Below, in pieces: positions 1-64,000 of a DNA stretch of 64,000 bases; within the stretch, counting starts at the first letter, position 1, and the number at the start of each line of letters is the position of its first letter. Both the position numbers and the translations under genes were made by a program. Location: NCBI RefSeq assembly GCF_016862895.1, contig NZ_BONV01000007.1, positions 1-64,000 of the forward strand, in the 5' to 3' direction. The notes under the pieces were generated by a model. It was given only the letters and a program-made list of their open reading frames with translations, made no database searches and was not told the origin of the DNA. The stretch comes from Planotetraspora kaengkrachanensis (GTDB lineage Bacteria > Actinomycetota > Actinomycetes > Streptosporangiales > Streptosporangiaceae).

Positions 1-138
1 ACACCGTAACCGACCCGCTACAGATCTCGAACAGAATTTCTATCCGTTCGCTGTGGGCGAGCACGCGCACGATCGGGCGCCCATCACGCTCAGACACCCG
101 ACCGGCAGTCCCCGCCCAGCCCGCGTACTGCAAGGCGC
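1..138. other. Window-edge intergenic stretch, no gene seen
   Basis: I see no convincing coding frame, hairpin or promoter between the window edge and the end of the phosphatase gene. A short open frame across it lacks a ribosome site and family resemblance. Confidence 0.5.
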
Positions 139-1731
139 TCAGGGCGCCAGCTGTACCCGGGCCGTCTCCCCGAAGGCGGGCCGCGCCGCGTACCAGCGCA
201 CGACGGCCGACCGGCCGTCGAGGTCCAGGGCGGCCAGCGCGTTGGGGAACCACGGGCCGTCGGTGATCTTCCACCGGAAGGACCGCCGGGGCAGTCGCAC
301 CATGCGCGCCAATACCGACCCCGCGAGCCCCGCGACGCCGAACGACGCGACCACGTTGGCGAGTCTTAGGGTGCGGCTCAGCGGATTGCGGATCGGCGAG
401 CACACCGCCTGGTAGATCCGCGCCGCGTCGAGGTCGGCGGAGGCGGGGCCGGCCGCTGCGAGATACGAGTAGTGCACGTCGCCGGAGAGCAGCACGATGG
501 TGGCGGGCGCACGCCCCCGGCGTCCGGCGGCGACGTCGACGAGCAGGCGGCCGAGGTCGTCGAAGGACCGGCGGAACGCGCCCCAGTGTTCGAGGTCGAG
601 ACCCTGGCGGACCTTCTCCCCCCAGTTCGCCGCGCGGCGTCCCCACGCCCCGTCGGCCAGGGCCTCGTTCCAGCTCTCCACGTCGAAGATGCCGCTCGGC
701 AGGAACACCGGCACCGAGGATCCGACGAGCAGGTGATCGACGTCGCCCGTGGCCTGGCCGGTGAACCAGGACCACTCCTCGTCGTCGACCATCCTGCGGC
801 GTCCGGGTTCGAGGTTCCTGGCACACCGCGTGTCCAGCATGATCAGGCGGGTTCGGCCGACGTCGCGGGCATAGCTCCAGCGTGTCGATGGGGGCTCCTC
901 GTCGGCCCGCTTCGCGAACGCGTCGAGGATCGCCGCGCCGTCGCCGTCGGCCGCCCGGATCGCCTCGAACGTGGGATCGGCCTTGCGTTCGGACGGCGAG
1001 AGGTTCCCGAGGTGCTGGTAGACCCAGTACGCGCCGAGCCCGGCCACCACCCGTGACGGCCACCAGGGCACCTCGGCCATCTGGCTCCGCCACGCCGCGG
1101 ACGTGTTCCAGTCGTCACGCACGTCGTGATCGTCGAAGATCATCGCTGTCGGCACGGTGGACAGGACCCAGCGGACCACCGGTTCGGTCCAGGCCCGCCG
1201 GTACAGCTCGGCGTACTCCTCGAAGTCCACGATCTCGTCCGGCCCGTCCTGCCGCCGGGCCCGGATGAAGTCGATCATCTCCGGCGAAGGCTCGTCCGCG
1301 TAGACCTGGTCGCCGAGGAAGAGCAGCAGGCTCGGCGGGTCTTCCCCCGCCATCAGGCGCAGGCCGTACTCCCGGAGCACGTCGGGCCCGTGGACCTTCT
1401 CGTACGCCTCGTCGTGCGGCACGCTCGTACGGCAGGAGCCGAAGACGACCCTGCCCAGCTCCGTGAGCGGACGGACCCGGCTCGGCGGGAGTCCCTCGAT
1501 CGGCCAGACGGGCCGTCCGTCCAGCTCGACGGTGTAGTCCCCCGCGTCTTCTCCATCAACGTCGACATCGACGATCGCGTAGTGATGGCCGTGCACGGTG
1601 AAGGTCGGCTCCGTTGCGCGCTCGCCGCCCAGGCCGACGGCGACCTCACACGGCTCGCTCGTCTCCACCCATATGGACGCGCTCGTCCCGTCGACGTGGC
1701 GCAGCATCGGCCCCACAAGTAAGTCGGGCAC
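139..1731 (-). CDS. PhoD-like metallophosphatase (alkaline phosphatase D family)
   Basis: Predicted 530-residue phosphodiesterase/phosphomonoesterase of the PhoD_like metallophosphatase family. Metal-binding motifs are visible in order: GSCR (about residue 97), FLGDQVYAD (about 137), FDDHDVRDDWN (about 197) and SGDVHYSY near residue 410. The family uses these Asp/His/Asn residues to bind a dinuclear metal centre. I chose the GTG at 1731 because GGAGG lies 4 bases upstream; a longer in-frame extension has no ribosome site. Unlike secreted PhoD enzymes it has no twin-arginine signal, so it probably acts in the cytoplasm. The natural substrate is unknown. It lies 61 bases beyond the MarR gene on the same strand and could share its transcript. 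Confidence 0.85.
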   Translation of the reverse strand: MPDLLVGPMLRHVDGTSASIWVETSEPCEVAVGLGGERATEPTFTVHGHHYAIVDVDVDGEDAGDYTVELDGRPVWPIEGLPPSRVRPLTELGRVVFGSCRTSVPHDEAYEKVHGPDVLREYGLRLMAGEDPPSLLLFLGDQVYADEPSPEMIDFIRARRQDGPDEIVDFEEYAELYRRAWTEPVVRWVLSTVPTAMIFDDHDVRDDWNTSAAWRSQMAEVPWWPSRVVAGLGAYWVYQHLGNLSPSERKADPTFEAIRAADGDGAAILDAFAKRADEEPPSTRWSYARDVGRTRLIMLDTRCARNLEPGRRRMVDDEEWSWFTGQATGDVDHLLVGSSVPVFLPSGIFDVESWNEALADGAWGRRAANWGEKVRQGLDLEHWGAFRRSFDDLGRLLVDVAAGRRGRAPATIVLLSGDVHYSYLAAAGPASADLDAARIYQAVCSPIRNPLSRTLRLANVVASFGVAGLAGSVLARMVRLPRRSFRWKITDGPWFPNALAALDLDGRSAVVRWYAARPAFGETARVQLAP

Positions 1732-1792
1732 ATGACCTCCTCGAGGGTCGCAGGTCGTCGATCCGGCAGGCCGGGCCCGGGAAAGGCCGCGG

Positions 1793-2302
1793 TCAGCCTT
1801 CCAGCGCCCGCACGAGGTTCTCCAACTCGCGCATGAGCTCCCCGGTCCTCGCCGTGCCGTACGAAGCGAGGATCGCCCGATGATGCTCGGCGATCCCCGC
1901 TTCGAGACGGCCAAGGAGGTCACTTCCCCGATCCGCCAGGAATACCGCCACCTTCCGCCGATCGGCCGGGTCGGCCCCGCGGTAGACGACGGCACGCTCG
2001 ACGAGCCGGTCGACGGCCTTGGTCAGTGTGGGATGCGGCATCAGCGCGGCCTCGGCGAGGTCGCCCATCGAATGACCGCGCCCGTCCGCGAGCGCCTGGA
2101 GGATGCGCCACTGCTCGACGGACACGTCCTCGGCTGCGAGCGCGGCGGCCAGCGCCCGGTTCACGCTCCGCTCGGCCCGGCTCAGCAAATAGGCGAGGGA
2201 GGAACCGAGCCCGTTGCCCGCCGGAGGGGACCCGCTACCAGCGTCCGGACGCACAGGGGGAAGGGGTGCCTCGCGCCCGCCGTCGGGTCCCGCCGTCACC
2301 AC
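1793..2302 (-). CDS. MarR-family transcriptional regulator
   Basis: Winged helix-turn-helix repressor of about 169 residues. The recognisable run is WRILQALADGRGHSMGDLAEAAL, then HPTLTKAVDRLVERAVVYR and the wing DPADRRKV, the usual MarR DNA-binding core. The start is uncertain: the frame stays open to a TTG at 2332, but that leaves only 11 bases to the divergent gene, so one of the two adjacent GTG codons at 2302/2299 is more likely. It is transcribed divergently from an AmiC-like binding protein that precedes a permease and an amidase. The mycobacterial inducible acetamidase locus likewise carries a MarR-like regulator (AmiA) beside AmiC, so control of the amidase module is a reasonable inference. 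The phosphatase gene downstream on the same strand could be a second target. Confidence 0.8.
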   Translation of the reverse strand: MVTAGPDGGREAPLPPVRPDAGSGSPPAGNGLGSSLAYLLSRAERSVNRALAAALAAEDVSVEQWRILQALADGRGHSMGDLAEAALMPHPTLTKAVDRLVERAVVYRGADPADRRKVAVFLADRGSDLLGRLEAGIAEHHRAILASYGTARTGELMRELENLVRALEG

Positions 2303-2343
2303 AGTGGGCTCCCTTCGTTCACGAGCGCGCAAGGGCCATACTC

Positions 2344-3444
2344 ATGCACGTGGCTGATCCTGTCACGGTGGTCATCGACCCCCTCGAAGCGCACCTGGTG
2401 CGGGCCGAGACGCTCCGCGTCGGCCTGGTGGTGCCCGTCTCCGGTGTGCTCGGCCTGCTCGGGCCGTGCGCGATCAACTGCGCGATGCTCGGAGCCGCCG
2501 AGGTCAACGCCGCGGGCGGCGTCCTGGGCAGGCCGGTGGAGCTCGTGCTCGTCGACGGGGGAAGGTCCCCGGCGGAGGTCGCCCGCGAGATATCCGGGCT
2601 GGTGCGCGCCGGAGTCGTGCAGGCGGTCGTGGGCACCCACGCCAGTGACGTCCGCGTGGCCGTCGAACGTTCGCTGTCGGGCTCGGCGCCCTTCGTCTAC
2701 ACGCCGCCCTACGAGGGAGGCGCCCGCAAACCGGGGGTGTACTACCTCGGCGAACCGGCGTCCCAGCAGGTGGGACCGGGGCTCGACTGGCTGGTCGAGC
2801 ACCGGAGGGCCAGGCGGTGGTTCCTGCTCGGCAACGACTACGTCTGGCCCCGGCTGGTGCACGCCTCGGCCCGCAGGCATCTGCGCGCGTTGTCCGCGCG
2901 GATCGTCGGCGAACGGCTGGTCCCGTCCGGCACCACGGCGATGGACGCGCTGATCGAGGAGGTCGCGGCGGCGCGGCCCGACGCGGTGCTGCTCAACCTG
3001 ATCGGCAGCGACCTGGTCGCGTTCAACCGGGCGTTCGCGGCGAGCGGCCTGCGCTGTGCGCGTCTGTGCGGGGCGCTGGAGGAGCACGGACTGCTCGCCG
3101 TCGGGGGCGACACCACAGGGGAGCTCTACGCGGCCATGGGCTATTTCGGCAGCCTCGTCACCGAGGCCAACCTCGGCCTGGGAGAACGCTACGCCCGGAT
3201 GTTCGGACCGCAGGCCCCGTCGCTCAACGGTCACGGGCACGGCTGCTACGAGGGGGTCCTCATGCTGGCGGCTCTGGCGGGCCGGGCGGGGACGCTGTCC
3301 GTTCCCGCCGTCGAGGCGGTGGCCGACGGCGCCACCGTCACCACCGGCCGGGGACTGCTGACGCTCCGCGACCGTCACGTCCTGCAGCGGGTCTACGTCG
3401 GGCGTGCCGAGGGCCTCGACTTCTCCGTCATCGCCTCGGCCTGA
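2344..3444 (+). CDS. AmiC-like periplasmic-binding-fold protein without signal peptide (putative amide sensor)
   Basis: A 366-residue type I periplasmic-binding-protein fold of the Leu/Ile/Val-binding or AmiC group, with the typical opening RVGLVVPVSGVLGLLGPCA, the VNAAGGVLGRPVELVLVD segment and a GNDYVWPR region. It begins at the ATG at 2344 with no hydrophobic signal peptide or lipobox, so it should stay in the cytoplasm. That fits a ligand sensor better than a transport receptor, and no ABC permease genes are nearby. AmiC-type proteins bind small amides and control amidase expression in Pseudomonas and mycobacteria. The neighbours (divergent MarR gene, downstream permease and acetamidase/formamidase) support this. 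An unusual urea- or amide-binding receptor remains possible. Confidence 0.7.
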   Translation: MHVADPVTVVIDPLEAHLVRAETLRVGLVVPVSGVLGLLGPCAINCAMLGAAEVNAAGGVLGRPVELVLVDGGRSPAEVAREISGLVRAGVVQAVVGTHASDVRVAVERSLSGSAPFVYTPPYEGGARKPGVYYLGEPASQQVGPGLDWLVEHRRARRWFLLGNDYVWPRLVHASARRHLRALSARIVGERLVPSGTTAMDALIEEVAAARPDAVLLNLIGSDLVAFNRAFAASGLRCARLCGALEEHGLLAVGGDTTGELYAAMGYFGSLVTEANLGLGERYARMFGPQAPSLNGHGHGCYEGVLMLAALAGRAGTLSVPAVEAVADGATVTTGRGLLTLRDRHVLQRVYVGRAEGLDFSVIASA

Positions 3445-3571
3445 CCTGCGGCAAACCGGTGTCCGGATCGCGGTGTTATGACCGTCACGTAAAACTTTCA
3501 AACGAAACCTTTTCGTCCTGAAGGGTTAGATCTATCGTACGGCTCTGATCCCGCGTGTTAAGGAGCCGTCA

Positions 3572-4996
3572 ATGTCCTCTCCCTCTGAGGCCTCCCCATC
3601 ACCCGCACCACCATCTGCGGCCGGCGTCGAGCAGTTCGGCTACAAGCAGGAGCTGCGGCGTTCGCTGACCTTCACCGACCTGCTGATCTACGGCCTGATC
3701 TTCATGGTCCCGATCGCGCCGTTCGGCATCTTCGGCAGCGTCTTCCAGGCGTCCGGCGGCATGGTGGCGCTCGTCTACATCATCGGCATGGTGGCGATGG
3801 CCTTCACCGCGCTGTCGTACTCGGAGATGGCCAAGGCCTTCCCGATGGCGGGCTCCGTCTACACCTACGCGGGCCGCGGCATCGCCGCCCCGGTCGGCTT
3901 CCTCGCCGGCTGGGTCATCCTGCTCGACTACGTGCTCGTTCCCGCGCTGCTGTACCTGATCGCGAGCGCCGCCATGGCGTCGTTCGTGCCCGCCATCCCG
4001 ATCTGGGCCTGGCTGATCGGCTTCATCGTGCTCAACACCGTGGTGAACTACCTCGGCATCGAGATGACCGCCCGCCTGAACAAGATCATGCTGGTGGCCG
4101 AGCTGATCGTGCTGGCGATCTTCCTGGTGATCGGCGTCGTCGCCCTCGCCCAGGGCAAGGGGCACGGCGGCGCGTTCACCCCGTTGTTCGACTCCTCGAC
4201 GTTCTCCTCGTCACTGGTCTTCGGTGCGGTGTCCGTGGCGGTGCTGTCGTTCCTCGGCTTCGACGGCATCTCGATGCTCGCCGAGGAGAGCCGGGAGAGC
4301 ACTCGCCGCCTCGGCCGTTCCATGATCGCCGCGCTCGGCCTCGCGGGCCTGTTGTTCGTCGTCCAGACCTGGGTGGCGGCGCTGCTCGTGCCGAACCGCG
4401 CCGACCTGATCGCCAACGGAGACCCGGCCGGCTCGGCGTTCTACGACACGGCCGAGTACGCCGGAGGGCACTGGCTGAGCGTGCTCACCGCCGTCGCGAC
4501 CGCCATCGCATGGGGTTTCGCCAACTCGCTGGTCGCCCAGGCGGCGACCTCCCGGCTGCTGTTCGCCATGGCCCGCGACAAGCAGCTCCCGAGCTTCCTC
4601 GGCAAGATCCACCCCAGGCACAAGGTGCCGGTCAACGCCACCTTCGTGGTGGCCGCGGTGTCCCTGGGCTTCGGCCTGTACATGAACTCGCGTGACGACG
4701 GCCTCACGCTGCTCACCCAGCTGGTGAACTTCGGCGCGATGACCGCCTTCCTCGCGCTGCACGTGTCCGTCGTCGTGCACTACCTCGTACGGCAGGGCAG
4801 CCGCGACTGGTGGCGCCACCTGATCGCGCCGGCCATCGGCTTCCTCATCCTGCTCTACGTCGTGATCAACGCCAGCATCGCCGCCCAGACGCTGGGCTTC
4901 GTCTGGCTCGCGATCGGAGTGGTGATCCTCGTCGTCTCCTACCTGATGGGCAGGCGACCCACCCTTTCCGGAATCAACTCGGAGGTCAACGAGTGA
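3572..4996 (+). CDS. APC-family amino acid/amine permease
   Basis: A 474-residue inner-membrane transporter with about twelve hydrophobic helices after a polar Ser/Pro/Ala-rich 30-residue N-terminus. The early FTDLLIYGLIFMVPIAPFGIFG segment and the SYSEMAKAFPMAGSVYTYAGR motif are characteristic of the amino acid-polyamine-organocation superfamily. The start ATG has AAGGAG 8 bases upstream. The stop overlaps the amidase start (GTGA), so the two are translationally coupled, and the substrate is probably the amide or amine consumed by that enzyme. The 127-base gap upstream is AT-richer than its surroundings and probably holds a promoter. The exact substrate cannot be read from the sequence. Confidence 0.85.
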   Translation: MSSPSEASPSPAPPSAAGVEQFGYKQELRRSLTFTDLLIYGLIFMVPIAPFGIFGSVFQASGGMVALVYIIGMVAMAFTALSYSEMAKAFPMAGSVYTYAGRGIAAPVGFLAGWVILLDYVLVPALLYLIASAAMASFVPAIPIWAWLIGFIVLNTVVNYLGIEMTARLNKIMLVAELIVLAIFLVIGVVALAQGKGHGGAFTPLFDSSTFSSSLVFGAVSVAVLSFLGFDGISMLAEESRESTRRLGRSMIAALGLAGLLFVVQTWVAALLVPNRADLIANGDPAGSAFYDTAEYAGGHWLSVLTAVATAIAWGFANSLVAQAATSRLLFAMARDKQLPSFLGKIHPRHKVPVNATFVVAAVSLGFGLYMNSRDDGLTLLTQLVNFGAMTAFLALHVSVVVHYLVRQGSRDWWRHLIAPAIGFLILLYVVINASIAAQTLGFVWLAIGVVILVVSYLMGRRPTLSGINSEVNE

Positions 4997-6003
4997 ACGT
5001 CTTCTCCTACCGACCGGCGCCAGAGGAGCTGTCCTACACCTTCGGCGGCCGTCCGGCGGTGGCCAGGATCACCCCGGGCACGGTGGTGGAAATGTTCACC
5101 GAGGACTGCTTCGGCGGCCGCGTGCGGGGGGTGGACGACCTGCCCTCGCAGGTGTGCGAGTTCCCCTACCTGAACCCCGTCACCGGCCCCTTCCACGTGG
5201 AGGGCGCCGAGCCGGGCGACACGCTCGCGCTGCACTTCGTCTCCATCGAGCCGGCCCGCGACTGGGCGGTCTCGACCACGTTCCCGCACTTCGGCGCGTT
5301 GACGGCCACGCACACGACCGCGATGTTGCACCCGCCGCTCGACGAGGTCGTGTGGCTCTACGAGGTCGACGCCGAAAAGCGGATCGTCCGCTACCACGCG
5401 CGGCGGGGCGACTTCACCGTGGAGATGCCGCTCGACCCCATGCACGGGACGGTGGGCGTCGCGCCCGCCGCGTCCGAGGCGCGGATGACGATCACGCCGG
5501 ACGCCCACGGCGGCAACATGGACACCCCCGAGCTGCGTGCGGGCGTGACGGTCTACCTCGGGGTGAACGTCGAGGGCGGCCTGTTCGCCGTCGGCGACGG
5601 CCACTGCCGCCAGGGGCACGGCGAGGTCTGCGGCACCGCGGTCGAGGCCGCGATGAACACCGTCGTCGCCGTCGAGCTGATCAAGGGCGTGGCCACGCCC
5701 TGGCCGCGGCTCGAGGACGACGAGCACCTCATGTCGACCGGGTCGGCGCGGCCGCTGGAGGACGCCTACCGCATCAGCCAGCACGACCTCGTCACCTGGG
5801 CCTCCTCGCTCACCGGCCTCGACCAGCTCGACGCCTACCAACTGGTCAGCCAGGGCGGCGAGGCCCCCGTGGGCAACGTGTGCGACACCAACTACACGAT
5901 GGTCGCCAAGCTGCCGAAGGCGTACCTGCGCGGTCCTGAGATCTACGAGTCGGCGCACAGCCGTCTCCGCACGCTCGGCGAGGAGTACCTGTCCTCCCGC
6001 TGA
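4993..6003 (+). CDS. Acetamidase/formamidase family protein (FmdA_AmdA)
   Basis: A 336-residue enzyme of the FmdA_AmdA family, which hydrolyses short amides such as formamide or acetamide to ammonia and the acid. Family landmarks are GPFHVEGAEPGDTLALHF, PDAHGGNMDTPEL, and the VGDGHCRQGHGEVCGTAVE segment bearing the conserved His/Glu/Cys cluster. The start is a GTG at 4993 overlapping the permease stop, preceded by GGAGG at 4981-4985. The permease-amidase coupling suggests uptake and hydrolysis of one substrate for nitrogen. Mycobacterial acetamidase belongs to the same family and is likewise linked to AmiC and MarR-type genes. Formamide and acetamide cannot be told apart here. Confidence 0.85.
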   Translation: MNVFSYRPAPEELSYTFGGRPAVARITPGTVVEMFTEDCFGGRVRGVDDLPSQVCEFPYLNPVTGPFHVEGAEPGDTLALHFVSIEPARDWAVSTTFPHFGALTATHTTAMLHPPLDEVVWLYEVDAEKRIVRYHARRGDFTVEMPLDPMHGTVGVAPAASEARMTITPDAHGGNMDTPELRAGVTVYLGVNVEGGLFAVGDGHCRQGHGEVCGTAVEAAMNTVVAVELIKGVATPWPRLEDDEHLMSTGSARPLEDAYRISQHDLVTWASSLTGLDQLDAYQLVSQGGEAPVGNVCDTNYTMVAKLPKAYLRGPEIYESAHSRLRTLGEEYLSSR

Positions 6004-6025
6004 GTGGCGTGCATCGGAAGGCAGA

Positions 6026-6072
6026 ACGGCCCACCTTTCGTACGGCGCTGCGCCGTACGAAAGGTGGGCCGT
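6026..6072. terminator. Bidirectional terminator hairpin, 22-bp perfect stem
   Basis: Bases 6026-6047 and 6051-6072 are exact reverse complements around a 3-base loop (CTG). There is no U-tract on either side. It sits between the converging ends of the amidase gene and the oxidoreductase gene and should stop both transcripts. Confidence 0.8.
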
Positions 6073-6100
6073 GGCCGTTTCGCCTCCCGCGAGCCGGGAC

Positions 6101-7078
6101 CTAACCCGCGGCGGCCACGATGTCCTCGCACAGGGCGTGGGTTCGCAACGCGTCGTCGGCGGTGATCAGGCGGCCTTCGCGCACCGACGCGAGGAACTCC
6201 TGGCAGGCCTGCTCGATGCCGCGCTGACGGGCCACCGGCACCCAGTCGCCCCGGTGGCCGACCGCCTCCGTGCCCGAGTAGTCGACGACTCCGGCCAGGT
6301 TGACGACCCTGCGCTTGGCGCCTCCGCCGATGACCTCGCAGCTCTCCTCGCTCGCGCCGCTGACCCTGCTCATGATCCCGATCGCGGTGAAGTCCGTGTT
6401 CGCCGCCTCGTGGGCCCCGCTGGAGCCGCGCAGGTGGAGGACGACGTGCTCCAGCAGCCCGTCCCGCACCCGTACGTCGATCGACACGTCGGCGACCTCA
6501 CCCGGCGCGAGGAACCGCAACGTGTCGACCACGTGGATGAAGTCGTCGAACACCACACGGCGCGGGTCGTCCGGATGACCGGCCCGGTTCTTCTGCATGA
6601 CCACGAGGTCGCGCGGCAGGTCGCGCAGCGCCGCGTAGTCCGGCGCGTATCTCCGGTTGAACCCGACCATGAGCGAGCGGCGGCGTTCCCCCGCCAGCCG
6701 TACGAGCTTCTCCGCGTCGGCGAGGTCGTACGCGAGCGGCTTGTCCACGTAGACGTGGACTCCCGCCTCGATGAGCTCCGTCACGATGTCCACGTGGGCG
6801 GGCGTCGCGGCGTGCACGAAGGCGGCGTCGATCCCCGCCGCGACGACCTCGCCGACCGAGGTGAACCTCTCGGCCACCCGGTAGGCGTCGCCCAACCGGT
6901 CCAGCGTCGGCCGATCCCGTGTGCAGAAGAGCAGGTCCAGGCCTGGCGTCGCACCGAGCACCGGGAGATAGGCCTTCTGCGCGATGTCCCCGAGCCCGAT
7001 CACCGCCACGCGTGGCCTGCGTGCGGCGTCCTGATGCGAGGTCGTCGGTTCGGTTGCTCGTTCAGTCACGCGGATCAC
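6101..7078 (-). CDS. Gfo/Idh/MocA-family NAD(P)-dependent oxidoreductase
   Basis: A 325-residue protein with an N-terminal Rossmann fold (VAVIGLGDIAQKAYLP, about residues 24-39) and the family hallmark VDKPLA (about 112-117), whose Lys is a catalytic-site residue. The GFNRRYAPDY segment follows, then the C-terminal alpha/beta domain. Family members oxidise or reduce sugars, inositols and related polyols with NAD(P). The start is a GTG at 7078 with no strong ribosome site. It lies 58 bases downstream of the epimerase-like gene on the same strand and may be cotranscribed. The substrate is unknown. Confidence 0.85.
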   Translation of the reverse strand: MIRVTERATEPTTSHQDAARRPRVAVIGLGDIAQKAYLPVLGATPGLDLLFCTRDRPTLDRLGDAYRVAERFTSVGEVVAAGIDAAFVHAATPAHVDIVTELIEAGVHVYVDKPLAYDLADAEKLVRLAGERRRSLMVGFNRRYAPDYAALRDLPRDLVVMQKNRAGHPDDPRRVVFDDFIHVVDTLRFLAPGEVADVSIDVRVRDGLLEHVVLHLRGSSGAHEAANTDFTAIGIMSRVSGASEESCEVIGGGAKRRVVNLAGVVDYSGTEAVGHRGDWVPVARQRGIEQACQEFLASVREGRLITADDALRTHALCEDIVAAAG

Positions 7079-7136
7079 CCTGTCACAGTTCGGCCTGTTC
7101 TTCGCCTTCGTACCGTTATGCGACTGACCCGCTGGG

Positions 7137-8066
7137 TCACTGCTCGCGCCACCAGGCCATGGTGGCCTTCAGCGCGTCCTCCATCGGGGTGGGGCCGAAG
7201 CCGAGAACGGCCTCCGACGCCGACGAGTCGAGAACGAACGGCCGGTCGAACTGGTAGCGGGTCTCCCGCAGTTCCTTGAGGAACGGGACGGCCACCCCCG
7301 CGGCGTGGAGCACCCACCCTGGGACGCGCCGCAGGCGCGGGGCGGGGGCTCCGGCCAGTGCGGCCAACCTCTCGGCGATCTCCCTCAGCGCGAGGGGCGG
7401 GGTCGTCGGCACGTGCCACGCGTGGCCCCATGCCTTCTCCTCGACCGCCGCCGCCATCAGCGCCCGGGCGACGTCGGGAATGTAGGTCCAGCTGTGCGGG
7501 ATGTCCGGGTCGCTCAGCACCATGGCCGGCTTGCCGTCCAGTACCGGCGTGAGGAACCGCCCGCCCAGGTACGACTGGTCCGACGATCCGGGGCCGAAGT
7601 AGTCGGACCCCCTGACCTCGGTGACTCGTACCCGTCCCGCCTGGTGGGCGGCCAGGGCCTGCGCCCACATCTCGGCCCGCACGCTGCCCTTCGTGCCGGT
7701 GGACGCCAGCGGCAGGTCCTCCGTCATCGGGCCGTCGACGGGCCCGTAGCCGTACAGGTTGCCGATCGTGGCGAGGACGGCTCCGGTGGCCTCCGCGGCC
7801 TCGAGGAGCGCCGCCGCGACGGGCGGCCAGTCCTGGACCCACTGGTGGTACTTCGGGTTCATGCAGTTGTAGAGCGCGTCGGCTCCGTCCGCGAGCCGGC
7901 GCATCGCGGCCGAGTCCGCGGCATGTCCCGCGACACGGCGGATCCGCGGGTGCTCCGGGCCGGAACCCGAGCGCGTGACGACGACGACCTCGTGCCCCTG
8001 CTCCGCCAGCGACCGCGCGACGTGCCCGCCGACCTGTCCTGCTCCGACGATGACGTGCTTCCCCAT
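7137..8066 (-). CDS. NAD-dependent epimerase/dehydratase (extended SDR-like)
   Basis: A 309-residue Rossmann protein with GAGQVGGHVARSL at residues 8-20 (GxGxxG nucleotide site) and a nucleoside-sugar-epimerase-like body (GNLYGYGPVDGPMTEDLP, GSDYFGPG, HSWTYIPDVARAL). The canonical YxxxK pair is not obvious: the equivalent region reads TKGSVRAEMW, so activity may be atypical. A GAGGAAAT ribosome site precedes the ATG. It follows the YrdB-like membrane gene by 13 bases, suggesting one transcript driven from the TetR-controlled intergenic region. The substrate cannot be named. Confidence 0.8.
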   Translation of the reverse strand: MGKHVIVGAGQVGGHVARSLAEQGHEVVVVTRSGSGPEHPRIRRVAGHAADSAAMRRLADGADALYNCMNPKYHQWVQDWPPVAAALLEAAEATGAVLATIGNLYGYGPVDGPMTEDLPLASTGTKGSVRAEMWAQALAAHQAGRVRVTEVRGSDYFGPGSSDQSYLGGRFLTPVLDGKPAMVLSDPDIPHSWTYIPDVARALMAAAVEEKAWGHAWHVPTTPPLALREIAERLAALAGAPAPRLRRVPGWVLHAAGVAVPFLKELRETRYQFDRPFVLDSSASEAVLGFGPTPMEDALKATMAWWREQ

Positions 8067-8079
8067 GACGATTTCCTCC

Positions 8080-8418
8080 TCAGACCTGGTGCCACATGAG
8101 CCGCAGTACGGCGTTGACGATGTAGACGACCGCGAAAACGGTGCCGGCGGTGACCAGCCCGGAGGCGATCAGAGCCGCGGCCCCTCCCCCGAACCAGAGG
8201 ATCTCCAGCACGGCGCGGGCGACGCCCTTGAGCGGGACGGGCGGGTTGTTGGCGGCCCCGAAGACCGCCCACACCGCGATGAACAGAGCAGGGGCGCCGA
8301 TCCCGGCCAACAGGCGGAGCGCCAGGCTCTCGCTCACCGTGAAACCCCAGTAGCCGACCGAGAACAGGACCCCGAGCTCCAGAAAGAACATCAGCGCGGC
8401 GTTCGCCCACTTGGCCAT
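8080..8418 (-). CDS. YrdB family (DUF2568) small membrane protein
   Basis: A 112-residue integral membrane protein with four predicted helices, matching the YrdB/DUF2568 family in length and in the WFGGGAAAL and NNPPVPLKG landmarks. Its molecular function is not known. It is the first gene of a minus-strand set (YrdB, epimerase-like, Gfo/Idh-like) diverging from a TetR regulator across a region with three operator-like palindromes, so it is probably the direct target of that repressor. Confidence 0.8.
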   Translation of the reverse strand: MAKWANAALMFFLELGVLFSVGYWGFTVSESLALRLLAGIGAPALFIAVWAVFGAANNPPVPLKGVARAVLEILWFGGGAAALIASGLVTAGTVFAVVYIVNAVLRLMWHQV

Positions 8419-8451
8419 TTCCGCCTCCGTTTACGCGTTGTCAACAGGCTT

Positions 8452-8502
8452 GCGAGAGCAATGCTCTCGCTTGAGAGCATTGCTCGTCAAGAGCAGTGCT
8501 CT
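8452..8502. promoter_or_regulatory. Three stacked GAGAGCA-n-TGCTCTC operators
   Basis: Site 1 (8452-8470) is a perfect palindrome, GCGAGAGCA-a-TGCTCTCGC. Site 2 is centred at 8480 (GAGCA-t-TGCTC) and site 3 at 8496 (AGAGCA-g-TGCTCT). Centres are 19 and 16 bases apart. They fill the gap between the divergent YrdB-like and TetR genes, where an autorepressing TetR protein would bind. Confidence 0.75.
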
Positions 8503-8535
8503 CTTTTTGTGGCACCGCTCTGATAGCCTGCGGGC

Positions 8536-9234
8536 ATGAACGCGAGCCGTACCGCCAGAGAGCGGGTCCGAGCGGAGCTGATCCGGGAGATCACGGACAT
8601 CGCGCGCCGCCGGCTCGCGACGGAGGGAGCGGGCGGGCTGTCGCTCCGCGCCGTCGCCAGGGACATGGGGATGGTGTCGTCGGCGATCTACCGGTACTTC
8701 CCGAGCCGCGACGACCTGCTGACGGCACTGATCATCGACGGGTACAACGCCATCGGCGAGGCCGTGGAGACCGCCGACGCGGCATGCGCGCGAGACGACT
8801 TCACCGGGCGCTGGCTGGCCGTCTGCCATGCCGTACGAACCTGGGCCCTGGACCACCCCCACGAGTACGCCCTGCTGTACGGCTCGCCGGTGCCGGGCTA
8901 CCAGGCGCCGGAGGACACGATCGGCCCGGCCTCCCGGGACACGATGGTCTACGGGCGGATCATCTCGGAGGCGCAGGCGGCGGGCCGGCTGAATCCGCCC
9001 GCCATGTGCCCGGCTCCCCCCGGGCTGCTGTCGTCCGACGCCGACGCGGTGCGCAGTGTCATGCCCGGCGTCTCCGACGACGTGGTGGCGCGGGGCGTCG
9101 TCGCCTGGACCGGACTGTTCGGAATGGTGAACTTCGAGCTGTTCGGCCAGTTCAACAATGTGATCAGACACCGGAGGGAGCTTTTCGAGCACAACATGCT
9201 CTGCCTGGCCGCCCTCCTCGGCCTCCCCGCGTGA
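8536..9234 (+). CDS. TetR/AcrR-family transcriptional regulator
   Basis: A 232-residue regulator. The N-terminal helix-turn-helix is clear (GGLSLRAVARDMGMVSSAIYRYFPSRDDLL, about residues 35-64) and is followed by a ligand-binding C-terminal domain of the WHG type (HPHEYALLYGSPVPGY). Three palindromes just upstream probably mediate autoregulation and control of the divergent operon. The reading frame ends exactly in the first unit of a 53-bp repeat array: the stop TGA at 9232-9234 is part of GTGATCATGCAC. The ligand is unknown. Confidence 0.9.
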   Translation: MNASRTARERVRAELIREITDIARRRLATEGAGGLSLRAVARDMGMVSSAIYRYFPSRDDLLTALIIDGYNAIGEAVETADAACARDDFTGRWLAVCHAVRTWALDHPHEYALLYGSPVPGYQAPEDTIGPASRDTMVYGRIISEAQAAGRLNPPAMCPAPPGLLSSDADAVRSVMPGVSDDVVARGVVAWTGLFGMVNFELFGQFNNVIRHRRELFEHNMLCLAALLGLPA

Positions 9235-9461
9235 TCATGCACAGGTTCGGGATCATGCCCGCCGACCTGCCTCACCACTGGGGGTGATCATGCACAGGTT
9301 CGTGGAGAAGGATACCGACCAGCCCGAACGCCGTCCGTGATCATGCACGGGTTCGGGCAAACCCCGTTTCACCTGCGATCACGCGCATCGTGATCATGCG
9401 CGAATTCGGCGGCCGGCCGTTCAGCCCGGGGAAACGAACTTCGTGATCATGCAGAGAAGGC
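9231..9461 (+). repeat. 53-bp tandem repeat array, plus-oriented arm (5 units)
   Basis: Units beginning GTGATCATGC start at 9231, 9284, 9337, 9390 and 9443, exactly 53 bases apart. Units 1 and 2 share GTGATCATGCACAGGTTCG; unit 4 has GTGATCATGCGCGAATTCG. Similarity extends beyond the core (for example a CCGACC block near unit position 33). TGATCA is self-complementary and the core interlaces a TGA stop with an ATG two bases later. Every complete unit in this arm is open for 16 codons from that ATG to the next unit's TGA. The first TGA is the stop codon of the TetR gene. Function unknown. Confidence 0.9.
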
Positions 9462-9490
9462 GGCACCCCGGCATGGGAGTGCCGCCTTCT
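9455..9490. terminator. Terminator-like hairpin between the repeat arms
   Basis: A 12-bp perfect stem (9455-9466 with 9479-9490, AGAAGGCGGCAC paired to GTGCCGCCTTCT) and 12-base loop, without a U-tract. It lies between the two oppositely oriented repeat arms and between convergent genes. Confidence 0.65.
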
Positions 9491-9522
9491 GCGCTTCGAC
9501 CACCACGCGTCACCGCCGACCG

Positions 9523-9827
9523 CGCGCCGGGCGGATCCTGCTCAGCCCGGCGATTGGCCATCACTGCGCGATCACGAACACCGTCGCTGCAGGTCAGCGC
9601 GCATCTTCACGAATTCGTGCATGATCACGACCGGGGTTTTCGCAAGTGGGTCGGCATGTCGCCGAATTCGTGCATGATCACGCACAGTGTTCGGGCTGGT
9701 CAACGTCCTTATCCACGAACCTGTGCATGATCACCTCCAGTGGTGGCGCTGGTCGGCGCGCATGTCCACGAACCTGTGCATGATCACCCCAGGAGGCCTC
9801 ACACCCAGAAGGTCTGTGCATGATCAC
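9523..9827 (-). repeat. 53-bp tandem repeat array, minus-oriented arm (6 units)
   Basis: On the minus strand, units begin at 9827, 9787, 9734, 9681, 9628 and 9575. The last five are exactly 53 bases apart; the leuA-proximal one is a shortened 40-base unit. The 9575 unit is decayed (GTGATCGCGCAG). The 9787, 9734, 9681 and 9628 units each encode a 16-codon open frame ending at the next core (the 9628 frame ends at the TGA of the decayed unit). Unit 9787 most resembles the outermost plus-arm unit and unit 9734 the second, so the arms look like inverted copies in the same outside-to-inside order. Confidence 0.88.
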
Positions 9828-9841
9828 GCCCAGGGGGGCGG

Positions 9842-11611
<1,770 letters not shown>

Positions 11612-11694
11612 TCAGATGAGAGAGGCGTCGCCAGTGAGAGAGATCATTGACGGCCGACGCGCGTGAGCCTCACCGCGACGAGGGAGCCGACCTC

Positions 11695-11739
11695 TTACAG
11701 GCCCTCGACGCGGCGGATAAGAAGGAGCCCGCGCAGCAT
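11695..11739 (-). CDS. Putative leucine-rich leader peptide of leuA
   Basis: A 14-codon open frame upstream of leuA on its strand, reading MLRGLLLIRRVEGL and ending in TAA. Five of fourteen residues are leucine, including CTC-CTT-CTT in a row. It lies about 130 bases before the leuA start, the usual layout for ribosome-mediated attenuation, which is known for leucine genes in actinobacteria. GC-rich segments able to form alternative stems follow, but I could not fix a single terminator. No Shine-Dalgarno is seen, so it may be read from a leaderless transcript. Confidence 0.6.
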   Translation of the reverse strand: MLRGLLLIRRVEGL

Positions 11740-11901
11740 GCCAAGGAGACTAGCAGACGCCTGAACCCCGCCCGGACGGCGACCCCGATGCGCCCCACCC
11801 CCCGCCTCCTGCGCCACAGACGGCTCTCCCGGACCCGCATATGCGGCCAAATAGGTGGGATTCCCCGCACGCTAGGGTGACTCACAACGAAGGGGGTTGG
11901 G

Positions 11902-12147
11902 ATGAAGGACAACGAGATCCTCGATCAGATCGGTGAGCTCATCGACGAGGAACACACCCTGCGCCGGCGCCTCGCCGCGGGTGAGCTGAACTCGGAGGAC
12001 GAGCACACCAGGATCCGCGATCTCGAGGAGTCGCTCGACCGCTGCTGGGATCTGCTGCGCCAGCGCCGGGCCCGCCGCGGCGCGGGTGAGGACCCTGACG
12101 ACGCGACCGCCCGCCCGGTCGGCGAGGTCGAGAACTACCTGCAGTAG
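11902..12147 (+). CDS. DUF2630 family small protein
   Basis: An 81-residue protein strongly resembling DUF2630, a small actinobacterial family of unknown function. Family features are the EEHTLRRRLAAGEL stretch, the helix ending RCWDLLRQRRARR, and the terminal EVENYLQ. It is charged, probably alpha-helical, with no membrane segment. AAGGGGGTTGGG precedes the ATG. It is divergent from leuA and followed by an acetyltransferase gene; no functional link is apparent. Confidence 0.85.
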   Translation: MKDNEILDQIGELIDEEHTLRRRLAAGELNSEDEHTRIRDLEESLDRCWDLLRQRRARRGAGEDPDDATARPVGEVENYLQ

Positions 12148-12242
12148 CCCCCGGGCCGCCGCACGTCATCCGCCGTCTCACCAGCCGAAAACCTCTCGCG
12201 CTGTGGACGGCGGTGCGATTGTCTTGACGGATGCAGGACGAC

Positions 12243-13226
12243 ATGCGGATCGAACCCGTCGACTTCATCGTCCCCGGCGACCGCATGTCCGGCCTGTACG
12301 CGGCAGATCGCGCCGACCCCGGGCCGGGGCCGCGAATGTCGTTCCGCCATTTCCAGGTAGTGATCGAGCACGGCTGGTCCGACGAGCGCAGCGAGGCCTG
12401 GGTGGCCCGCCGCTCGGGAGAGATCGCCGGCGGGTACGCCCTCCACTACCCCCAGTCGGACAACACGCATCTGGCACTGATCCGCGTGCTGGCCGTACAC
12501 CCTGATCACAGGCGCAACGGCGTGGGCGGGGCGCTGCTGCGCCACGCGATCGAGCGGGCCAGAGCCGAGGGACGGCGGGTGATCCTCGGTGAGGCGGCCG
12601 CCGACCGGCCGGGCGCGGCCTTCGCCGCCGCCTTCGGCTTCTCCCCCGCCGCCACGGAGGCTCGGCGGGTCCTCGACCTGCGCACGGCCGACTGGTCCGG
12701 CTTCGAACTCATGCGAGGCGACGCGGTACGGCACGCGCGGGACTATCAGCTCGAACGCTGGGCCGGCCCGGTGGGCGAGGAGCAACTCGGGGAGATGGCG
12801 GAGCTCATGAGCGGCATGAACGACGAGCCGCTCGGCGACCTGGACATCGAGAACCAGCGCTGGGATCCCGCCAGGGTGCGCGCGCACGATCAGTCGACGG
12901 TCGCGGCGGGACTCCGGGCGTACACGATGGTCGCGCGGCACACGGGCACCGGCGAGCCGGCGGGATTCACCCGGATCGCGGTCGACGCCCACGAGCCGGA
13001 GGGCTGGGCCCGGCAACACGAGACCGCCGTGCTGCGCCCTCATCGGGGCCGGCGGCTGGGCCTCATCCTGAAGCTCGCCAACCTCGCGTGGTTCCATGCC
13101 TGCGAGCCGTCCGTGGAGCGGGTGGTGACGTGGAACTCGACGTCGAACAGCCACATGCTCGGCATCAACGAGAAGCTGGGCTACCAGGTGCTCGACCTGT
13201 GGAACGAGTGGCAACTGCGCGTCTGA
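12243..13226 (+). CDS. Tandem GNAT-fold N-acetyltransferase
   Basis: About 327 residues forming two GNAT domains. The N-terminal one has the acetyl-CoA loop VLAVHPDHRRNGVGGALLRHA (about residues 83-103); the C-terminal one has VLRPHRGRRLGLILKLANL (about 261-279) and ends in the family motif NEKLGYQVLDLWNEWQ. Such double-GNAT proteins are common in actinomycetes and include mycothiol synthase relatives, but this copy lacks enough detail to name a substrate. AGGA lies 4 bases before the chosen ATG at 12243; an ATG at 12231 is an alternative. It appears monocistronic. Confidence 0.8.
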   Translation: MRIEPVDFIVPGDRMSGLYAADRADPGPGPRMSFRHFQVVIEHGWSDERSEAWVARRSGEIAGGYALHYPQSDNTHLALIRVLAVHPDHRRNGVGGALLRHAIERARAEGRRVILGEAAADRPGAAFAAAFGFSPAATEARRVLDLRTADWSGFELMRGDAVRHARDYQLERWAGPVGEEQLGEMAELMSGMNDEPLGDLDIENQRWDPARVRAHDQSTVAAGLRAYTMVARHTGTGEPAGFTRIAVDAHEPEGWARQHETAVLRPHRGRRLGLILKLANLAWFHACEPSVERVVTWNSTSNSHMLGINEKLGYQVLDLWNEWQLRV

Positions 13227-13437
13227 GCCGCGGCAGGCCCCCCGCGTCGGCACATCGATGAGGAAGCGAATCGGCCATGCGCAAGGCCAAGTACACAGGG
13301 CTGTTGTCGATCAGTCCCGGCGAGGCCAGAGGCGTTCATGCATTCGATCGCTTCCTCCCTTCGACCATAACTCCAGCCGTCGTGACTGCGGCCGTGACCC
13401 CGTCGCACGGCTTCTGATCGCTCCGCACACCGCTCTG

Positions 13438-14130
13438 TCAGACCTCGAGCAGCCGGTGGACGTCCTCGCCCTTGAGCTCTTCCGCGGTTCCTGAGCGCGC
13501 CACCCTGCCCGCGTCGAGGATCACGAAGTCGTCGGCCAGGCGGAGGGCGAGGTCGAGATACCGCTCCACCAGCAACATCGCGAGCCCGGATGCGCGCAGC
13601 CGCTCGATGGCCTCCCCGATCTCGAAGACGACCGACGCCTCGACGCCCTCGGCCGGCTCGTCCAGGATCAGTAGCCGGGGCCGGGTCACCAGGGCCCTGG
13701 CCATCGCGAGCCGCCGTTGCTGCCCGCTGGACAGGGATCCGGCCGGTCTGTTCAGCACCGGCTTGAGCAGGGGGAAGACCTCCAGGGCGTCGTCGACGGC
13801 CGTCGCGTCCTTGTGCGGCGAGGCCTCCACCGTGACCATCAGGTTCCCCATCACGCTGAGCTGGGGGAAGGTGTCGTGGCCATGAGGCACGTAACCCATG
13901 CCGAGCCGTACCCGCTCGTCCGGCCTGAGACCGGTCAGCGACCTGCCCTCGAAGGTCACCGACCCGCCCGAGGCCGGCAGGACCCCCATGACGACGTTGA
14001 GCAGGGTCGTCTTGCCCACGCCGCCCCGGCCCATCACGCAGGTCAGCCGGCCTCGGCCGACCTCCATGGAGACGCCGAAGAGCACCCGTGCGCCGCCGTA
14101 CCCGGCCTCGAGCCCCTCAACGCACAACAT
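13438..14130 (-). CDS. Orphan UrtE-like ABC transporter ATP-binding protein with altered motifs
   Basis: A 231-residue ABC ATPase of the branched-chain amino acid/urea type, closest in layout to UrtE. Walker A is GRGGVGKTT, the signature is SLSSGQQRR rather than LSGGQ, and Walker B is LLILDEPAEGVEASVV, resembling UrtE. The Q-loop, normally YVPQGR in this family, reads YVPHGH, so the conserved glutamine is lost. A GAGGAGG ribosome site supports a start at 14130 or 14133. No urea permease or receptor genes are adjacent. It sits beside the urease operon, divergently oriented. It may be a relic of a urea transporter or use partners elsewhere. Confidence 0.75.
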   Translation of the reverse strand: MLCVEGLEAGYGGARVLFGVSMEVGRGRLTCVMGRGGVGKTTLLNVVMGVLPASGGSVTFEGRSLTGLRPDERVRLGMGYVPHGHDTFPQLSVMGNLMVTVEASPHKDATAVDDALEVFPLLKPVLNRPAGSLSSGQQRRLAMARALVTRPRLLILDEPAEGVEASVVFEIGEAIERLRASGLAMLLVERYLDLALRLADDFVILDAGRVARSGTAEELKGEDVHRLLEV

Positions 14131-14133
14131 CAT

Positions 14134-14692
14134 CGGCCTCCTCGCGTGCCCACCCCCGATGGATCCCCTGTACCCGCGAATCCGGCCTGACCAGTTCGGC
14201 CTATCCGGCCTCGGCGATTTCGTTCGCCTCAGGGTGCATTCCTCGGCGAGAACCTTCGCACCGTTCGCCGCGACCGAGGCGTCCGGTGATTCTCCGGCCT
14301 TTCCGGGGAACCACGTGGTCACCGCCGGAGAGATCCCGTTTCTTGTTTCTCCAGTTCCCCGAGATGGCCAAGGCAGGGCACGATCTGCCGATTCCTGGTC
14401 TCATCCCTGCAGAAAAATGCACGGCGGGCTTTCCGGCTCTCAGGCTCCGCCGGGCACCTCAGTCGAGCCCGGTCACCGGCCCTGGTACGGCACTTCCGCC
14501 GTAGGCGGGCATCGTCGCCGAATTAGCGACGAGGGTTCAACCTTCGGGCCGAATTGCGCAATCATTGCTCCTTGCCGATACGGCTGGCGGCCGGTCCGCC
14601 TGCGACCATGGTGCTAGCGTGAGATTTCTCGAAAAGCTCCAGAAAGTTAACAACTCATCCGCCGTCACGGCCGACGATTCCGATACACGCTG
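14134..14692. other. Intergenic region before urease operon, no gene seen
   Basis: About 560 bases between the divergent ATPase and ureA genes. It is noticeably less GC-rich than its surroundings after about 14340. I found no frame with a ribosome site or recognisable product. The 3' end carries the GlnR-like box and a -10-like element listed separately. Confidence 0.5.
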
Positions 14693-14731
14693 GAAATGAA
14701 CAGGTAACGCGAGAGAAACGGCGAGTATTTA
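14693..14731 (+). promoter_or_regulatory. GlnR-box-like site and -10 element of the urease operon
   Basis: GAAAT (14693), GTAAC (14704) and GAAAC (14715) follow each other with exactly 6-base spacers. This matches the actinobacterial GlnR pattern gTnAC-N6-GaAAC and its repetition every 11 bases. A TATTTA -10-like hexamer follows at 14726-14731, about 10 bases before the ureA ATG, so the mRNA leader would be very short. GlnR is the global nitrogen regulator and is known to act on urease genes in actinomycetes. Confidence 0.7.
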
Positions 14732-14741
14732 TGGTCCCGCC

Positions 14742-15044
14742 ATGCGGCTGACCCCACACGAACAGGAACGCCTCCTCATTCACGTCGCCGCCGGCGTGGC
14801 CCGCGACCGCAAGGAGCGGGGCCTGCGGCTCAACCATCCCGAGGCGACCGCGATGATCGCGTCCTTCCTGCTGGAGGGTGCGCGCGACGGCAGGAGCGTG
14901 GCGGACCTGATGGACGCCGGCCGCAAGGTGCTCCGCCGCGACGACGTCATGGAAGGCGTGCCCGAGATGCTCGACTCCGTCCAGATCGAGGCCACGTTCC
15001 CGGACGGCACCAAACTCGTCACCGTTCACAATCCGATCACATGA
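14742..15044 (+). CDS. ureA: Urease subunit gamma
   Basis: A 100-residue gamma subunit, the standard size, with [15 protein letters not shown] at the start and [21 protein letters not shown] in the middle. It is the smallest structural subunit of the cytoplasmic nickel urease, which hydrolyses urea to ammonia and carbamate. It is the first gene of ureABCFGD; its stop overlaps the ureB start (ATGA). The upstream GlnR-like site suggests induction under nitrogen limitation. Confidence 0.96.
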
Positions 15045-15455
15045 GGCCGCGGCCGATGAGCAGCGCGAGCACACCCGACACGCCGGACTCGCCCGGAGCG
15101 GCCACCACACCGGGCGTGCCCGGTGAGCCCAGGACGCTCGGCGTGCCCGGCGAGATCGTGTACGGCGACGCGCCCGTCCCGCTGAACCAGGGCAGGGAAC
15201 GCGTGATCCTCCGCGTGGTCAACACCGCCGACAGACCCGTCCAGGTGGGCTCCCACTATCACTTCGCGGCGGCCAACCCGGGCCTGGAGTTCGACAGGCG
15301 GGCGGCGTGGGGCACGCGTCTGGACGTCCCCGCCGGAACCGCGGTCCGATTCGAGCCGGGCGTCGAGCGCGACGTCACGCTCGTGCCGATCGCCGGCAAC
15401 CGCATCGTGCCCGGACTGCGCCCGGAGTGGGCCGGCCCGCTCGACGGCGGCGCCC

Positions 15456-15463
<8 letters not shown>
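15041..15463 (+). CDS. ureB: Urease subunit beta
   Basis: A 140-residue beta subunit. The core from [17 protein letters not shown] through [18 protein letters not shown] to [18 protein letters not shown] is canonical. About 35 extra N-terminal residues rich in Pro, Gly, Thr and Ser precede the core, so initiation at a later codon is conceivable, but the ATGA overlap with ureA supports the start used. It overlaps ureC by 8 bases. Confidence 0.95.
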
Positions 15464-17180
<1,717 letters not shown>

Positions 17181-17197
17181 GCCGGAGGAACCCTGCG

Positions 17198-18151
17198 ATG
17201 CGAGCGGACGGGAGAGGAGACGGGATGCGCGACAGGCCGACCGGCGACGCGGCGTTGCTGCTGCTGGCCGACTCCCGGCTCCCCGCGGGCGGTCACGCCC
17301 ACTCGGGCGGCGCCGAGGAGGCGGTGCGGCTCGGCACGATCACCGGCCCGGAGGATCTGGCGCGGTTCCTCCGTGGCCGGCTCGCGACGGCGGGGCTGGT
17401 CAGCGCCGCGCTGGCCGCCGCCGCCTGCGAGTTCGCCGCCGCCACCGCGGATCACCCGGCAGGGCCGTACGGCCACGCCGGCCCGGACCCGGACGCCGAT
17501 CCGGCCGCGCTCTGGCGGCGGCTCGACGCCGAGGCCGACGCCCGGACGGCCTCGCCCGCCCAGCGGGAGGCCAGCCGGGTCCAGGGACGACTGCTCGTCC
17601 GCTCCGCCCGCAGGATCTGGCCGTCGGCCGTGCTCGACGAGCTGGCGAAAGCCGTACCGGAGGGCGCGCACCATCCCATCGCCCTCGGGGCCGCGGCGGC
17701 CGCCGCGGGCTGCGACCCGTATCAGGCGGCGCTGGCGGCGGCGTACAACTCGGTGACGGGCCCGGCCACGGCGGCGGTGCGGCTCCTCGGGCTTGACCCG
17801 GTGACCGTGCACCGGCTGCTCGCCGACCTGGCCCCGGCGCTGAACGACGCCGCACACGCGGCCTGCGCGTCGCTCATCGACGACGTCGTCCACGGCGTCG
17901 CACAGAACGGAGCCGGAGGCCACCAGGGACCGGCGCAGAACACAGCCACGCAGGACGGGGCCAAACGCGACGACCCCCCACACCACGGCGGCGCCACGAA
18001 CTCCGGACCGACGCACACCGGCTCGGCGGACGGCCCGGCCGCGAAGGCGCTCGGATCGGCATGGCCTGCCCTGCCCGGCCATGCCGCTCCTGCACTGGAC
18101 CTCCTCGCGGAAGGCCATCGCGGCAACCCGATGAAACTCTTCGTCTCCTGA
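17198..18151 (+). CDS. ureF: Urease accessory protein UreF with a polar insert
   Basis: An activation chaperone that works with UreD and UreG to load nickel. The N-terminus ([24 protein letters not shown]) and the [20 protein letters not shown] region are typical. The protein is 317 residues against about 220-240 for most homologues. The excess is largely a Gln/Gly/Thr/His-rich, probably disordered stretch at about residues 231-290, between LIDDVVHG and the conserved end [15 protein letters not shown]. Two starts are possible (17198 or 17225), both with purine-rich ribosome sites. It is 17 bases after ureC. Confidence 0.9.
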
Positions 18152-18221
18152 CGAGGTCACCCTCCGAACCGAGAACCGACACCCTGCCGCATCACCTCCG
18201 AAGCCGAAGGACGGGCCACAT

Positions 18222-18926
18222 ATGGGCGCTCAGCACGACGACCTCCACGACGCGGCCGACCCGCATGGGCGAGCACTGCGGCTCGGCATCGGCGGGCCCG
18301 TGGGCAGCGGCAAGACCGCCCTGGTGGCGGCGCTGTGCAGAAGTCTCGGTCCGTCGATGCGCCTGGGGGTGGTGACCAACGACATCTACACGACCGAGGA
18401 CGCCGAGTTCCTGCGCCGCGCGGGTGTCCTCGACCCCGAGCGGATCCTCGCGGTGCAGACCGGCTGCTGCCCGCACACCGCCATCCGTGATGACATCGCC
18501 GCGAACCTCGACGCGGTGGAGACGCTGGAGGAGCGTTTCGGTCCCCTCGACCTCGTGATCGTCGAGAGCGGGGGCGACAACCTGACGGCGACCTTCAGCC
18601 GGGGCCTGGCCGACCGGCAGATCTTCGTGCTCGACGTCTCGGGCGGCGACAAGGTGCCCCGCAAGGGCGGCCCGGGGGTCATCACGGCCGACCTCCTCGT
18701 GATCAACAAGACCGACCTAGCGCCGCTCGTCGGGGCCGACCTGACCGTGATGTCCCGCGACGCCGCGGCCGTACGGGACGGCAGGCCGGTGTTGTTCACG
18801 TCGATCAGGGAGGACCGCAGCGCCCACTCCGTCGCCGAATGGGTCACCAGTCTGGTGAACACGTGGAAGCACTCCAACGACCAAGCCCACGACCACACGC
18901 GCACGACTCCGACGACGGCCGCCTGA
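18222..18926 (+). CDS. ureG: Urease accessory GTPase UreG
   Basis: A 234-residue SIMIBI-class GTPase that supplies energy for nickel insertion. The P-loop is GGPVGSGKT (about residues 24-32). The metal-binding CPH motif occurs in [13 protein letters not shown], followed by the switch VESGGDNL and the nucleotide-specificity motif NKTDLA. The C-terminus adds a short His/Asp/Thr tail ([13 protein letters not shown]) that could bind nickel, though this is speculative. It lies 70 bases after ureF and 5 bases before ureD. Confidence 0.96.
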
Positions 18927-18931
18927 GCGCC

Positions 18932-19726
18932 ATGACGACACCGCTCAGGAGCCCTGCTGCGTCGCGAACGGCGTCGGTGACGGCACGAGCGGTCATCGCG
19001 ACGGAGTTGTCGGACGGGCGGACGCGGCTGGAGACGTTGCGGTCCGATCCACCGCTGACGCTGCGCCAGACGGGCCCCGGCCTCGTGCACCTCGTCTCGA
19101 CGGGAGCCGGCCCGCTCGGCGGGGACCGCCTGGAGCTCACGATCGACGTCGCCCCCGGCACCGATCTGGAGGTGCGTTCTGTGGCGTCCACTCTGGTGCT
19201 CCCCGGCTCCTCCCCCGCGGGCTCGGTCATGCTGATCGACGCCCGCGTCGGAGCCGGCGCGTCGTTGCGTTTCTCGCCGGAGCCGACCGTGCTCGCCGCC
19301 GGCTGCTCGCACCGCATGGCCGTACGGCTCTCGCTCGCCGACGACGCCACGCTCTTCTGGCGCGAGGAGATCGTCTTCGGACGGCACGGCGAACGGCCCG
19401 GCCGCTGCCGTACCAGGTTCGACGCCACCGTCGCCGGACGGCCGCTGCTGAGGCAGGAGCTTCTCATCGGGGATCCGGCGGTCGACGCCGGCCCCGCGGT
19501 GTACGGCGACGCCCGCTGCGTCGGCTCCACTCTCATCGCGGGGCAGCGGTGGGACGCCGCGCGTGATCGGAAGCAGGAGCGCCGCGCCACGATCGGCGAC
19601 GGATGGGCCGCGATGCCCCTCGCGGGGCCGGGAGTGCTCGCCTCCGCCCTCGCCGGGGACACCGTGGAATTGCGGTCGCGGCTCGAACGCGCCGAGAGCG
19701 CGGCCGCCCTCCTCGCGATTTCATGA
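18932..19726 (+). CDS. ureD: Urease accessory protein UreD (UreH)
   Basis: A 264-residue scaffold protein that docks UreF and UreG onto the apo-urease. Family segments present are GPGLVHLVSTGAGPLGGDRLEL, FSPEPTVLAAGCSH and LFWREEIVFGRHGE. The start ATG at 18932 is 5 bases past ureG; the frame is open further upstream inside ureG but that part is not UreD-like. It ends the contiguous ureABCFGD operon. Confidence 0.92.
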   Translation: MTTPLRSPAASRTASVTARAVIATELSDGRTRLETLRSDPPLTLRQTGPGLVHLVSTGAGPLGGDRLELTIDVAPGTDLEVRSVASTLVLPGSSPAGSVMLIDARVGAGASLRFSPEPTVLAAGCSHRMAVRLSLADDATLFWREEIVFGRHGERPGRCRTRFDATVAGRPLLRQELLIGDPAVDAGPAVYGDARCVGSTLIAGQRWDAARDRKQERRATIGDGWAAMPLAGPGVLASALAGDTVELRSRLERAESAAALLAIS

Positions 19727-19796
19727 GCGGAGAAATCGGTGCCTGCCATGCCGCAACGGACACCAGTGGTGGACGTCGGGCCGTAGCCTGGTGATC

Positions 19797-20276
19797 GTGT
19801 CTGAACCCACCCTGCCCGGCTACGGAATGCCGGGCCGGAGCACCCCCAGTCTGCTGCTTGCCATCGGTGTGATCATCGCCGGGCTCGCACTGGCCGTGAC
19901 GGCGCTGCTGCCGTGGGCGGGGGTGACGGCGCGGTTCAACGTGCTGGACACCGAGGTAGGCCACGTGGTGCGCGGCGTGGGCGACGGAGCGGGCTGGGCC
20001 GTCATGGTCGCCGGGCTGGTGGCGATGTTACTCGGGGTCCTCGGCGTGGTGCGGAGCTGGCTGTTCACCGGGTTCGCGATCCTGCCGGGCGCGGTCGCCG
20101 CCTTCTCCCTCGCGATGTTCCTCATGGACCCCCAGGACCTGGCCGACCGGCTGAACTTCCGCGTCCCGGGGCTGGTCGACGTCCATCCCACGATCGAGTA
20201 CGGCTGGTTCGCGGGCCTGCTCTCCTCCGTCGTCGTCGCCGTGCTGGCCGCCGCCTCCCTCATCCGCCGCCGCTGA
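19797..20276 (+). CDS. Four-helix membrane protein of unknown function
   Basis: A 159-residue protein with four clear hydrophobic helices (about residues 16-38, 64-86, 88-110 and 135-155) and an extracytoplasmic loop containing VLDTEVGHVVRG. I do not recognise a named family. A TAGCCT -10-like hexamer at 19783 and the lack of a ribosome site suggest a leaderless transcript from the GTG at 19797; the GTG at 19791 is the alternative. It stands alone after ureD and ends before a strong terminator. Confidence 0.65.
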   Translation: MSEPTLPGYGMPGRSTPSLLLAIGVIIAGLALAVTALLPWAGVTARFNVLDTEVGHVVRGVGDGAGWAVMVAGLVAMLLGVLGVVRSWLFTGFAILPGAVAAFSLAMFLMDPQDLADRLNFRVPGLVDVHPTIEYGWFAGLLSSVVVAVLAAASLIRRR

Positions 20277-20398
20277 ATCCCCCAAGCGGAAGAGCTGTAC
20301 TCGGCGGCCAGATCCAGATCTCGGCTGTGTTCGGCGATGATCTATATATCCTGCGCGGGACCGACACCCACGCGGCATAGACCCAGGCGTTGAGCCGG

Positions 20399-20432
20399 GG
20401 CACGCGGCGGGAACACTTTCCCGCCGCGTGCC
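20399..20432. terminator. Terminator hairpin, 15-bp stem
   Basis: Bases 20399-20413 pair perfectly with 20418-20432 around a CACT loop. It lies between the converging membrane-protein gene and the LamG gene and could serve both. Confidence 0.75.
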
Positions 20433-20458
20433 ACGTGTGAGAAACGCCGGCGCGTGGG

Positions 20459-23377
20459 TCAGGAGACCTGCCGCTGTGCGATCTCCGTCTGGGAGACCAC
20501 TCCGTCGTAGAGGCGGACCTCGTCGATGTCGCCGGTGAAGTACCGGCCCGGCGCCGATCCCGTCTGCCCCCGGCCCACGGTGACCGGCCCGGTTGCGTCG
20601 ATCATGTCCGGCGCATCGATCGGCGGGCAGCCGGCGATCGGCCCGACTCCGGGAACGGCCTCGGAGCAGTTGCCGTCCACGTACAGGCGTGCCGTGTGAC
20701 TCACCGCGTCGTAGACCGCGGTCAGGTGTGCCCACCCCCACGGGTCGACGGGGTCGGACGACCAGACCACGACCTTCCCGTCGGAATCGCCTCCGGACGT
20801 CACCAGCGCCCAGCGCGCGATCGGCTCCGGATCGTCTGGACTGATCCGCTCTTCGATGCTGTAGCCGGTGTTCGTCTCTCCGAACTGGCTCACCACGACC
20901 ATGCGGTCGTCCGGCGTCTCCGGCAACACAGTGGGCTTGGCCCAGGCCATGACCGAGAACGAGCCGCCGGTGGAGACGGCTCCGCTCGACGTGTCGGCAT
21001 AACCGCCGGACTGCGCGTCGACGACCAGGTCGGATGCGCCCATCCGTCCGCCCAGGCCGCCGTCCTCGAACGACGGCTGCCACGTCGCGTCCGACCGCAG
21101 CGTCATGTCGGGAGCCCCCGGTACGGCGTTCGCCGCGCTCGTGCCGCTTCCTTCGTCGAACGGCCAGTAGGAGCTCAGCGTGAACTCACCACCGCCCGGT
21201 CCTCCGTTCCCGCCGCCCGCCGCCACGCTGAACCCGTAGCTCACCCGTGAGCTCCAGCGGCCGGCCGCGTTCCTGTTACGCACCTGCAGGGTCTGGCTTC
21301 CCACGCTCGCCGGAGCCCATGTGACCGTCAGCGACTCGCCCGGTGCGACGCTCTCGGTCACCGGCGCCTGGCCTACGAAGGTGTACTCGTAGGCGACCAC
21401 ATCCGGGCTGCCCGGAGTGAAGGTGAAGTCACCCGGCTTGCCGACGCCGCCGTGGGCCTGCCCGTCGTCCGGGTAATCGGCGGACGTGACCTGCGGCGCT
21501 CCCGGCGACGCGGTGGAGATCTTCAGATGGCACCAGGCCGACCAGCCCGACGTCGCGTTCTCATCCGACGACCGTGCCCGCCAGGCGATCGTCTGCCCGT
21601 CGGTGAACGACCCGGCGGGAACCGTCGCGGAGAACGGCAACCCGGACGAGATCCGCGAGTTCGTGATGGGCGGGAAGTTCCTGCTGCCCTTCAGGGTCTG
21701 GCCGTCCCACCATTCGATCGTCCCCCCGACCCGGTTGTCGGGGTCGCGCAGAACCGCCGTCAGGATGGGCGTGGCCGTGCTCGACAGAGCCGGAGCCGCG
21801 GCGTCGGTCGCACAGGCTCCGCCCGGGTCGGACGACAGGTCGGCGGCCGTAGGCGCCGGAGGCGGGTTCTCGTACGTGATGATCAGCCGGGGTTCGCGGG
21901 CGTCCGCGCCGGAGTACTTGTTCGCCGAGTAGAACTTCGCCCACGAGTCGGGGTCGCTCTCGTCGGCCGCGGCCAGCCGGAGCCCGTAGTCGGGAGCGCC
22001 CGCCGCCCATGCGGAGACGATGGAGTCGATGTCCCAGCCCATGTAGTCGGCGGGGCAGGCAGCGGAGTGGCCGTGCCGTTCCCGGTTGGTGACGGCGTCC
22101 GCGGTGGTGACCGGGGGCTGTGCGGACCAGGTCAGCGTGGCCGGGTCCCATTCGCCGGTCACCCGGCTGACCTCCAGGCCCGCGCCCTCGGTGCAGCTGG
22201 ACGCACGCCAGGAGTACAGCCACAGGTCGGCGTCCACGATCCGCGTGCCCACGAGCGACGAGGCGCCGAACTTCAGGTACGACCGTGCCGTGCACCCGTC
22301 AGGGCAGCGCCGCGACTCGGCCTTGTGCCCGGCCTTGAGCACGTCCGACCCCTGCCGGGTCACGGACGACGCGTTGCTCGTCCACACGTCGGTCGCCGCG
22401 TAGAGCGACGTCGTCGGGTCGATCGTCACCGGATAACGGCGATCGGGGGACGTGAGGAAGTCCATGTCCGGGCGCAGCACCAGCGCCTGTCCCGCGGCGG
22501 TGTCCTCCACCGCGGCGTCCACCCGCACCATGGCGGAGTCGCCGTCCGCGTCGCTCGAGGCGTCCCACATCTGAGGAGCGGGCGCGGAGGCCACCAGCCT
22601 GCCCGCGGGATCCCGCAGCTCAAGCGAGCCCGTACGCGCGTCCAGCGTCAGCCGCACGCCGCCCGCGCTCACGACCGGCAGCCGGATCTCCACCGGCCGC
22701 GCCGGCCGGTCCCGCAGGACCACGGTGTGCGCGAACCCGGTCTTCAGCGCCGTCACGGCCAGGTCGGCAGGCTGGCCCGAAGGCAGACGCACCCCTCGGT
22801 ACGTCGCGGTGTCGCCGTGCACGACCGGTTCGGGCAGCGTCGCTGGCCACGACAGTCCGTACGCGCTCGCGCCCGACCGCAGGAGCGCGAACGGCGCGGC
22901 GCCACCGGAGCCGACCGTGAGGTCGGCGGCCGAGGCGCGGGGGCGCAGGGCTCCGCCGGACTTCACCAAGGTGGTGTCGATGTCCACCCAGCCGCCGGAC
23001 CGTCGGACGCGCGTCGGCCCGCTGGACACCTCGAGCCGGAACGAGCCGTCCGGCAGCGCCACCGTCCGTGACGAGGACGTCGTCGCGCCGTCGACGGCCA
23101 CCTCCGTGCCCGTGGAACGTGCCAGTGCCGACGCGGACGCCTCGTCCATCGCGGACACGTGGCCAAACTGGGAGCCGGACTGGGGGCCGGCCTTCGACGG
23201 TCCGCCCGACGTCGCGGAGGCCGCCGCCGGAACGAACGCGACCGCCGAGGTCATGACGAGGGTGAACGCCGCCAGGCTCGCGGCGGCTCTCCGGACGGCC
23301 GGTCGGCGCCCGGAGAGCAGATGATCTCGATGCGTTGCCAATTTGGGGGAAATAGGCCGTAGCCAGGATGAACGCAC
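20459..23377 (-). CDS. Secreted DNRLRE and LamG-domain protein
   Basis: A 972-residue exported protein. An Arg-rich N-terminus and hydrophobic stretch ASLAAFTLVMTSAVAFVPAAASA form a signal peptide. Residues about 80-310 resemble the N-terminal region of actinobacterial cell-wall/RHS-type proteins. A DNRLRE (carbohydrate-binding-like) module spans about 320-510, containing the paired-Cys segment CPDGCTARSYLKFG. Fibronectin-like linkers follow, then a LamG/concanavalin-like domain from about 745 to the end (WPFDEGSG, GDIDEVRLYDGVVS). No catalytic or toxin domain follows, so it may be an adhesin or polysaccharide-binding wall protein. The start is a GTG; upstream is an AT-richer likely promoter. 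Confidence 0.75.
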   Translation of the reverse strand: MRSSWLRPISPKLATHRDHLLSGRRPAVRRAAASLAAFTLVMTSAVAFVPAAASATSGGPSKAGPQSGSQFGHVSAMDEASASALARSTGTEVAVDGATTSSSRTVALPDGSFRLEVSSGPTRVRRSGGWVDIDTTLVKSGGALRPRASAADLTVGSGGAAPFALLRSGASAYGLSWPATLPEPVVHGDTATYRGVRLPSGQPADLAVTALKTGFAHTVVLRDRPARPVEIRLPVVSAGGVRLTLDARTGSLELRDPAGRLVASAPAPQMWDASSDADGDSAMVRVDAAVEDTAAGQALVLRPDMDFLTSPDRRYPVTIDPTTSLYAATDVWTSNASSVTRQGSDVLKAGHKAESRRCPDGCTARSYLKFGASSLVGTRIVDADLWLYSWRASSCTEGAGLEVSRVTGEWDPATLTWSAQPPVTTADAVTNRERHGHSAACPADYMGWDIDSIVSAWAAGAPDYGLRLAAADESDPDSWAKFYSANKYSGADAREPRLIITYENPPPAPTAADLSSDPGGACATDAAAPALSSTATPILTAVLRDPDNRVGGTIEWWDGQTLKGSRNFPPITNSRISSGLPFSATVPAGSFTDGQTIAWRARSSDENATSGWSAWCHLKISTASPGAPQVTSADYPDDGQAHGGVGKPGDFTFTPGSPDVVAYEYTFVGQAPVTESVAPGESLTVTWAPASVGSQTLQVRNRNAAGRWSSRVSYGFSVAAGGGNGGPGGGEFTLSSYWPFDEGSGTSAANAVPGAPDMTLRSDATWQPSFEDGGLGGRMGASDLVVDAQSGGYADTSSGAVSTGGSFSVMAWAKPTVLPETPDDRMVVVSQFGETNTGYSIEERISPDDPEPIARWALVTSGGDSDGKVVVWSSDPVDPWGWAHLTAVYDAVSHTARLYVDGNCSEAVPGVGPIAGCPPIDAPDMIDATGPVTVGRGQTGSAPGRYFTGDIDEVRLYDGVVSQTEIAQRQVS

Positions 23378-23699
23378 ACAAACCCCGTTACAAGATCAGG
23401 AGCGACAAAACGCACTGATCGTATGGAACGTGACTAACAGCCGTAAAGCCACTTTCTGTGATCCCACGAGTAAGCCTGTAACGGATCGAACGGATCGGAC
23501 GATAGTCACGATCAATCGGTTGGTGAGCGTACGGTTAACGCCCTGCCCGGCATCGGAACGGCACTCGCCCTCGGCATCCGAGCAGCCCCCGCGGCCGCTC
23601 CCCCGGGCACGATGTGACGATGATCACACAGTGAACTGTCGGCGACCTCGGAGTCGTCCCTCGGTGTCGGCGCGGTGGCCGGGCGGCCACGCGGGCGCG
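23378..23699. other. Intergenic region, probable promoter of the LamG gene
   Basis: About 320 bases without a convincing gene. The half next to the LamG gene is AT-richer and contains a short direct repeat (two CGGATCGA/GGATCGGA copies near 23482-23499), possibly regulatory. The other half lies beyond the era stop; I see no strong hairpin. Confidence 0.45.
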
Positions 23700-24611
23700 T
23701 CAGTCGTAGAAGCCCAGGCGGCGCAGCTGCTTGGGGTCGCGCTGCCACTCCTTGGCGACCTTGATGCGCAGGTCGAGATAGACGCGGTTGCCGAGCAGCG
23801 CCTCGATCTGCTGCCGGGCACGGGTGCCGACGTCCTTCAGCCGGGAGCCGCCGGGCCCGATCACGATCGCCTTCTGCGACGGCCGCTCCACGTACATGAA
23901 CGCGTAGATGTCCAGGAGGTCGTCGCGGCCCTCACGCGGCCCCATCTCCTCCACCACGACCGCGATGGAGTGCGGCAGTTCGTCGCGGACCCCCTCGAGC
24001 GCCGCCTCCCTGATGAGCTCGGCGACCAGGATCTGCTCCGGCTCGTCGGTCAGCTCGCCCCCGGCGTACAGCGGCGGCGACTCGGGCAGGCGGGCGATGA
24101 GCTGGTCGGCGAGCACGTCGAGCTGTTCCCCGCTCTCGGCCGACACCGGGACGATCTCCGCGAACTCGGCCAGCTCCGACACCGCGAGCAGCTGACGGGC
24201 GACCTGCTCGCGCGAGGCGAGGTCGCACTTGGTCACGACCGCGACCACCGGGGTCTTCTTCACGGCGGCCAGCTTCTCGACGATGAACCTGTCGCCCTTG
24301 CCGATCGGGTCGTTGGCCGGCACGCAGAAGCCGATCACGTCGACCTCGGTCAGGGTGGACAACACGAGGCTGTCCAGCCGCTCGCCGAGAAGCGTGCGGG
24401 GCCGGTGGAAGCCGGGGGTGTCCACGATCACGAGCTGCGCCTCTGGGCGGTGCACGATGCCGCGGATGGCCCGCCGGGTCGTCTGCGGCTTCGACGAGGT
24501 GATCGCCACCTTCGTGCCGACGAGCGCGTTCATCAGGGTCGACTTGCCGACGTTCGGCCTGCCGACGAAGCAGGCGAACCCTGCGTGGAAGTCGGCGCTC
24601 GGGTCAGACAT
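23700..24611 (-). CDS. era: GTPase Era
   Basis: A 303-residue GTPase required for 30S ribosomal subunit maturation. The GTPase domain has GRPNVGKST (about residues 17-25), DTPGFH and TKCD; the C-terminal KH domain carries IVIGPGGSRLKDVGTRARQQIE for 16S rRNA binding. It is the last gene of the minus-strand ribosome-maturation block and overlaps the upstream deaminase-like gene by 8 bases, so translation is coupled. The same order is found in mycobacteria. Confidence 0.96.
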   Translation of the reverse strand: MSDPSADFHAGFACFVGRPNVGKSTLMNALVGTKVAITSSKPQTTRRAIRGIVHRPEAQLVIVDTPGFHRPRTLLGERLDSLVLSTLTEVDVIGFCVPANDPIGKGDRFIVEKLAAVKKTPVVAVVTKCDLASREQVARQLLAVSELAEFAEIVPVSAESGEQLDVLADQLIARLPESPPLYAGGELTDEPEQILVAELIREAALEGVRDELPHSIAVVVEEMGPREGRDDLLDIYAFMYVERPSQKAIVIGPGGSRLKDVGTRARQQIEALLGNRVYLDLRIKVAKEWQRDPKQLRRLGFYD

Positions 24612-24939
24612 GCCGGCCCTTCAGTGAGCCGTCGGGCCCGGCCAGGAGGAGCGTCCCGTTGTGGAGGTCCTCCATGACCGACAGGTCCTGCTCCGCCGGG
24701 CCGTCCGCCTCGGTGACCAGCGCGGTCGCCTCCAGGGCCTTCGCACCGCTCGTCACGGCCATCGCCACCGCGACCTGGACCGCCGTCAGCTGAAGGGAGG
24801 GCAGGTCGACCCCGCTCGCGGCATATGTCCGCCCGGTCTCGTCGCGCACCGCGGCTCCCTCGGTGGAGCCGTTACGGGCGCGGACCGAACGCGCCAGTGT
24901 GATGATCTTTGCGTCCTCGGGGTCCAGCGTCTCTGTCAC
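24604..24939 (-). CDS. Cytidine-deaminase-like protein lacking zinc ligands
   Basis: A 111-residue protein in the position held in actinobacteria by a small cytidine-deaminase-fold gene between CorC and Era. Length and strand pattern fit that fold, but the catalytic H/CxE and PCxxC zinc motifs are absent: there are no cysteines at all. It is therefore unlikely to deaminate cytidine and may have a structural or regulatory role near Era. It overlaps era and the upstream lipoprotein gene (ATGA). Confidence 0.7.
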   Translation of the reverse strand: MTETLDPEDAKIITLARSVRARNGSTEGAAVRDETGRTYAASGVDLPSLQLTAVQVAVAMAVTSGAKALEATALVTEADGPAEQDLSVMEDLHNGTLLLAGPDGSLKGRHV

Positions 24940-25589
24940 GGGTCAAGGCTACCGACCTCGCGGACCAGCGACCGGACCAGTTCCTCGGTACGGCGGGCGT
25001 CGGGCGGCGCCAGGCCGGCGTGGACGAGGGCGACGAGGGTGTGGTTGACGTTCGCGACGACCAGATGCATCTCGTACGGGTATCCCCCGACGCGGCCGGT
25101 CAGCCGGCGGGCCTCGACGTCGTCGCCGACGTCCTCGATCGGGAATTCGGAGGACACCAGCCGGTCCCGCCCTCCGGCGCCGCCACTCTGGGCGGTGACG
25201 CACTCCCCCATGGCCTCGCGCAGCTCCTCGAGGTGGTCCGCGGCCTGGCCTCCCAGATAGACCGCCAGCCCGACTCCGGCCAGCTCCCCTATGCGGTCAC
25301 CCTGGTAGGTGACCGCGGCCGTGCCGCCGAGGCCGTCCAGGGGCGGCTTTCCCGCCACGGCGTCGAAGAGCACCCGGCACGCCGGCTTCTTCGGCCGGAA
25401 CGGGGGTCGCCATCCGTCTCTGGCCCGATCGGAGAATCCGGCCGGCAGGGTCTCCATGGTGGCGAGCGCGGCGCGCATCCGGACGGTCTCGGCTGTGGAT
25501 CTCGCGCGTGCGTGAATCACGTCCTCGGTCCCGCACGCTCCCGTCATCGCGATCAGCCCGCACACGAGGGCCGCGTGGATGATCCGCAT
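24936..25589 (-). CDS. Putative lipoprotein of unknown function
   Basis: About 217 residues with a type II signal peptide: MRIIHAALVCGLIAMTGAC places the lipobox cysteine near residue 19. GGAGGAG precedes the ATG at 25589. The mature part has no motif I recognise; two further cysteines (in KPACRVLF and GECVTAQ) could form a disulfide outside the membrane. It is translationally coupled to the deaminase-like gene. It is an extra gene compared with the mycobacterial order corC, deaminase-like, era. Confidence 0.65.
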   Translation of the reverse strand: MRIIHAALVCGLIAMTGACGTEDVIHARARSTAETVRMRAALATMETLPAGFSDRARDGWRPPFRPKKPACRVLFDAVAGKPPLDGLGGTAAVTYQGDRIGELAGVGLAVYLGGQAADHLEELREAMGECVTAQSGGAGGRDRLVSSEFPIEDVGDDVEARRLTGRVGGYPYEMHLVVANVNHTLVALVHAGLAPPDARRTEELVRSLVREVGSLDP

Positions 25590-25902
25590 ACCGTCGTCTC
25601 CTCCGCCGACCCGTTCCTTCCCTCGGACGGAAATCGACAACCACCAGGAGTGACGGGCGACGACGAACAGTGATGAAAATGGGCGCTCCCACCCGTTCCG
25701 GCCGGGTGAGAGCCCCCACGACCCCCGAGCGAGGGTGCCGGTGCGCCGCGAACCCCTTCCGGCGCGCCGGTCCTCCCCCCTTTCGGCGTCCCGAACCCCT
25801 CCCGGACGCCTTGCGAGAACTGTGGCCCAGCCGACTTGCAGAACGCTTAACGGACGCTTGCCGCCGATGCCGCATGCGACACAAATCCGGCAATCGGCAC
25901 GG
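25590..25902. other. Intergenic region, nothing identified
   Basis: About 310 GC-rich bases between corC and the lipoprotein gene. No frame has a ribosome site and product resemblance, and no clear hairpin is visible. It presumably holds a promoter for the lipoprotein-deaminase-era genes. Confidence 0.4.
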
Positions 25903-27222
25903 CTACTCCCGCTCGGCCGACGCCCTGACGACGTCGTCCTCGGAGGCCTGCTTGATCGGCCGGACCACCACGGTGCTGATGCGGTTGCGGCGCCCGGCCA
26001 GGGTCTCGGCCGTCAATCTGAGGCCGCCGACCGTGGCCTCGGAGCCCGCGATGGGCACGCGTCCCAGCGCGTGCGCCAGCAGGCCGCCCACGGTGTCGAC
26101 GTCCTCGACCTCGATCTCGGTGTCGAACAGCTCGCCCAGCTCGTCGATCGGCAGCCGCGCCGTCACCCGTACGGCACCGCCGTCGAGCCATTCGACCCGG
26201 GGCGCCTCCTGGTCGTACTCGTCCGCGATCTCGCCCACGATCTCCTCGAGCACGTCCTCGATCGTGACCAGGCCGGCGGTGCCGCCGTACTCGTCGATCA
26301 CGATCGCCAGGTGGATCTGCCGCGCCTGCATCTCGCGCAGCAACTCGTCGATCGGCTTGCTGTCGGGGACGTAGGTGGCCGGGCGCATGAACCCGTCGAC
26401 CCGGGCGCCCGTGTCGCCGTTGTCCTGTATCCGCCTGACGATGTCCTTGAGATACGCGATGCCGACGACGTCGTCCTCGTTCTCTCCGACGACGGGGATG
26501 CGGGAGAAGCCGCTGCGCAGCGCCAGCGACAGCGCCTGGCTCAGCGTCTTGCCGCGCTCGATGAAGATGATGTCGGTGCGCGGCACCATGACCTCGCGCA
26601 CGAGCGTGTCGCCCAGCTCGAACACCGAGTGGATCATTTCCCGCTCGTCGGGCTCGATCACCCTGCGCTGTTCGGCGAGGTCGACGAGATCACGCAGTTC
26701 GGCCTCGGAGGTGAACGGCCCCTCCCGGAACCCCCGGCCCGGCGTGAGGGCGTTGCCCAGCAGGATCAGCAGCGTCGGCAGCGGCCCGAAGATCCGTGTC
26801 AGGCCGTACACGATCGGGGCGCCCGCCAGCGCGACCGGCTCGGCGTGCTGCCGGCCGAGGGTGCGCGGGGAGACGCCGACGATGACGTAGCTCACCACGA
26901 TCATGATGGCGGCCGCCACCGCGTACGCCTGCCCCTGGTCGCCGAGCCAGTCGACGGTCAGCAGGGTGGCGATGACGGTGGCCACGAGCTCGCAGCTCAA
27001 CCGGAGCAGGAGCAGCAGGTTGAGGTAGCGCGGCGGGTCGGCGACGATCGCCTGGAGGCGCACGGCGCCGCGGCGGCCCTCCTTGACGAACTCCTCCGCG
27101 CGCACCCTGGAGATGCGCGTGAGAGCCGTTTCCGCACTCGCCAGCAGGCCGCCGACCACGATCAGGATGACGGCCGAGATCAGCCAGCCGTTGTTCACGG
27201 CTTCCGCCGCACCTCCCGCCAC
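25903..27222 (-). CDS. CNNM/CBS-domain hemolysin-family protein (CorC-like)
   Basis: A 439-residue membrane protein with an N-terminal CNNM (DUF21) domain of several helices (about residues 10-160), a CBS pair around [12 protein letters not shown] and [22 protein letters not shown], and a C-terminal CorC_HlyC domain. Homologues take part in divalent-cation efflux or homeostasis; a haemolytic role is not implied. It overlaps ybeY by 28 bases. The order phoH-ybeY-corC-(deaminase-like)-era is conserved in actinobacteria. Confidence 0.9.
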
Positions 27223-27671
27223 GCCTCGAGCAGTTCGCCCTGCAGGCCGAACATCTCGGCGTGTTCCTCCGGTTCCGCATGGTCATAGCCCAGCAGGTGG
27301 AGGATGCCGTGGGTGCAGAGCATCTCCAGCTCGTCCTGGGCTCCGTGCCCGGCCTCCGCGGCCTGCTTGGCGGCGACCTGGGGGCAGAGCACCACGTCGC
27401 CGAGCAGCGCGGGATCGGCGGCTGCGTCGTCCTCGCGACCGCCGCCGGAGTTGGGCCGCAACTCGTCCATGGGGAAGGCCAGGACGTCGGTCGGCCCCGG
27501 CTCCCCCATCCACTGCTCGTGCAGGACGGCCATCGCCGCCTCGTCGATGATCAGGATCGACAGCTCGGCGAGGGGGTGGATGCCCATGCGTCCGAGCACG
27601 TGACCGGCCAGCTCGACGAGTGCCGACTCGTCGACCTCGACGCCGGACTCGTTGGCCACCTCGATGCTCAC
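27195..27671 (-). CDS. ybeY: Endoribonuclease YbeY, rRNA maturation factor
   Basis: A 158-residue single-strand endoribonuclease involved in 16S rRNA 3' processing and ribosome quality control. The zinc site [21 protein letters not shown] is intact, as is [10 protein letters not shown]. The GTG at 27671 is chosen because AAGGAG lies 5 bases upstream; the frame continues further without family resemblance. It lies 25 bases after phoH. Confidence 0.95.
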
Positions 27672-27696
27672 CGGATCTCCTTCACACGCGCGTTCG

Positions 27697-28761
27697 TCAT
27701 CGTCTGCCTCTGGATCGCTTGGCGATCTCGCGGGGCTCGGACGCGATCGCCGCGTCATAACGTCCGTACGCGTCCACGATGTCGCTGACCAGCCGGTGAC
27801 GTACCACGTCGGCGCTGGTCAACCTGCTGAAATGAATGTCCTCGATGCCCTCGAGGATGGTCTGGACGACCTTGAGGCCGCTCTCCTGGCCGCCGGGCAG
27901 GTCGATCTGGGTCACGTCACCCGTGACGACGATCTTCGAGTTGAAGCCCAGCCGGGTCAGGAACATCTTCATCTGCTCGGGCGAGGTGTTCTGCGCCTCG
28001 TCGAGGATGATGAAGGCGTCGTTGAGTGTGCGCCCGCGCATGTACGCCAGCGGCGCGACCTCGATCGTGCCCGCGGCCATCAGGCGCGGGATCGAGTCCG
28101 GGTCGAGCATGTCGTGCAGGGCGTCGTAGAGCGGCCGCAGGTACGGGTCGATCTTCTCGTAGAGGGTGCCCGGCAGGAACCCCAGCCGCTCCCCCGCCTC
28201 GACGGCTGGCCGGGTCAGGATGATCCGGTTGACGTGCTTGTTCTGCAGGGCTTTGACGGCCTTGGCCATCGCCAGGTAGGTCTTGCCGGTGCCGGCGGGA
28301 CCGATGCCGAAGACGACCGTGTGCTTGTCGATCGCGTCGACGTACCGCTTCTGGTTGACCGTCTTGGGCCGGATCGTCCGGCCGCGCGACGAGAGGATGT
28401 CGAGTGAGAGCACCTCTGCGGGACGGTCGGTGGTCATCCGCAGCATTGCGATGCTGCGCTCCACCGAGTCCGGCGTGAGCACCGCGCCCGAGGCGGCCAG
28501 CTCGACCAGCTCCTCGAACAGGCGCACGACGACCCCGCTCTCCTCGGGGCTGCCGGTGACGGTGATCTCGTTGCCGCGCACGTGGATGTCGGCGCGGAAG
28601 GCCTTCTCTATGACCCGCAGCAGCTCGTCGCGTGAGCCGAGCAGGCTGACCATCGGCTGCCCATCGGGGATGACCACCTTGGCCTGGGTTTTATGGAATT
28701 CCTGTGATTCGGACATGGGCGGCCCTACGGCCTGCTCGCCTCCCTCTTTTCCTACCGTCAT
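27697..28761 (-). CDS. phoH: PhoH family ATPase
   Basis: A 354-residue P-loop ATPase (PhoH-like), proposed to act in RNA metabolism together with YbeY. It has an N-terminal KH-like region (about residues 45-75), Walker [12 protein letters not shown] (about 157-167) and Walker [10 protein letters not shown]. The ATG at 28761 is used; an internal ATG 15 codons later is also plausible because neither has a strong ribosome site. It lies between hit and ybeY on the same strand. Confidence 0.93.
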
Positions 28762-28770
28762 GCTAGCCGC

Positions 28771-29115
28771 TCACCCCGGCGGCCATTGGAGACTCCTGCC
28801 CCCGAGAACGTGCGCGTGGACGTGGAAGACGGTCTGCCCGGCACCCGGGCCGGTGTTGAAGACCACGCGGTAGCCGGTTTCTGCCACGCCCTCCTGCACG
28901 GCGACCGCGTGACACGCCTTGAGGAGATCGTCGGCCAGGCCGTCGTCGGCCTCCGCCAGCGCGGCCGCGTTCGCGTGGTGGCTCTTGGAGATCACCAGCA
29001 CGTGCGTGGGGGCCTGGGGGTTGATGTCGCGGAACGCCAGCGCCCGCGCGGTTTCCAGGACGATTTCCGCGGGAATCTCCTTGGCCGCTATCTTGCAGAA
29101 CAGGCAGTCGGTCAC
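28771..29115 (-). CDS. HIT-family hydrolase (histidine triad nucleotide-binding protein)
   Basis: About 114 residues with the amino-terminal CLFCKIAAKEIPAE motif and the catalytic histidine triad in TVFHVHAHVLGG near residue 100. HIT proteins hydrolyse nucleoside phosphoramidates such as AMP-lysine. The GTG at 29115 (MTDCLFC...) gives the usual family start; the frame extends 8 codons upstream. It ends 9 bases before phoH. Confidence 0.92.
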   Translation of the reverse strand: MTDCLFCKIAAKEIPAEIVLETARALAFRDINPQAPTHVLVISKSHHANAAALAEADDGLADDLLKACHAVAVQEGVAETGYRVVFNTGPGAGQTVFHVHAHVLGGRSLQWPPG

Positions 29116-29235
29116 GAGCGACAGAGTAGCCGTTGCCAATCAGTGATGCCGTGGAAAGATCCCCGTAGATAGTCTGTGTGTGCGACACTGCACCGAAAAA
29201 ACACCCCTAGTGTCGGGCGAGGACACCACTGGGTC

Positions 29236-29841
29236 ATGCCCCCTAATGATTCGGAAGAACGTAAACTTCCCGGGAGTGACGAGCGTCCTACTGACGTGAC
29301 CACCGAAACCCTCGTGGCCGACAGGTCGCTGGGGGCGGTGCCCGTCGGGTGGGATGCCGACATGGCCGTGACGGCGCTGTACAGCGCTCACTATCGGTCA
29401 TTGGTGCGTCTCGCGGTGTTGCTGGTCCGTGATGTGGCCAGCGCGGAAGAAGTCGTGCAGGACGCCTTCGTCGCCATTCATGGCGCGTGGCGACGGCTTC
29501 GCGACACCGACAAGGCACTCGCCTACCTCCGCCAGTCGGTCGTCAACCGATCACGGTCCGTGCTGCGCCATCGTGCCGTCGTCGAGAGATACGCCCCCAA
29601 GGGCCTGCCCGACGCGCCGAGCGCGGAGAACGGCGCGATCGGCGAACTGGAGCGCACGGCGGTGATCGAGGCACTTCGCGGCCTGCCCACACGGCAGCGG
29701 GAGGCGCTCGTCCTGCGCTACTACGGCGACCTGTCCGAGGCTGAGATCGCCAACGCGATGGGAATCAGCAAGGGCGCGGTGAAAAGTCACACGGCCCGCG
29801 GCATGGCCGCACTACGGATGGCACTGGAGCAGTTCTCATGA
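29236..29841 (+). CDS. ECF-type RNA polymerase sigma factor (SigE-like family)
   Basis: A 201-residue sigma-70 family protein. Region 2 is YSAHYRSLVRLAVLLVRDVASAEEVVQDAFVAIH (about residues 45-78); region 4 is LPTRQREALVLRYYGDLSEAEIANAMGISKGAVKSHTARGMAALR near the end. It resembles the SigE-type subgroup of actinomycete ECF factors. I chose the ATG at 29236; an in-frame start 20 codons upstream is possible. It is on the plus strand inside an otherwise minus-strand housekeeping block, and overlaps the next gene by ATGA, suggesting a sigma/membrane-regulator pair. Confidence 0.9.
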   Translation: MPPNDSEERKLPGSDERPTDVTTETLVADRSLGAVPVGWDADMAVTALYSAHYRSLVRLAVLLVRDVASAEEVVQDAFVAIHGAWRRLRDTDKALAYLRQSVVNRSRSVLRHRAVVERYAPKGLPDAPSAENGAIGELERTAVIEALRGLPTRQREALVLRYYGDLSEAEIANAMGISKGAVKSHTARGMAALRMALEQFS

Positions 29842-30464
29842 CCTTCCCCGACGACGACTTCGAGGAGTTGCTCCGCGCTTCCATGCGCGCGGAGGCGGAC
29901 TCCGTCGTGCCGTCTCCCGAGGGACTGAACATCATCCGCGGCCGGATCGAGAAGCGCGGCCTGCGGGGCACGTTTTGGTGGCGAGCCGGAGTCTCCGTAG
30001 CCGGGGCCGTCCTGGTGGCCGGCACGGTCGTCATGCTGGTCCCCGACCTTCGGACCCAGGTGAGCCAGAGCACGGGCATCTCGGTCGCGGGAGCCGACGG
30101 CACCGAGCTTCCCGACACCTCCTCGACGGGACGGCCCCCCGCGGGCACGATTCCCACCCCCGTGATCACCCCGAGCGCGACGCCGCACTCGCAGCTGTCG
30201 CCGACTCCCTCGCACAAGCCGAGCACGAGCGTGCGGCCGACCCCGCCCAAGACGTCGCCCTGCGCGACGCGCGGCGCGGGTCAGACCCCCGCCCCACCGT
30301 CCTGCCCCCCGGAGCAGCAGACGCCCACGCCCCCGGTGACCACGCCCGCGACGGTGTCGCCGACCCCCACGCCGTCCGACACCCCCACGCCCACGCCGAC
30401 TCCCACACCCACGGAGACGGCCACGACCAACTCGGCGGTCGACGACACCGCGCCGGCCTCCTGA
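29838..30464 (+). CDS. Single-pass membrane protein with Pro/Thr-rich tail, putative sigma partner
   Basis: A 208-residue protein. Residues 1-45 form a charged cytoplasmic segment (DDDFEELLRASMRAEADS), residues about 48-70 a membrane helix, and the remainder a Pro/Thr/Ser-rich extracytoplasmic tail with many PTPTPT runs and two cysteines. The organisation and the ATGA overlap with the sigma gene fit an anti-sigma factor, but no zinc-binding anti-sigma motif is present, so the role is inferred from context. The repetitive tail may span the cell wall. Confidence 0.7.
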   Translation: MTFPDDDFEELLRASMRAEADSVVPSPEGLNIIRGRIEKRGLRGTFWWRAGVSVAGAVLVAGTVVMLVPDLRTQVSQSTGISVAGADGTELPDTSSTGRPPAGTIPTPVITPSATPHSQLSPTPSHKPSTSVRPTPPKTSPCATRGAGQTPAPPSCPPEQQTPTPPVTTPATVSPTPTPSDTPTPTPTPTPTETATTNSAVDDTAPAS

Positions 30465-30486
30465 CGACCTCGCCGGCCTGAGGGCG

Positions 30487-31218
30487 TCACCAGCGCCCGC
30501 AGCGCGACAGCAGCACCGAGGCGGCCGCCACCCCCGCCGTCGAGGTCCGCAACACCGTCGGCCCCAGCAGGGCCGGTACGGCTCCCGCCTGCGTGAACCT
30601 GGCCAGTTCCTCGCCGGTGACACCGCCCTCGGGGCCGACCACGATCACGACGTCGCCCTCGGCGGGCAGCGGGAGTCCGGTCAGCGGGGCCTCCGCCTCC
30701 TCGTGGAGGACGATCCCGAGCGCCGCCCGTGAGATCAGTTCCGCGACCTGGCCGGTCGTGGCCTGTTCCGTCACCTCGGGGAGATGGAAACGGCGGGCCT
30801 GCTTGCCGGCTTCACGTGCGGTGCTCCGCCAGCGGGCCGTCCCCTTCGCGGCGCGGTCGCCCTTCCATTGGGTCACGCACCGGGCCGCCGCCCAGGGCAC
30901 GACGACGTCCACGCCGACCTCGGTCATCATCTCGACCGCGAGTTCGCCACGGTCGCCCTTCGGCAGGCCCTGCACCACGACCAGGCGGAGCGCGGGCGCA
31001 TCGACGTGATGACGCCCGACCACCTCGGCGGCGACCGAGTCCTTGCCCGCGTCGAGCACCACGCACTCGGCGACGAACCCGGCGCCGTCGGTGAGGTCGA
31101 TCCGCTCGCCCGCGCGCATCCTGCGGACGGCGGCCGCGTGCCGCCCCTCCGGGCCGCCGAGCACGACGCGGTCCGCCTCGAGGTCGGCCCGGTCGGCCAG
31201 GAACACGGGAACGCTCAT
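30487..31218 (-). CDS. rsmE: 16S rRNA (uracil1498-N3)-methyltransferase
   Basis: A 243-residue SPOUT methyltransferase. The N-terminal PUA-like domain is followed by a knotted SAM-binding core with VVVQGLPKGDRGELAVEMMTEVGV, the VVGPEGGVTGEEL loop and LGPTVLRTSTAGVAAASVLL. It methylates U1498 of 16S rRNA. It is 18 bases downstream of dnaJ2, as in mycobacteria. It converges with the sigma-linked membrane gene, leaving a 22-base gap. Confidence 0.95.
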   Translation of the reverse strand: MSVPVFLADRADLEADRVVLGGPEGRHAAAVRRMRAGERIDLTDGAGFVAECVVLDAGKDSVAAEVVGRHHVDAPALRLVVVQGLPKGDRGELAVEMMTEVGVDVVVPWAAARCVTQWKGDRAAKGTARWRSTAREAGKQARRFHLPEVTEQATTGQVAELISRAALGIVLHEEAEAPLTGLPLPAEGDVVIVVGPEGGVTGEELARFTQAGAVPALLGPTVLRTSTAGVAAASVLLSRCGRW

Positions 31219-31236
31219 GTGCCGCTCACCATGGGG

Positions 31237-32370
31237 TCAGCGGCCGTTGAAGGCGTCTCGCAGCCGGGAGAAGAAGCCCTGCTGCCCGGGCGTGAACTTG
31301 CCCGGTGGCCGCTCCTCGCCCCGCAGCTTCGACAGCTCCTTGAGCAGTTCCTCCTGCTGGGGGTCCAGCTTGGTCGGCGTCTCCACGGTGACGTGGATCA
31401 GCAGGTCGCCGCGGCCCGTCTCGTTGAGCCGCTGGACGCCCCTGCCGTACAGGGGGATGACCTGTCCCGCCTGCGTGCCGGGGCGCACGTCGATCTCCTC
31501 GGCGCCGTCGAGCGTCTCGACGGTGAGCGAGGTGCCGAGGGCGGCGGCCGTCATGGGGATCTGCACGGTGCAGTGGAGGTCGTCGCCGCGCCGCTCGAAG
31601 ATCTGGTGGGGGCGTTCGACGATCTCCAGGAAGAGGTCGCCGGCGGGTCCGCCTCCGGGGCCGACCTCGCCTTCACCCGCGAGCTGGATGTGGGTGCCGT
31701 CCTCGACGCCGGCGGGGATGCGCACCTTGATCGTACGGCGGGTGCGGACGCGGCCCTCGCCGGAGCACTCCATGCACGGGTGGCGGATCACGCTGCCGAA
31801 GCCGCCGCACTGCGGGCAGGGACGCGAGGTCATGACCTGGCCGAGGAACGACCGGGTGACCTGCGAGACCTCACCGCGTCCGTGGCACATGTCACAGGTG
31901 TCGGGGTGGGTGCCCGCCGCCGCGCCGGAACCCTGGCAGACCTCGCACAAAACGGCCGTGTCCACGACCAGCTCACGCGTGGTGCCGAACCCCGACTCCG
32001 CGAGGTCGAGTTCGACCCGGATTGTCGCGTTGCGCCCCCTCCGGGCCCGGGATCGCGGTCCTCGCGAGCCTCCCGCGGACCCGAAGAAGGCGTCCATGAT
32101 GTCGCTGAACGGGAACCCGGCGCCGAAGCCGCCCGCACCGGCGCCCGCGCCGCTGCTGAAGGGGTCGCCGCCCAGGTCGTACATCTGGCGCTTGCTCGTG
32201 TCCGAGAGCACCTCGTACGCCTGGGTGACCTCCTTGAACCGTTCCTGGGTCTCCGGGTCCGGGTTCACATCAGGGTGCAGCGCCCGGGCGAGACGGCGGT
32301 ACGCCTTCTTGATCTCTTCCTGGCTGGCGTCACGGCGTACCCCGAGGGTCGCGTAATAGTCCTGGGCCAC
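31237..32370 (-). CDS. dnaJ: Chaperone protein DnaJ (DnaJ2 type)
   Basis: A 377-residue class A J-protein and DnaK co-chaperone. The J-domain ([30 protein letters not shown]) contains HPD; a Gly-rich linker and four CxxCxGxG-type zinc motifs ([32 protein letters not shown]) follow, then the substrate-binding domains. The GTG start abuts the hrcA stop with no gap, so the gene is in the hrcA operon and should be heat-shock inducible through CIRCE. Confidence 0.95.
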
Positions 32371-33384
32371 TTATGACCCCGCCAGGATCTGGCCCACGTA
32401 TCGCGCCACGGCGCGCACCGCACCCATCGTCACGGGATAGTCCATTCGAGTCGGGCCCAGCACTCCGAGCCGGGCCAGTTCCTTGTCGCCCGAACCGTAG
32501 CCCGCGGCCACGATAGAGGTGCCACGAAGTCCGGTATACGGGTTCTCCGAGCCGATCCGCACGGTCAGCTCGGACAGTCCGCCTGTCTCGCCGAGAAGGC
32601 GCATGAGGACGACCTGCTCCTCCAGCGCCTCCAGCACGTCGCGAAGGCCGACGCTGAAGTCGGCCGCCGCGAGGTTGGCGGTCCCGGCGAAGACGAGTTT
32701 CTCCTCGTGCCGCTCGACGAGCGTCTCGAGGAGGACGGACAGGATGGTCGCAGCGACCGGCCTGTCCTCCTGTGGAAGCCGTTCCGGCAGCTCCGCGACC
32801 GTCTCCGGGACGCTGGACAGGCCACAGCCGTCGAGGCACGTGTTGAGCACGGCCCGCAGGTTCGCGATCCGGTCCTCCGCCACGTCCTCGACCAGTTCGA
32901 TCACGCGCTGCTCGACCCTGCCGGTGTTGGTGATCAGCACGAGCATGACCCGCCGCTCGCCGACGGGCACGATTTCCACGTGCCGGACCGTCGACCTGGT
33001 CAGCGACGGATACTGCACCACCGCGACCTGACGGGTGAGCTGTGCCAGCAGGCGCACGGTGCGCATGACGATCTCGTCGAGGTCCACCGCTCCCGCGAGG
33101 AACGTCTCGATCGCCCGGCGTTCGGCGCCCGACAGCGGCTTCACCTGTGAGAGACGGTCGACGAACAGGCGATACCCCTTGTCCGTCGGCACCCTGCCCG
33201 CGCTCGTGTGGGGCTGGTGGATGTACCCCTGCTCCTCGAGCGCGGCCATGTCGTTGCGGATCGTCGCAGGTGAGACGCCGAGATTGTGCCTGTCGGCAAG
33301 GGCCTTGGAGCCCACCGGCTCATTGGTGGACACGTAGTCTTCGACGATGGCACGCAGCACGGCCAGCTTGCGGTCGTCGAGCAA
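32371..33384 (-). CDS. hrcA: Heat-inducible transcription repressor HrcA
   Basis: A 337-residue repressor of class I heat-shock genes. The N-terminal winged helix ([49 protein letters not shown]) and the [10 protein letters not shown] segment are typical. The TTG at 33384 is selected because GGAGGTG lies 5 bases upstream and it yields the normal family length. A CIRCE inverted repeat lies about 33 bases before it, indicating autoregulation. Confidence 0.95.
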
Positions 33385-33417
33385 TGTGTCACCTCCCTGT
33401 GCGAGGAACACGGGCTC

Positions 33418-33442
33418 TGGCACTCTGTGTTCCCGAGTGCCA
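33418..33442. promoter_or_regulatory. CIRCE operator upstream of hrcA-dnaJ
   Basis: TGGCACTC at 33418-33425 and GAGTGCCA at 33435-33442 form a perfect 8-bp inverted repeat with the canonical 9-base spacer. This is the actinobacterial form of the HrcA-binding CIRCE element. Confidence 0.9.
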
Positions 33443-33658
33443 AGTGTACGGCCACGGCTCACGGGGTGCGATAACACAGACGATGCCATGGACAGACCAC
33501 CAGGTGATCGCCCTTATGCCACAAGACTGAAATACCCGCTTCCTGAGGTCCGAGCCCGATCGCGGCATCTCGTTGCGCGCCCCGTGATCCGCGCCCCGTG
33601 ATCCGGAGCACCCGCGACCGCACGCCGCGCACGCCCGCCGTTTGCTAGCGTTCCCGGC

Positions 33659-34471
33659 ATGTACGGGCAGGACGTGCTTTCCGGAGACTGGCGGCGCCCC
33701 CGGCGGGGGCAGATCCCCAAGGTCCCCGCGGAACCCGACCTCGTCGTCGAGGACGCGGAAGGCCGCTTCTGCGGCGCCGTCGTGGCCTGTGACAAGGAGG
33801 CCGTGACACTGGAGGACCGGTTCGGGCGGCGGCGCGTCTTCCCCCTCGCCCCCGCCGGGTTCCTCCTTGACGGCAAGCCGGTGACGCTGGTGCGGCCCGC
33901 CGCCGCGCCCCAGGGCGCGAGGCGGAGCGCCTCCGGCTCCATCGCGGTGGAGGGCCTGCGCGCCAAGGTGGCGAGGGAGAGCAGGATCTACGTCGAGGGC
34001 GTGCACGACGCCTCCCTCGTCGAGAAGATCTGGGGCCACGACCTTCGCGTGGAAGGCGTGGTGGTCGAGTTCCTCGAAGGCGTCGACGATCTGCCCGCCA
34101 TCGTGGCGGAGTTCGCCCCAGAACCCGGCAGGCGCCTGGGGGTGCTGGTCGACCATCTCGTGCCGAGCTCCAAGGAGAGCAGGATCGCGGCCCAGGTGAC
34201 CGGGGACCACGTGCTGATCGTGGGACACCCGTACGTGGACATCTGGCAGGCGGTCAAGCCGGCGGCCCTCGGCATCGAGGAGTGGCCGGACGTCCCTCGC
34301 GGGATCCCGTGGAAGGAAGGCGTGATCGCCGCCCTGGGCTGGCGGATGGACCCGCAGGAGGCGTGGCGGCACATCCTCGGGCGGGTCGAGACCTTCGCCG
34401 ACCTCGAGCCTCAGCTCCTCGGACGCGTCGAAGAGCTGATCGACTTCGTCACCGCCCAACCCCCCGCGTGA
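33659..34471 (+). CDS. DUF3097 family protein
   Basis: A 270-residue protein matching the actinobacterial DUF3097 family from MYGQDVLSGDWRRP through VEGVHDASLVEKIWGHDLR to VETFADLEPQLLGRVEELIDFV. The VEGVHDASLVEKIW stretch and the DHLVP acidic motif recall a TOPRIM-like fold, so a nucleic-acid role is possible but unproven. It is divergent from hrcA and convergent with hemW. Its stop TGA (34469-34471) is embedded in the first unit of a 53-bp repeat array. Confidence 0.85.
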   Translation: MYGQDVLSGDWRRPRRGQIPKVPAEPDLVVEDAEGRFCGAVVACDKEAVTLEDRFGRRRVFPLAPAGFLLDGKPVTLVRPAAAPQGARRSASGSIAVEGLRAKVARESRIYVEGVHDASLVEKIWGHDLRVEGVVVEFLEGVDDLPAIVAEFAPEPGRRLGVLVDHLVPSSKESRIAAQVTGDHVLIVGHPYVDIWQAVKPAALGIEEWPDVPRGIPWKEGVIAALGWRMDPQEAWRHILGRVETFADLEPQLLGRVEELIDFVTAQPPA

Positions 34472-34645
34472 TCATGCACACCTTCGGCCGGAGGCGGCCC
34501 GACCGGCGCGAACCCTCGCCGTGATCATGCACGCCTTCGGCGACATGGCGCCCGACCGGCGCAAACCCTCGCGGTGATCATGCACGCCTTCGGCGACAGC
34601 CTGCCCGACCTGCACAGAAACCATCTGTGATCATGCACGCACCGG
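34468..34645 (+). repeat. 53-bp tandem repeat array at the DUF3097-hemW junction (4 units)
   Basis: GTGATCATGCAC starts at 34468, 34521, 34574 and 34627, each exactly 53 bases apart. The first three are followed by A/GCCTTCGG-type bases; the fourth is cut off by the hemW end at 34646. Each complete unit encodes a 16-codon open frame (MHTF..., MHAFGD..., MHAFGD...) closing at the TGA of the next unit. It belongs to the same family as the array at 9231-9827 but has a single orientation and no central hairpin. Confidence 0.9.
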
Positions 34646-35866
34646 CTACGGCGTCAGGTCCCGGACCAGGGCGTCGGCGAGCAGCCGTCCGCGCAGGGTG
34701 AGCACGGCCTGCCCCCGCTTGAACGGCTCCACCTCGAGCAGGCCGTCCCCCAGCGCCCTGGCGCACGCCGTACGCGCCTGCGGGGGCAGATCGGACAGCG
34801 GGAAGCCGGACGCGAGCCGGAGCTCCAGCATGATCCGCTCGACCGCACGGTCCTCGGCGGTCAGCTCCTCCCTGGCGTGCCCGGGAGAGGTCCCAGAGGC
34901 CAGGCGGGACGCGTACGCCGCCGGATGCTTGACGTTCCACCAGCGGGTGCCGCCGACGTGGCTGTGCGCTCCGGGGCCGACGCCCCACCAGTCACCGCCG
35001 GTCCAGTAGAGCAGGTTGTGGCGGCAGCGGGCGTCCTGTTCGGCCGCCCAGTTGGAGACCTCGTACCACTCCAGACCGGCGGCCGAGAGCATCTCCTCCG
35101 CGATGAGGTAACGGTCGGCAGCCACGTCGTCGTCGGGCATCGGCAGTTCGCCGCGGCGGATCCGCGCGGCCAGCCGGGTGCCGTCCTCGACGATCAGCGA
35201 GTAGGCCGAGACGTGGTCGGGTTCGGCCGCCAGGGCCGCCGCCAGCGAGTCGCGCCAGTCGTCGTCGGTCTCCCCCGGCGTGCTGTAGATCAGGTCCAGG
35301 TTGACGTGGTCGAACCCGGCCTTCCTCGCCTCCCGTACGGCCTGCTCCGGCCGGCCCCGGGTGTGCCTGCGGTCGAGCACCCTGAGCACGTGCTCGCTGG
35401 CGCTCTGCATGCCGAAGCTCATCCGGGTGAAGCCGCCCTCCCGGAGTTCCTCCAGGTAGGCCTGGTCGACCGACTCGGGATTGGCCTCGGTGGTCACCTC
35501 GGCGCCGGGCGCGAGGCCGAATTCGTCGTCGATCGCACGGAGCAGCCGCACGAGGTCGGCCGCGGGCAGCAGGGTCGGCGTTCCCCCGCCGAAGAACACG
35601 GTCTCCACGGGCAGGGCGGCATCCCCGAGCACGCGCCTGGCGAGCCGCACCTCGTCGATCGCCGTCGCGGCGTAGTCGCGCTGTGACGCCCCCTGGCCGA
35701 GCTCGGCGGCGGTGTAGGTGTTGAAGTCGCAGTAGCCGCACCGCGTGGCGCAGAACGGGACATGCACGTAGAAGCCGAACTGACGTGAACCGAGCCCGTC
35801 GAGCGCCGACTGCGGCAGGCCGCCGGACGCGGGGACGGGATCGCCGTCGGGAAGAGCGGAAGGCAC
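34646..35866 (-). CDS. hemW: HemW-like radical SAM protein (coproporphyrinogen III oxidase-like)
   Basis: A 406-residue radical SAM protein. The cluster motif is VPFCATRCGYCDF (about residues 33-45), followed by FFGGGTPTLLP and the C-terminal HemN_C domain. HemW proteins are haem chaperones rather than oxidases; the family was formerly annotated as hemN. The GTG at 35866 (MPSALPDG...) directly follows GGAGGT and matches the usual actinomycete N-terminus. Confidence 0.92.
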   Translation of the reverse strand: MPSALPDGDPVPASGGLPQSALDGLGSRQFGFYVHVPFCATRCGYCDFNTYTAAELGQGASQRDYAATAIDEVRLARRVLGDAALPVETVFFGGGTPTLLPAADLVRLLRAIDDEFGLAPGAEVTTEANPESVDQAYLEELREGGFTRMSFGMQSASEHVLRVLDRRHTRGRPEQAVREARKAGFDHVNLDLIYSTPGETDDDWRDSLAAALAAEPDHVSAYSLIVEDGTRLAARIRRGELPMPDDDVAADRYLIAEEMLSAAGLEWYEVSNWAAEQDARCRHNLLYWTGGDWWGVGPGAHSHVGGTRWWNVKHPAAYASRLASGTSPGHAREELTAEDRAVERIMLELRLASGFPLSDLPPQARTACARALGDGLLEVEPFKRGQAVLTLRGRLLADALVRDLTP

Positions 35867-36004
35867 ACCTCCAGTCTGCCGCCAGTCCCGCCATGCCGAC
35901 GACGCCGTGGGCGCCACGCCACGCGCGCGACGCGGGTCCCGCCGAACTCGGCCGCCGCGAAGCCATTGACGGCCCGATCACCCCGGTCTACGATCGGCGA
36001 CAAT

Positions 36005-36023
36005 TTACAAGAAAGTTTCCTAA
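36005..36023. promoter_or_regulatory. Palindromic element before the chitinase gene
   Basis: GAAA-g-TTTC centred at 36015, extendable with one mismatch to AAGAAAGTTTCCT, lies in an AT-rich patch 40 bases before the chitinase start. It could be an operator. It does not resemble the DasR site usual for streptomycete chitinases. Confidence 0.4.
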
Positions 36024-36055
36024 TAGTTGTGCCACACGACAGCAGGAGACACAAC

Positions 36056-37327
36056 GTGCGCCGATTCCTGAAGAACCTCCTCGTCGCGACGGTCGCCGTC
36101 GGCCTCGCGGCCGTCGCGGTGCCGCCCGCGGCCCAGGCCCAGACAGGCAAGAGCGACCGCTACAAGCGGGTCGCCTACTTCATCCAGTGGGGCATCTACG
36201 GGCGGAACTACCACGTCAAGGATCTCGAGACCAGCGGCGCCGCCGCCAAGCTCACCCACATCAACTACGCGTTCGGGTTCGTGGGGCCCGAGGGCACGTG
36301 TTACTCCGCCGACCCTTGGGCCGACTGGCAGCGTCCGGTGCCCGCCGAGCAGAGCGTGGACGGCGTCGCCGACGCCGACGCCCAGCCGCTCAAGGGCAAC
36401 CTCAACCAGCTCAGGAAGCTCAAGGCCGAGCACCCCGGCCTCAAGGTCCTGATCTCGCTCGGCGGCTGGACCGGATCCAAGTACTTCTCCGACGCCGTCC
36501 TCACCCCCGCGTCGCGGGCCAAGCTGGCCGCCTCCTGCGTCGACCTGTGGATGAAGGGCAACCTCCCCGACCTGCCCGCAGGCGCGGGAGCCGGCGTGTT
36601 CGACGGCATCGACCTCGACTGGGAGTGGCCAGGCTCCTCCGGCAACGACGGCAACATCATCCGCCCGGAGGACAAGCAGAACTTCACGCTCTTCCTCACC
36701 GAGCTGCGCCGCCAGATGAAGGCGGCCGACCGGAAGTCGGAGCTCACCGCCTTCCTCCCCGCGGCGGCCACCAAGATCGACGCCGGCTTCGAGGTCAAGA
36801 AGGTCTTCAGCCAGCTCGACTTCGCCACCATCCAGGGCTACGACCTGCGCGGCTCGTGGGAGCTCCAGACCGGGCACAACGGCAATCTGTTCACCGACCG
36901 GCGTGACCCCAACCCCGTCCGCTACAGCGTCGATCAGACGGTCCGCGACTACATGAGCCGCGGAGCTCCCGCCAAGAAGATCGTCGTGGGAGTCCCCGCG
37001 TACGGTCAGGGCTGGACCGGCGTGACGTCCAAGGGCAACGGCCTCTACGCTCCGGCGACCGGACCCGCCCCGGGCACCTGGGCACCCGGCAGCGACGACT
37101 ACAAGAACCTCGTGAACAAGCCGGGCAAGCGCTACCGCGACCTGCTGACCGGCACGCTCTGGCTCTACGACGGCAACGAGTTCTGGTCCTACGACGACCC
37201 GGCCGTCATGGTCGAGAAGGCCGCCTACATCAGGCTCAAGGGGCTCGGCGGCTCGATGTTGTGGTCCATCGACCAGGACGACGCCAAGGCGTCCCTCACC
37301 TCGGCGCTGTACTCCGTGCTGCGCTGA
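36056..37327 (+). CDS. Secreted GH18 chitinase
   Basis: A 423-residue glycoside hydrolase family 18 enzyme that cleaves beta-1,4 bonds in chitin. A signal peptide (RRFLKNLLVATVAVGLAAVAVPPAAQAQ) starts the protein. The barrel contains LISLGGWTGS and the catalytic FDGIDLDWEWPG (DxxDxDWE, intact), then GYDLRGSWE and the final MLWSIDQDD. No carbohydrate-binding module is present, so it should act on soluble or accessible chitin. The GTG at 36056 has CAGGAG upstream. It is a single-gene unit closed by a hairpin. Confidence 0.92.
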   Translation: MRRFLKNLLVATVAVGLAAVAVPPAAQAQTGKSDRYKRVAYFIQWGIYGRNYHVKDLETSGAAAKLTHINYAFGFVGPEGTCYSADPWADWQRPVPAEQSVDGVADADAQPLKGNLNQLRKLKAEHPGLKVLISLGGWTGSKYFSDAVLTPASRAKLAASCVDLWMKGNLPDLPAGAGAGVFDGIDLDWEWPGSSGNDGNIIRPEDKQNFTLFLTELRRQMKAADRKSELTAFLPAAATKIDAGFEVKKVFSQLDFATIQGYDLRGSWELQTGHNGNLFTDRRDPNPVRYSVDQTVRDYMSRGAPAKKIVVGVPAYGQGWTGVTSKGNGLYAPATGPAPGTWAPGSDDYKNLVNKPGKRYRDLLTGTLWLYDGNEFWSYDDPAVMVEKAAYIRLKGLGGSMLWSIDQDDAKASLTSALYSVLR

Positions 37328-37382
37328 TCCCCGAACCACCTGCGGGGGTGGGCCCGTCCGCCGCAGCACGGACGGGTGAGGG

Positions 37383-37422
37383 AGGGGGCCGGAGCTCCTG
37401 GGTCGAGCTCCGGCCCCCTTTC
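37383..37422. terminator. Rho-independent-like terminator
   Basis: A 15-bp stem (37383-37397 with 37405-37419) with a 7-base loop, followed by TTTCCC. It lies between the convergent chitinase and MOSC genes. Confidence 0.8.
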
Positions 37423-37427
37423 CCGTG

Positions 37428-38060
37428 TCACGACCCGCTCTTGAGCACCCGCTCCGCGATCCAGTCCCACTTCTCGCTGTGACCGGGATGGGCGAGGAGC
37501 CTGAGCATCAGGTCCCTGTCCCCGTGATAGGCGGCGAACGCCTCGCGGATCGTCACCCCGTCACGAGGCCAGTCGATCACCTCGATCGCGTCGCCCGCGC
37601 CCAACTCGCCCTGTTCGACGACCCGGAAGTACGCGCCTGGACGGGCGGCCCGGGTGAAGCGCCTCACCCAGCCGGGCTCCCCCATCCACCCGCGGAACGT
37701 CACGCAGGGGACCCGGGGCGCCGTCACCTCGATCACGGCGGTCCCGATCCGCCACCGCTCCCCGATGAGCGCGTCCGTCACGTCGGCTCCCCACGTCGTG
37801 AGGTTCTCCCCGAACGAGCCGTTGCCCCGCTCCCCGCCCAGTTCGGCCTGCCACCAGTCGTGGTCCTCCCGCGCGTACGCGTAGACCGCCTGGTCGGGGT
37901 GCCCGTGATTGACGAGGTCGGCCCGCTCGTCCCCCGCCAGGCCGTTCACGTGGACGGCGACGCGGCCCTCGGCCGGCCTCTTGTCGATGGCGGTCCGCCG
38001 GAGCCTGCCCGCCCATTCGGCGGAGACGGCACGGCCCACGTTAACCGAGACGATGTGCAT
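37428..38060 (-). CDS. MOSC domain-containing protein (YiiM-like)
   Basis: A 210-residue protein with the MOSC core (GLAGDERADLVNHGHPDQAVYAYAREDHDWW, then FGENLTTWG and the conserved cysteine in APRVPCVTFRGWMG). MOSC proteins bind molybdenum cofactor through that Cys, and the YiiM type detoxifies N-hydroxylated bases. It starts at the ATG at 38060 and is transcribed alone. The specific reaction is inferred from the family. Confidence 0.85.
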   Translation of the reverse strand: MHIVSVNVGRAVSAEWAGRLRRTAIDKRPAEGRVAVHVNGLAGDERADLVNHGHPDQAVYAYAREDHDWWQAELGGERGNGSFGENLTTWGADVTDALIGERWRIGTAVIEVTAPRVPCVTFRGWMGEPGWVRRFTRAARPGAYFRVVEQGELGAGDAIEVIDWPRDGVTIREAFAAYHGDRDLMLRLLAHPGHSEKWDWIAERVLKSGS

Positions 38061-38204
38061 GATCCTGACGCTAGTGAATCCTCATCTCCACGACCAGCGG
38101 GTTTTCCGCGAGCCGGGTGTGAATCCCCACCCACGGGTGGAGCCTGGGATCTCCACCCGTGCTCCGATCCGCCGGCACCCGGACCCTCCATAACGTCGGG
38201 TCCC

Positions 38205-38687
38205 ATGAACGAACTGCTCGCCGCCGTGCTGGCCCTCGCCATTCTCGCCCTCGCCGTCTACCGCCAGATGCGCGTCCGTCCCGTCAACGAGGGGCGCGCG
38301 CTCACCCTGCCGTTCGTGCTCGTCGTCATCGGCGTCCTCCAGGGACATCTCGTCGACTCCGCGCACGCCTCGATGAGCATCGCGCTGCTCACGGCGGAAC
38401 TGCTCGTCGGCGCCGCGCTCGGCATCGTCCGCGCCTACACGATGCGGGTCTGGCGTGACACCCGGGGCACGCTGTGGCGCAGGGGCACGGCATGGACGAT
38501 CCTCGCCTGGCTGGTCGCGATCGCGGCGCGCTTCGGCTTCGTGGCCGTGGGAAGCGCCGCCGGGGTGGCCTTCGAGACGGGTTCGATCCTGATCTTCCTC
38601 GGGCTCTCCCTCGTCGTCCAGGCCGTGGTGGTCGCCCACCGCGCACGATCGATGGACTCCGCGCTCGCGGTTAACGTCGAGGGGTGA
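38205..38687 (+). CDS. Small polytopic membrane protein, DUF1453/CcdC-like
   Basis: A 160-residue protein with four to five hydrophobic helices. The layout (short periplasmic N-terminus, RPVNEGRALTLPFVLV, GAALGIVRAYTMRVWRD, terminal helix LIFLGLSLVVQAVVV) resembles the DUF1453/CcdC-like membrane family. It overlaps the following histidine kinase gene by GTGA, so both are made together and the protein may contribute to sensing. Confidence 0.6.
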   Translation: MNELLAAVLALAILALAVYRQMRVRPVNEGRALTLPFVLVVIGVLQGHLVDSAHASMSIALLTAELLVGAALGIVRAYTMRVWRDTRGTLWRRGTAWTILAWLVAIAARFGFVAVGSAAGVAFETGSILIFLGLSLVVQAVVVAHRARSMDSALAVNVEG

Positions 38688-39754
38688 AACAGGCCCGCGG
38701 CATGATGTCCGCGTTGCGGCTCGCGGCCGTGGCGGCGTTCACGCTCGCCGTGGTGCGCGACCGGCCGGAACCCGCGTTCACCTGGCTGCACGTGATCCAC
38801 GGACTACTCGCGGCCGCCTTCGTGATACTGGTGTTCCTGTCCCTCTGGCGGCGCGCCCGCCCGTTGCCCGTCGTGCTCCTGACGGCGTACGCGATGGTCG
38901 CCCTGGCAGTCGCACTCCAGATCAACGCGCCCAACGGCCCCGCGCTGACCGCTGTGTTCGTGTCAATCGGCGTCGTCGCCGTACGACTGCCGCCCGCCCA
39001 CTCCCTGCCGGTCACCGGGGCCGCGCTGGCCGTGATCACCGTGGGCGACCTGGCGCAGGGCCGGGAGGCCTCGTGGGCGGTGATCGCCTTCAGTGTGGTC
39101 ATCTACCTGATCGCCTACGTGCGGCGGACGACCCTCGCGGCACGCGCGGCCGAGGATCGGGAGGCCGTCCTCGCGGAGCGCACGCGCATCGCCAGGGACA
39201 TCCACGACATCCTCGCGCACTCGTTGTCGGCCCAGCTCCTCCACCTGGAAGGGGCCAGGCTCCTGTTGCGCGCCGACCGGGCCGGCGAGGCGCTGCAGCG
39301 GGTGGAGCTGGCAAGGGACATGGCCAAGCAGGGGCTGGAGGAGACGCGCCGGGCGATCACGGCACTGCGTGGGGACGTCCCTCCGCTGGCCGAGGCGGTC
39401 TCCGCCCTGACCGGGGAGTTCCAGGCCGCGACGGGGGTGGGCTGCGAGCTCACGATGGCGGGCGAGACCCGCCGCCTCGATCCGGAGGCCGAGCTCGCGA
39501 TCATCCGTACGGCCCAGGAGGCGCTCACCAACGTACGGCGGCACGCACCCGGCGTCGCCCCGGACGTCCGGCTCACCTTCGGCCCGGCGTCGTGTTCGCT
39601 CGATGTGACCAACGAGCTGGCCGCGTCGCCGGGTACGCCCGGCAGCGGTTACGGAATGGCGGGCATGCGGGAGCGGGCCGAGCTGATCGGAGGCCGCCTG
39701 GAGGCGGGCGAACGCGACGGCGTGTTCCGTGTGCACCTTGAGGTGCCGGCGTGA
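38684..39754 (+). CDS. NarL-type sensor histidine kinase without adjacent response regulator
   Basis: A 356-residue kinase with about five N-terminal membrane helices, a HisKA_3 dimerisation motif with the phosphoacceptor His (ERTRIARDIHDILAHSLSAQLLHLE, about residues 166-190) and a C-terminal HATPase domain (AQEALTNVRRHA, GYGMAGMRERAELIGG). Kinases of this type nearly always precede a LuxR-type response regulator gene. Here a GTGA overlap at the end would suit one, but no receiver-domain frame follows and lepA begins its 3' end about 110 bases later. Confidence 0.88.
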   Translation: MKQARGMMSALRLAAVAAFTLAVVRDRPEPAFTWLHVIHGLLAAAFVILVFLSLWRRARPLPVVLLTAYAMVALAVALQINAPNGPALTAVFVSIGVVAVRLPPAHSLPVTGAALAVITVGDLAQGREASWAVIAFSVVIYLIAYVRRTTLAARAAEDREAVLAERTRIARDIHDILAHSLSAQLLHLEGARLLLRADRAGEALQRVELARDMAKQGLEETRRAITALRGDVPPLAEAVSALTGEFQAATGVGCELTMAGETRRLDPEAELAIIRTAQEALTNVRRHAPGVAPDVRLTFGPASCSLDVTNELAASPGTPGSGYGMAGMRERAELIGGRLEAGERDGVFRVHLEVPA

Positions 39755-39862
39755 CCACCCGGCGCCACGGCCGACGTCACCACGCCGGTGCGGCCGACGG
39801 GAGCAACCGGGGCCGGCCGGCCGACCACCGGCCGTCCGATCGTGCCGGGTTCCGCCGGCGCG

Positions 39863-41707
39863 TTACTTCTTGGCCTTGTCCGCGCTGGAGTCTGTGGACA
39901 GCGCCGCGACGAAGGCCTCCTGGGGCACCTCGACCCGGCCGACCATCTTCATGCGCTTCTTGCCTTCCTTCTGCTTCTCCAGCAGCTTGCGCTTACGGCT
40001 GATGTCACCGCCGTAGCACTTGGCGAGGACGTCCTTGCGCATGGCCCGGATGTTCTCCCGGGCGATCACCCGGGCGCCGATGGCGGCCTGGATGGGCACC
40101 TCGAACTGCTGGCGCGGGATGAGGTCCTTGAGCTTCTTGGCCATCTCGACGCCGTACGCGTAGGCCTTCTCCCTGTGGACGATGGCGCTGAAGGCGTCGA
40201 CGGGCTCACCCTGCAGGAGGATGTCGACCTTGACGAGATCGGCCTCCTGCTCGCCCAACGGCTCGTAGTCGAGCGAGGCGTATCCGCGCGTCTTCGACTT
40301 CAGCTGGTCGAAGAAGTCGAAGATGATCTCGCCGAGCGGGAGCGTGTAACGGATCTCGACCCGGTCCTCGGACAGGTAGTCCATGCCCTGGAGTTGGCCG
40401 CGGCGGCCCTGGCAGAGCTCCATGATGGCGCCGATGAACTCGGAGGGGGCCAGCACGGTGGCCTTCACGACCGGCTCGTGGATCTCGGCGATCTTCCCTC
40501 CGGGGAACTCGGAGGGGTTGGTGACCACCAGCTCCCGCCCGTCCTCCATCAGCACGCGGTAGATCACGTTGGGCGAGGTGGAGATCAGGGAGAGGTTGAA
40601 CTCCCGCTCCAGCCGCTCACGGACGATCTCCATGTGGAGCAGGCCGAGGAAGCCGCAGCGGAAGCCGAAGCCCAGCGCCGCGGAGGTCTCCGGCTCGTAG
40701 ACCAGCGCGGCGTCGTTCAGCCTGAGCTTGTCGAGGGCCTCACGGAGCTCGGGGTAGTCGTCGCCGTCGATCGGATACAGGCCCGAGTAGACCATCGGCT
40801 TCGGGTGGTCGTAGCCGCCGAGCGGGTCGGTCGCGGGCTTCGTCGCGCTGGTGACCGTGTCGCCGACGCGCGACTGGCGGACGTCCTTCACCCCGGTGAT
40901 CAGGTAGCCGACCTCGCCGACGCCGAGGCCCTTGTCGGACGGCACGGCCTCCGGCGAGATCACGCCGATCTCCAGCAGTTCGTGCTGGGCCGCGGTGGAC
41001 ATCATGAGGACCCGCTCGCGCTTGGACAGGTGCCCGTCGATGACGCGGACGTAGGTCACCACGCCGCGGTAGGTGTCGTAGACCGAGTCGAAGATCAGCG
41101 CACGCGACGCCCGGTTCGCCTCGCCCACCGGCGCGGGCACGTGCTCCACGACGTGGTCGAGCAGCTCCTTGACCCCGACGCCGGTCTTGCCCGACACCCG
41201 CATGACGTCGCCGGGTTCACAGCCGATCAGCCCGGCGATCTCCTCGGCGTACTTGTCCGGCTGCGCGGCGGGCAGGTCGATCTTGTTGAGCACCGGGATG
41301 ATGTGCAGGTCGGCGTTCATGGCCAGGTAGAGGTTGGCCAGCGTCTGCGCCTCGATGCCCTGGGCGGCGTCGACCAGCAGGATCGCGCCCTCACACGCCT
41401 CCAGCGACCGCGACACCTCGTAGGTGAAGTCGACGTGGCCGGGGGTGTCGATCATGTTGAGCACGTGGCCGTCCCACGGGAGCCGGACGGCCTGCGACTT
41501 GATCGTGATGCCGCGCTCGCGCTCGATGTCCATCCGGTCGAGATACTGCGCGCGCATGGACCTGTCGTCGACCACGCCGGTGAGCTGGAGCATCCGGTCG
41601 GCGAGAGTCGACTTGCCATGGTCGATATGCGCGATGATGCAGAAGTTGCGGATCAACGCGGGGTCGGTCTGGCCAGGCTGGGTGCGCACCGAAGTCCGTT
41701 TCAACAA
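39863..41707 (-). CDS. lepA: Elongation factor 4 (LepA)
   Basis: A 614-residue translational GTPase that back-translocates ribosomes and aids 30S assembly. The G domain has AHIDHGKST (about residues 26-34), [18 protein letters not shown] and NKIDLP; the LepA-specific C-terminal domain follows with the terminal [16 protein letters not shown] motif. The start is uncertain: TTG at 41707 is used, while a GTG six codons later is also acceptable; neither has a clear Shine-Dalgarno. Confidence 0.95.
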
Positions 41708-41818
41708 GGTTCAACAAAGGTGGGTGTGGCCCGATCGGCCGAACCGCCTCGCCTCACGCTCAGCGCGCTCTCCGGTCGGGGCTGGCGAAGCAGCCACCCT
41801 CCATGGTGGCATGTCCGG

Positions 41819-42841
41819 ATGCTTGCCTTGACCATCAGAGGGACCATCAGGCGCGTTACCCGCTGGGCGGTGATCGTCCTGGCCGTTCTGCTGGCCCTGG
41901 GGGTGATCGCGGCGGCCGCGCTGCGGATCGAGTTCGCCGGCTCTCCGGCGGCGTGGGCGAGGACGACGGGGCACGACGCCCTGTGGATGGGGCACGCCTG
42001 GGTGGACGGCAGGAAGACCGCCGCCGACGTCGACGCGCTGGCCCTCCGATTACGGCAGAGCGGGATCCGGGACGTCTACGTGCACAGCGGCCCCTTCGAG
42101 GCCGACGGCACGCTCCGCGCCGACAAATACCCCGGCGCGGCGGACTTCCTGAAGTGGTGGAAGGAGAAGCTGCCCGGCGTACGGGTGTCCGCCTGGCTCG
42201 GCCAGGTCGTGGGAGACGGCTCCGGCGGCACCCTGAACCTCGCCGACCCGGCGACCCGGGCGAGGGTCGTCGCCGGGGCGAAGGCGCTGGCCGATCTCGG
42301 ATTCGACGGCGTCCACTACGACTTCGAGCCCGTTTCCGACGGCGATCAGTCCTTCCTTGACGTGCTGACCCAGACCCGCGGGGCCATCGGCGCCAAACTC
42401 CTGTCGGCGGCCACGCAGCAGATCGAGCCCTTGCCCGGCATGCGGTTCCCCCTCCGCCTCGCCATCGGCCACGACAAGTACTGGACACCCGGATACTTCC
42501 GGCAGGTCGCGGACCTCACCGACCAGGTCGCGATCATGACTTACGACTCCTGGACCCCCCTGCCGTCGCTCTACGGCGGCCACGTCGTACGGCAGACGAA
42601 ACTGGCCATGGGCCTGGTGCCCGAGAACAAGACCGTCCTGATCGGCGCGCCCGCCTACCACGACCACCTCGTCGCCCTGAGCGACTTCGCCGAGAGTGTC
42701 GGGTCCGCCGCCGACGGCGTCAGGCTCGCCCTCACCGAGGACGGCCCTCGATCCAACCTGGGCCTCGCCCTGTATGTGGACTTCGCGGCCACGGAGGAGG
42801 ACTGGAAGGAGTACGAGACGACCTGGGTCCGGCCCGAATAG
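41819..42841 (+). CDS. Membrane-anchored GH18-like TIM-barrel protein
   Basis: A 340-residue protein with one N-terminal membrane helix (about residues 14-36) and an extracytoplasmic domain resembling the glycoside hydrolase 18 superfamily. The barrel contains VHSGPFEADG, SAWLGQVVGDG, the catalytic-strand equivalent GFDGVHYDFEP and the late MTYDSW motif. Compared with DxxDxDxE the middle aspartate is His, while the final D and E are kept. It may hydrolyse a peptidoglycan- or chitin-like substrate at the cell surface. It is divergent from lepA. Confidence 0.65.
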   Translation: MLALTIRGTIRRVTRWAVIVLAVLLALGVIAAAALRIEFAGSPAAWARTTGHDALWMGHAWVDGRKTAADVDALALRLRQSGIRDVYVHSGPFEADGTLRADKYPGAADFLKWWKEKLPGVRVSAWLGQVVGDGSGGTLNLADPATRARVVAGAKALADLGFDGVHYDFEPVSDGDQSFLDVLTQTRGAIGAKLLSAATQQIEPLPGMRFPLRLAIGHDKYWTPGYFRQVADLTDQVAIMTYDSWTPLPSLYGGHVVRQTKLAMGLVPENKTVLIGAPAYHDHLVALSDFAESVGSAADGVRLALTEDGPRSNLGLALYVDFAATEEDWKEYETTWVRPE

Positions 42842-43019
42842 GCCCTGATAGGCCCGGATAGACGGCATCCGGTCGGCCCGGCCGTGGTTCACGCCTAGGT
42901 CCGTCCCGGACGGACGGCTGCCGCGATCATGGCCGATCCGGAATCGCGGATGCCGGCTTCAGCCCCCGTCACGCCGGGGCAGGGTACGATTCAGACGCAG
43001 GCCATGCTTCATGCGCGAT

Positions 43020-43047
43020 TTGAGCGCCGAGCAGGCCTGTTGATACT
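43020..43047 (+). promoter_or_regulatory. Putative promoter of rpsT
   Basis: TTGAGC (43020-43025) and GATACT (43042-43047) are separated by 16 bases and lie about 80 bases before rpsT, in keeping with a primary sigma-factor promoter. Confidence 0.45.
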
Positions 43048-43123
43048 CTGTTTCTCTGCGTGTGGCGCGCCCTCTCTCGAGCCCGCGCGCCCCATCCGAC
43101 CAAGACTTCACCGAGGCTTCTTC

Positions 43124-43396
43124 GTGGCGAACATCAAGTCCCAGATCAAGCGCAACAGGCAGAACGAGAAGGCCCGGCTGCGCAACAAGGCCGTCAAGTC
43201 GTCCCTGAAGACGGCGGTACGCAAGTTCCGCGAGGCCGCGGACCAGGGCGACGTCGATGCGACGGTGGCTGCCCTCCAGGCCGCCTCCCGTCAGCTCGAC
43301 AAGGCCGTCAGCAAGGGCGTCATCCACAAGAACCAGGCCGCCAACCGCAAGTCGGCCATCGCCAAGCGCGCCGCCGCTCTGCAGGCTGCCAAGTAG
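43124..43396 (+). CDS. rpsT: 30S ribosomal protein S20
   Basis: A 90-residue basic protein binding 16S rRNA, with the family opening [21 protein letters not shown] and the ending [18 protein letters not shown]. The GTG at 43124 follows a GAGG ribosome site. In actinobacteria it lies near holA and comEC; here that group is separated from it by a 9-kb ABC/MFS insertion. A strong terminator follows directly. Confidence 0.96.
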
Positions 43397-43415
43397 CGCT
43401 CCGCGACGGACGTCC

Positions 43416-43447
43416 ACGCCGCATCCCGGTTCGGGATGCGGCGTTTT
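43416..43447 (+). terminator. Rho-independent terminator of rpsT
   Basis: A 13-bp perfect stem (43416-43428 with 43432-43444) with a GTT loop and a T-run (TTTT including the last stem base), placed 19 bases after the rpsT stop. Confidence 0.9.
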
Positions 43448-43653
43448 GGCGTTCCCGCTCCAGCTGAGCCCGCGAGGCGGATCACCGCTCCGCCTTGTCC
43501 CGCGAAGACGGACAGGGAATGTCCGGTTCGTGTCTCGATTTCGATATCACAACGGCATCCCCGCACCGTATCGGCTCGATTACTGATCATCCGCCGCCCC
43601 TTCCGAGTCCCTAAAGTGACAAGCTCTGGATTCCGGCGCGCACAGGGACGGTT

Positions 43654-46302
43654 ATGCGGGGGCGAACACCGATGGTCATCCGGCGCGCGCTGAGCGAGCC
43701 ACTGCTGCTGGTCGCCGCGCTCGGCTCGGTCCTGCTCGCGACCACCACCCTCGTCGCGCTCATGGTCTACGCGGTCTCCGTGACCGAGGACGGCGTCCGC
43801 CGGGCCATGGAGACCGCCCCGGTGGCCACTCGCGCGGTCACGGTCACCACATCCGTCACGGCGCGTGACTTCCCCCGGATCGACGGGCTCGTCCGCAAGC
43901 AGGTCGCCGATCACTTCGGCGGCGTGCCCGTTCAGATGACGTCGAGCGCGCTTTCCGACTCCTACGCCATGCCGGGCCAAGAGAAGGCCGAACGCCCCGA
44001 ACTGACCCGGTTCGCCACGTATGAGGGCCTCGACCGGAATGCCACGCTTCTGAGCGGGAAGTGGCCGGTGGAAGGCGGCGCGTCGAGCCGGATCGTCCAG
44101 GCGGCGATCTCCGAGGCCGCGGCGCGCGCGATGAGCCTGACGGCGGGCGACCGGCTCAGCGTCGTGGGGCGGCTCGACGGCCGGCGGGTCACGGTGCAGA
44201 TCACGGGAGTGTTCCGCCCCGGCGACCTGTACGGCGCCGACGGCGTCGGCGACGAGTTGCTCGTGACCGGCGTCCAGAACGCCGACTACACCACCTACGG
44301 CCCGCTCGTCGTGTCCGCAGGCACCTTCCTCGACCGGTTCACGACGTCGGTCTCCGCGAACTGGCACGCCGTACCCGATCTGGGCGGCCTTCCGCGGGAG
44401 CGCCTGAGCTCCTTCGCCGGGTCGGTCGCCGCGATCGAGCCGGGAGTCAGGACCGACTGCCCGGACTGCGTCTTCTCGAGCGTCCTGCCAGGGATGCTCA
44501 CCCAGCTCGACCGGGCCGCACTGGTGGCCAGGTCGACGATGCTCGTCCCGGTCCTGCAACTGCTGGTCCTCGCGGCCTACGCGCTGACGCTCACCGCCCG
44601 CCTGCTGTCCGACCACCGGGGGATGGAGGTCGCGCTGCTCCGGTCGCGAGGCGGCGGCTCGGTCCGCCTCGCCGTACTCGCCGGGGCTGAGGCGCTGCTT
44701 GTCGCACTGCCCTGTGCCGTCGCGGCGCCGTTCCTCGCCCCCGCCCTGCTCCAGCTGACCAGCGCGACCGACGTACGGCTCTCGCCGCCGTCGACGGCGG
44801 CCATGTTCGCGGTCTCCGTGCTGGTGGCGCTGGCGTGTGCCGTCCTCCTTGCACTGCCCGCCATCAGGAGCACCCGCCGCACCTACGTCGAGGAAAGCGG
44901 ATCGCGCGGCCGCGGAGCGCGTCAGGGGATCCTGCAGAGAGCCGGCGCCGACGTGGTCCTGCTGGTGCTGGCCGGTCTCGCGATCTGGCAGATGCGCCAC
45001 TACGGAGCCCCGGTGACCTCGACAGCGGGCGGCGGCCTGGGGATCGACCCGCTGATCGTGGCGGGGCCGGCGCTCGCGCTGCTGTGCGGGGGAATGCTCG
45101 GCCTGCGTCTGCTCAGCCCGATCTCGGCCCTCGTCGAGCGATTCACCGCACGCGGCACCGGGCTCGCGTCGGCTCTCGGGTCGCGTCAGGTGAGCCGTCG
45201 CCCGACCAGATACTCCGGCCCCACCCTGCTGCTGACCATGGCGGTCGCCATCGGGGTGCTCTCGCTGGCCACGGGCTCGACCTGGCGGTTGTCCCAGGAC
45301 GACCAGGCGCGGCATCTGGCCGGGGCCGACCTCCGCGTGGCCGTCCCTCCGGGAGGCGACGGCAGGGAGTCGACCTACAAGACGTTGCCCGGGGTGACCG
45401 CCGTGGCCGCCGTCCACCGGAGCGTGGCGTCCATGGGCGGGGCAGACGTCACGCTTCTCGGCGCGGACGCCGCGAAGCTCGGCACGATCATGCTGCTCCG
45501 GCCCGACCTGTCGGCGACCCCGCTCGCCGCGCTGACCTCGCGGCTCTCACAGCCGGGCACCGCCCTTCCTGTCGTGGTCACCTCCGGCCTGGCCGACCTC
45601 AGGACGATCACGATCGGCTCCCAGGCGCTCCCCGTCCACGTGGTGGGGACGACCGCCGCCATGCCCGGCACGGCCGCCGGTACCCCCGCCGTGCTCGCCG
45701 ACCTGTCGGCGTTGCGGACGGCGAAGGTCCCCGGGGAGCCAACGGAATGGTGGATCTCCGTCAAGGATCACGACACCTCACGTGCGGTGGCCGCACTGGG
45801 AGCCGACCCCGAGGAGACCGTGACCGATCTGGCCGCGCTCGACCGGCAGCTCGGCGGCGACCCGCTGGCCGCCGGGCTCCAGGGGGCGCTGACGCTCGGC
45901 TTCGCCGCCGCACTCGCCTTCGCACTCCTGGGTTTCCTCGTCAACGCGGCGGTGTCGGCCAGAGAGCGCCGGGCGGAGTTCGCCCTGCTCCGGGCACTCG
46001 GCGTGACGTTCAGGCAGATGATCGCCCTGCTGGTGGTCGAGCAGTCGTTCGTCATCGCGCTTTCGCTGGCGGGCGGAGTCCTCCTCGCGGGGGTCGTCGC
46101 CGCGGTCGTGGTGCCGGCCATCGTGCTGACCGGGCAGGCGACCGCCGTCACGCCCCCGGTGCTGCTGGACATCCCGTGGCCGACCGTGGCCGTTCTCATC
46201 CTGGCGATCATGGTGAGTCTCCTGGTGGTGGTCGGCGGGCTCGCGCGGTCGCTGCACCGGCGGGGACCAGGCGGCGTGCTGCGATCCGGGGAGGACCGAT
46301 GA
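43654..46302 (+). CDS. FtsX-like ABC transporter permease (first)
   Basis: An 882-residue permease with a MacB-like extracytoplasmic region after the first helix and two FtsX domains, one near residues 290-400 (VPVLQLLVLAAYALTLTARLLSDHRGMEVALLRSRG) and one at the C-terminus (NAAVSARERRAEFALLRALGVTFRQMIALLVVEQ). Such permeases move lipids, peptides or drugs outward, or transmit mechanical force, rather than importing nutrients. The ATG at 43654 is used; 43672 is an alternative. It overlaps the second permease by ATGA. Confidence 0.85.
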   Translation: MRGRTPMVIRRALSEPLLLVAALGSVLLATTTLVALMVYAVSVTEDGVRRAMETAPVATRAVTVTTSVTARDFPRIDGLVRKQVADHFGGVPVQMTSSALSDSYAMPGQEKAERPELTRFATYEGLDRNATLLSGKWPVEGGASSRIVQAAISEAAARAMSLTAGDRLSVVGRLDGRRVTVQITGVFRPGDLYGADGVGDELLVTGVQNADYTTYGPLVVSAGTFLDRFTTSVSANWHAVPDLGGLPRERLSSFAGSVAAIEPGVRTDCPDCVFSSVLPGMLTQLDRAALVARSTMLVPVLQLLVLAAYALTLTARLLSDHRGMEVALLRSRGGGSVRLAVLAGAEALLVALPCAVAAPFLAPALLQLTSATDVRLSPPSTAAMFAVSVLVALACAVLLALPAIRSTRRTYVEESGSRGRGARQGILQRAGADVVLLVLAGLAIWQMRHYGAPVTSTAGGGLGIDPLIVAGPALALLCGGMLGLRLLSPISALVERFTARGTGLASALGSRQVSRRPTRYSGPTLLLTMAVAIGVLSLATGSTWRLSQDDQARHLAGADLRVAVPPGGDGRESTYKTLPGVTAVAAVHRSVASMGGADVTLLGADAAKLGTIMLLRPDLSATPLAALTSRLSQPGTALPVVVTSGLADLRTITIGSQALPVHVVGTTAAMPGTAAGTPAVLADLSALRTAKVPGEPTEWWISVKDHDTSRAVAALGADPEETVTDLAALDRQLGGDPLAAGLQGALTLGFAAALAFALLGFLVNAAVSARERRAEFALLRALGVTFRQMIALLVVEQSFVIALSLAGGVLLAGVVAAVVVPAIVLTGQATAVTPPVLLDIPWPTVAVLILAIMVSLLVVVGGLARSLHRRGPGGVLRSGEDR

Positions 46303-48791
46303 TCAGGCTGCTGAACGCCCACAAGGGCGTGGCGGCGCTGCTGTCCGTGCTGGTGCTGAGCGTGTCCCTGCTCATCGCCGCCCTTCCCCGGATGCTGGAG
46401 GCCTCCTACGACGAGGCCGCCCACCGGTTGCTGTCGAGCAATCCTCCGCAGCTCACGTCGCTCACCGTCAGCCTGAGCACGAGCTACTGGGCCCAGCCGC
46501 TGGAGACCGCCCAGCAGGCCGTCGCCAAGGACGGGGAATGGCGCGCCGCGCTCCCACCCGCGTTGCGGCAGGTGACGAGCGACGAGAAGCTGGTCAGCAT
46601 CGAGTCCGAGCGCAGGCAGATCTGGAACAAGCGCAATCACCACCTGACTCTCCTGTGGGTCTCCTCCTCCGACTCCGCCGTCCGCTACGTCAAGGGCAGA
46701 CCGCCGGGCCCCAAGAAGGGGACGAGGTTCGACGTCGCCTTCGCGTCGTCCGTGGCCGCGCAAGTCGGCATCAAGGTGGGCGACGTCCTGCGGCTCGACG
46801 GCCTCACCGCGAGGGTCACCGGGCTCTACGAGCCGATCACCGGTGCCAAGGCGTTCTGGGCCCACTACGACGCGCTCGGCCGCGTCATCAAGGACCTTCC
46901 TCGCGGGGCGATGGAAGAGCAGATGTACCTCGCGGGCCTCACCGACGGCGACAGCCTGGCCTCCTCGCACACCCGGCCCGTCTACCGGTGGTCCATGACC
47001 CTGAAACCCGAAGCGGTCACGGCCCGCAACGCGGAAGCCGTACGCGCCGGGGTCACCGACTTCGGCCATCGCGTCACCGACGACGGCGCCGGCGTCTCCC
47101 TGTCCACCAACCTCGACCGGCTCATGACGCAGTTCCTGGACAGGCTCTCCCTGACGCGGGCGCTCATGTCGGTGCTCCTCGGCGCCCTCATCGTGGTCTG
47201 CGTCGGCACGAACGCCCTGGCCGTACGCCTGCTCACCGAACGCGTGCGCGGCGATCTCACGCTGATGCGCGCCCGCGGCGCCTCACTCCGCCAGGTCGTC
47301 CTCATGGCCACCGGAGCAGCCGCCCTCATGGCCGTGCCCGCGGCTCTCGCCGGCTACCTGATCTCCTACGCCGTGCCGGGCCCCGTCACGCCGATCGTCC
47401 ACATCGGGCCCGCGTTGCTCGCCGCGGCGGCCGTCGCCTTCTGCGCCGCCTGGGTGGCCGGCGCGCACCGCAAGCCGCTGGACCAGCGCAGGGACGACAT
47501 CGTGGCGGCACGCCCCTCCCCGCGGCGGATCGCCTTCGAGGTGCTCGTGGTCGCGCTGGGCGTGGGAGGCGTGCAACTGCTGCGCAGCCGAGGACTCGGC
47601 ACCGGCGACCCGCTCCTCGCGTTCGCCCCCATGCTCCTCGCGCTCGCCGTCGCGATCGTGACGCTGCGGGTCTATCCCCTGCCGCTGCGGGCGCTGGTCG
47701 GACTGACAGCGCGCGGCCGCACCGCCTCGCCGTACCTGGGCCTGACCATGGCGGCGCGTGCGGCGGCGAGTGTGGCCCTGCCGGTGCTGACGCTGGTTCC
47801 CGCCCTGTCCATCGGCGCGTACGGCGCGGCCACCGTCCAGGGCATCGACGCCGCACAGCGGCAGGCCGCGTGGCAGCGGATCGGCGCGGAGATCCGGGTG
47901 GAGGTGGACCGGAACATCCCCGCCGGCGTGGTGGACAAGATCCAGCGGACACCAGGCGTCGACGCGGTGGTGCCGGCCTCTGTGGGCGGGACCACGGCCG
48001 AGGTGGGCTTCGGCGGGCGGCCGGCGACCCTGGTCGCCGTCGACCTGGAGGCCTACCGCCGACTGGTCGCCGGCAGCCCGCTGACCCTGCCGCGGGCGCC
48101 GGACTCCGGAGCGCTCGTCAGCCGCAACCTGTCGGGCATGGAGAGCTTCGACGTCGCCTGGCCGACGCACATCTCCGTGGTGCCCAAGGGAACCGTCGCG
48201 TCGTTCCCCGGCGTGGACGTCGCGGGGCAGGAGCTCATCGTGGTTCCCCCCGTGAAGGGAAAGGCCAACACCCTGCTCGTCCGGGGCGACGCCGACGCGG
48301 TCAGAGCGGCCGTCAAGACCGGGATCCCGAGCGGCGCGGTGGTCAGGACCGTGGACGGCGAGTTCGCCGCCGTCTCCGCCGAGCCGCTCGCGGCCGCCCT
48401 GCTCACCGGCCTGAAGGTGATCACCCTCGCCCTGGCCGTGTACGCGCTGATCGGCGTGGCCATCGCCTTCGTGTCCCGGGCGCCGGAGCGGAGCCGGGCC
48501 CACGCGCTGCTGGCCGTGCTCGGCGTGACCGGACGGCAGACGAGGTTCCTCACCCTCCTGGAGGTGGCCCCGCTGCTCGTGCTGACGACCTGCGCGGGAA
48601 TCGCCCTGGGCCTCGGCCTGCCCAAACTGCTCGGAGGCGGCGTCGATCTCGCCGCCTACGCCGGGCTGCCGCCCGGCACCCCGTCACTCGCCTCTCAGAC
48701 GCCCGCGCTGGTGTTCGCGGTCTGCGTCGTCCTCATCGCCCTCGTAGGCTCCTACCTTGGAGGTGGTCATGCCAAGTCTGGCCGATCTTGA
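46299..48791 (+). CDS. FtsX-like ABC transporter permease (second)
   Basis: An 830-residue relative of the preceding protein. It has an N-terminal helix, a large extracytoplasmic region, a central FtsX-type bundle (LLTERVRGDLTLMRARGASLRQVVLMATGAAALMAVP) and a C-terminal one (APERSRAHALLAVLGVTGRQTRFLTLLEVAPLLVL). The two permeases probably heterodimerise. Its 3' end overlaps the first ATPase gene by 23 bases. Confidence 0.85.
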   Translation: MIRLLNAHKGVAALLSVLVLSVSLLIAALPRMLEASYDEAAHRLLSSNPPQLTSLTVSLSTSYWAQPLETAQQAVAKDGEWRAALPPALRQVTSDEKLVSIESERRQIWNKRNHHLTLLWVSSSDSAVRYVKGRPPGPKKGTRFDVAFASSVAAQVGIKVGDVLRLDGLTARVTGLYEPITGAKAFWAHYDALGRVIKDLPRGAMEEQMYLAGLTDGDSLASSHTRPVYRWSMTLKPEAVTARNAEAVRAGVTDFGHRVTDDGAGVSLSTNLDRLMTQFLDRLSLTRALMSVLLGALIVVCVGTNALAVRLLTERVRGDLTLMRARGASLRQVVLMATGAAALMAVPAALAGYLISYAVPGPVTPIVHIGPALLAAAAVAFCAAWVAGAHRKPLDQRRDDIVAARPSPRRIAFEVLVVALGVGGVQLLRSRGLGTGDPLLAFAPMLLALAVAIVTLRVYPLPLRALVGLTARGRTASPYLGLTMAARAAASVALPVLTLVPALSIGAYGAATVQGIDAAQRQAAWQRIGAEIRVEVDRNIPAGVVDKIQRTPGVDAVVPASVGGTTAEVGFGGRPATLVAVDLEAYRRLVAGSPLTLPRAPDSGALVSRNLSGMESFDVAWPTHISVVPKGTVASFPGVDVAGQELIVVPPVKGKANTLLVRGDADAVRAAVKTGIPSGAVVRTVDGEFAAVSAEPLAAALLTGLKVITLALAVYALIGVAIAFVSRAPERSRAHALLAVLGVTGRQTRFLTLLEVAPLLVLTTCAGIALGLGLPKLLGGGVDLAAYAGLPPGTPSLASQTPALVFAVCVVLIALVGSYLGGGHAKSGRS

Positions 48792-49722
48792 GGCTCAGGC
48801 GGGAGCCACAAGTCCCGCCTTCGGCGCGAACGCGCACATCCTGTGCGACAACCTGGTCCGCATCTACAAGACGGAAGGCTCGTCCCGCGGCTCCGATCGC
48901 AGCGCCTCCGTCGAGGTGGTCGCCCTGCAGGGCCTCGACCTGCTGATCGACAAGGGTGAGCTGGTCGCCATCGTGGGCGCTTCCGGCTCGGGCAAGTCCA
49001 CCCTCCTCAACGTGCTCTCCGGGCTCGACATCCCGACCGCGGGCCTCGCCCGCGTCGCCGGCATGGACCTGCTGTCGATGACCTCCCGCGACCGGCTGCG
49101 GTTCCGCCGCTCCATCGTGGGATTCATCTGGCAGCAGACGGCCCGCAACCTCCTGCCGTACCTGACCGCGCGGGAGAACGTGACGCTCCCGATGAAGCTG
49201 GCCGGACGCCGGGCCGACAAGTCGCGGGCGGGCGACCTGCTCGAGCTTCTCGGCGTCGCCGACTGCGCGGCCCGGCGGCCCGGCGAGCTGTCCGGGGGCC
49301 AGCAGCAGCGGGTCGCCATCGCCGTGGCCCTGGCCAACTCCCCCGAGGTGATCCTCGCCGACGAGCCGACGGGAGAGCTCGACAGCGACACCTCCGAGGA
49401 GGTCTTCGCCGCACTGCGCGGCGCCAACCGGGAGCTGGGCGTCACCTGCGTCATCGTGACGCACGACCCGACGGTGTCGGAGCAGGTGGACCGGACCATC
49501 GGCATCCGCGACGGGCGCACGTCGAGCGAGACCCTGCGCCGCACGTCGCAGGACGGCGGAGTGATCGCGGAGGAGTACGCCGTGCTCGACCGCGCCGGCC
49601 GGCTGCAGTTGCCCCGCGACTTCATGACCGAACTGGAGATGGAGCGCCGGGTCCGCCTGGAACTCGAACGGGACCACATCGGTGTGTGGCCGGCCGATCG
49701 CGAGGATGAGCCGAATGACTGA
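48769..49722 (+). CDS. ABC transporter ATP-binding protein (LolD/MacB type, first)
   Basis: A 317-residue ATPase with Walker A GASGSGKST (about residues 69-77), signature LSGGQQQRVAIAVAL and Walker B VILADEPTGEL. It is longer than the usual 230 residues: about 35 residues precede the fold and about 50 charged residues follow it, which may bind the partner permease. GGAGGTGGTC precedes the ATG at 48769. It is encoded between the permeases and a second ATPase. Confidence 0.9.
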   Translation: MPSLADLEAQAGATSPAFGANAHILCDNLVRIYKTEGSSRGSDRSASVEVVALQGLDLLIDKGELVAIVGASGSGKSTLLNVLSGLDIPTAGLARVAGMDLLSMTSRDRLRFRRSIVGFIWQQTARNLLPYLTARENVTLPMKLAGRRADKSRAGDLLELLGVADCAARRPGELSGGQQQRVAIAVALANSPEVILADEPTGELDSDTSEEVFAALRGANRELGVTCVIVTHDPTVSEQVDRTIGIRDGRTSSETLRRTSQDGGVIAEEYAVLDRAGRLQLPRDFMTELEMERRVRLELERDHIGVWPADREDEPND

Positions 49723-50413
49723 GCCGCTGGTCGTCGTAGAGGGTCTGCGCAAGACCTACCAGAAGGGCCCCAGGGAGGTCGCCGCGCTGAAGGACGTCTC
49801 GTTCGAGGCGTTCCCCGGCGAGCTGATCGCCATCAGGGGCCGGTCAGGCTCGGGCAAGACCACCCTTCTCAACCTGGTGGGCGGGCTGGACCGGCCGGAC
49901 GCGGGACGGGTCTCCATCGCGGGCCGCTCCGTCACGGACATGGCGGAGTCGGGGCTGGTGGAGCTGCGCCGGGACGTGGTCGGGTTCGTCTTCCAGACCT
50001 TCGGCCTGGTGCCGGTGTTGTCGGCGGCCGAGAACGTGGGCGTGCCGCTCCGGCTGGCGAAGGCGGCGCCGCGGGACCGCGAGGAGCGGGTCCGGGTGCT
50101 GCTGTCCCTGGTGGGCCTGGCCGATCACGTCAACCAGCGGCCCTATGAGCTGTCCGGCGGCCAGCAGCAGCGGGTGGCGATCGCCCGGGCACTGGCCAAC
50201 CGGCCGCGCGTACTGATCGCCGACGAGCCGACCGGGCAGCTGGACTCCCAGACGGCCCGCCAGATCATGGAGCTGATCCGCGCCCTCGTGCGGAGCGAGG
50301 GGGTCACCGCGATCGTCGCGACGCACGACCTCGCCCTGATCGCGCTGGCGGACCGGGTGCTCGAACTGCGTGACGGCGTGCTCGAGGAGGCCGTGCCCCA
50401 GGCCGCCATGTAG
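49715..50413 (+). CDS. ABC transporter ATP-binding protein (LolD/MacB type, second)
   Basis: A 232-residue ATPase of standard length with Walker A GRSGSGKTT, Q-loop FVFQTFGLVPVLSA, signature LSGGQQQRVAIARAL and Walker B VLIADEPTGQL. The ATG at 49715 overlaps the end of the previous ATPase gene; 49706 is also possible. It closes a four-gene operon of two permeases and two ATPases, suggesting a heteromeric exporter with both subunit types duplicated. Confidence 0.9.
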   Translation: MTEPLVVVEGLRKTYQKGPREVAALKDVSFEAFPGELIAIRGRSGSGKTTLLNLVGGLDRPDAGRVSIAGRSVTDMAESGLVELRRDVVGFVFQTFGLVPVLSAAENVGVPLRLAKAAPRDREERVRVLLSLVGLADHVNQRPYELSGGQQQRVAIARALANRPRVLIADEPTGQLDSQTARQIMELIRALVRSEGVTAIVATHDLALIALADRVLELRDGVLEEAVPQAAM

Positions 50414-50450
50414 GGCGTCACTCCGGTTCACTGCCCTTCCGGGAACGGCT

Positions 50451-51722
50451 TCACGAGCGGTTCGCCGCCGTTCCGGGCACGGCTGCTTCACGACCGGTTC
50501 GCGGCCGTTTCGGGACGGCCGCATCCGGCTGGGCGGGGACGTCCGCGGGCCCGCCCTCGTGATCCGTACGGGCGCGGACGTCGGGCAGGGCGAGGACGGC
50601 CAGGTTGGCCGTGGCGACGAGCACCGCGGCGGTGAGCAGCGGGATCGCGGTCCCCGTCCAGGCGGCGAGCGGAGCCGCGACGGCGAGGCCGAGTGGGCGC
50701 GCCACGAACGAGATCAGCGCGTCGAACGACCCGACCCGGCCGAGCGCCTCCTGCGGGATCCGCTGCTGCATGATGGTTTCCCACAGCGGGATCAGCAGGC
50801 CGAGGCCGAACATCGCGACGAAGTAGGCGCACGCGACCACGACGAGCGGCGCCGGAATCGACAGTGCGGCCAGCGGGACGGCATAGAGAGCGGCTGAGGC
50901 GCTGGTCACAGCCAGCGGCCGGGCGATCGGAAGCCTCGGCGTGAGGAGCACGCCCGCGACCGTCGCCACGGTGCCGGCCTGGGCGATGACGATCCACGCG
51001 GACTCCCCGCCCAGGCTGCGCACGGCGATGACGGGGCCGAGGGTGAGCAGGAATCCCGCGCAGAGGTGCCAAACGCCGTGACCGAGCACGCTGGTGAGGA
51101 ACCACCGGTGGCGCCTGGCCTCGCGCCAGCCCTCATGCAGGTCGGTCAGGAAGCGCCGCCGGGTACCACTGGGCACGGACGTGACGATCCCGCCCAAGGT
51201 GAGAGCCGAGCCGGCGAACAGCACCCCCGTGATCACGAACGACCAGCCCGCTCCGGCCCAGAGGGTGAGCCCTCCGGCGAGGGCGGGTCCGCCGATCTGG
51301 GCGAATCCGTTGACCATTCCCAGCCGCGCGTTGAGCTGGAGCCTCCCCTCGGGCGGGGCCACCCCCACGACCAGTGGTGACACGGCCGGAATGCCGAACG
51401 CCACGGCCACGCCGGTCAGCGCGGCGAGTCCGGCGATCTCGCCGACCGAGGGATCACCGAGGAGAAGCCTCGCGCCGATCACCGTCTGGGTCGCGCATCG
51501 CGCGAGGTCCGCGACGAGGATCACGCGTCTCGGCGGCAGCCGGTCCGCCAGCACCCCGCCGATCGGCAACAGCAGCACCATCGGAATCGTTTCGGCGGCG
51601 AGGACGATGCCGAGATCGACGGCCGAGCCCGTGGCCCGGATGACGGCGAGCGTCAGCCCGGTGGGGATGAGCGCGGTGGCCAGAGCGGCGACCGCCCGGC
51701 CGATGAGTAGTCGAGCAATCAT
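50451..51722 (-). CDS. MFS transporter, drug-efflux-like
   Basis: A 423-residue major facilitator protein with about twelve helices. The loop 2-3 motif is GGVLADRLPPRRVILVADL, typical of MFS carriers, and LPIWET-like and FVARPLG segments occur in the second half. The C-terminal 50 residues are hydrophilic. It is divergent from a MarR gene with an operator-like element between, an arrangement common for regulated efflux pumps. The substrate is unknown. Confidence 0.85.
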   Translation of the reverse strand: MIARLLIGRAVAALATALIPTGLTLAVIRATGSAVDLGIVLAAETIPMVLLLPIGGVLADRLPPRRVILVADLARCATQTVIGARLLLGDPSVGEIAGLAALTGVAVAFGIPAVSPLVVGVAPPEGRLQLNARLGMVNGFAQIGGPALAGGLTLWAGAGWSFVITGVLFAGSALTLGGIVTSVPSGTRRRFLTDLHEGWREARRHRWFLTSVLGHGVWHLCAGFLLTLGPVIAVRSLGGESAWIVIAQAGTVATVAGVLLTPRLPIARPLAVTSASAALYAVPLAALSIPAPLVVVACAYFVAMFGLGLLIPLWETIMQQRIPQEALGRVGSFDALISFVARPLGLAVAAPLAAWTGTAIPLLTAAVLVATANLAVLALPDVRARTDHEGGPADVPAQPDAAVPKRPRTGREAAVPGTAANRS

Positions 51723-51734
51723 GGTCCTGAAATT

Positions 51735-51758
51735 AATTCGTCATCGAATAATTCGTCA
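51735..51758. promoter_or_regulatory. Operator-like repeats between MFS and MarR genes
   Basis: AATTCGTCA occurs twice in direct orientation (51735-51743 and 51750-51758). The inverted repeat ATTCG-N4-CGAAT lies across 51736-51749. This very AT-rich 50-base gap holds both divergent promoters, the expected place for a MarR operator. Confidence 0.6.
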
Positions 51759-51770
51759 ACAAAATATATC

Positions 51771-52301
51771 GTGACGTATGATCGACGCGTGGACGACTCG
51801 GTGGACCGGCACATTGCCCGCTGGCGCGGCAAGGCCCCCTTCGACGAGCGGGTGGAGGCGATCGTCACCCGGATGCAGTTCCTGGTGAGGCACCTGTCCC
51901 GCGGCAAGGACGCCGCGCTGGCGATGGTGGGCCTGCAGGACTTCGAGTTCGAGACCCTGCACCGGCTCGCGTCCCGAGGAGAGGGCGGCGGGGCCACCCC
52001 TTCCGAGCTCGCGGCGGAGCTCAAGCTGTCCCCGGCGGGCATGACGGGCAGGCTCGACACGCTGGAGAAGGCCGGCCTCGTACGGCGGGTGCGCAGCGAG
52101 GAGGACCGCCGGCGGGTGGACGTCGAGCTCACCGACGAGGGGCGCGCGACGTGGCTGAAGGCCATGGGCGTGCGCGGCGAGGCCGAGGACGACATGGTCG
52201 GCGTTCTCACCCGCGCCGATCAGGAGGTGCTGGCCGCTCTGCTGAAGCGGATGCTGCTCCAGGTCGAGGAGCCCGGCTCTCCTTCGGCTCCGCAGGCGTG
52301 A
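51771..52301 (+). CDS. MarR-family transcriptional regulator
   Basis: A 176-residue winged-helix regulator. The DNA-binding region is ATPSELAAELKLSPAGMTGRLDTLEKAGLVRRVRSEEDRRRVDVELTDEG (about residues 77-125), with the conserved DRR wing. The start is a GTG at 51771, or a GTG six codons later. It is divergent from the MFS transporter and is probably its repressor. Confidence 0.85.
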   Translation: MTYDRRVDDSVDRHIARWRGKAPFDERVEAIVTRMQFLVRHLSRGKDAALAMVGLQDFEFETLHRLASRGEGGGATPSELAAELKLSPAGMTGRLDTLEKAGLVRRVRSEEDRRRVDVELTDEGRATWLKAMGVRGEAEDDMVGVLTRADQEVLAALLKRMLLQVEEPGSPSAPQA

Positions 52302-52320
52302 GCCCGGTCGCCGGACGGCG

Positions 52321-52410
52321 GGTTCGGCGGCTCAGCGGTTCGGCTGTTCAACGGCGCAGCGGTCCAGCGGCGCAGCGGTCCAGGGCTCAGCGGTCCAGGG
52401 CTCAGCGGCC
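52321..52410. repeat. Short degenerate tandem repeat, 15-16-bp units
   Basis: GGCGCAGCGGTCCAG occurs at 52353 and 52369, and GGCTCAGCGGTCCAG at 52384 with a partial copy at 52399; earlier units are diverged. The array fills the gap between the convergent MarR and holA genes and enters the last codons of holA. Confidence 0.75.
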
Positions 52411-53367
52411 GGTGCGGCTGGCGACGATGACCTGGACGGCATGTTCCAGCGCGTACGCCGGATCCGTGCCGGCGCCCTTGACCTGCTCGTCGGCCGACGC
52501 GACCGCCTGCATGGCGATGGAGATGCCCTCTGGTCCCCATCCGCTCAGCTGGCGCTTGACCCGGTCGACCTTCCAGGGTGGCATCCCGACATGCCCGGCG
52601 AGCTGGGCTCCACGCAGGTTGCGGGGCGCGCCTCCCACCTTCGCCAGGGAGCGGAGGCCGCCGGCGAGGGCGCTGACGATCAGCACCGGCGCCACCCCGG
52701 TGGCCACGGCCCAGCGGAGCTGCTCAAGCGCCTCGCCGAGCCGTCCCTCGATGGCGAGGTCGGAGATGGCGAACCCGGTGACCTCGGCCCTGCCGCGGTG
52801 GTAGCGGGCGACCGCGGCCTCGTCGATCGTCTTCCCCGAGGTGTCGAACGCCAGCTGGCCGCAGGCGGCGGCCAGTTCACGCAGGTCGCTGCCCACGGCG
52901 TCGAGCAGAGTCTGGGCGGCGGCGGGGGCGATCGTCCGGCCGTGCCGCTTCACCTCGGCCTTGATGAAGTCCAGCCGTTCTCCCGGCTTGGTCGGCTTGG
53001 CCACCGTGACGACCTCGGCGCCCGCCTTCTTGACGCCGTCGACGAGGGCCTTCCCCTTGACCCCGCCGGGGTGGGCGAGGATCAGCACGGTGTCGTCCGC
53101 CGGGTGCGCGGTGTACTTCACGATCTCGGCGACGACGTCCTTCTGGAGATCCTGGGCCGACCGGATCACGACGACGGACCGGTCCTCGAAGAGGGACGGC
53201 GAGGCGAGCCGGGTCAGCTCCCCGACCTCGACCTTCCCTCCCACGAGGTCGTGCACCTCGGCCTCGGGATCGGCGCCGCGCACCGCGGAGACGACGGCCC
53301 CGACGGCGCGGTCCACGAGGAACTCCTCGTCGCCGACGACAAGGGTCACGGGAGCTGGATTCGCCAT
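52402..53367 (-). CDS. holA: DNA polymerase III subunit delta
   Basis: A 321-residue clamp-loader subunit that opens the beta sliding clamp. Recognised by the opening VTLVVGDEEFLVDRAVGAVV, the central SDLRELAAACGQLAF and C-terminal PPWKVDRVKRQLSGW. The ATG at 53367 is the natural start; the frame extends 12 codons further. It lies downstream of comEC on the same strand, the order seen in mycobacteria. Confidence 0.92.
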   Translation of the reverse strand: MANPAPVTLVVGDEEFLVDRAVGAVVSAVRGADPEAEVHDLVGGKVEVGELTRLASPSLFEDRSVVVIRSAQDLQKDVVAEIVKYTAHPADDTVLILAHPGGVKGKALVDGVKKAGAEVVTVAKPTKPGERLDFIKAEVKRHGRTIAPAAAQTLLDAVGSDLRELAAACGQLAFDTSGKTIDEAAVARYHRGRAEVTGFAISDLAIEGRLGEALEQLRWAVATGVAPVLIVSALAGGLRSLAKVGGAPRNLRGAQLAGHVGMPPWKVDRVKRQLSGWGPEGISIAMQAVASADEQVKGAGTDPAYALEHAVQVIVASRTGR

Positions 53368-53422
53368 GTCTGGCAGCATGCCACGCCGGCCCGGGCGTGG
53401 CACATCCGCCGGAGCACGGACC

Positions 53423-55885
53423 TCATCCCTTCCTCGGCACGATCCCGAGCCTGCCCTCCTGGGAGGTCACCGCGAGGTCGCCGGACAGGTCGGTGCGGTA
53501 GACCCGCATGCCGAGCATGCCGAGCCGGTGCGTCGTCAGCGGGGCCGGATGACCGTAGTCGTTGACGGCGCCGACGCTGATCAGCGCGGCCCGCGCCCGG
53601 GTGGCGGCCAGGAACGCCGGATCCTGCCGCCGCGATCCGTGGTGGGGGACCTTGAGAACGTCGACGGACGGGACTCCGGCACGTGCCAGGACGGCCTGCG
53701 ACTCGGTCTCGAGGTCTCCAGCGAGCAACGCGGACCCGATGAGCCTTCCCGCCGGTGTGAGCCAGCGGACGAGCAGCACGACGCTGGCGTTGTTGGCGAC
53801 GGCGCCCTCCCCCGGCCCCTGCCGAGGGGCGGCCGAGGACGGGGCGACGACGGTGATCTCCGTGTCCCCGAACCGCCACCGCGTCCCCGGAGGCGTCACC
53901 CACTCGGGGACTCCCCTCGTCCGCAACCGCGAGGAGACTCGGGCGCTCTCCCGCTCGGGGACGCGCCCGGGGCTCACCAGCACGGCGCCCACCGCCCGGC
54001 CCCGCATGGCCCCCTCCAGGCCCCCCACGTGGTCGAGATGGGGATGCGTGAGCACCATCAGCGGCACCTGCCGGACGTCGAGATCACGCAGGCATCGGTC
54101 GACCGGTCCTGGCTCGGGTCCCGTGTCGATCACTATGGCCCTGCCGGGGCCCGCGGACACGGCCAGCGCGTCACCCTGGCCCACGTCGCAGGCGACGAGC
54201 AACCAGCCGGGCGGCGGCCACGGCGAGCTCACGGGCCCCGCGACCAGGACGGCGACCAGGGCGCCGGCCAGCACGGCGAGCCCCGCCCGCCGGTAGGCCC
54301 GTCGCCTCATCACCGCCCACACCGTCACGGCGGCGGCCGCCAGCAGCACGAGGCCCGCGGGCCCGGCGGGCCAGCCGATCGTCGCCATGGGAACCGCGGC
54401 GGCGTGCTCGGCGACGACGATGATCCAGCCGGCGGCCCAGCCCGCGGGACGGACCAGGATCTGGGCCGCTCCCATGCTCAGCGGGGCGACGACCGCAGCG
54501 GCGAAGCCGAGCACGGTGGCCGGCGCGACGGCCGGCCCCGCGAGCAAGTTCGCCGGGACGGCCACGAGGTCGAGCCTGCCGGACATGAGCACCAGCACAG
54601 GTGTCACGGCCGCCTGCGCCGCGGCGGGCACCGCGACCGCCTCCGCCGCGAGCATCGGCATACGCTCCGCCAGCCGTTCGCGCCAGCGCGGAGCGAGCAC
54701 CAGGATGCCGCCGGTCGCGAAGACCGAGAGGGCGAAGCCGTACTGCCTGGCGAGTCCCGGATCGAAGAGGATCAGGCCGAGCACGGTGGCGGACAACACG
54801 GCCACCCCGTCCTTCGGCCGGCCGGCGCCGAGCGCGACAGCGGCGATCGATCCCATGACAAGCGCCCTCAGCACGCTGGGCGACGGCCTCGCGACCACGG
54901 CGAACCCGAGCATCGCGACGATCATGAGAAGAGCGCGGAGGGGAAGCGGTAGTCCCGCGATCCTCGCGAGGGCGAGGACGGCTCCAGCGATCAGCGCGAG
55001 GTTCGCTCCCGAGACCGCGGTCAGGTGGCTGAGCCCGGCCGCGGTGAAGTCCTGCTTGATCTGGTCGTCCATCCGGGACACGTCGCCCACCACCAGGCCG
55101 GGAAGCAGCCCCCGCTGGCCGGGCGGCAGCACGTCGCTCGCCTCCCTGAGGCCGGCGCGCAACTCCCCCGCCGCGGTCTGCGCGGCCGACGGATCGGCGA
55201 GGGGCTCCGGCCTCCCCCGGACGAGCAGGACCGCGGCGGTCGGCTCACCCTCATCCGCAGGCCCGAGCCGTCCCCGGACCCTCACCTCCTGGCTGGGCAG
55301 CAGCGTGCTCCACCCCTCCCCCGAGCCGAAGATCACGATCGGCACGGCCACGGCGAAACGCTCCGTGGCGGAGGTCACCGACACCGTGCGCGCCTCGACC
55401 ACGACGCTGTCCCGCCGGACGACTCCACCGCGGTGGGGCCGCACACGGGGGTCGTCGGTGATCACGACGTCGGCGGTCACCGAGGCGTGCCGCGCCGCCA
55501 GTTCGGGCACCGGGCCGCTGGTGACGGCCTGGACCTTGAAGGCCACGACCGCGGCGGTGGCCGACAGGCACGCGAGGGTCCCCACCACCACGTTCCTGGC
55601 GCCCGGAGACCTCGCGCTCCCGGCCCACCGCCGTACCCCGGGCGTTCGCGCCCTGGAGGGCGTGTGAACGCGTGCACGCGGTGGCCTGGACGGGCGCGCG
55701 GCCCAGCACACCGCCGCGGCGACGGCGGCGGTGACCGCCGTCAGCACACCGGCCACGGCCGGGCATCCCAGCAGGACGATCGCCACCGCCCAGGACGCCA
55801 GGGCGGGCGCGGCCAACGGCAGCGCGTGCGACGTCCCCGTCTCAGGCTCCGGCCGGGCTCCGTGATGCGCGGCTCCGGCCGTCAC
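53423..55885 (-). CDS. comEC: ComEC/Rec2-family DNA uptake channel
   Basis: An 820-residue membrane protein. N-terminal helices are followed by an extracytoplasmic DUF4131-like region, the Competence domain with many helices (about residues 245-520) and a C-terminal metallo-beta-lactamase domain with THPHLDHVGG and VPHHGSRRQDPAFL. It is expected to conduct single-stranded DNA across the membrane. The GTG start overlaps the comEA stop. Natural competence in these organisms is unproven. Confidence 0.92.
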   Translation of the reverse strand: MTAGAAHHGARPEPETGTSHALPLAAPALASWAVAIVLLGCPAVAGVLTAVTAAVAAAVCWAARPSRPPRARVHTPSRARTPGVRRWAGSARSPGARNVVVGTLACLSATAAVVAFKVQAVTSGPVPELAARHASVTADVVITDDPRVRPHRGGVVRRDSVVVEARTVSVTSATERFAVAVPIVIFGSGEGWSTLLPSQEVRVRGRLGPADEGEPTAAVLLVRGRPEPLADPSAAQTAAGELRAGLREASDVLPPGQRGLLPGLVVGDVSRMDDQIKQDFTAAGLSHLTAVSGANLALIAGAVLALARIAGLPLPLRALLMIVAMLGFAVVARPSPSVLRALVMGSIAAVALGAGRPKDGVAVLSATVLGLILFDPGLARQYGFALSVFATGGILVLAPRWRERLAERMPMLAAEAVAVPAAAQAAVTPVLVLMSGRLDLVAVPANLLAGPAVAPATVLGFAAAVVAPLSMGAAQILVRPAGWAAGWIIVVAEHAAAVPMATIGWPAGPAGLVLLAAAAVTVWAVMRRRAYRRAGLAVLAGALVAVLVAGPVSSPWPPPGWLLVACDVGQGDALAVSAGPGRAIVIDTGPEPGPVDRCLRDLDVRQVPLMVLTHPHLDHVGGLEGAMRGRAVGAVLVSPGRVPERESARVSSRLRTRGVPEWVTPPGTRWRFGDTEITVVAPSSAAPRQGPGEGAVANNASVVLLVRWLTPAGRLIGSALLAGDLETESQAVLARAGVPSVDVLKVPHHGSRRQDPAFLAATRARAALISVGAVNDYGHPAPLTTHRLGMLGMRVYRTDLSGDLAVTSQEGRLGIVPRKG

Positions 55886-56790
55886 AGGGCGACCTTGTCC
55901 TTGATCTCGGCGAACCGTTTTTCCCCGAACCCGGAAACCTCACGGAGTTGTTCGACGCTCTGGAAGCCGCCGTTCGCCTCGCGGAACTCGATGATCCGTT
56001 CGGTGAGCACGTCACCGACGCCCGGCAGGCCGTTGAGCTGATCCGCCGTCGCCGAATTGAGGCTGATGAGGCCACCCCCGCCCGAGCCGGCCGGCCCGCC
56101 GTCTCCGGGAGTCGCCGGGGTGGGAGCGCCCACCATAATCTGCTCGCCGTCCACAAGACGCCGCGCGAGATTCAGGGCGCCCGGTTTCGCACCCGGCCGG
56201 ATCCCGCCTGCGGCGTCGATGGCGTCGGCGACCCTTGACCCCGTCGCCAGTGACAACACCCCCGGTCGCCGCACCTTGCCCGTCACGTACACGACGACGC
56301 TCACCGTCGGCGAAGGAGACGGGATCGCCGCGACAGCCGAGGCGGCGCCCACCGGCATGGGAGGCGCCAGCGGCTCGGCCACCGGTCGCGCACGCCATGC
56401 GAGGACGCCCGCCACGATCGCCGCGAGCGTGCCCAGGACGACGAGCACGCGCAGGCCCGGCACCCCCGGATCGAGCGCCGGAACCGCGCCCGCCAAGCGG
56501 CCCCGCATCCGCGCCCCGAGTGAGTCCACGGCAGGCGATTCCTCCTCGGGCAGGACCGGTTCGTACGGCTCACGCCCCGCGGCAGCCGTACGAGCCACGT
56601 GACGGGCCTCGTGGGGTGACCCGAACGACGGCGGCGGACCGGGAAGGGCGGGCTGCCGGGCAGCAGGCGGCCCGGACTCCGCCGATGCCGTCAGACGGCG
56701 CAGACGAGCCTCTACCGCGACGCGTTGGGCCGCCTGCTGCGTGGTTCGCACCCGGGAGACGCTAGGTCGCCGCGACGCGTCCGCCCCCAT
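55882..56790 (-). CDS. comEA: ComEA-like helix-hairpin-helix DNA-binding protein
   Basis: A 302-residue protein. A long charged cytoplasmic N-terminus (about 1-110) is followed by one membrane helix (about 113-132), an SLBB domain (VVVYVTGKVRRPGVLSLATGSRVADAI) and a C-terminal double HhH (LNSATADQLNGLPGVGDVLTERIIEFREANGGF). The extracytoplasmic HhH is thought to bind incoming DNA for ComEC. The N-terminal extension is longer than in Bacillus. Confidence 0.92.
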   Translation of the reverse strand: MGADASRRPSVSRVRTTQQAAQRVAVEARLRRLTASAESGPPAARQPALPGPPPSFGSPHEARHVARTAAAGREPYEPVLPEEESPAVDSLGARMRGRLAGAVPALDPGVPGLRVLVVLGTLAAIVAGVLAWRARPVAEPLAPPMPVGAASAVAAIPSPSPTVSVVVYVTGKVRRPGVLSLATGSRVADAIDAAGGIRPGAKPGALNLARRLVDGEQIMVGAPTPATPGDGGPAGSGGGGLISLNSATADQLNGLPGVGDVLTERIIEFREANGGFQSVEQLREVSGFGEKRFAEIKDKVAL

Positions 56791-56839
56791 CGGAACGGCG
56801 CTCTGTGGATGACGCGAAAGCTGTGGAAACGCGGGCCGT

Positions 56840-57685
56840 TCAGCCGGTCACCGGGGAGATCGTCACGCCGAGCAGGCCGGGGCCGACATGGGCGCCCAGC
56901 GCCGGCCCGACCTCGACGACCATCATGCGGACGAGTCCGGGCAACCGCGCGCTCAGGCGCTCCGCGAGCGCGTCGGCCCGGGCGGCGGCCATCAGGTGCT
57001 GCACCGCCACGTTCACCGGTGTGTCGGCGGCCGCCTCGACCGCCAAATCCTCGAGGCGGGCTATCGCGCGGCTCGCCGTACGGACCTTCTCCAGAACGGT
57101 GAGCGGGCCGTCGCCGAGGCGCATGAGCGGCTTGATCGCCAGAGCGGAGCCCACGAGATTGGCGGCGGCGCCGATGCGGCCGCTCCGCCGGAGGTGTTCG
57201 AGCGTGTCGACGTAGAAGAACGTCCGCGTGAGGTCGGCACAACGCCGCGCCGCGGACGCGACCTCGGCGAGGGCCGCTCCCCGCCCGGCCGCCTGTGCCG
57301 CTGCCAGCACGGGGAATCCGAGCCCCATGGCGATGGACCGGCTGTCGATCACCTCGACGGGGATCGGCGCCTCCCGCGCGGAGACGAGGGCGGAGTCCAC
57401 CGTGCCCGACAACTCACCGGACAAGTGGACGGAGACGACGCCCGTCGCCCCCTGCGCGGCCGCCTGCCCGTAGGCGTCAGCGAACAGCTGCGGCGCGGGC
57501 CGCGACGTGGTGGCGCCGCCGCGCAGGGCGTCGGCCACGACGGCCGTGTCGATCGGCGTCCGGTCCTCGATGATCCTGCCGTCATAGGCGACCCGCAGCG
57601 TGACGACGGCGATGCCCTGAACGGCCGTCTCCGCCGCGCCCAGATACGCGGTGGAATCCGTGACGACGGCGATCATCGGGGGCAT
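56840..57685 (-). CDS. DegV family fatty-acid-binding protein
   Basis: A 281-residue DegV protein, with the start IAVVTDSTAYL, the SRPAPQLFADAY segment, SVHLSGELSGTVDSA and VDTLEHLRRSGRIG. DegV/FakB proteins bind a fatty acid and present it to a FakA kinase in Firmicutes; the role in actinobacteria is less clear. It is followed by comEA 49 bases downstream, matching the mycobacterial order. Confidence 0.9.
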   Translation of the reverse strand: MPPMIAVVTDSTAYLGAAETAVQGIAVVTLRVAYDGRIIEDRTPIDTAVVADALRGGATTSRPAPQLFADAYGQAAAQGATGVVSVHLSGELSGTVDSALVSAREAPIPVEVIDSRSIAMGLGFPVLAAAQAAGRGAALAEVASAARRCADLTRTFFYVDTLEHLRRSGRIGAAANLVGSALAIKPLMRLGDGPLTVLEKVRTASRAIARLEDLAVEAAADTPVNVAVQHLMAAARADALAERLSARLPGLVRMMVVEVGPALGAHVGPGLLGVTISPVTG

Positions 57686-57748
57686 ATCGAGAGAGTAACC
57701 GCTGGCGATCTCCGGGACACGTGGATGATCGGGCGAGTGGGAGACGGG

Positions 57749-58957
57749 TTACTGGACGGGGGTCCCGCCACGCCAGACCCGGCGGGGCTTGAGACCGTAC
57801 GACCAGGCGAAGGCGCCCTCGTGGTCGGCGTCCCACTGCACGATGTCCGCCAGCCGGCCGGGGGCGAGGATGCCGCGGTCGGGGGCGCCGAGCACCTGGG
57901 CTCCGCCGAGCGTCGCCGCGCGGAGCGCGTCGCCCACGCTCATCCCGAACGCCGAGACGGCCAGGCTGATCACCAGGGACATCGAGGTGATGCCGCAGTG
58001 ACCCGGGTTGTGGTCGCTGCCGAGCGCGATCGGGACGCCCTGGGCGATCATGCGGCGGACCGGCGGAAGGGTGCCGCCCTGCAGGGCGGTGGCCGGGCAG
58101 ACGACGGCGGGCACGCCGTACCTGCCCATCAGCGCGATGTCCTCGTCGGAGGTGTGGTGGAGCAGGTCGGCGGACGAGCAGCCCATCTCGGCGGCCAGTT
58201 GGACCGCGCCGCGGCGGTTGTAGGCGCCCGCGTGCACACGCGGGAGGAGGCCGACGTTGCGGCCGGAGGCGAGCACCCAGCGGGCCTCGTCGACGCTGAA
58301 GTGGCCGTCGTCGCAGTAGACGTCGACGCTGTCGGCCCCGGCGGCGGCCGCGTCCGCGCACCACGTGGCGACGGCCTCGACGTAGTCGCGCTGGCGGCCG
58401 AAGTACTCCGGCGGGACCACGTGCGCGGCCAGGAACGTCACGTGCACCCGCGGCATCATCGGCTCTTTCTCGAGCTCGCGTAGCAGCCGGACGTCCGCCA
58501 GTTCTCCGTCGCGGGTCAGGTGGTAGCCCGTCTTGGCCTCGACGGTCGTCGTGCCGGCCAGCAGCCATTCGCGCAGCCGCTCGCGCACGCCGTTGCACAA
58601 AGTCCAGGGGTCGGTGCCGCGGGTCACCGTGACGGTCGAGCCGATGCCGCCGCCGGCCGCGTTGATCGCGGAGGCCGTCGAGCCGCCCGACCGCATCGCC
58701 ATCTCGGCGTAGCGGTTACCTGCGTAGACGGGGTGGGTGTGGGCGTCGATGAGACCGGGCGTGACGAGCGCGCCGCCGAGGTTCTCCACGTGGTCGACGT
58801 CGACGATGTCGTTGACGACCCCGGGCACGCTCTGCGGCAGGTCAGCCGCCCGACCGACCCAGGCGATGCGGTCGTTGTGGACCAGGATGGCCGCGTTGCT
58901 GCATACGTCGTGACCGGTCCAGAGCCGGCCGATGTTGGTGAGCAGCCGAACGGTCAT
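57749..58957 (-). CDS. hutI: Imidazolonepropionase
   Basis: A 402-residue amidohydrolase-superfamily enzyme that opens the imidazolone ring in histidine degradation to give N-formimino-glutamate. The metal motif is DAHTHPVYAG (about residues 73-82), with EAKTGYHL, FLAAHVVPPEY, later His residues and GSDHNPGHCGITSM. No other hut genes are next to it. The start overlaps the stop of a 30-codon upstream frame (ATGA). Confidence 0.92.
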   Translation of the reverse strand: MTVRLLTNIGRLWTGHDVCSNAAILVHNDRIAWVGRAADLPQSVPGVVNDIVDVDHVENLGGALVTPGLIDAHTHPVYAGNRYAEMAMRSGGSTASAINAAGGGIGSTVTVTRGTDPWTLCNGVRERLREWLLAGTTTVEAKTGYHLTRDGELADVRLLRELEKEPMMPRVHVTFLAAHVVPPEYFGRQRDYVEAVATWCADAAAAGADSVDVYCDDGHFSVDEARWVLASGRNVGLLPRVHAGAYNRRGAVQLAAEMGCSSADLLHHTSDEDIALMGRYGVPAVVCPATALQGGTLPPVRRMIAQGVPIALGSDHNPGHCGITSMSLVISLAVSAFGMSVGDALRAATLGGAQVLGAPDRGILAPGRLADIVQWDADHEGAFAWSYGLKPRRVWRGGTPVQ

Positions 58958-59046
58958 CCGACCACCCGCCCATCGTCCCTGAACACGACAAAGTCCCAGG
59001 TCATGGGCGCCTCGCCCACTGGGTCCGCTCCGTGTCCGGACGTCAT
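58954..59046 (-). CDS. Putative 30-residue upstream peptide coupled to hutI
   Basis: An ATG at 59046 with AGGAG 8 bases upstream opens a 30-codon frame that ends in a TGA overlapping the hutI ATG. The product starts MTSGHGADPVGEAPMTW and ends RDDGRVVG. It could be a leader or coupling peptide, or the decayed end of a lost upstream gene. I recognise no family. Confidence 0.4.
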   Translation of the reverse strand: MTSGHGADPVGEAPMTWDFVVFRDDGRVVG

Positions 59047-59426
59047 TGGGGGGTCTCCTGCCTCATCGCGCACCGGTGTTGTGCGATGACCCTATCGCCA
59101 GGATCTTGAACCCGGGCGAATTCAGTTCAGTTACGTTATTTCACAGGTCGACTGGATGTACAGGGTTATTGAGAAAGCACGCCAATACGCCACAGCCGTA
59201 TAGATACGTCACGTCTGTCCCCGAATTCGCACCGGCAGCCGTTCCCCGCGGCTCGATCCCGATGCCCTCGCACTCGCCAACGCGTAACAGCATGTTCTGG
59301 TGTCATCTTGTTACCCGCGCCATAAGGTCTCGTTAGGCTGGCGTTATCTTACCAAGGTCACCCCTGGAGAGCCACTGACCAAGCGTGACCCTCACAGGGG
59401 CGTGTCGGGGATGCGGAAAAGGCCGC
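59047..59426. other. AT-richer intergenic region, no gene seen
   Basis: About 380 bases between hflX and the hutI leader frame, noticeably richer in A and T (for example around 59120-59180). It probably holds the hutI promoter. I see no complete hairpin terminator for hflX and no frame worth calling. Confidence 0.45.
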
Positions 59427-60839
59427 TCAGACGGTCTCGACGGGCTTCGCCACCCGGTCCAGCTCGGCGAACAGCGCGCCCAGAACCCTGGCGTGCAGGA
59501 TGGTCCCGTCGCCGGTGTGCTGCAGGGACAGCACCTCGCCCTCCTTGTGGGCCCGCGCGACCAGATCCGTCCTGTCGTACGGCACGAGCATGCGCACCTC
59601 GTGGTCCAGGCGCGGCAGCTCGGTCTCGATCATCGCCATCAGTTCGCCCATGCCGGAGCCGGTGCGCGCGGACACCACCACGCTGTGCCGTTCCTTCATG
59701 GTCAGCCGGGCGAGCGTCACCGGGTCGGCGGCGTCGGCCTTGTTGATCACGACGATCTCGGGGATCGCGCTCGCGCCCTCGATCTCGGCGAACACCTCGC
59801 GGACGGCCGCGAGCTGCGACTCGGGATCCGGGTGCGACCCGTCCACCACGTGCAGGATGAGGTCGGCGTCTCCGACCTCCTCAAGGGTCGACCGGAACGC
59901 CTCGACCAGCTGGTGGGGCAGGTGCCGCACGAACCCGACGGTGTCGGCGAGCGTGAACAGGCGGCCGTCGGGCGTGCGAGCCCGGCGCACCGTCGGGTCG
60001 AGGGTCGCGAACAGCGCGTCCTCGACCAGCACCCCCGCACCGGTCAGCCGGTTGAGCAGCGACGACTTGCCGGCGTTGGTGTAGCCGGCGATCGCCACCG
60101 CCGGCACCTCGCGGGCCTGCCGGTGGTGCCGCATGGTCTCGCGCGCGGTCGACATGTTCTTGATCTGGCGGCGGAGCTTCGACATGCGCTCGCGGATGCG
60201 GCGCCGGTCCAGCTCGATCTTCGTCTCACCGGGGCCGCGGCCGCCGATGCCGACACCGCCGGCGGCGCGACCGCCGACCTGCCGGGAGAGGTTTCCACCC
60301 CAGCCTCGCAGGCGGGGAAGCAGGTACTGGAGCTGGGCCAGCTCGACCTGGGCCTTGCCTTCGCGGCTCTTGGCGTGCTGCGCGAAGATGTCCAGGATCA
60401 ACGCGGTCCGGTCGATGACCTTGACCTTGACGACCTCCTCCAGCTGGCGCAGCTGGCCGGGCGTGAGTTCGCCGTCGCAGATCACGGTGTCGGCGCCGGA
60501 GGCGGCCACGATGTCCCGCAGCTCGATCGCCTTCCCCGATCCGATGTACGTCGCGGGGTCGGGCTTGTCGCGGCGCTGGATCAGTCCCTCCAGGACGTCC
60601 GATCCCGCGGTCTCCGCCAGGAGCCGGAGCTCCTGCAGGGAGTTCTCCGCGTCGAAGACGGAGCCGCTGGTCCAGACGCCCACGAGGACGACCCGCTCCA
60701 GCCGCAGCTGGCGGTATTCGACCTCGGTGATGTCTTCGAGCTCCGTCGAAAGACCGGCCACGCGGCGGAGCGCCTGGCGCTCTTCCAGTTCGTAATCGCC
60801 TACGGCAAGGTCTTCGGGCTCGTCATGCATATATGTCAT
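59427..60839 (-). CDS. hflX: GTPase HflX
   Basis: A 470-residue ribosome-splitting GTPase. The HflX N-terminal domain contains ATYIGSGKAIEL and the RGWGGNLSRQVGGR linker with GRGPGETKIELDRRRI; the G domain has GYTNAGKSSLLNRLTGA, FATLDPT, DTVGFVRHLP and NKAD. The ATG at 60839 is preceded by an AGAAGAG site. It is monocistronic here. Confidence 0.94.
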   Translation of the reverse strand: MTYMHDEPEDLAVGDYELEERQALRRVAGLSTELEDITEVEYRQLRLERVVLVGVWTSGSVFDAENSLQELRLLAETAGSDVLEGLIQRRDKPDPATYIGSGKAIELRDIVAASGADTVICDGELTPGQLRQLEEVVKVKVIDRTALILDIFAQHAKSREGKAQVELAQLQYLLPRLRGWGGNLSRQVGGRAAGGVGIGGRGPGETKIELDRRRIRERMSKLRRQIKNMSTARETMRHHRQAREVPAVAIAGYTNAGKSSLLNRLTGAGVLVEDALFATLDPTVRRARTPDGRLFTLADTVGFVRHLPHQLVEAFRSTLEEVGDADLILHVVDGSHPDPESQLAAVREVFAEIEGASAIPEIVVINKADAADPVTLARLTMKERHSVVVSARTGSGMGELMAMIETELPRLDHEVRMLVPYDRTDLVARAHKEGEVLSLQHTGDGTILHARVLGALFAELDRVAKPVETV

Positions 60840-60947
60840 CTCTTCTAGAGGAACAATCCGACACCCTCGGTGTCTTCCCATCGATGGTGGCACGACGCCC
60901 CGATGTCCGCATCTGGTTATGGCCTGCGGCTTTCCACCGTGAATCCG

Positions 60948-61643
60948 TCAGGCCTGCAGGACCTTGGCGTCGCCGGAACCGGTCTTGACGACGACGGTAC
61001 GGGAGGACGAAGGATCCCGCGTCACCGCGACCTCCTTGTTCCCCGAGCCCGTGTCGGCGGTCACGTTGTAGGACCCTGACGGCACCCAGACGGTCCCGTC
61101 TCCCGAGCCGGTGTCGACGCGCACGTTGTCGGGTGCGGCGGCGAAGCGGAGCTTCACGTCGCCCGACCCGGTCGAGGCGGTCACCTGGCGACCGGAGAGG
61201 CCCCTCGCGTCGATGTCGCCGGAACCGGTCTCCGCGCCCACCGGGCCGGTCAGGTCGCGGAGGGTGATCGTGCCCGATCCCGTGTCGACCTTCACGTCGA
61301 GGCCCTTCGGGACCTCCACGCGGTAGTCGACCGAGCAGTCACGGCAGTCGTACCGCAACGTGAGCGTGCCGCCCTCGACCCGATGGCCGTTCTGCGGCTT
61401 CTCACCACGCCAGTGCAGGGTCTCGGTGACGTGGACGCCGGTCCTGCCGGACTCGTTCACGACGATCTCACCCGCCCCCGTGGCGGTGCGCAGGGCCGTG
61501 ATGGCGTCCGTCACGTCGTAGGACTGGACGGCCTGCTCGCCGCCGAAGCCGACCTTGCCGAGGTCGATCTCCGTGCCGCACGCGGTGAGGGCGAGGGCGG
61601 CACCCAGTGCCACTCCCGCGACGATCATGCTCTGCTTTCTCAT
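60948..61643 (-). CDS. DUF4097 family lipoprotein
   Basis: A 231-residue lipoprotein: the signal MRKQSMIVAGVALGAALALTAC ends in a clear lipobox (LTAC). The rest is a beta-strand-rich DUF4097-type adhesin-like region with repeated TGSGD turns (VDTGSGTITLRDL, ETGSGDIDARGL, STGSGDVKLRF and so on), about five turns of a probable beta-helix. Function unknown. It is divergent from malate synthase. Confidence 0.8.
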   Translation of the reverse strand: MRKQSMIVAGVALGAALALTACGTEIDLGKVGFGGEQAVQSYDVTDAITALRTATGAGEIVVNESGRTGVHVTETLHWRGEKPQNGHRVEGGTLTLRYDCRDCSVDYRVEVPKGLDVKVDTGSGTITLRDLTGPVGAETGSGDIDARGLSGRQVTASTGSGDVKLRFAAAPDNVRVDTGSGDGTVWVPSGSYNVTADTGSGNKEVAVTRDPSSSRTVVVKTGSGDAKVLQA

Positions 61644-61772
61644 GGCACCGATTCTTGTGCCGCGTACGGCTCCGCCCCATCGGGGAGATCCCCCGGCCCG
61701 CCCTGACGCGTCCCCCACGTTGACCCTCGGATCAGCGGTGGAGTAGCGTCGATTCCACCATTTAGAACTATA

Positions 61773-61789
61773 TTTCCATATCGTGGAAA
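61773..61789. promoter_or_regulatory. Inverted repeat TTTCCA-N5-TGGAAA before malate synthase
   Basis: TTTCCA (61773-61778) and TGGAAA (61784-61789) flank 5 bases, 8 bases before the ATG at 61798; another TTCCA occurs at 61753. The half-site resembles operators of IclR-family regulators, which control glyoxylate-shunt and ureide genes in actinomycetes. Confidence 0.55.
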
Positions 61790-61797
61790 GGGTGCCG

Positions 61798-63384
<1,587 letters not shown>

Positions 63385-63493
63385 CATGACCGACTTGGAG
63401 GTCAGGAATCTTCCCACCCGGCGGAAGGTTCCTGATCCCAATCTAGATACGACTAGACGAGCGCATCCGTCCAGACGTTGGTACATCTGGAGC

Positions 63494-64000
63494 ATGACCG
63501 AATTCAGAGAGGCCGGCGACCACGCCGGCGCCGCCGCCGGACCGCCCCGGGCGATCACCCGCGAGATCACCAGGAGCCACTACCGGTCGGCGCTCACGGC
63601 CAACGCCGAGCTGATCCACCAGTACTGGCGCATCGGCCGCCACATCCTCGGCCACCGGCTGGGCGACACCCGGTACGACGAGGTCCTCGCCCGCCTGGCC
63701 ACCGGCCTCAGGGCCGAATACCCCTGGTCACGCGGGTACTCCCGGGCCAACCTGCACCACATGACGACGTTCGCCGCCGCCTGGCCGGAGTTCGTCCCGC
63801 AGTCGCTGGAGCTGATCCCGTGGGGCCACGTCGTCGTCCTGCTCGACCTGCTCGACGACCGCCCGACCCGCGAGTTCTACGCGATGAAGGCGGCCCACGA
63901 GGGCTGGACCCGGAGCACGCTGACGATGATGATCCGAAGTGGGCTGCATCTGCGGCCGGACCACCCCCTGTACGACACCGGCAGGACAGTGCCGGTGGAG
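63494..64000 (+). CDS. DUF1016 (YhcG-like) PD-(D/E)XK nuclease-family protein, 5' part
   Basis: The frame opens at the ATG at 63494 and runs off the window, giving 169 residues. The visible part is the DUF1016 N-terminal winged-helix-like domain: LTANAELIHQYWRIGRHI, YPWSRGYSRANLHHMTTF, LIPWGHVVVLLDLL and REFYAMKAAHEGWTRSTL. The nuclease domain should lie beyond the window. Members occur in accessory, defence-like or mobile contexts; none can be assessed here. Confidence 0.85.
   Translation, partial: MTEFREAGDHAGAAAGPPRAITREITRSHYRSALTANAELIHQYWRIGRHILGHRLGDTRYDEVLARLATGLRAEYPWSRGYSRANLHHMTTFAAAWPEFVPQSLELIPWGHVVVLLDLLDDRPTREFYAMKAAHEGWTRSTLTMMIRSGLHLRPDHPLYDTGRTVPVE

Follow-up and report, generated by a model that had tools for sequence, protein, structure and literature searches.

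Phased 53-bp repeat arrays between genes of Planotetraspora and related genera: putative sites for a sequence-specific factor

Dispersed repeats of bacteria are often explained as mobile palindromes, whereas in the family described here the length and the core of the repeated unit are kept and the DNA in between changes. Several described systems come close to this family. REP, BIME and REPIN elements, according to Di Nocera et al. (PMC3733652), share with it the many short dispersed copies, the head-to-head pairs, the hairpins and the lineage-specific types as well as the placement between convergent or same-direction genes, near the stops, and only rarely between divergent genes; in the same report, REPs of the CGTC type are described as having no dedicated RAYT, unlike those of the GTAG type. 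MIRUs, likewise, are intergenic tandem units, and one of their length classes is 53 bp (PMC4213456); they are described as inserting at the start codon of a gene, to which an ORF inside the MIRU is then coupled (PMC12548453). Some of the units described here similarly overlap the stop codon of a gene. Bidirectional intrinsic terminators are matched by the central hairpin that lies between two convergent stops in the DNA analysed here. DNA uptake sequences combine a short core with dialects and inverted pairs.

The window, that is, the whole stretch of 64,000 nucleotides that was analysed, belongs to an 8.77-Mb genome of Planotetraspora (Streptosporangiales, Streptosporangiaceae), denoted G000 below. 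All eleven units that the initial annotation had placed between a TetR-like gene and leuA, five on the plus strand and six on the minus strand, one of them decayed, are present at the coordinates given there, and the junction is convergent as described (Table 1). The minus-strand starts from 9575 to 9787 are 53 apart, and the one at 9827, which the annotation had listed separately, is 40 from its neighbour. For the TetR-like ORF, the NCBIfam match is weak at best (NF050111, at 21 bits where the cut-off is 250); the leuA ORF matches TIGR00970 at 883 bits over the cut-off. With up to one mismatch allowed, GTGATCATGC has 22 matches in the window, the second array included, compared to 3.62 expected, and none of 100 shuffled windows reached this number. 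The second array, the hairpin between the two arms (-33.3 kcal/mol for 9440-9500, z -4.71) and a second conserved block within the unit had all escaped the earlier description. The second array, with four cores in a single arm, comes after an unassigned ORF (33659-34471) that stops inside the first core and is followed by the HemW gene on the minus strand (34646-35866). About 900 bp before this array, at 33576-33605, there are two copies of the 14-base sequence CGCGCCCCGTGATC, which has GTGATC in common with the core. TRF detected further tandem repeats in the window, with periods of 37 bp (50423-50519) and 15 bp (52353-52408).

Table 1. Features of the focal locus and the second array in the window
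Feature	Position	Strand	Remark
TetR-like regulator gene, upstream of plus arm	8536..9234	+	ORF; NF050111 weak
Plus arm core 1, GTGATCATGC	9231..9240	+	TetR-like gene stop TGA (9232-9234) within
Plus arm core 2	9284..9293	+	
Plus arm core 3	9337..9346	+	
Plus arm core 4	9390..9399	+	
Plus arm terminal core	9443..9452	+	truncated after GTGATCATGCA
Central hairpin between arms	9455..9490	.	15-nt arms, 93% complementary; terminator-like in either direction
Minus arm innermost core	9566..9575	-	decayed to GTGATCGCGC
Minus arm core	9619..9628	-	
Minus arm core	9672..9681	-	
Minus arm core	9725..9734	-	
Minus arm core	9778..9787	-	
Minus arm gene-proximal short unit	9818..9827	-	40 spacing; 15 bp from leuA stop
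leuA, 2-isopropylmalate synthase, upstream of minus arm	9842..11587	-	stop 9842-9844; start codon uncertain
Second array, one arm, four cores at exactly 53	34468..34636	+	convergent junction

The search of the complete genome and its relatives that the initial annotation had called for identified the focal locus as one member of a genome-wide family (counts refer to whole genomes, and positions to the matches listed). The 12-mer GTGATCATGCAC is present in 652 copies in G000, where the reversed control pattern has none; the counts in the five Planotetraspora genomes are 652, 165, 231, 623 and 698, and each of the 55 other genomes in the same sample has at most 6. A restriction of the element to this genus was considered and dropped because arrays with the same period turn up in other genera. 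A 395-kb contig of G000 (C2) contains 3 copies of GTGATCATGCAC versus approximately 29 expected from the genome mean, indicating that the arrays are unevenly spread over the genome.

The period of these arrays is nearly fixed. Among the 411 spacings of 51 to 54 between exact cores on the same strand in the Planotetraspora samples, with each context counted once, 397 are exactly 53, nine are 52, three are 54 and two are 51. In addition, there are eight spacings of 106 and one of 105, with a decayed core in between, and twelve shorter ones, of 17 to 40, lengths that gene-proximal units can have. The spacing had been claimed to be invariant; this holds for the 397 spacings of 53 and fails for the 14 of 411 that are 51, 52 or 54. 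Strict invariance is contradicted also by the P. silvatica copy of the focal locus, which includes one 52-bp unit, and by one genus in which 52 is common, and free variation of the spacing in other copies was not seen either. Neighbouring cores on opposite strands, within 220 bp, face inward in 48 cases and outward in one; the distance is 25 in nine of the inward pairs and 78 (25 + 53) in five.

The consensus of 429 units consists of GTGATCATGCACAGGTTCG, about twelve variable bases, CTGACCTGCGC, a weaker AC + C, TTC and the next core, so that each unit contains two conserved blocks, GTGATCATGCACaGgTTCG and CTGACCTGC. An arm usually ends in a core that breaks off after GTGATCATGCA, beyond which the sequence is unrelated; there are loci where a hairpin follows and loci where the 80 bases counted from this core are no more stably folded than shuffled sequences.

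To what extent length is conserved independently of sequence can be seen in the comparison of G000 with its congener G003, in which orthologous links were defined by cores aligned without gaps at no more than one mismatch. Of the 46 links, 43 are ungapped, 53 to 53; the other three involve a mis-paired short unit, the gain of a whole unit, and a short unit opposite a full one, and none of these contains a small indel inside a full unit. The identity between the two genomes is 0.991 in the core, 0.564 at positions 20-31 and 0.677 over all non-core positions, compared to 0.802 at fourfold sites in genes. Alignable intergenic DNA has 0.142 indels per substitution, a ratio at which the 598 spacer substitutions in the 43 units, ungapped ones by construction, predict approximately 85 indels. 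In 13 of these 43 units, the non-core identity is at most 0.60, roughly one standard deviation or less from that of unrelated units (0.527, sd 0.075), so these may have been replaced rather than mutated, which weakens the expectation of about 85 indels. Units within one arm resemble each other scarcely more (0.552) than units from different loci do (0.527); the equal lengths are therefore not explained by homogenisation. The proposal that selection acts on length or phase is supported by the 397 of 411 spacings at 53 and by the 43 of 46 links that remain ungapped despite 32% non-core substitution. A fixed spacing kept by selection, one of the features of a phased protein-binding array, was found, and there is good support for reading the repeats as phased recognition sites on which selection acts; helical phase may be the reason why the spacing matters.

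The near-fixed period, the conserved blocks and the fast-changing DNA between them are accompanied by species-specific tails across loci. In G001, which is 84% identical to G000 over 150 kb, tail positions 11-12 are AG, not AC, in 33 of 34 units, with the full AGAAGT in 24, whereas AG is found at these positions in 3 of the 114 units from G000, G003 and G002 combined. Six G000/G003 units from three loci have a G001 partner with a spacer identity above 0.65, up to 0.88, 0.65 being the highest value in a background derived from 14 G000 units; the tail differs from that of G001 in all six, so the tails changed in place at several loci. Such dialects would be expected if a co-evolving trans-acting factor had shifted its preference, and to judge from the sequences, they point to a factor of this kind.

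Three further genera of the family have the same period and the second block, with changed cores or tails. In G085 (genus g80), the core is GTGATCATGCACAggTTCCCG and the spacings are 53 (40 cases), 52 (18), 54 (3) and 51 (2); in two genomes of g55, GTGATCTTGCA is joined to a tail of the CTCGCA type (spacings of 53 in 30 cases and of 52 in one); and G143 (g86) has GTGATCTTGTAGTTTGTCGCA (14 spacings of 53, three of 54 and one of 52). The pattern GTGATC-N47-GTGATC occurs 582, 697, 164, 657 and 669 times in the Planotetraspora genomes G000 to G004, respectively, 444 times in G085, and 51 and 220 times in the two g55 genomes; among the 15 genomes of g86, four have 45 to 163 copies, one has 9 and ten have 0 to 3. 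The other 318 genomes of the family have 0 to 10, a few chance matches included, that is, by this pattern, arrays were not found in most of the family.

Ten of the 394 genomes in a class-wide sample have more than 20 copies of GTGATCWTGCA, namely, G000 (787), G373 (414), G432 (328), G579 (108), G491 (90), G143 (78), G371 (45), G414 (35), G399 (27) and G670 (22), and no more than 15 were counted in any of the other 384. In this sample, the double pattern with its 53-bp period is frequent only in G000 (566) and G143 (21), with 5 copies in G432. In the other families, the core, a possible homologue, is followed by tails of a different kind and frequently occurs in close inverted pairs. In 200 kb of G432, 30 of 33 copies follow a gene of their own strand, compared to 5 of 20 in 200 kb of G373, so the rule on position does not hold generally. 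The count of GTGATCATGCA is 328 in G432 and zero in its congener G388, which makes the two a suitable pair in which to look for the factor. A stretch of G373 (L242-L251) contains the 23-base repeat GTGATCATGCAATCCCGCCACCC, with a suffix identical in 19 of 20 copies, which follows C-rich DNA and is antisense to the gene behind it in 15 of 20 cases. At L176 and L190, inverted pairs starting with GTGATCATGCA enclose TTGTCCACAG or its complement, a sequence that resembles a DnaA box.

Among the alternatives to a binding-site array, the one that survives best is a REP- or MIRU-like family that spreads or duplicates and is tolerated between genes, its equal lengths resulting from the copying of whole units, by some enzyme or by recombination in 53-bp steps. 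Copy number indeed changes by whole units between species, occurrence is patchy, as in the pair of G432 and G388, and the placement at gene ends with avoidance of divergent junctions is as reported for REPs by Di Nocera et al. (PMC3733652). The age of the loci argues against such spread: arrays are present at all 12 array loci of G000 that were aligned in G003, which has one array absent from G000, and at all 4 loci in range in G001, which has 3 that G000 lacks, so the array loci are old and stable. Tails that differ where the spacers are recognisably orthologous are also at odds with it. The marked reduction in P. phitsanulokensis (G002) appears to be a loss: the matching 400 kb contain 23 exact cores versus 74 in G000, and among 13 loci with several cores in G000, exact cores are missing at two, reduced in number at ten and equally numerous at one. 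Given that G002 is closer to G000 (93.7% identity) than G003 is (91.3%; G002-G003, 92.0%), the shrinkage is most simply explained by loss on the G002 branch.

The search for a mobiliser yielded a mixed picture. Y1_Tnp (PF01797) is present in the array-bearing genomes G001, G060, G109, G143, G167 and G171, in line with a mobile family, and had no match in the array-bearing G000, G003, G002, G085, G165 and G170, nor in G432, G491, G579 and G373. Within g86, PF01797 was thus matched in genomes with arrays (G143, G167) and without (G091, G122, G173), and likewise had no match in genomes of either kind (G165 and G170 with arrays, G163 and G164 without). A RAYT/Y1 transposase as the mobiliser was accordingly rejected, being missing from the genome of the window and showing no link to the arrays in g86. 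A parent transposon between inward arrays was rejected as well: no transposase family was identified in eight ORFs from eight of the eleven inward intervals of 0.5-3.5 kb, all of them ordinary except two that had no Pfam match. The repeat has no match in plasmids, and two single exact matches were found in viral contigs; with no match in plasmids or Rfam and no Y1 in this genome, the possibility raised at the outset that the units are fragments of a known transposon was not borne out. Overall, we consider a tolerated mobile or duplicating family rather unlikely.

The arrays are absent from genes and nearly absent from divergent junctions. Across five sets of contiguous tiles (approximately 1.98 Mb, genes from our own codon-based caller), 19 of 86 convergent junctions with a length of 150 bp or more contain arrays, as do 39 of 306 tandem and 2 of 196 divergent junctions in this length class (Fisher p vs divergent, 4e-9 for convergent and 4e-7 for tandem); among shorter junctions, the numbers are 1 of 222, 4 of 858 and 0 of 109, respectively. 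None of 272 chained cores lies inside a gene. In a sample of 122 arms, biased because 82 came from loci picked by an exact 19-mer, 85 follow a gene of their own strand. The stop codon is in the first core in 21 of these sense arms, the core starts no more than 44 bases away in 50 and further away in 11, and 3 overlap the gene. The 37 arms behind a gene start are 51-169 bases (28), 47-48 bases (2), at most 15 bases (6) or 621 bases (1) away from it. Orientation of the arms by transcription was considered and dropped: those at convergent junctions are sense by construction, and those at tandem junctions are 39 sense and 31 antisense (p 0.40). No tRNA was detected beside two antisense arrays in the two stretches scanned.

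The convergent enrichment compared to divergent junctions and the symmetric arms would also be compatible with sites for a topoisomerase or a nucleoid-associated protein whose role would be to relieve or confine supercoiling where genes converge, and in E. coli, gyrase acts at BIMEs. A universal enzyme does not fit the patchy distribution in g86 or the tail dialects of congeneric species, which makes this explanation improbable.

An RNA element of 3' untranslated regions, either repeated motifs or a long two-arm hairpin, is suggested by the many arms within tens of bases of stops, by the stops inside the first core, and by the focal locus itself, for which a single long hairpin is predicted (z -23.9 from 20 shuffles). 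The arm-to-arm spacer pairing at this locus (0.67) ranks fourth of 44, and over all 44 pairs, spacer complementarity is 0.560 for facing arms and 0.537 for swapped arms, a difference so weak that the deep fold is due above all to the identical cores in inverted orientation. Of the 30 top-ranking couplings in 429 units, no distant pair has a clear pairing excess, and the leading ones join neighbouring bases. RNAalifold on 36 units pairs near-invariant cores only, with double changes in 0 of 9 pairs, and this invariance of the cores is evidence neither for nor against RNA pairing. A conserved RNA structure of the unit or of the paired arms was therefore rejected for lack of covariation and for weak pairing; the unit looks like a linear recognition motif, not an RNA fold. 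As, in addition, 31 of the 70 tandem arms are antisense and Rfam has no match to the repeat, we regard an RNA element as quite unlikely.

DNA uptake signals kept abundant by biased transformation would account for hundreds of copies, dialects and frequent inverted pairs at terminator-like sites, and are highly improbable given that the uptake sequences of Neisseria and Haemophilus are common inside genes, that none of the 272 chained cores here is, and that a strict 53-bp array would not be expected.

We tentatively prefer, at a chance somewhat short of even and judging from sequence comparison, the reading of the arrays as rows of putative sites for a sequence-specific factor, perhaps marking boundaries between transcription units. 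The sites would follow one another at a distance of approximately five helical turns (53 bp) and make up either a single arm or two arms that face one another over the interval between transcription units, in many cases with a hairpin in the middle. The factor would read the core GTGATC[A/T]TGC with the clade-specific tail just after it and probably also the second block, CTGACCTGC. Both orientations of the arms at tandem junctions, together with the lack of RNA covariation, suggest that it would be a protein acting on DNA; its bound copies would lie on one face of the helix, and the complex may function as a two-way boundary, that is, a roadblock, a terminator aid or a supercoil barrier. The protein-binding array proposed in the initial annotation stays putative: the two-block motif without covariation, the tail dialects and the inward arms speak for it, and no binding protein was found. 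A short Rho paralogue was tried as the factor. Planotetraspora, G085 and g86 have two Rho-like genes, the shorter of which (about 409 aa in P. mira) is located between inward-facing arrays (L106:5923-7149); it was rejected because all 15 g86 genomes have two Rho-like matches, with arrays or without, and each array-bearing g55 genome has one, so there is no co-distribution with the arrays. Against the preferred reading, the position bias, taken by itself, is compatible also with a neutral repeat that stays out of promoters and genes; arrays can be lost, as in G002; and most of the family lacks them by the GTGATC pattern.

The more specific version of this reading, a boundary system in which an architectural DNA-binding protein on five-turn-phased sites in facing arms seals transcription units and co-evolves with its sites, is possible and, in our estimate, doubtful. 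If true, genes would be sealed from the readthrough or torsion of their neighbours, and hundreds of loci would change dialect together. The concerted tail differences between congeneric species offer a natural setting in which to look for a DNA-binding factor and to trace how its sites evolve, and the array-bearing and array-free species within one genus make the search for the factor feasible.

No account of this element was found in the literature among the matches listed. Compared to the known systems, the 53-bp arrays resemble REPs by position, and the other REP-defining features tested were not found. REPs and REPINs are palindromes of 20-40 bp that carry GTAG or CGTC as a tag, and by inspection the 53-bp consensus has neither tag; the unit is not a simple palindrome, a long one arising only where two arms meet, and the arrays combine a near-strict period with a second block in a genome that has no Y1 family. 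Unlike DNA uptake sequences, the chained cores are only intergenic and are phased at 53 bp. From MIRUs, the arrays are set apart, by description, in that 20 of 308 convergent junctions hold them, where no downstream start exists, and in that the arms face inward in pairs and the units are highly diverged. Unlike bidirectional terminators, the arrays come in addition to the hairpin and consist of a periodic motif of specific sequence. They possibly represent an unusual phased boundary element between bacterial genes.
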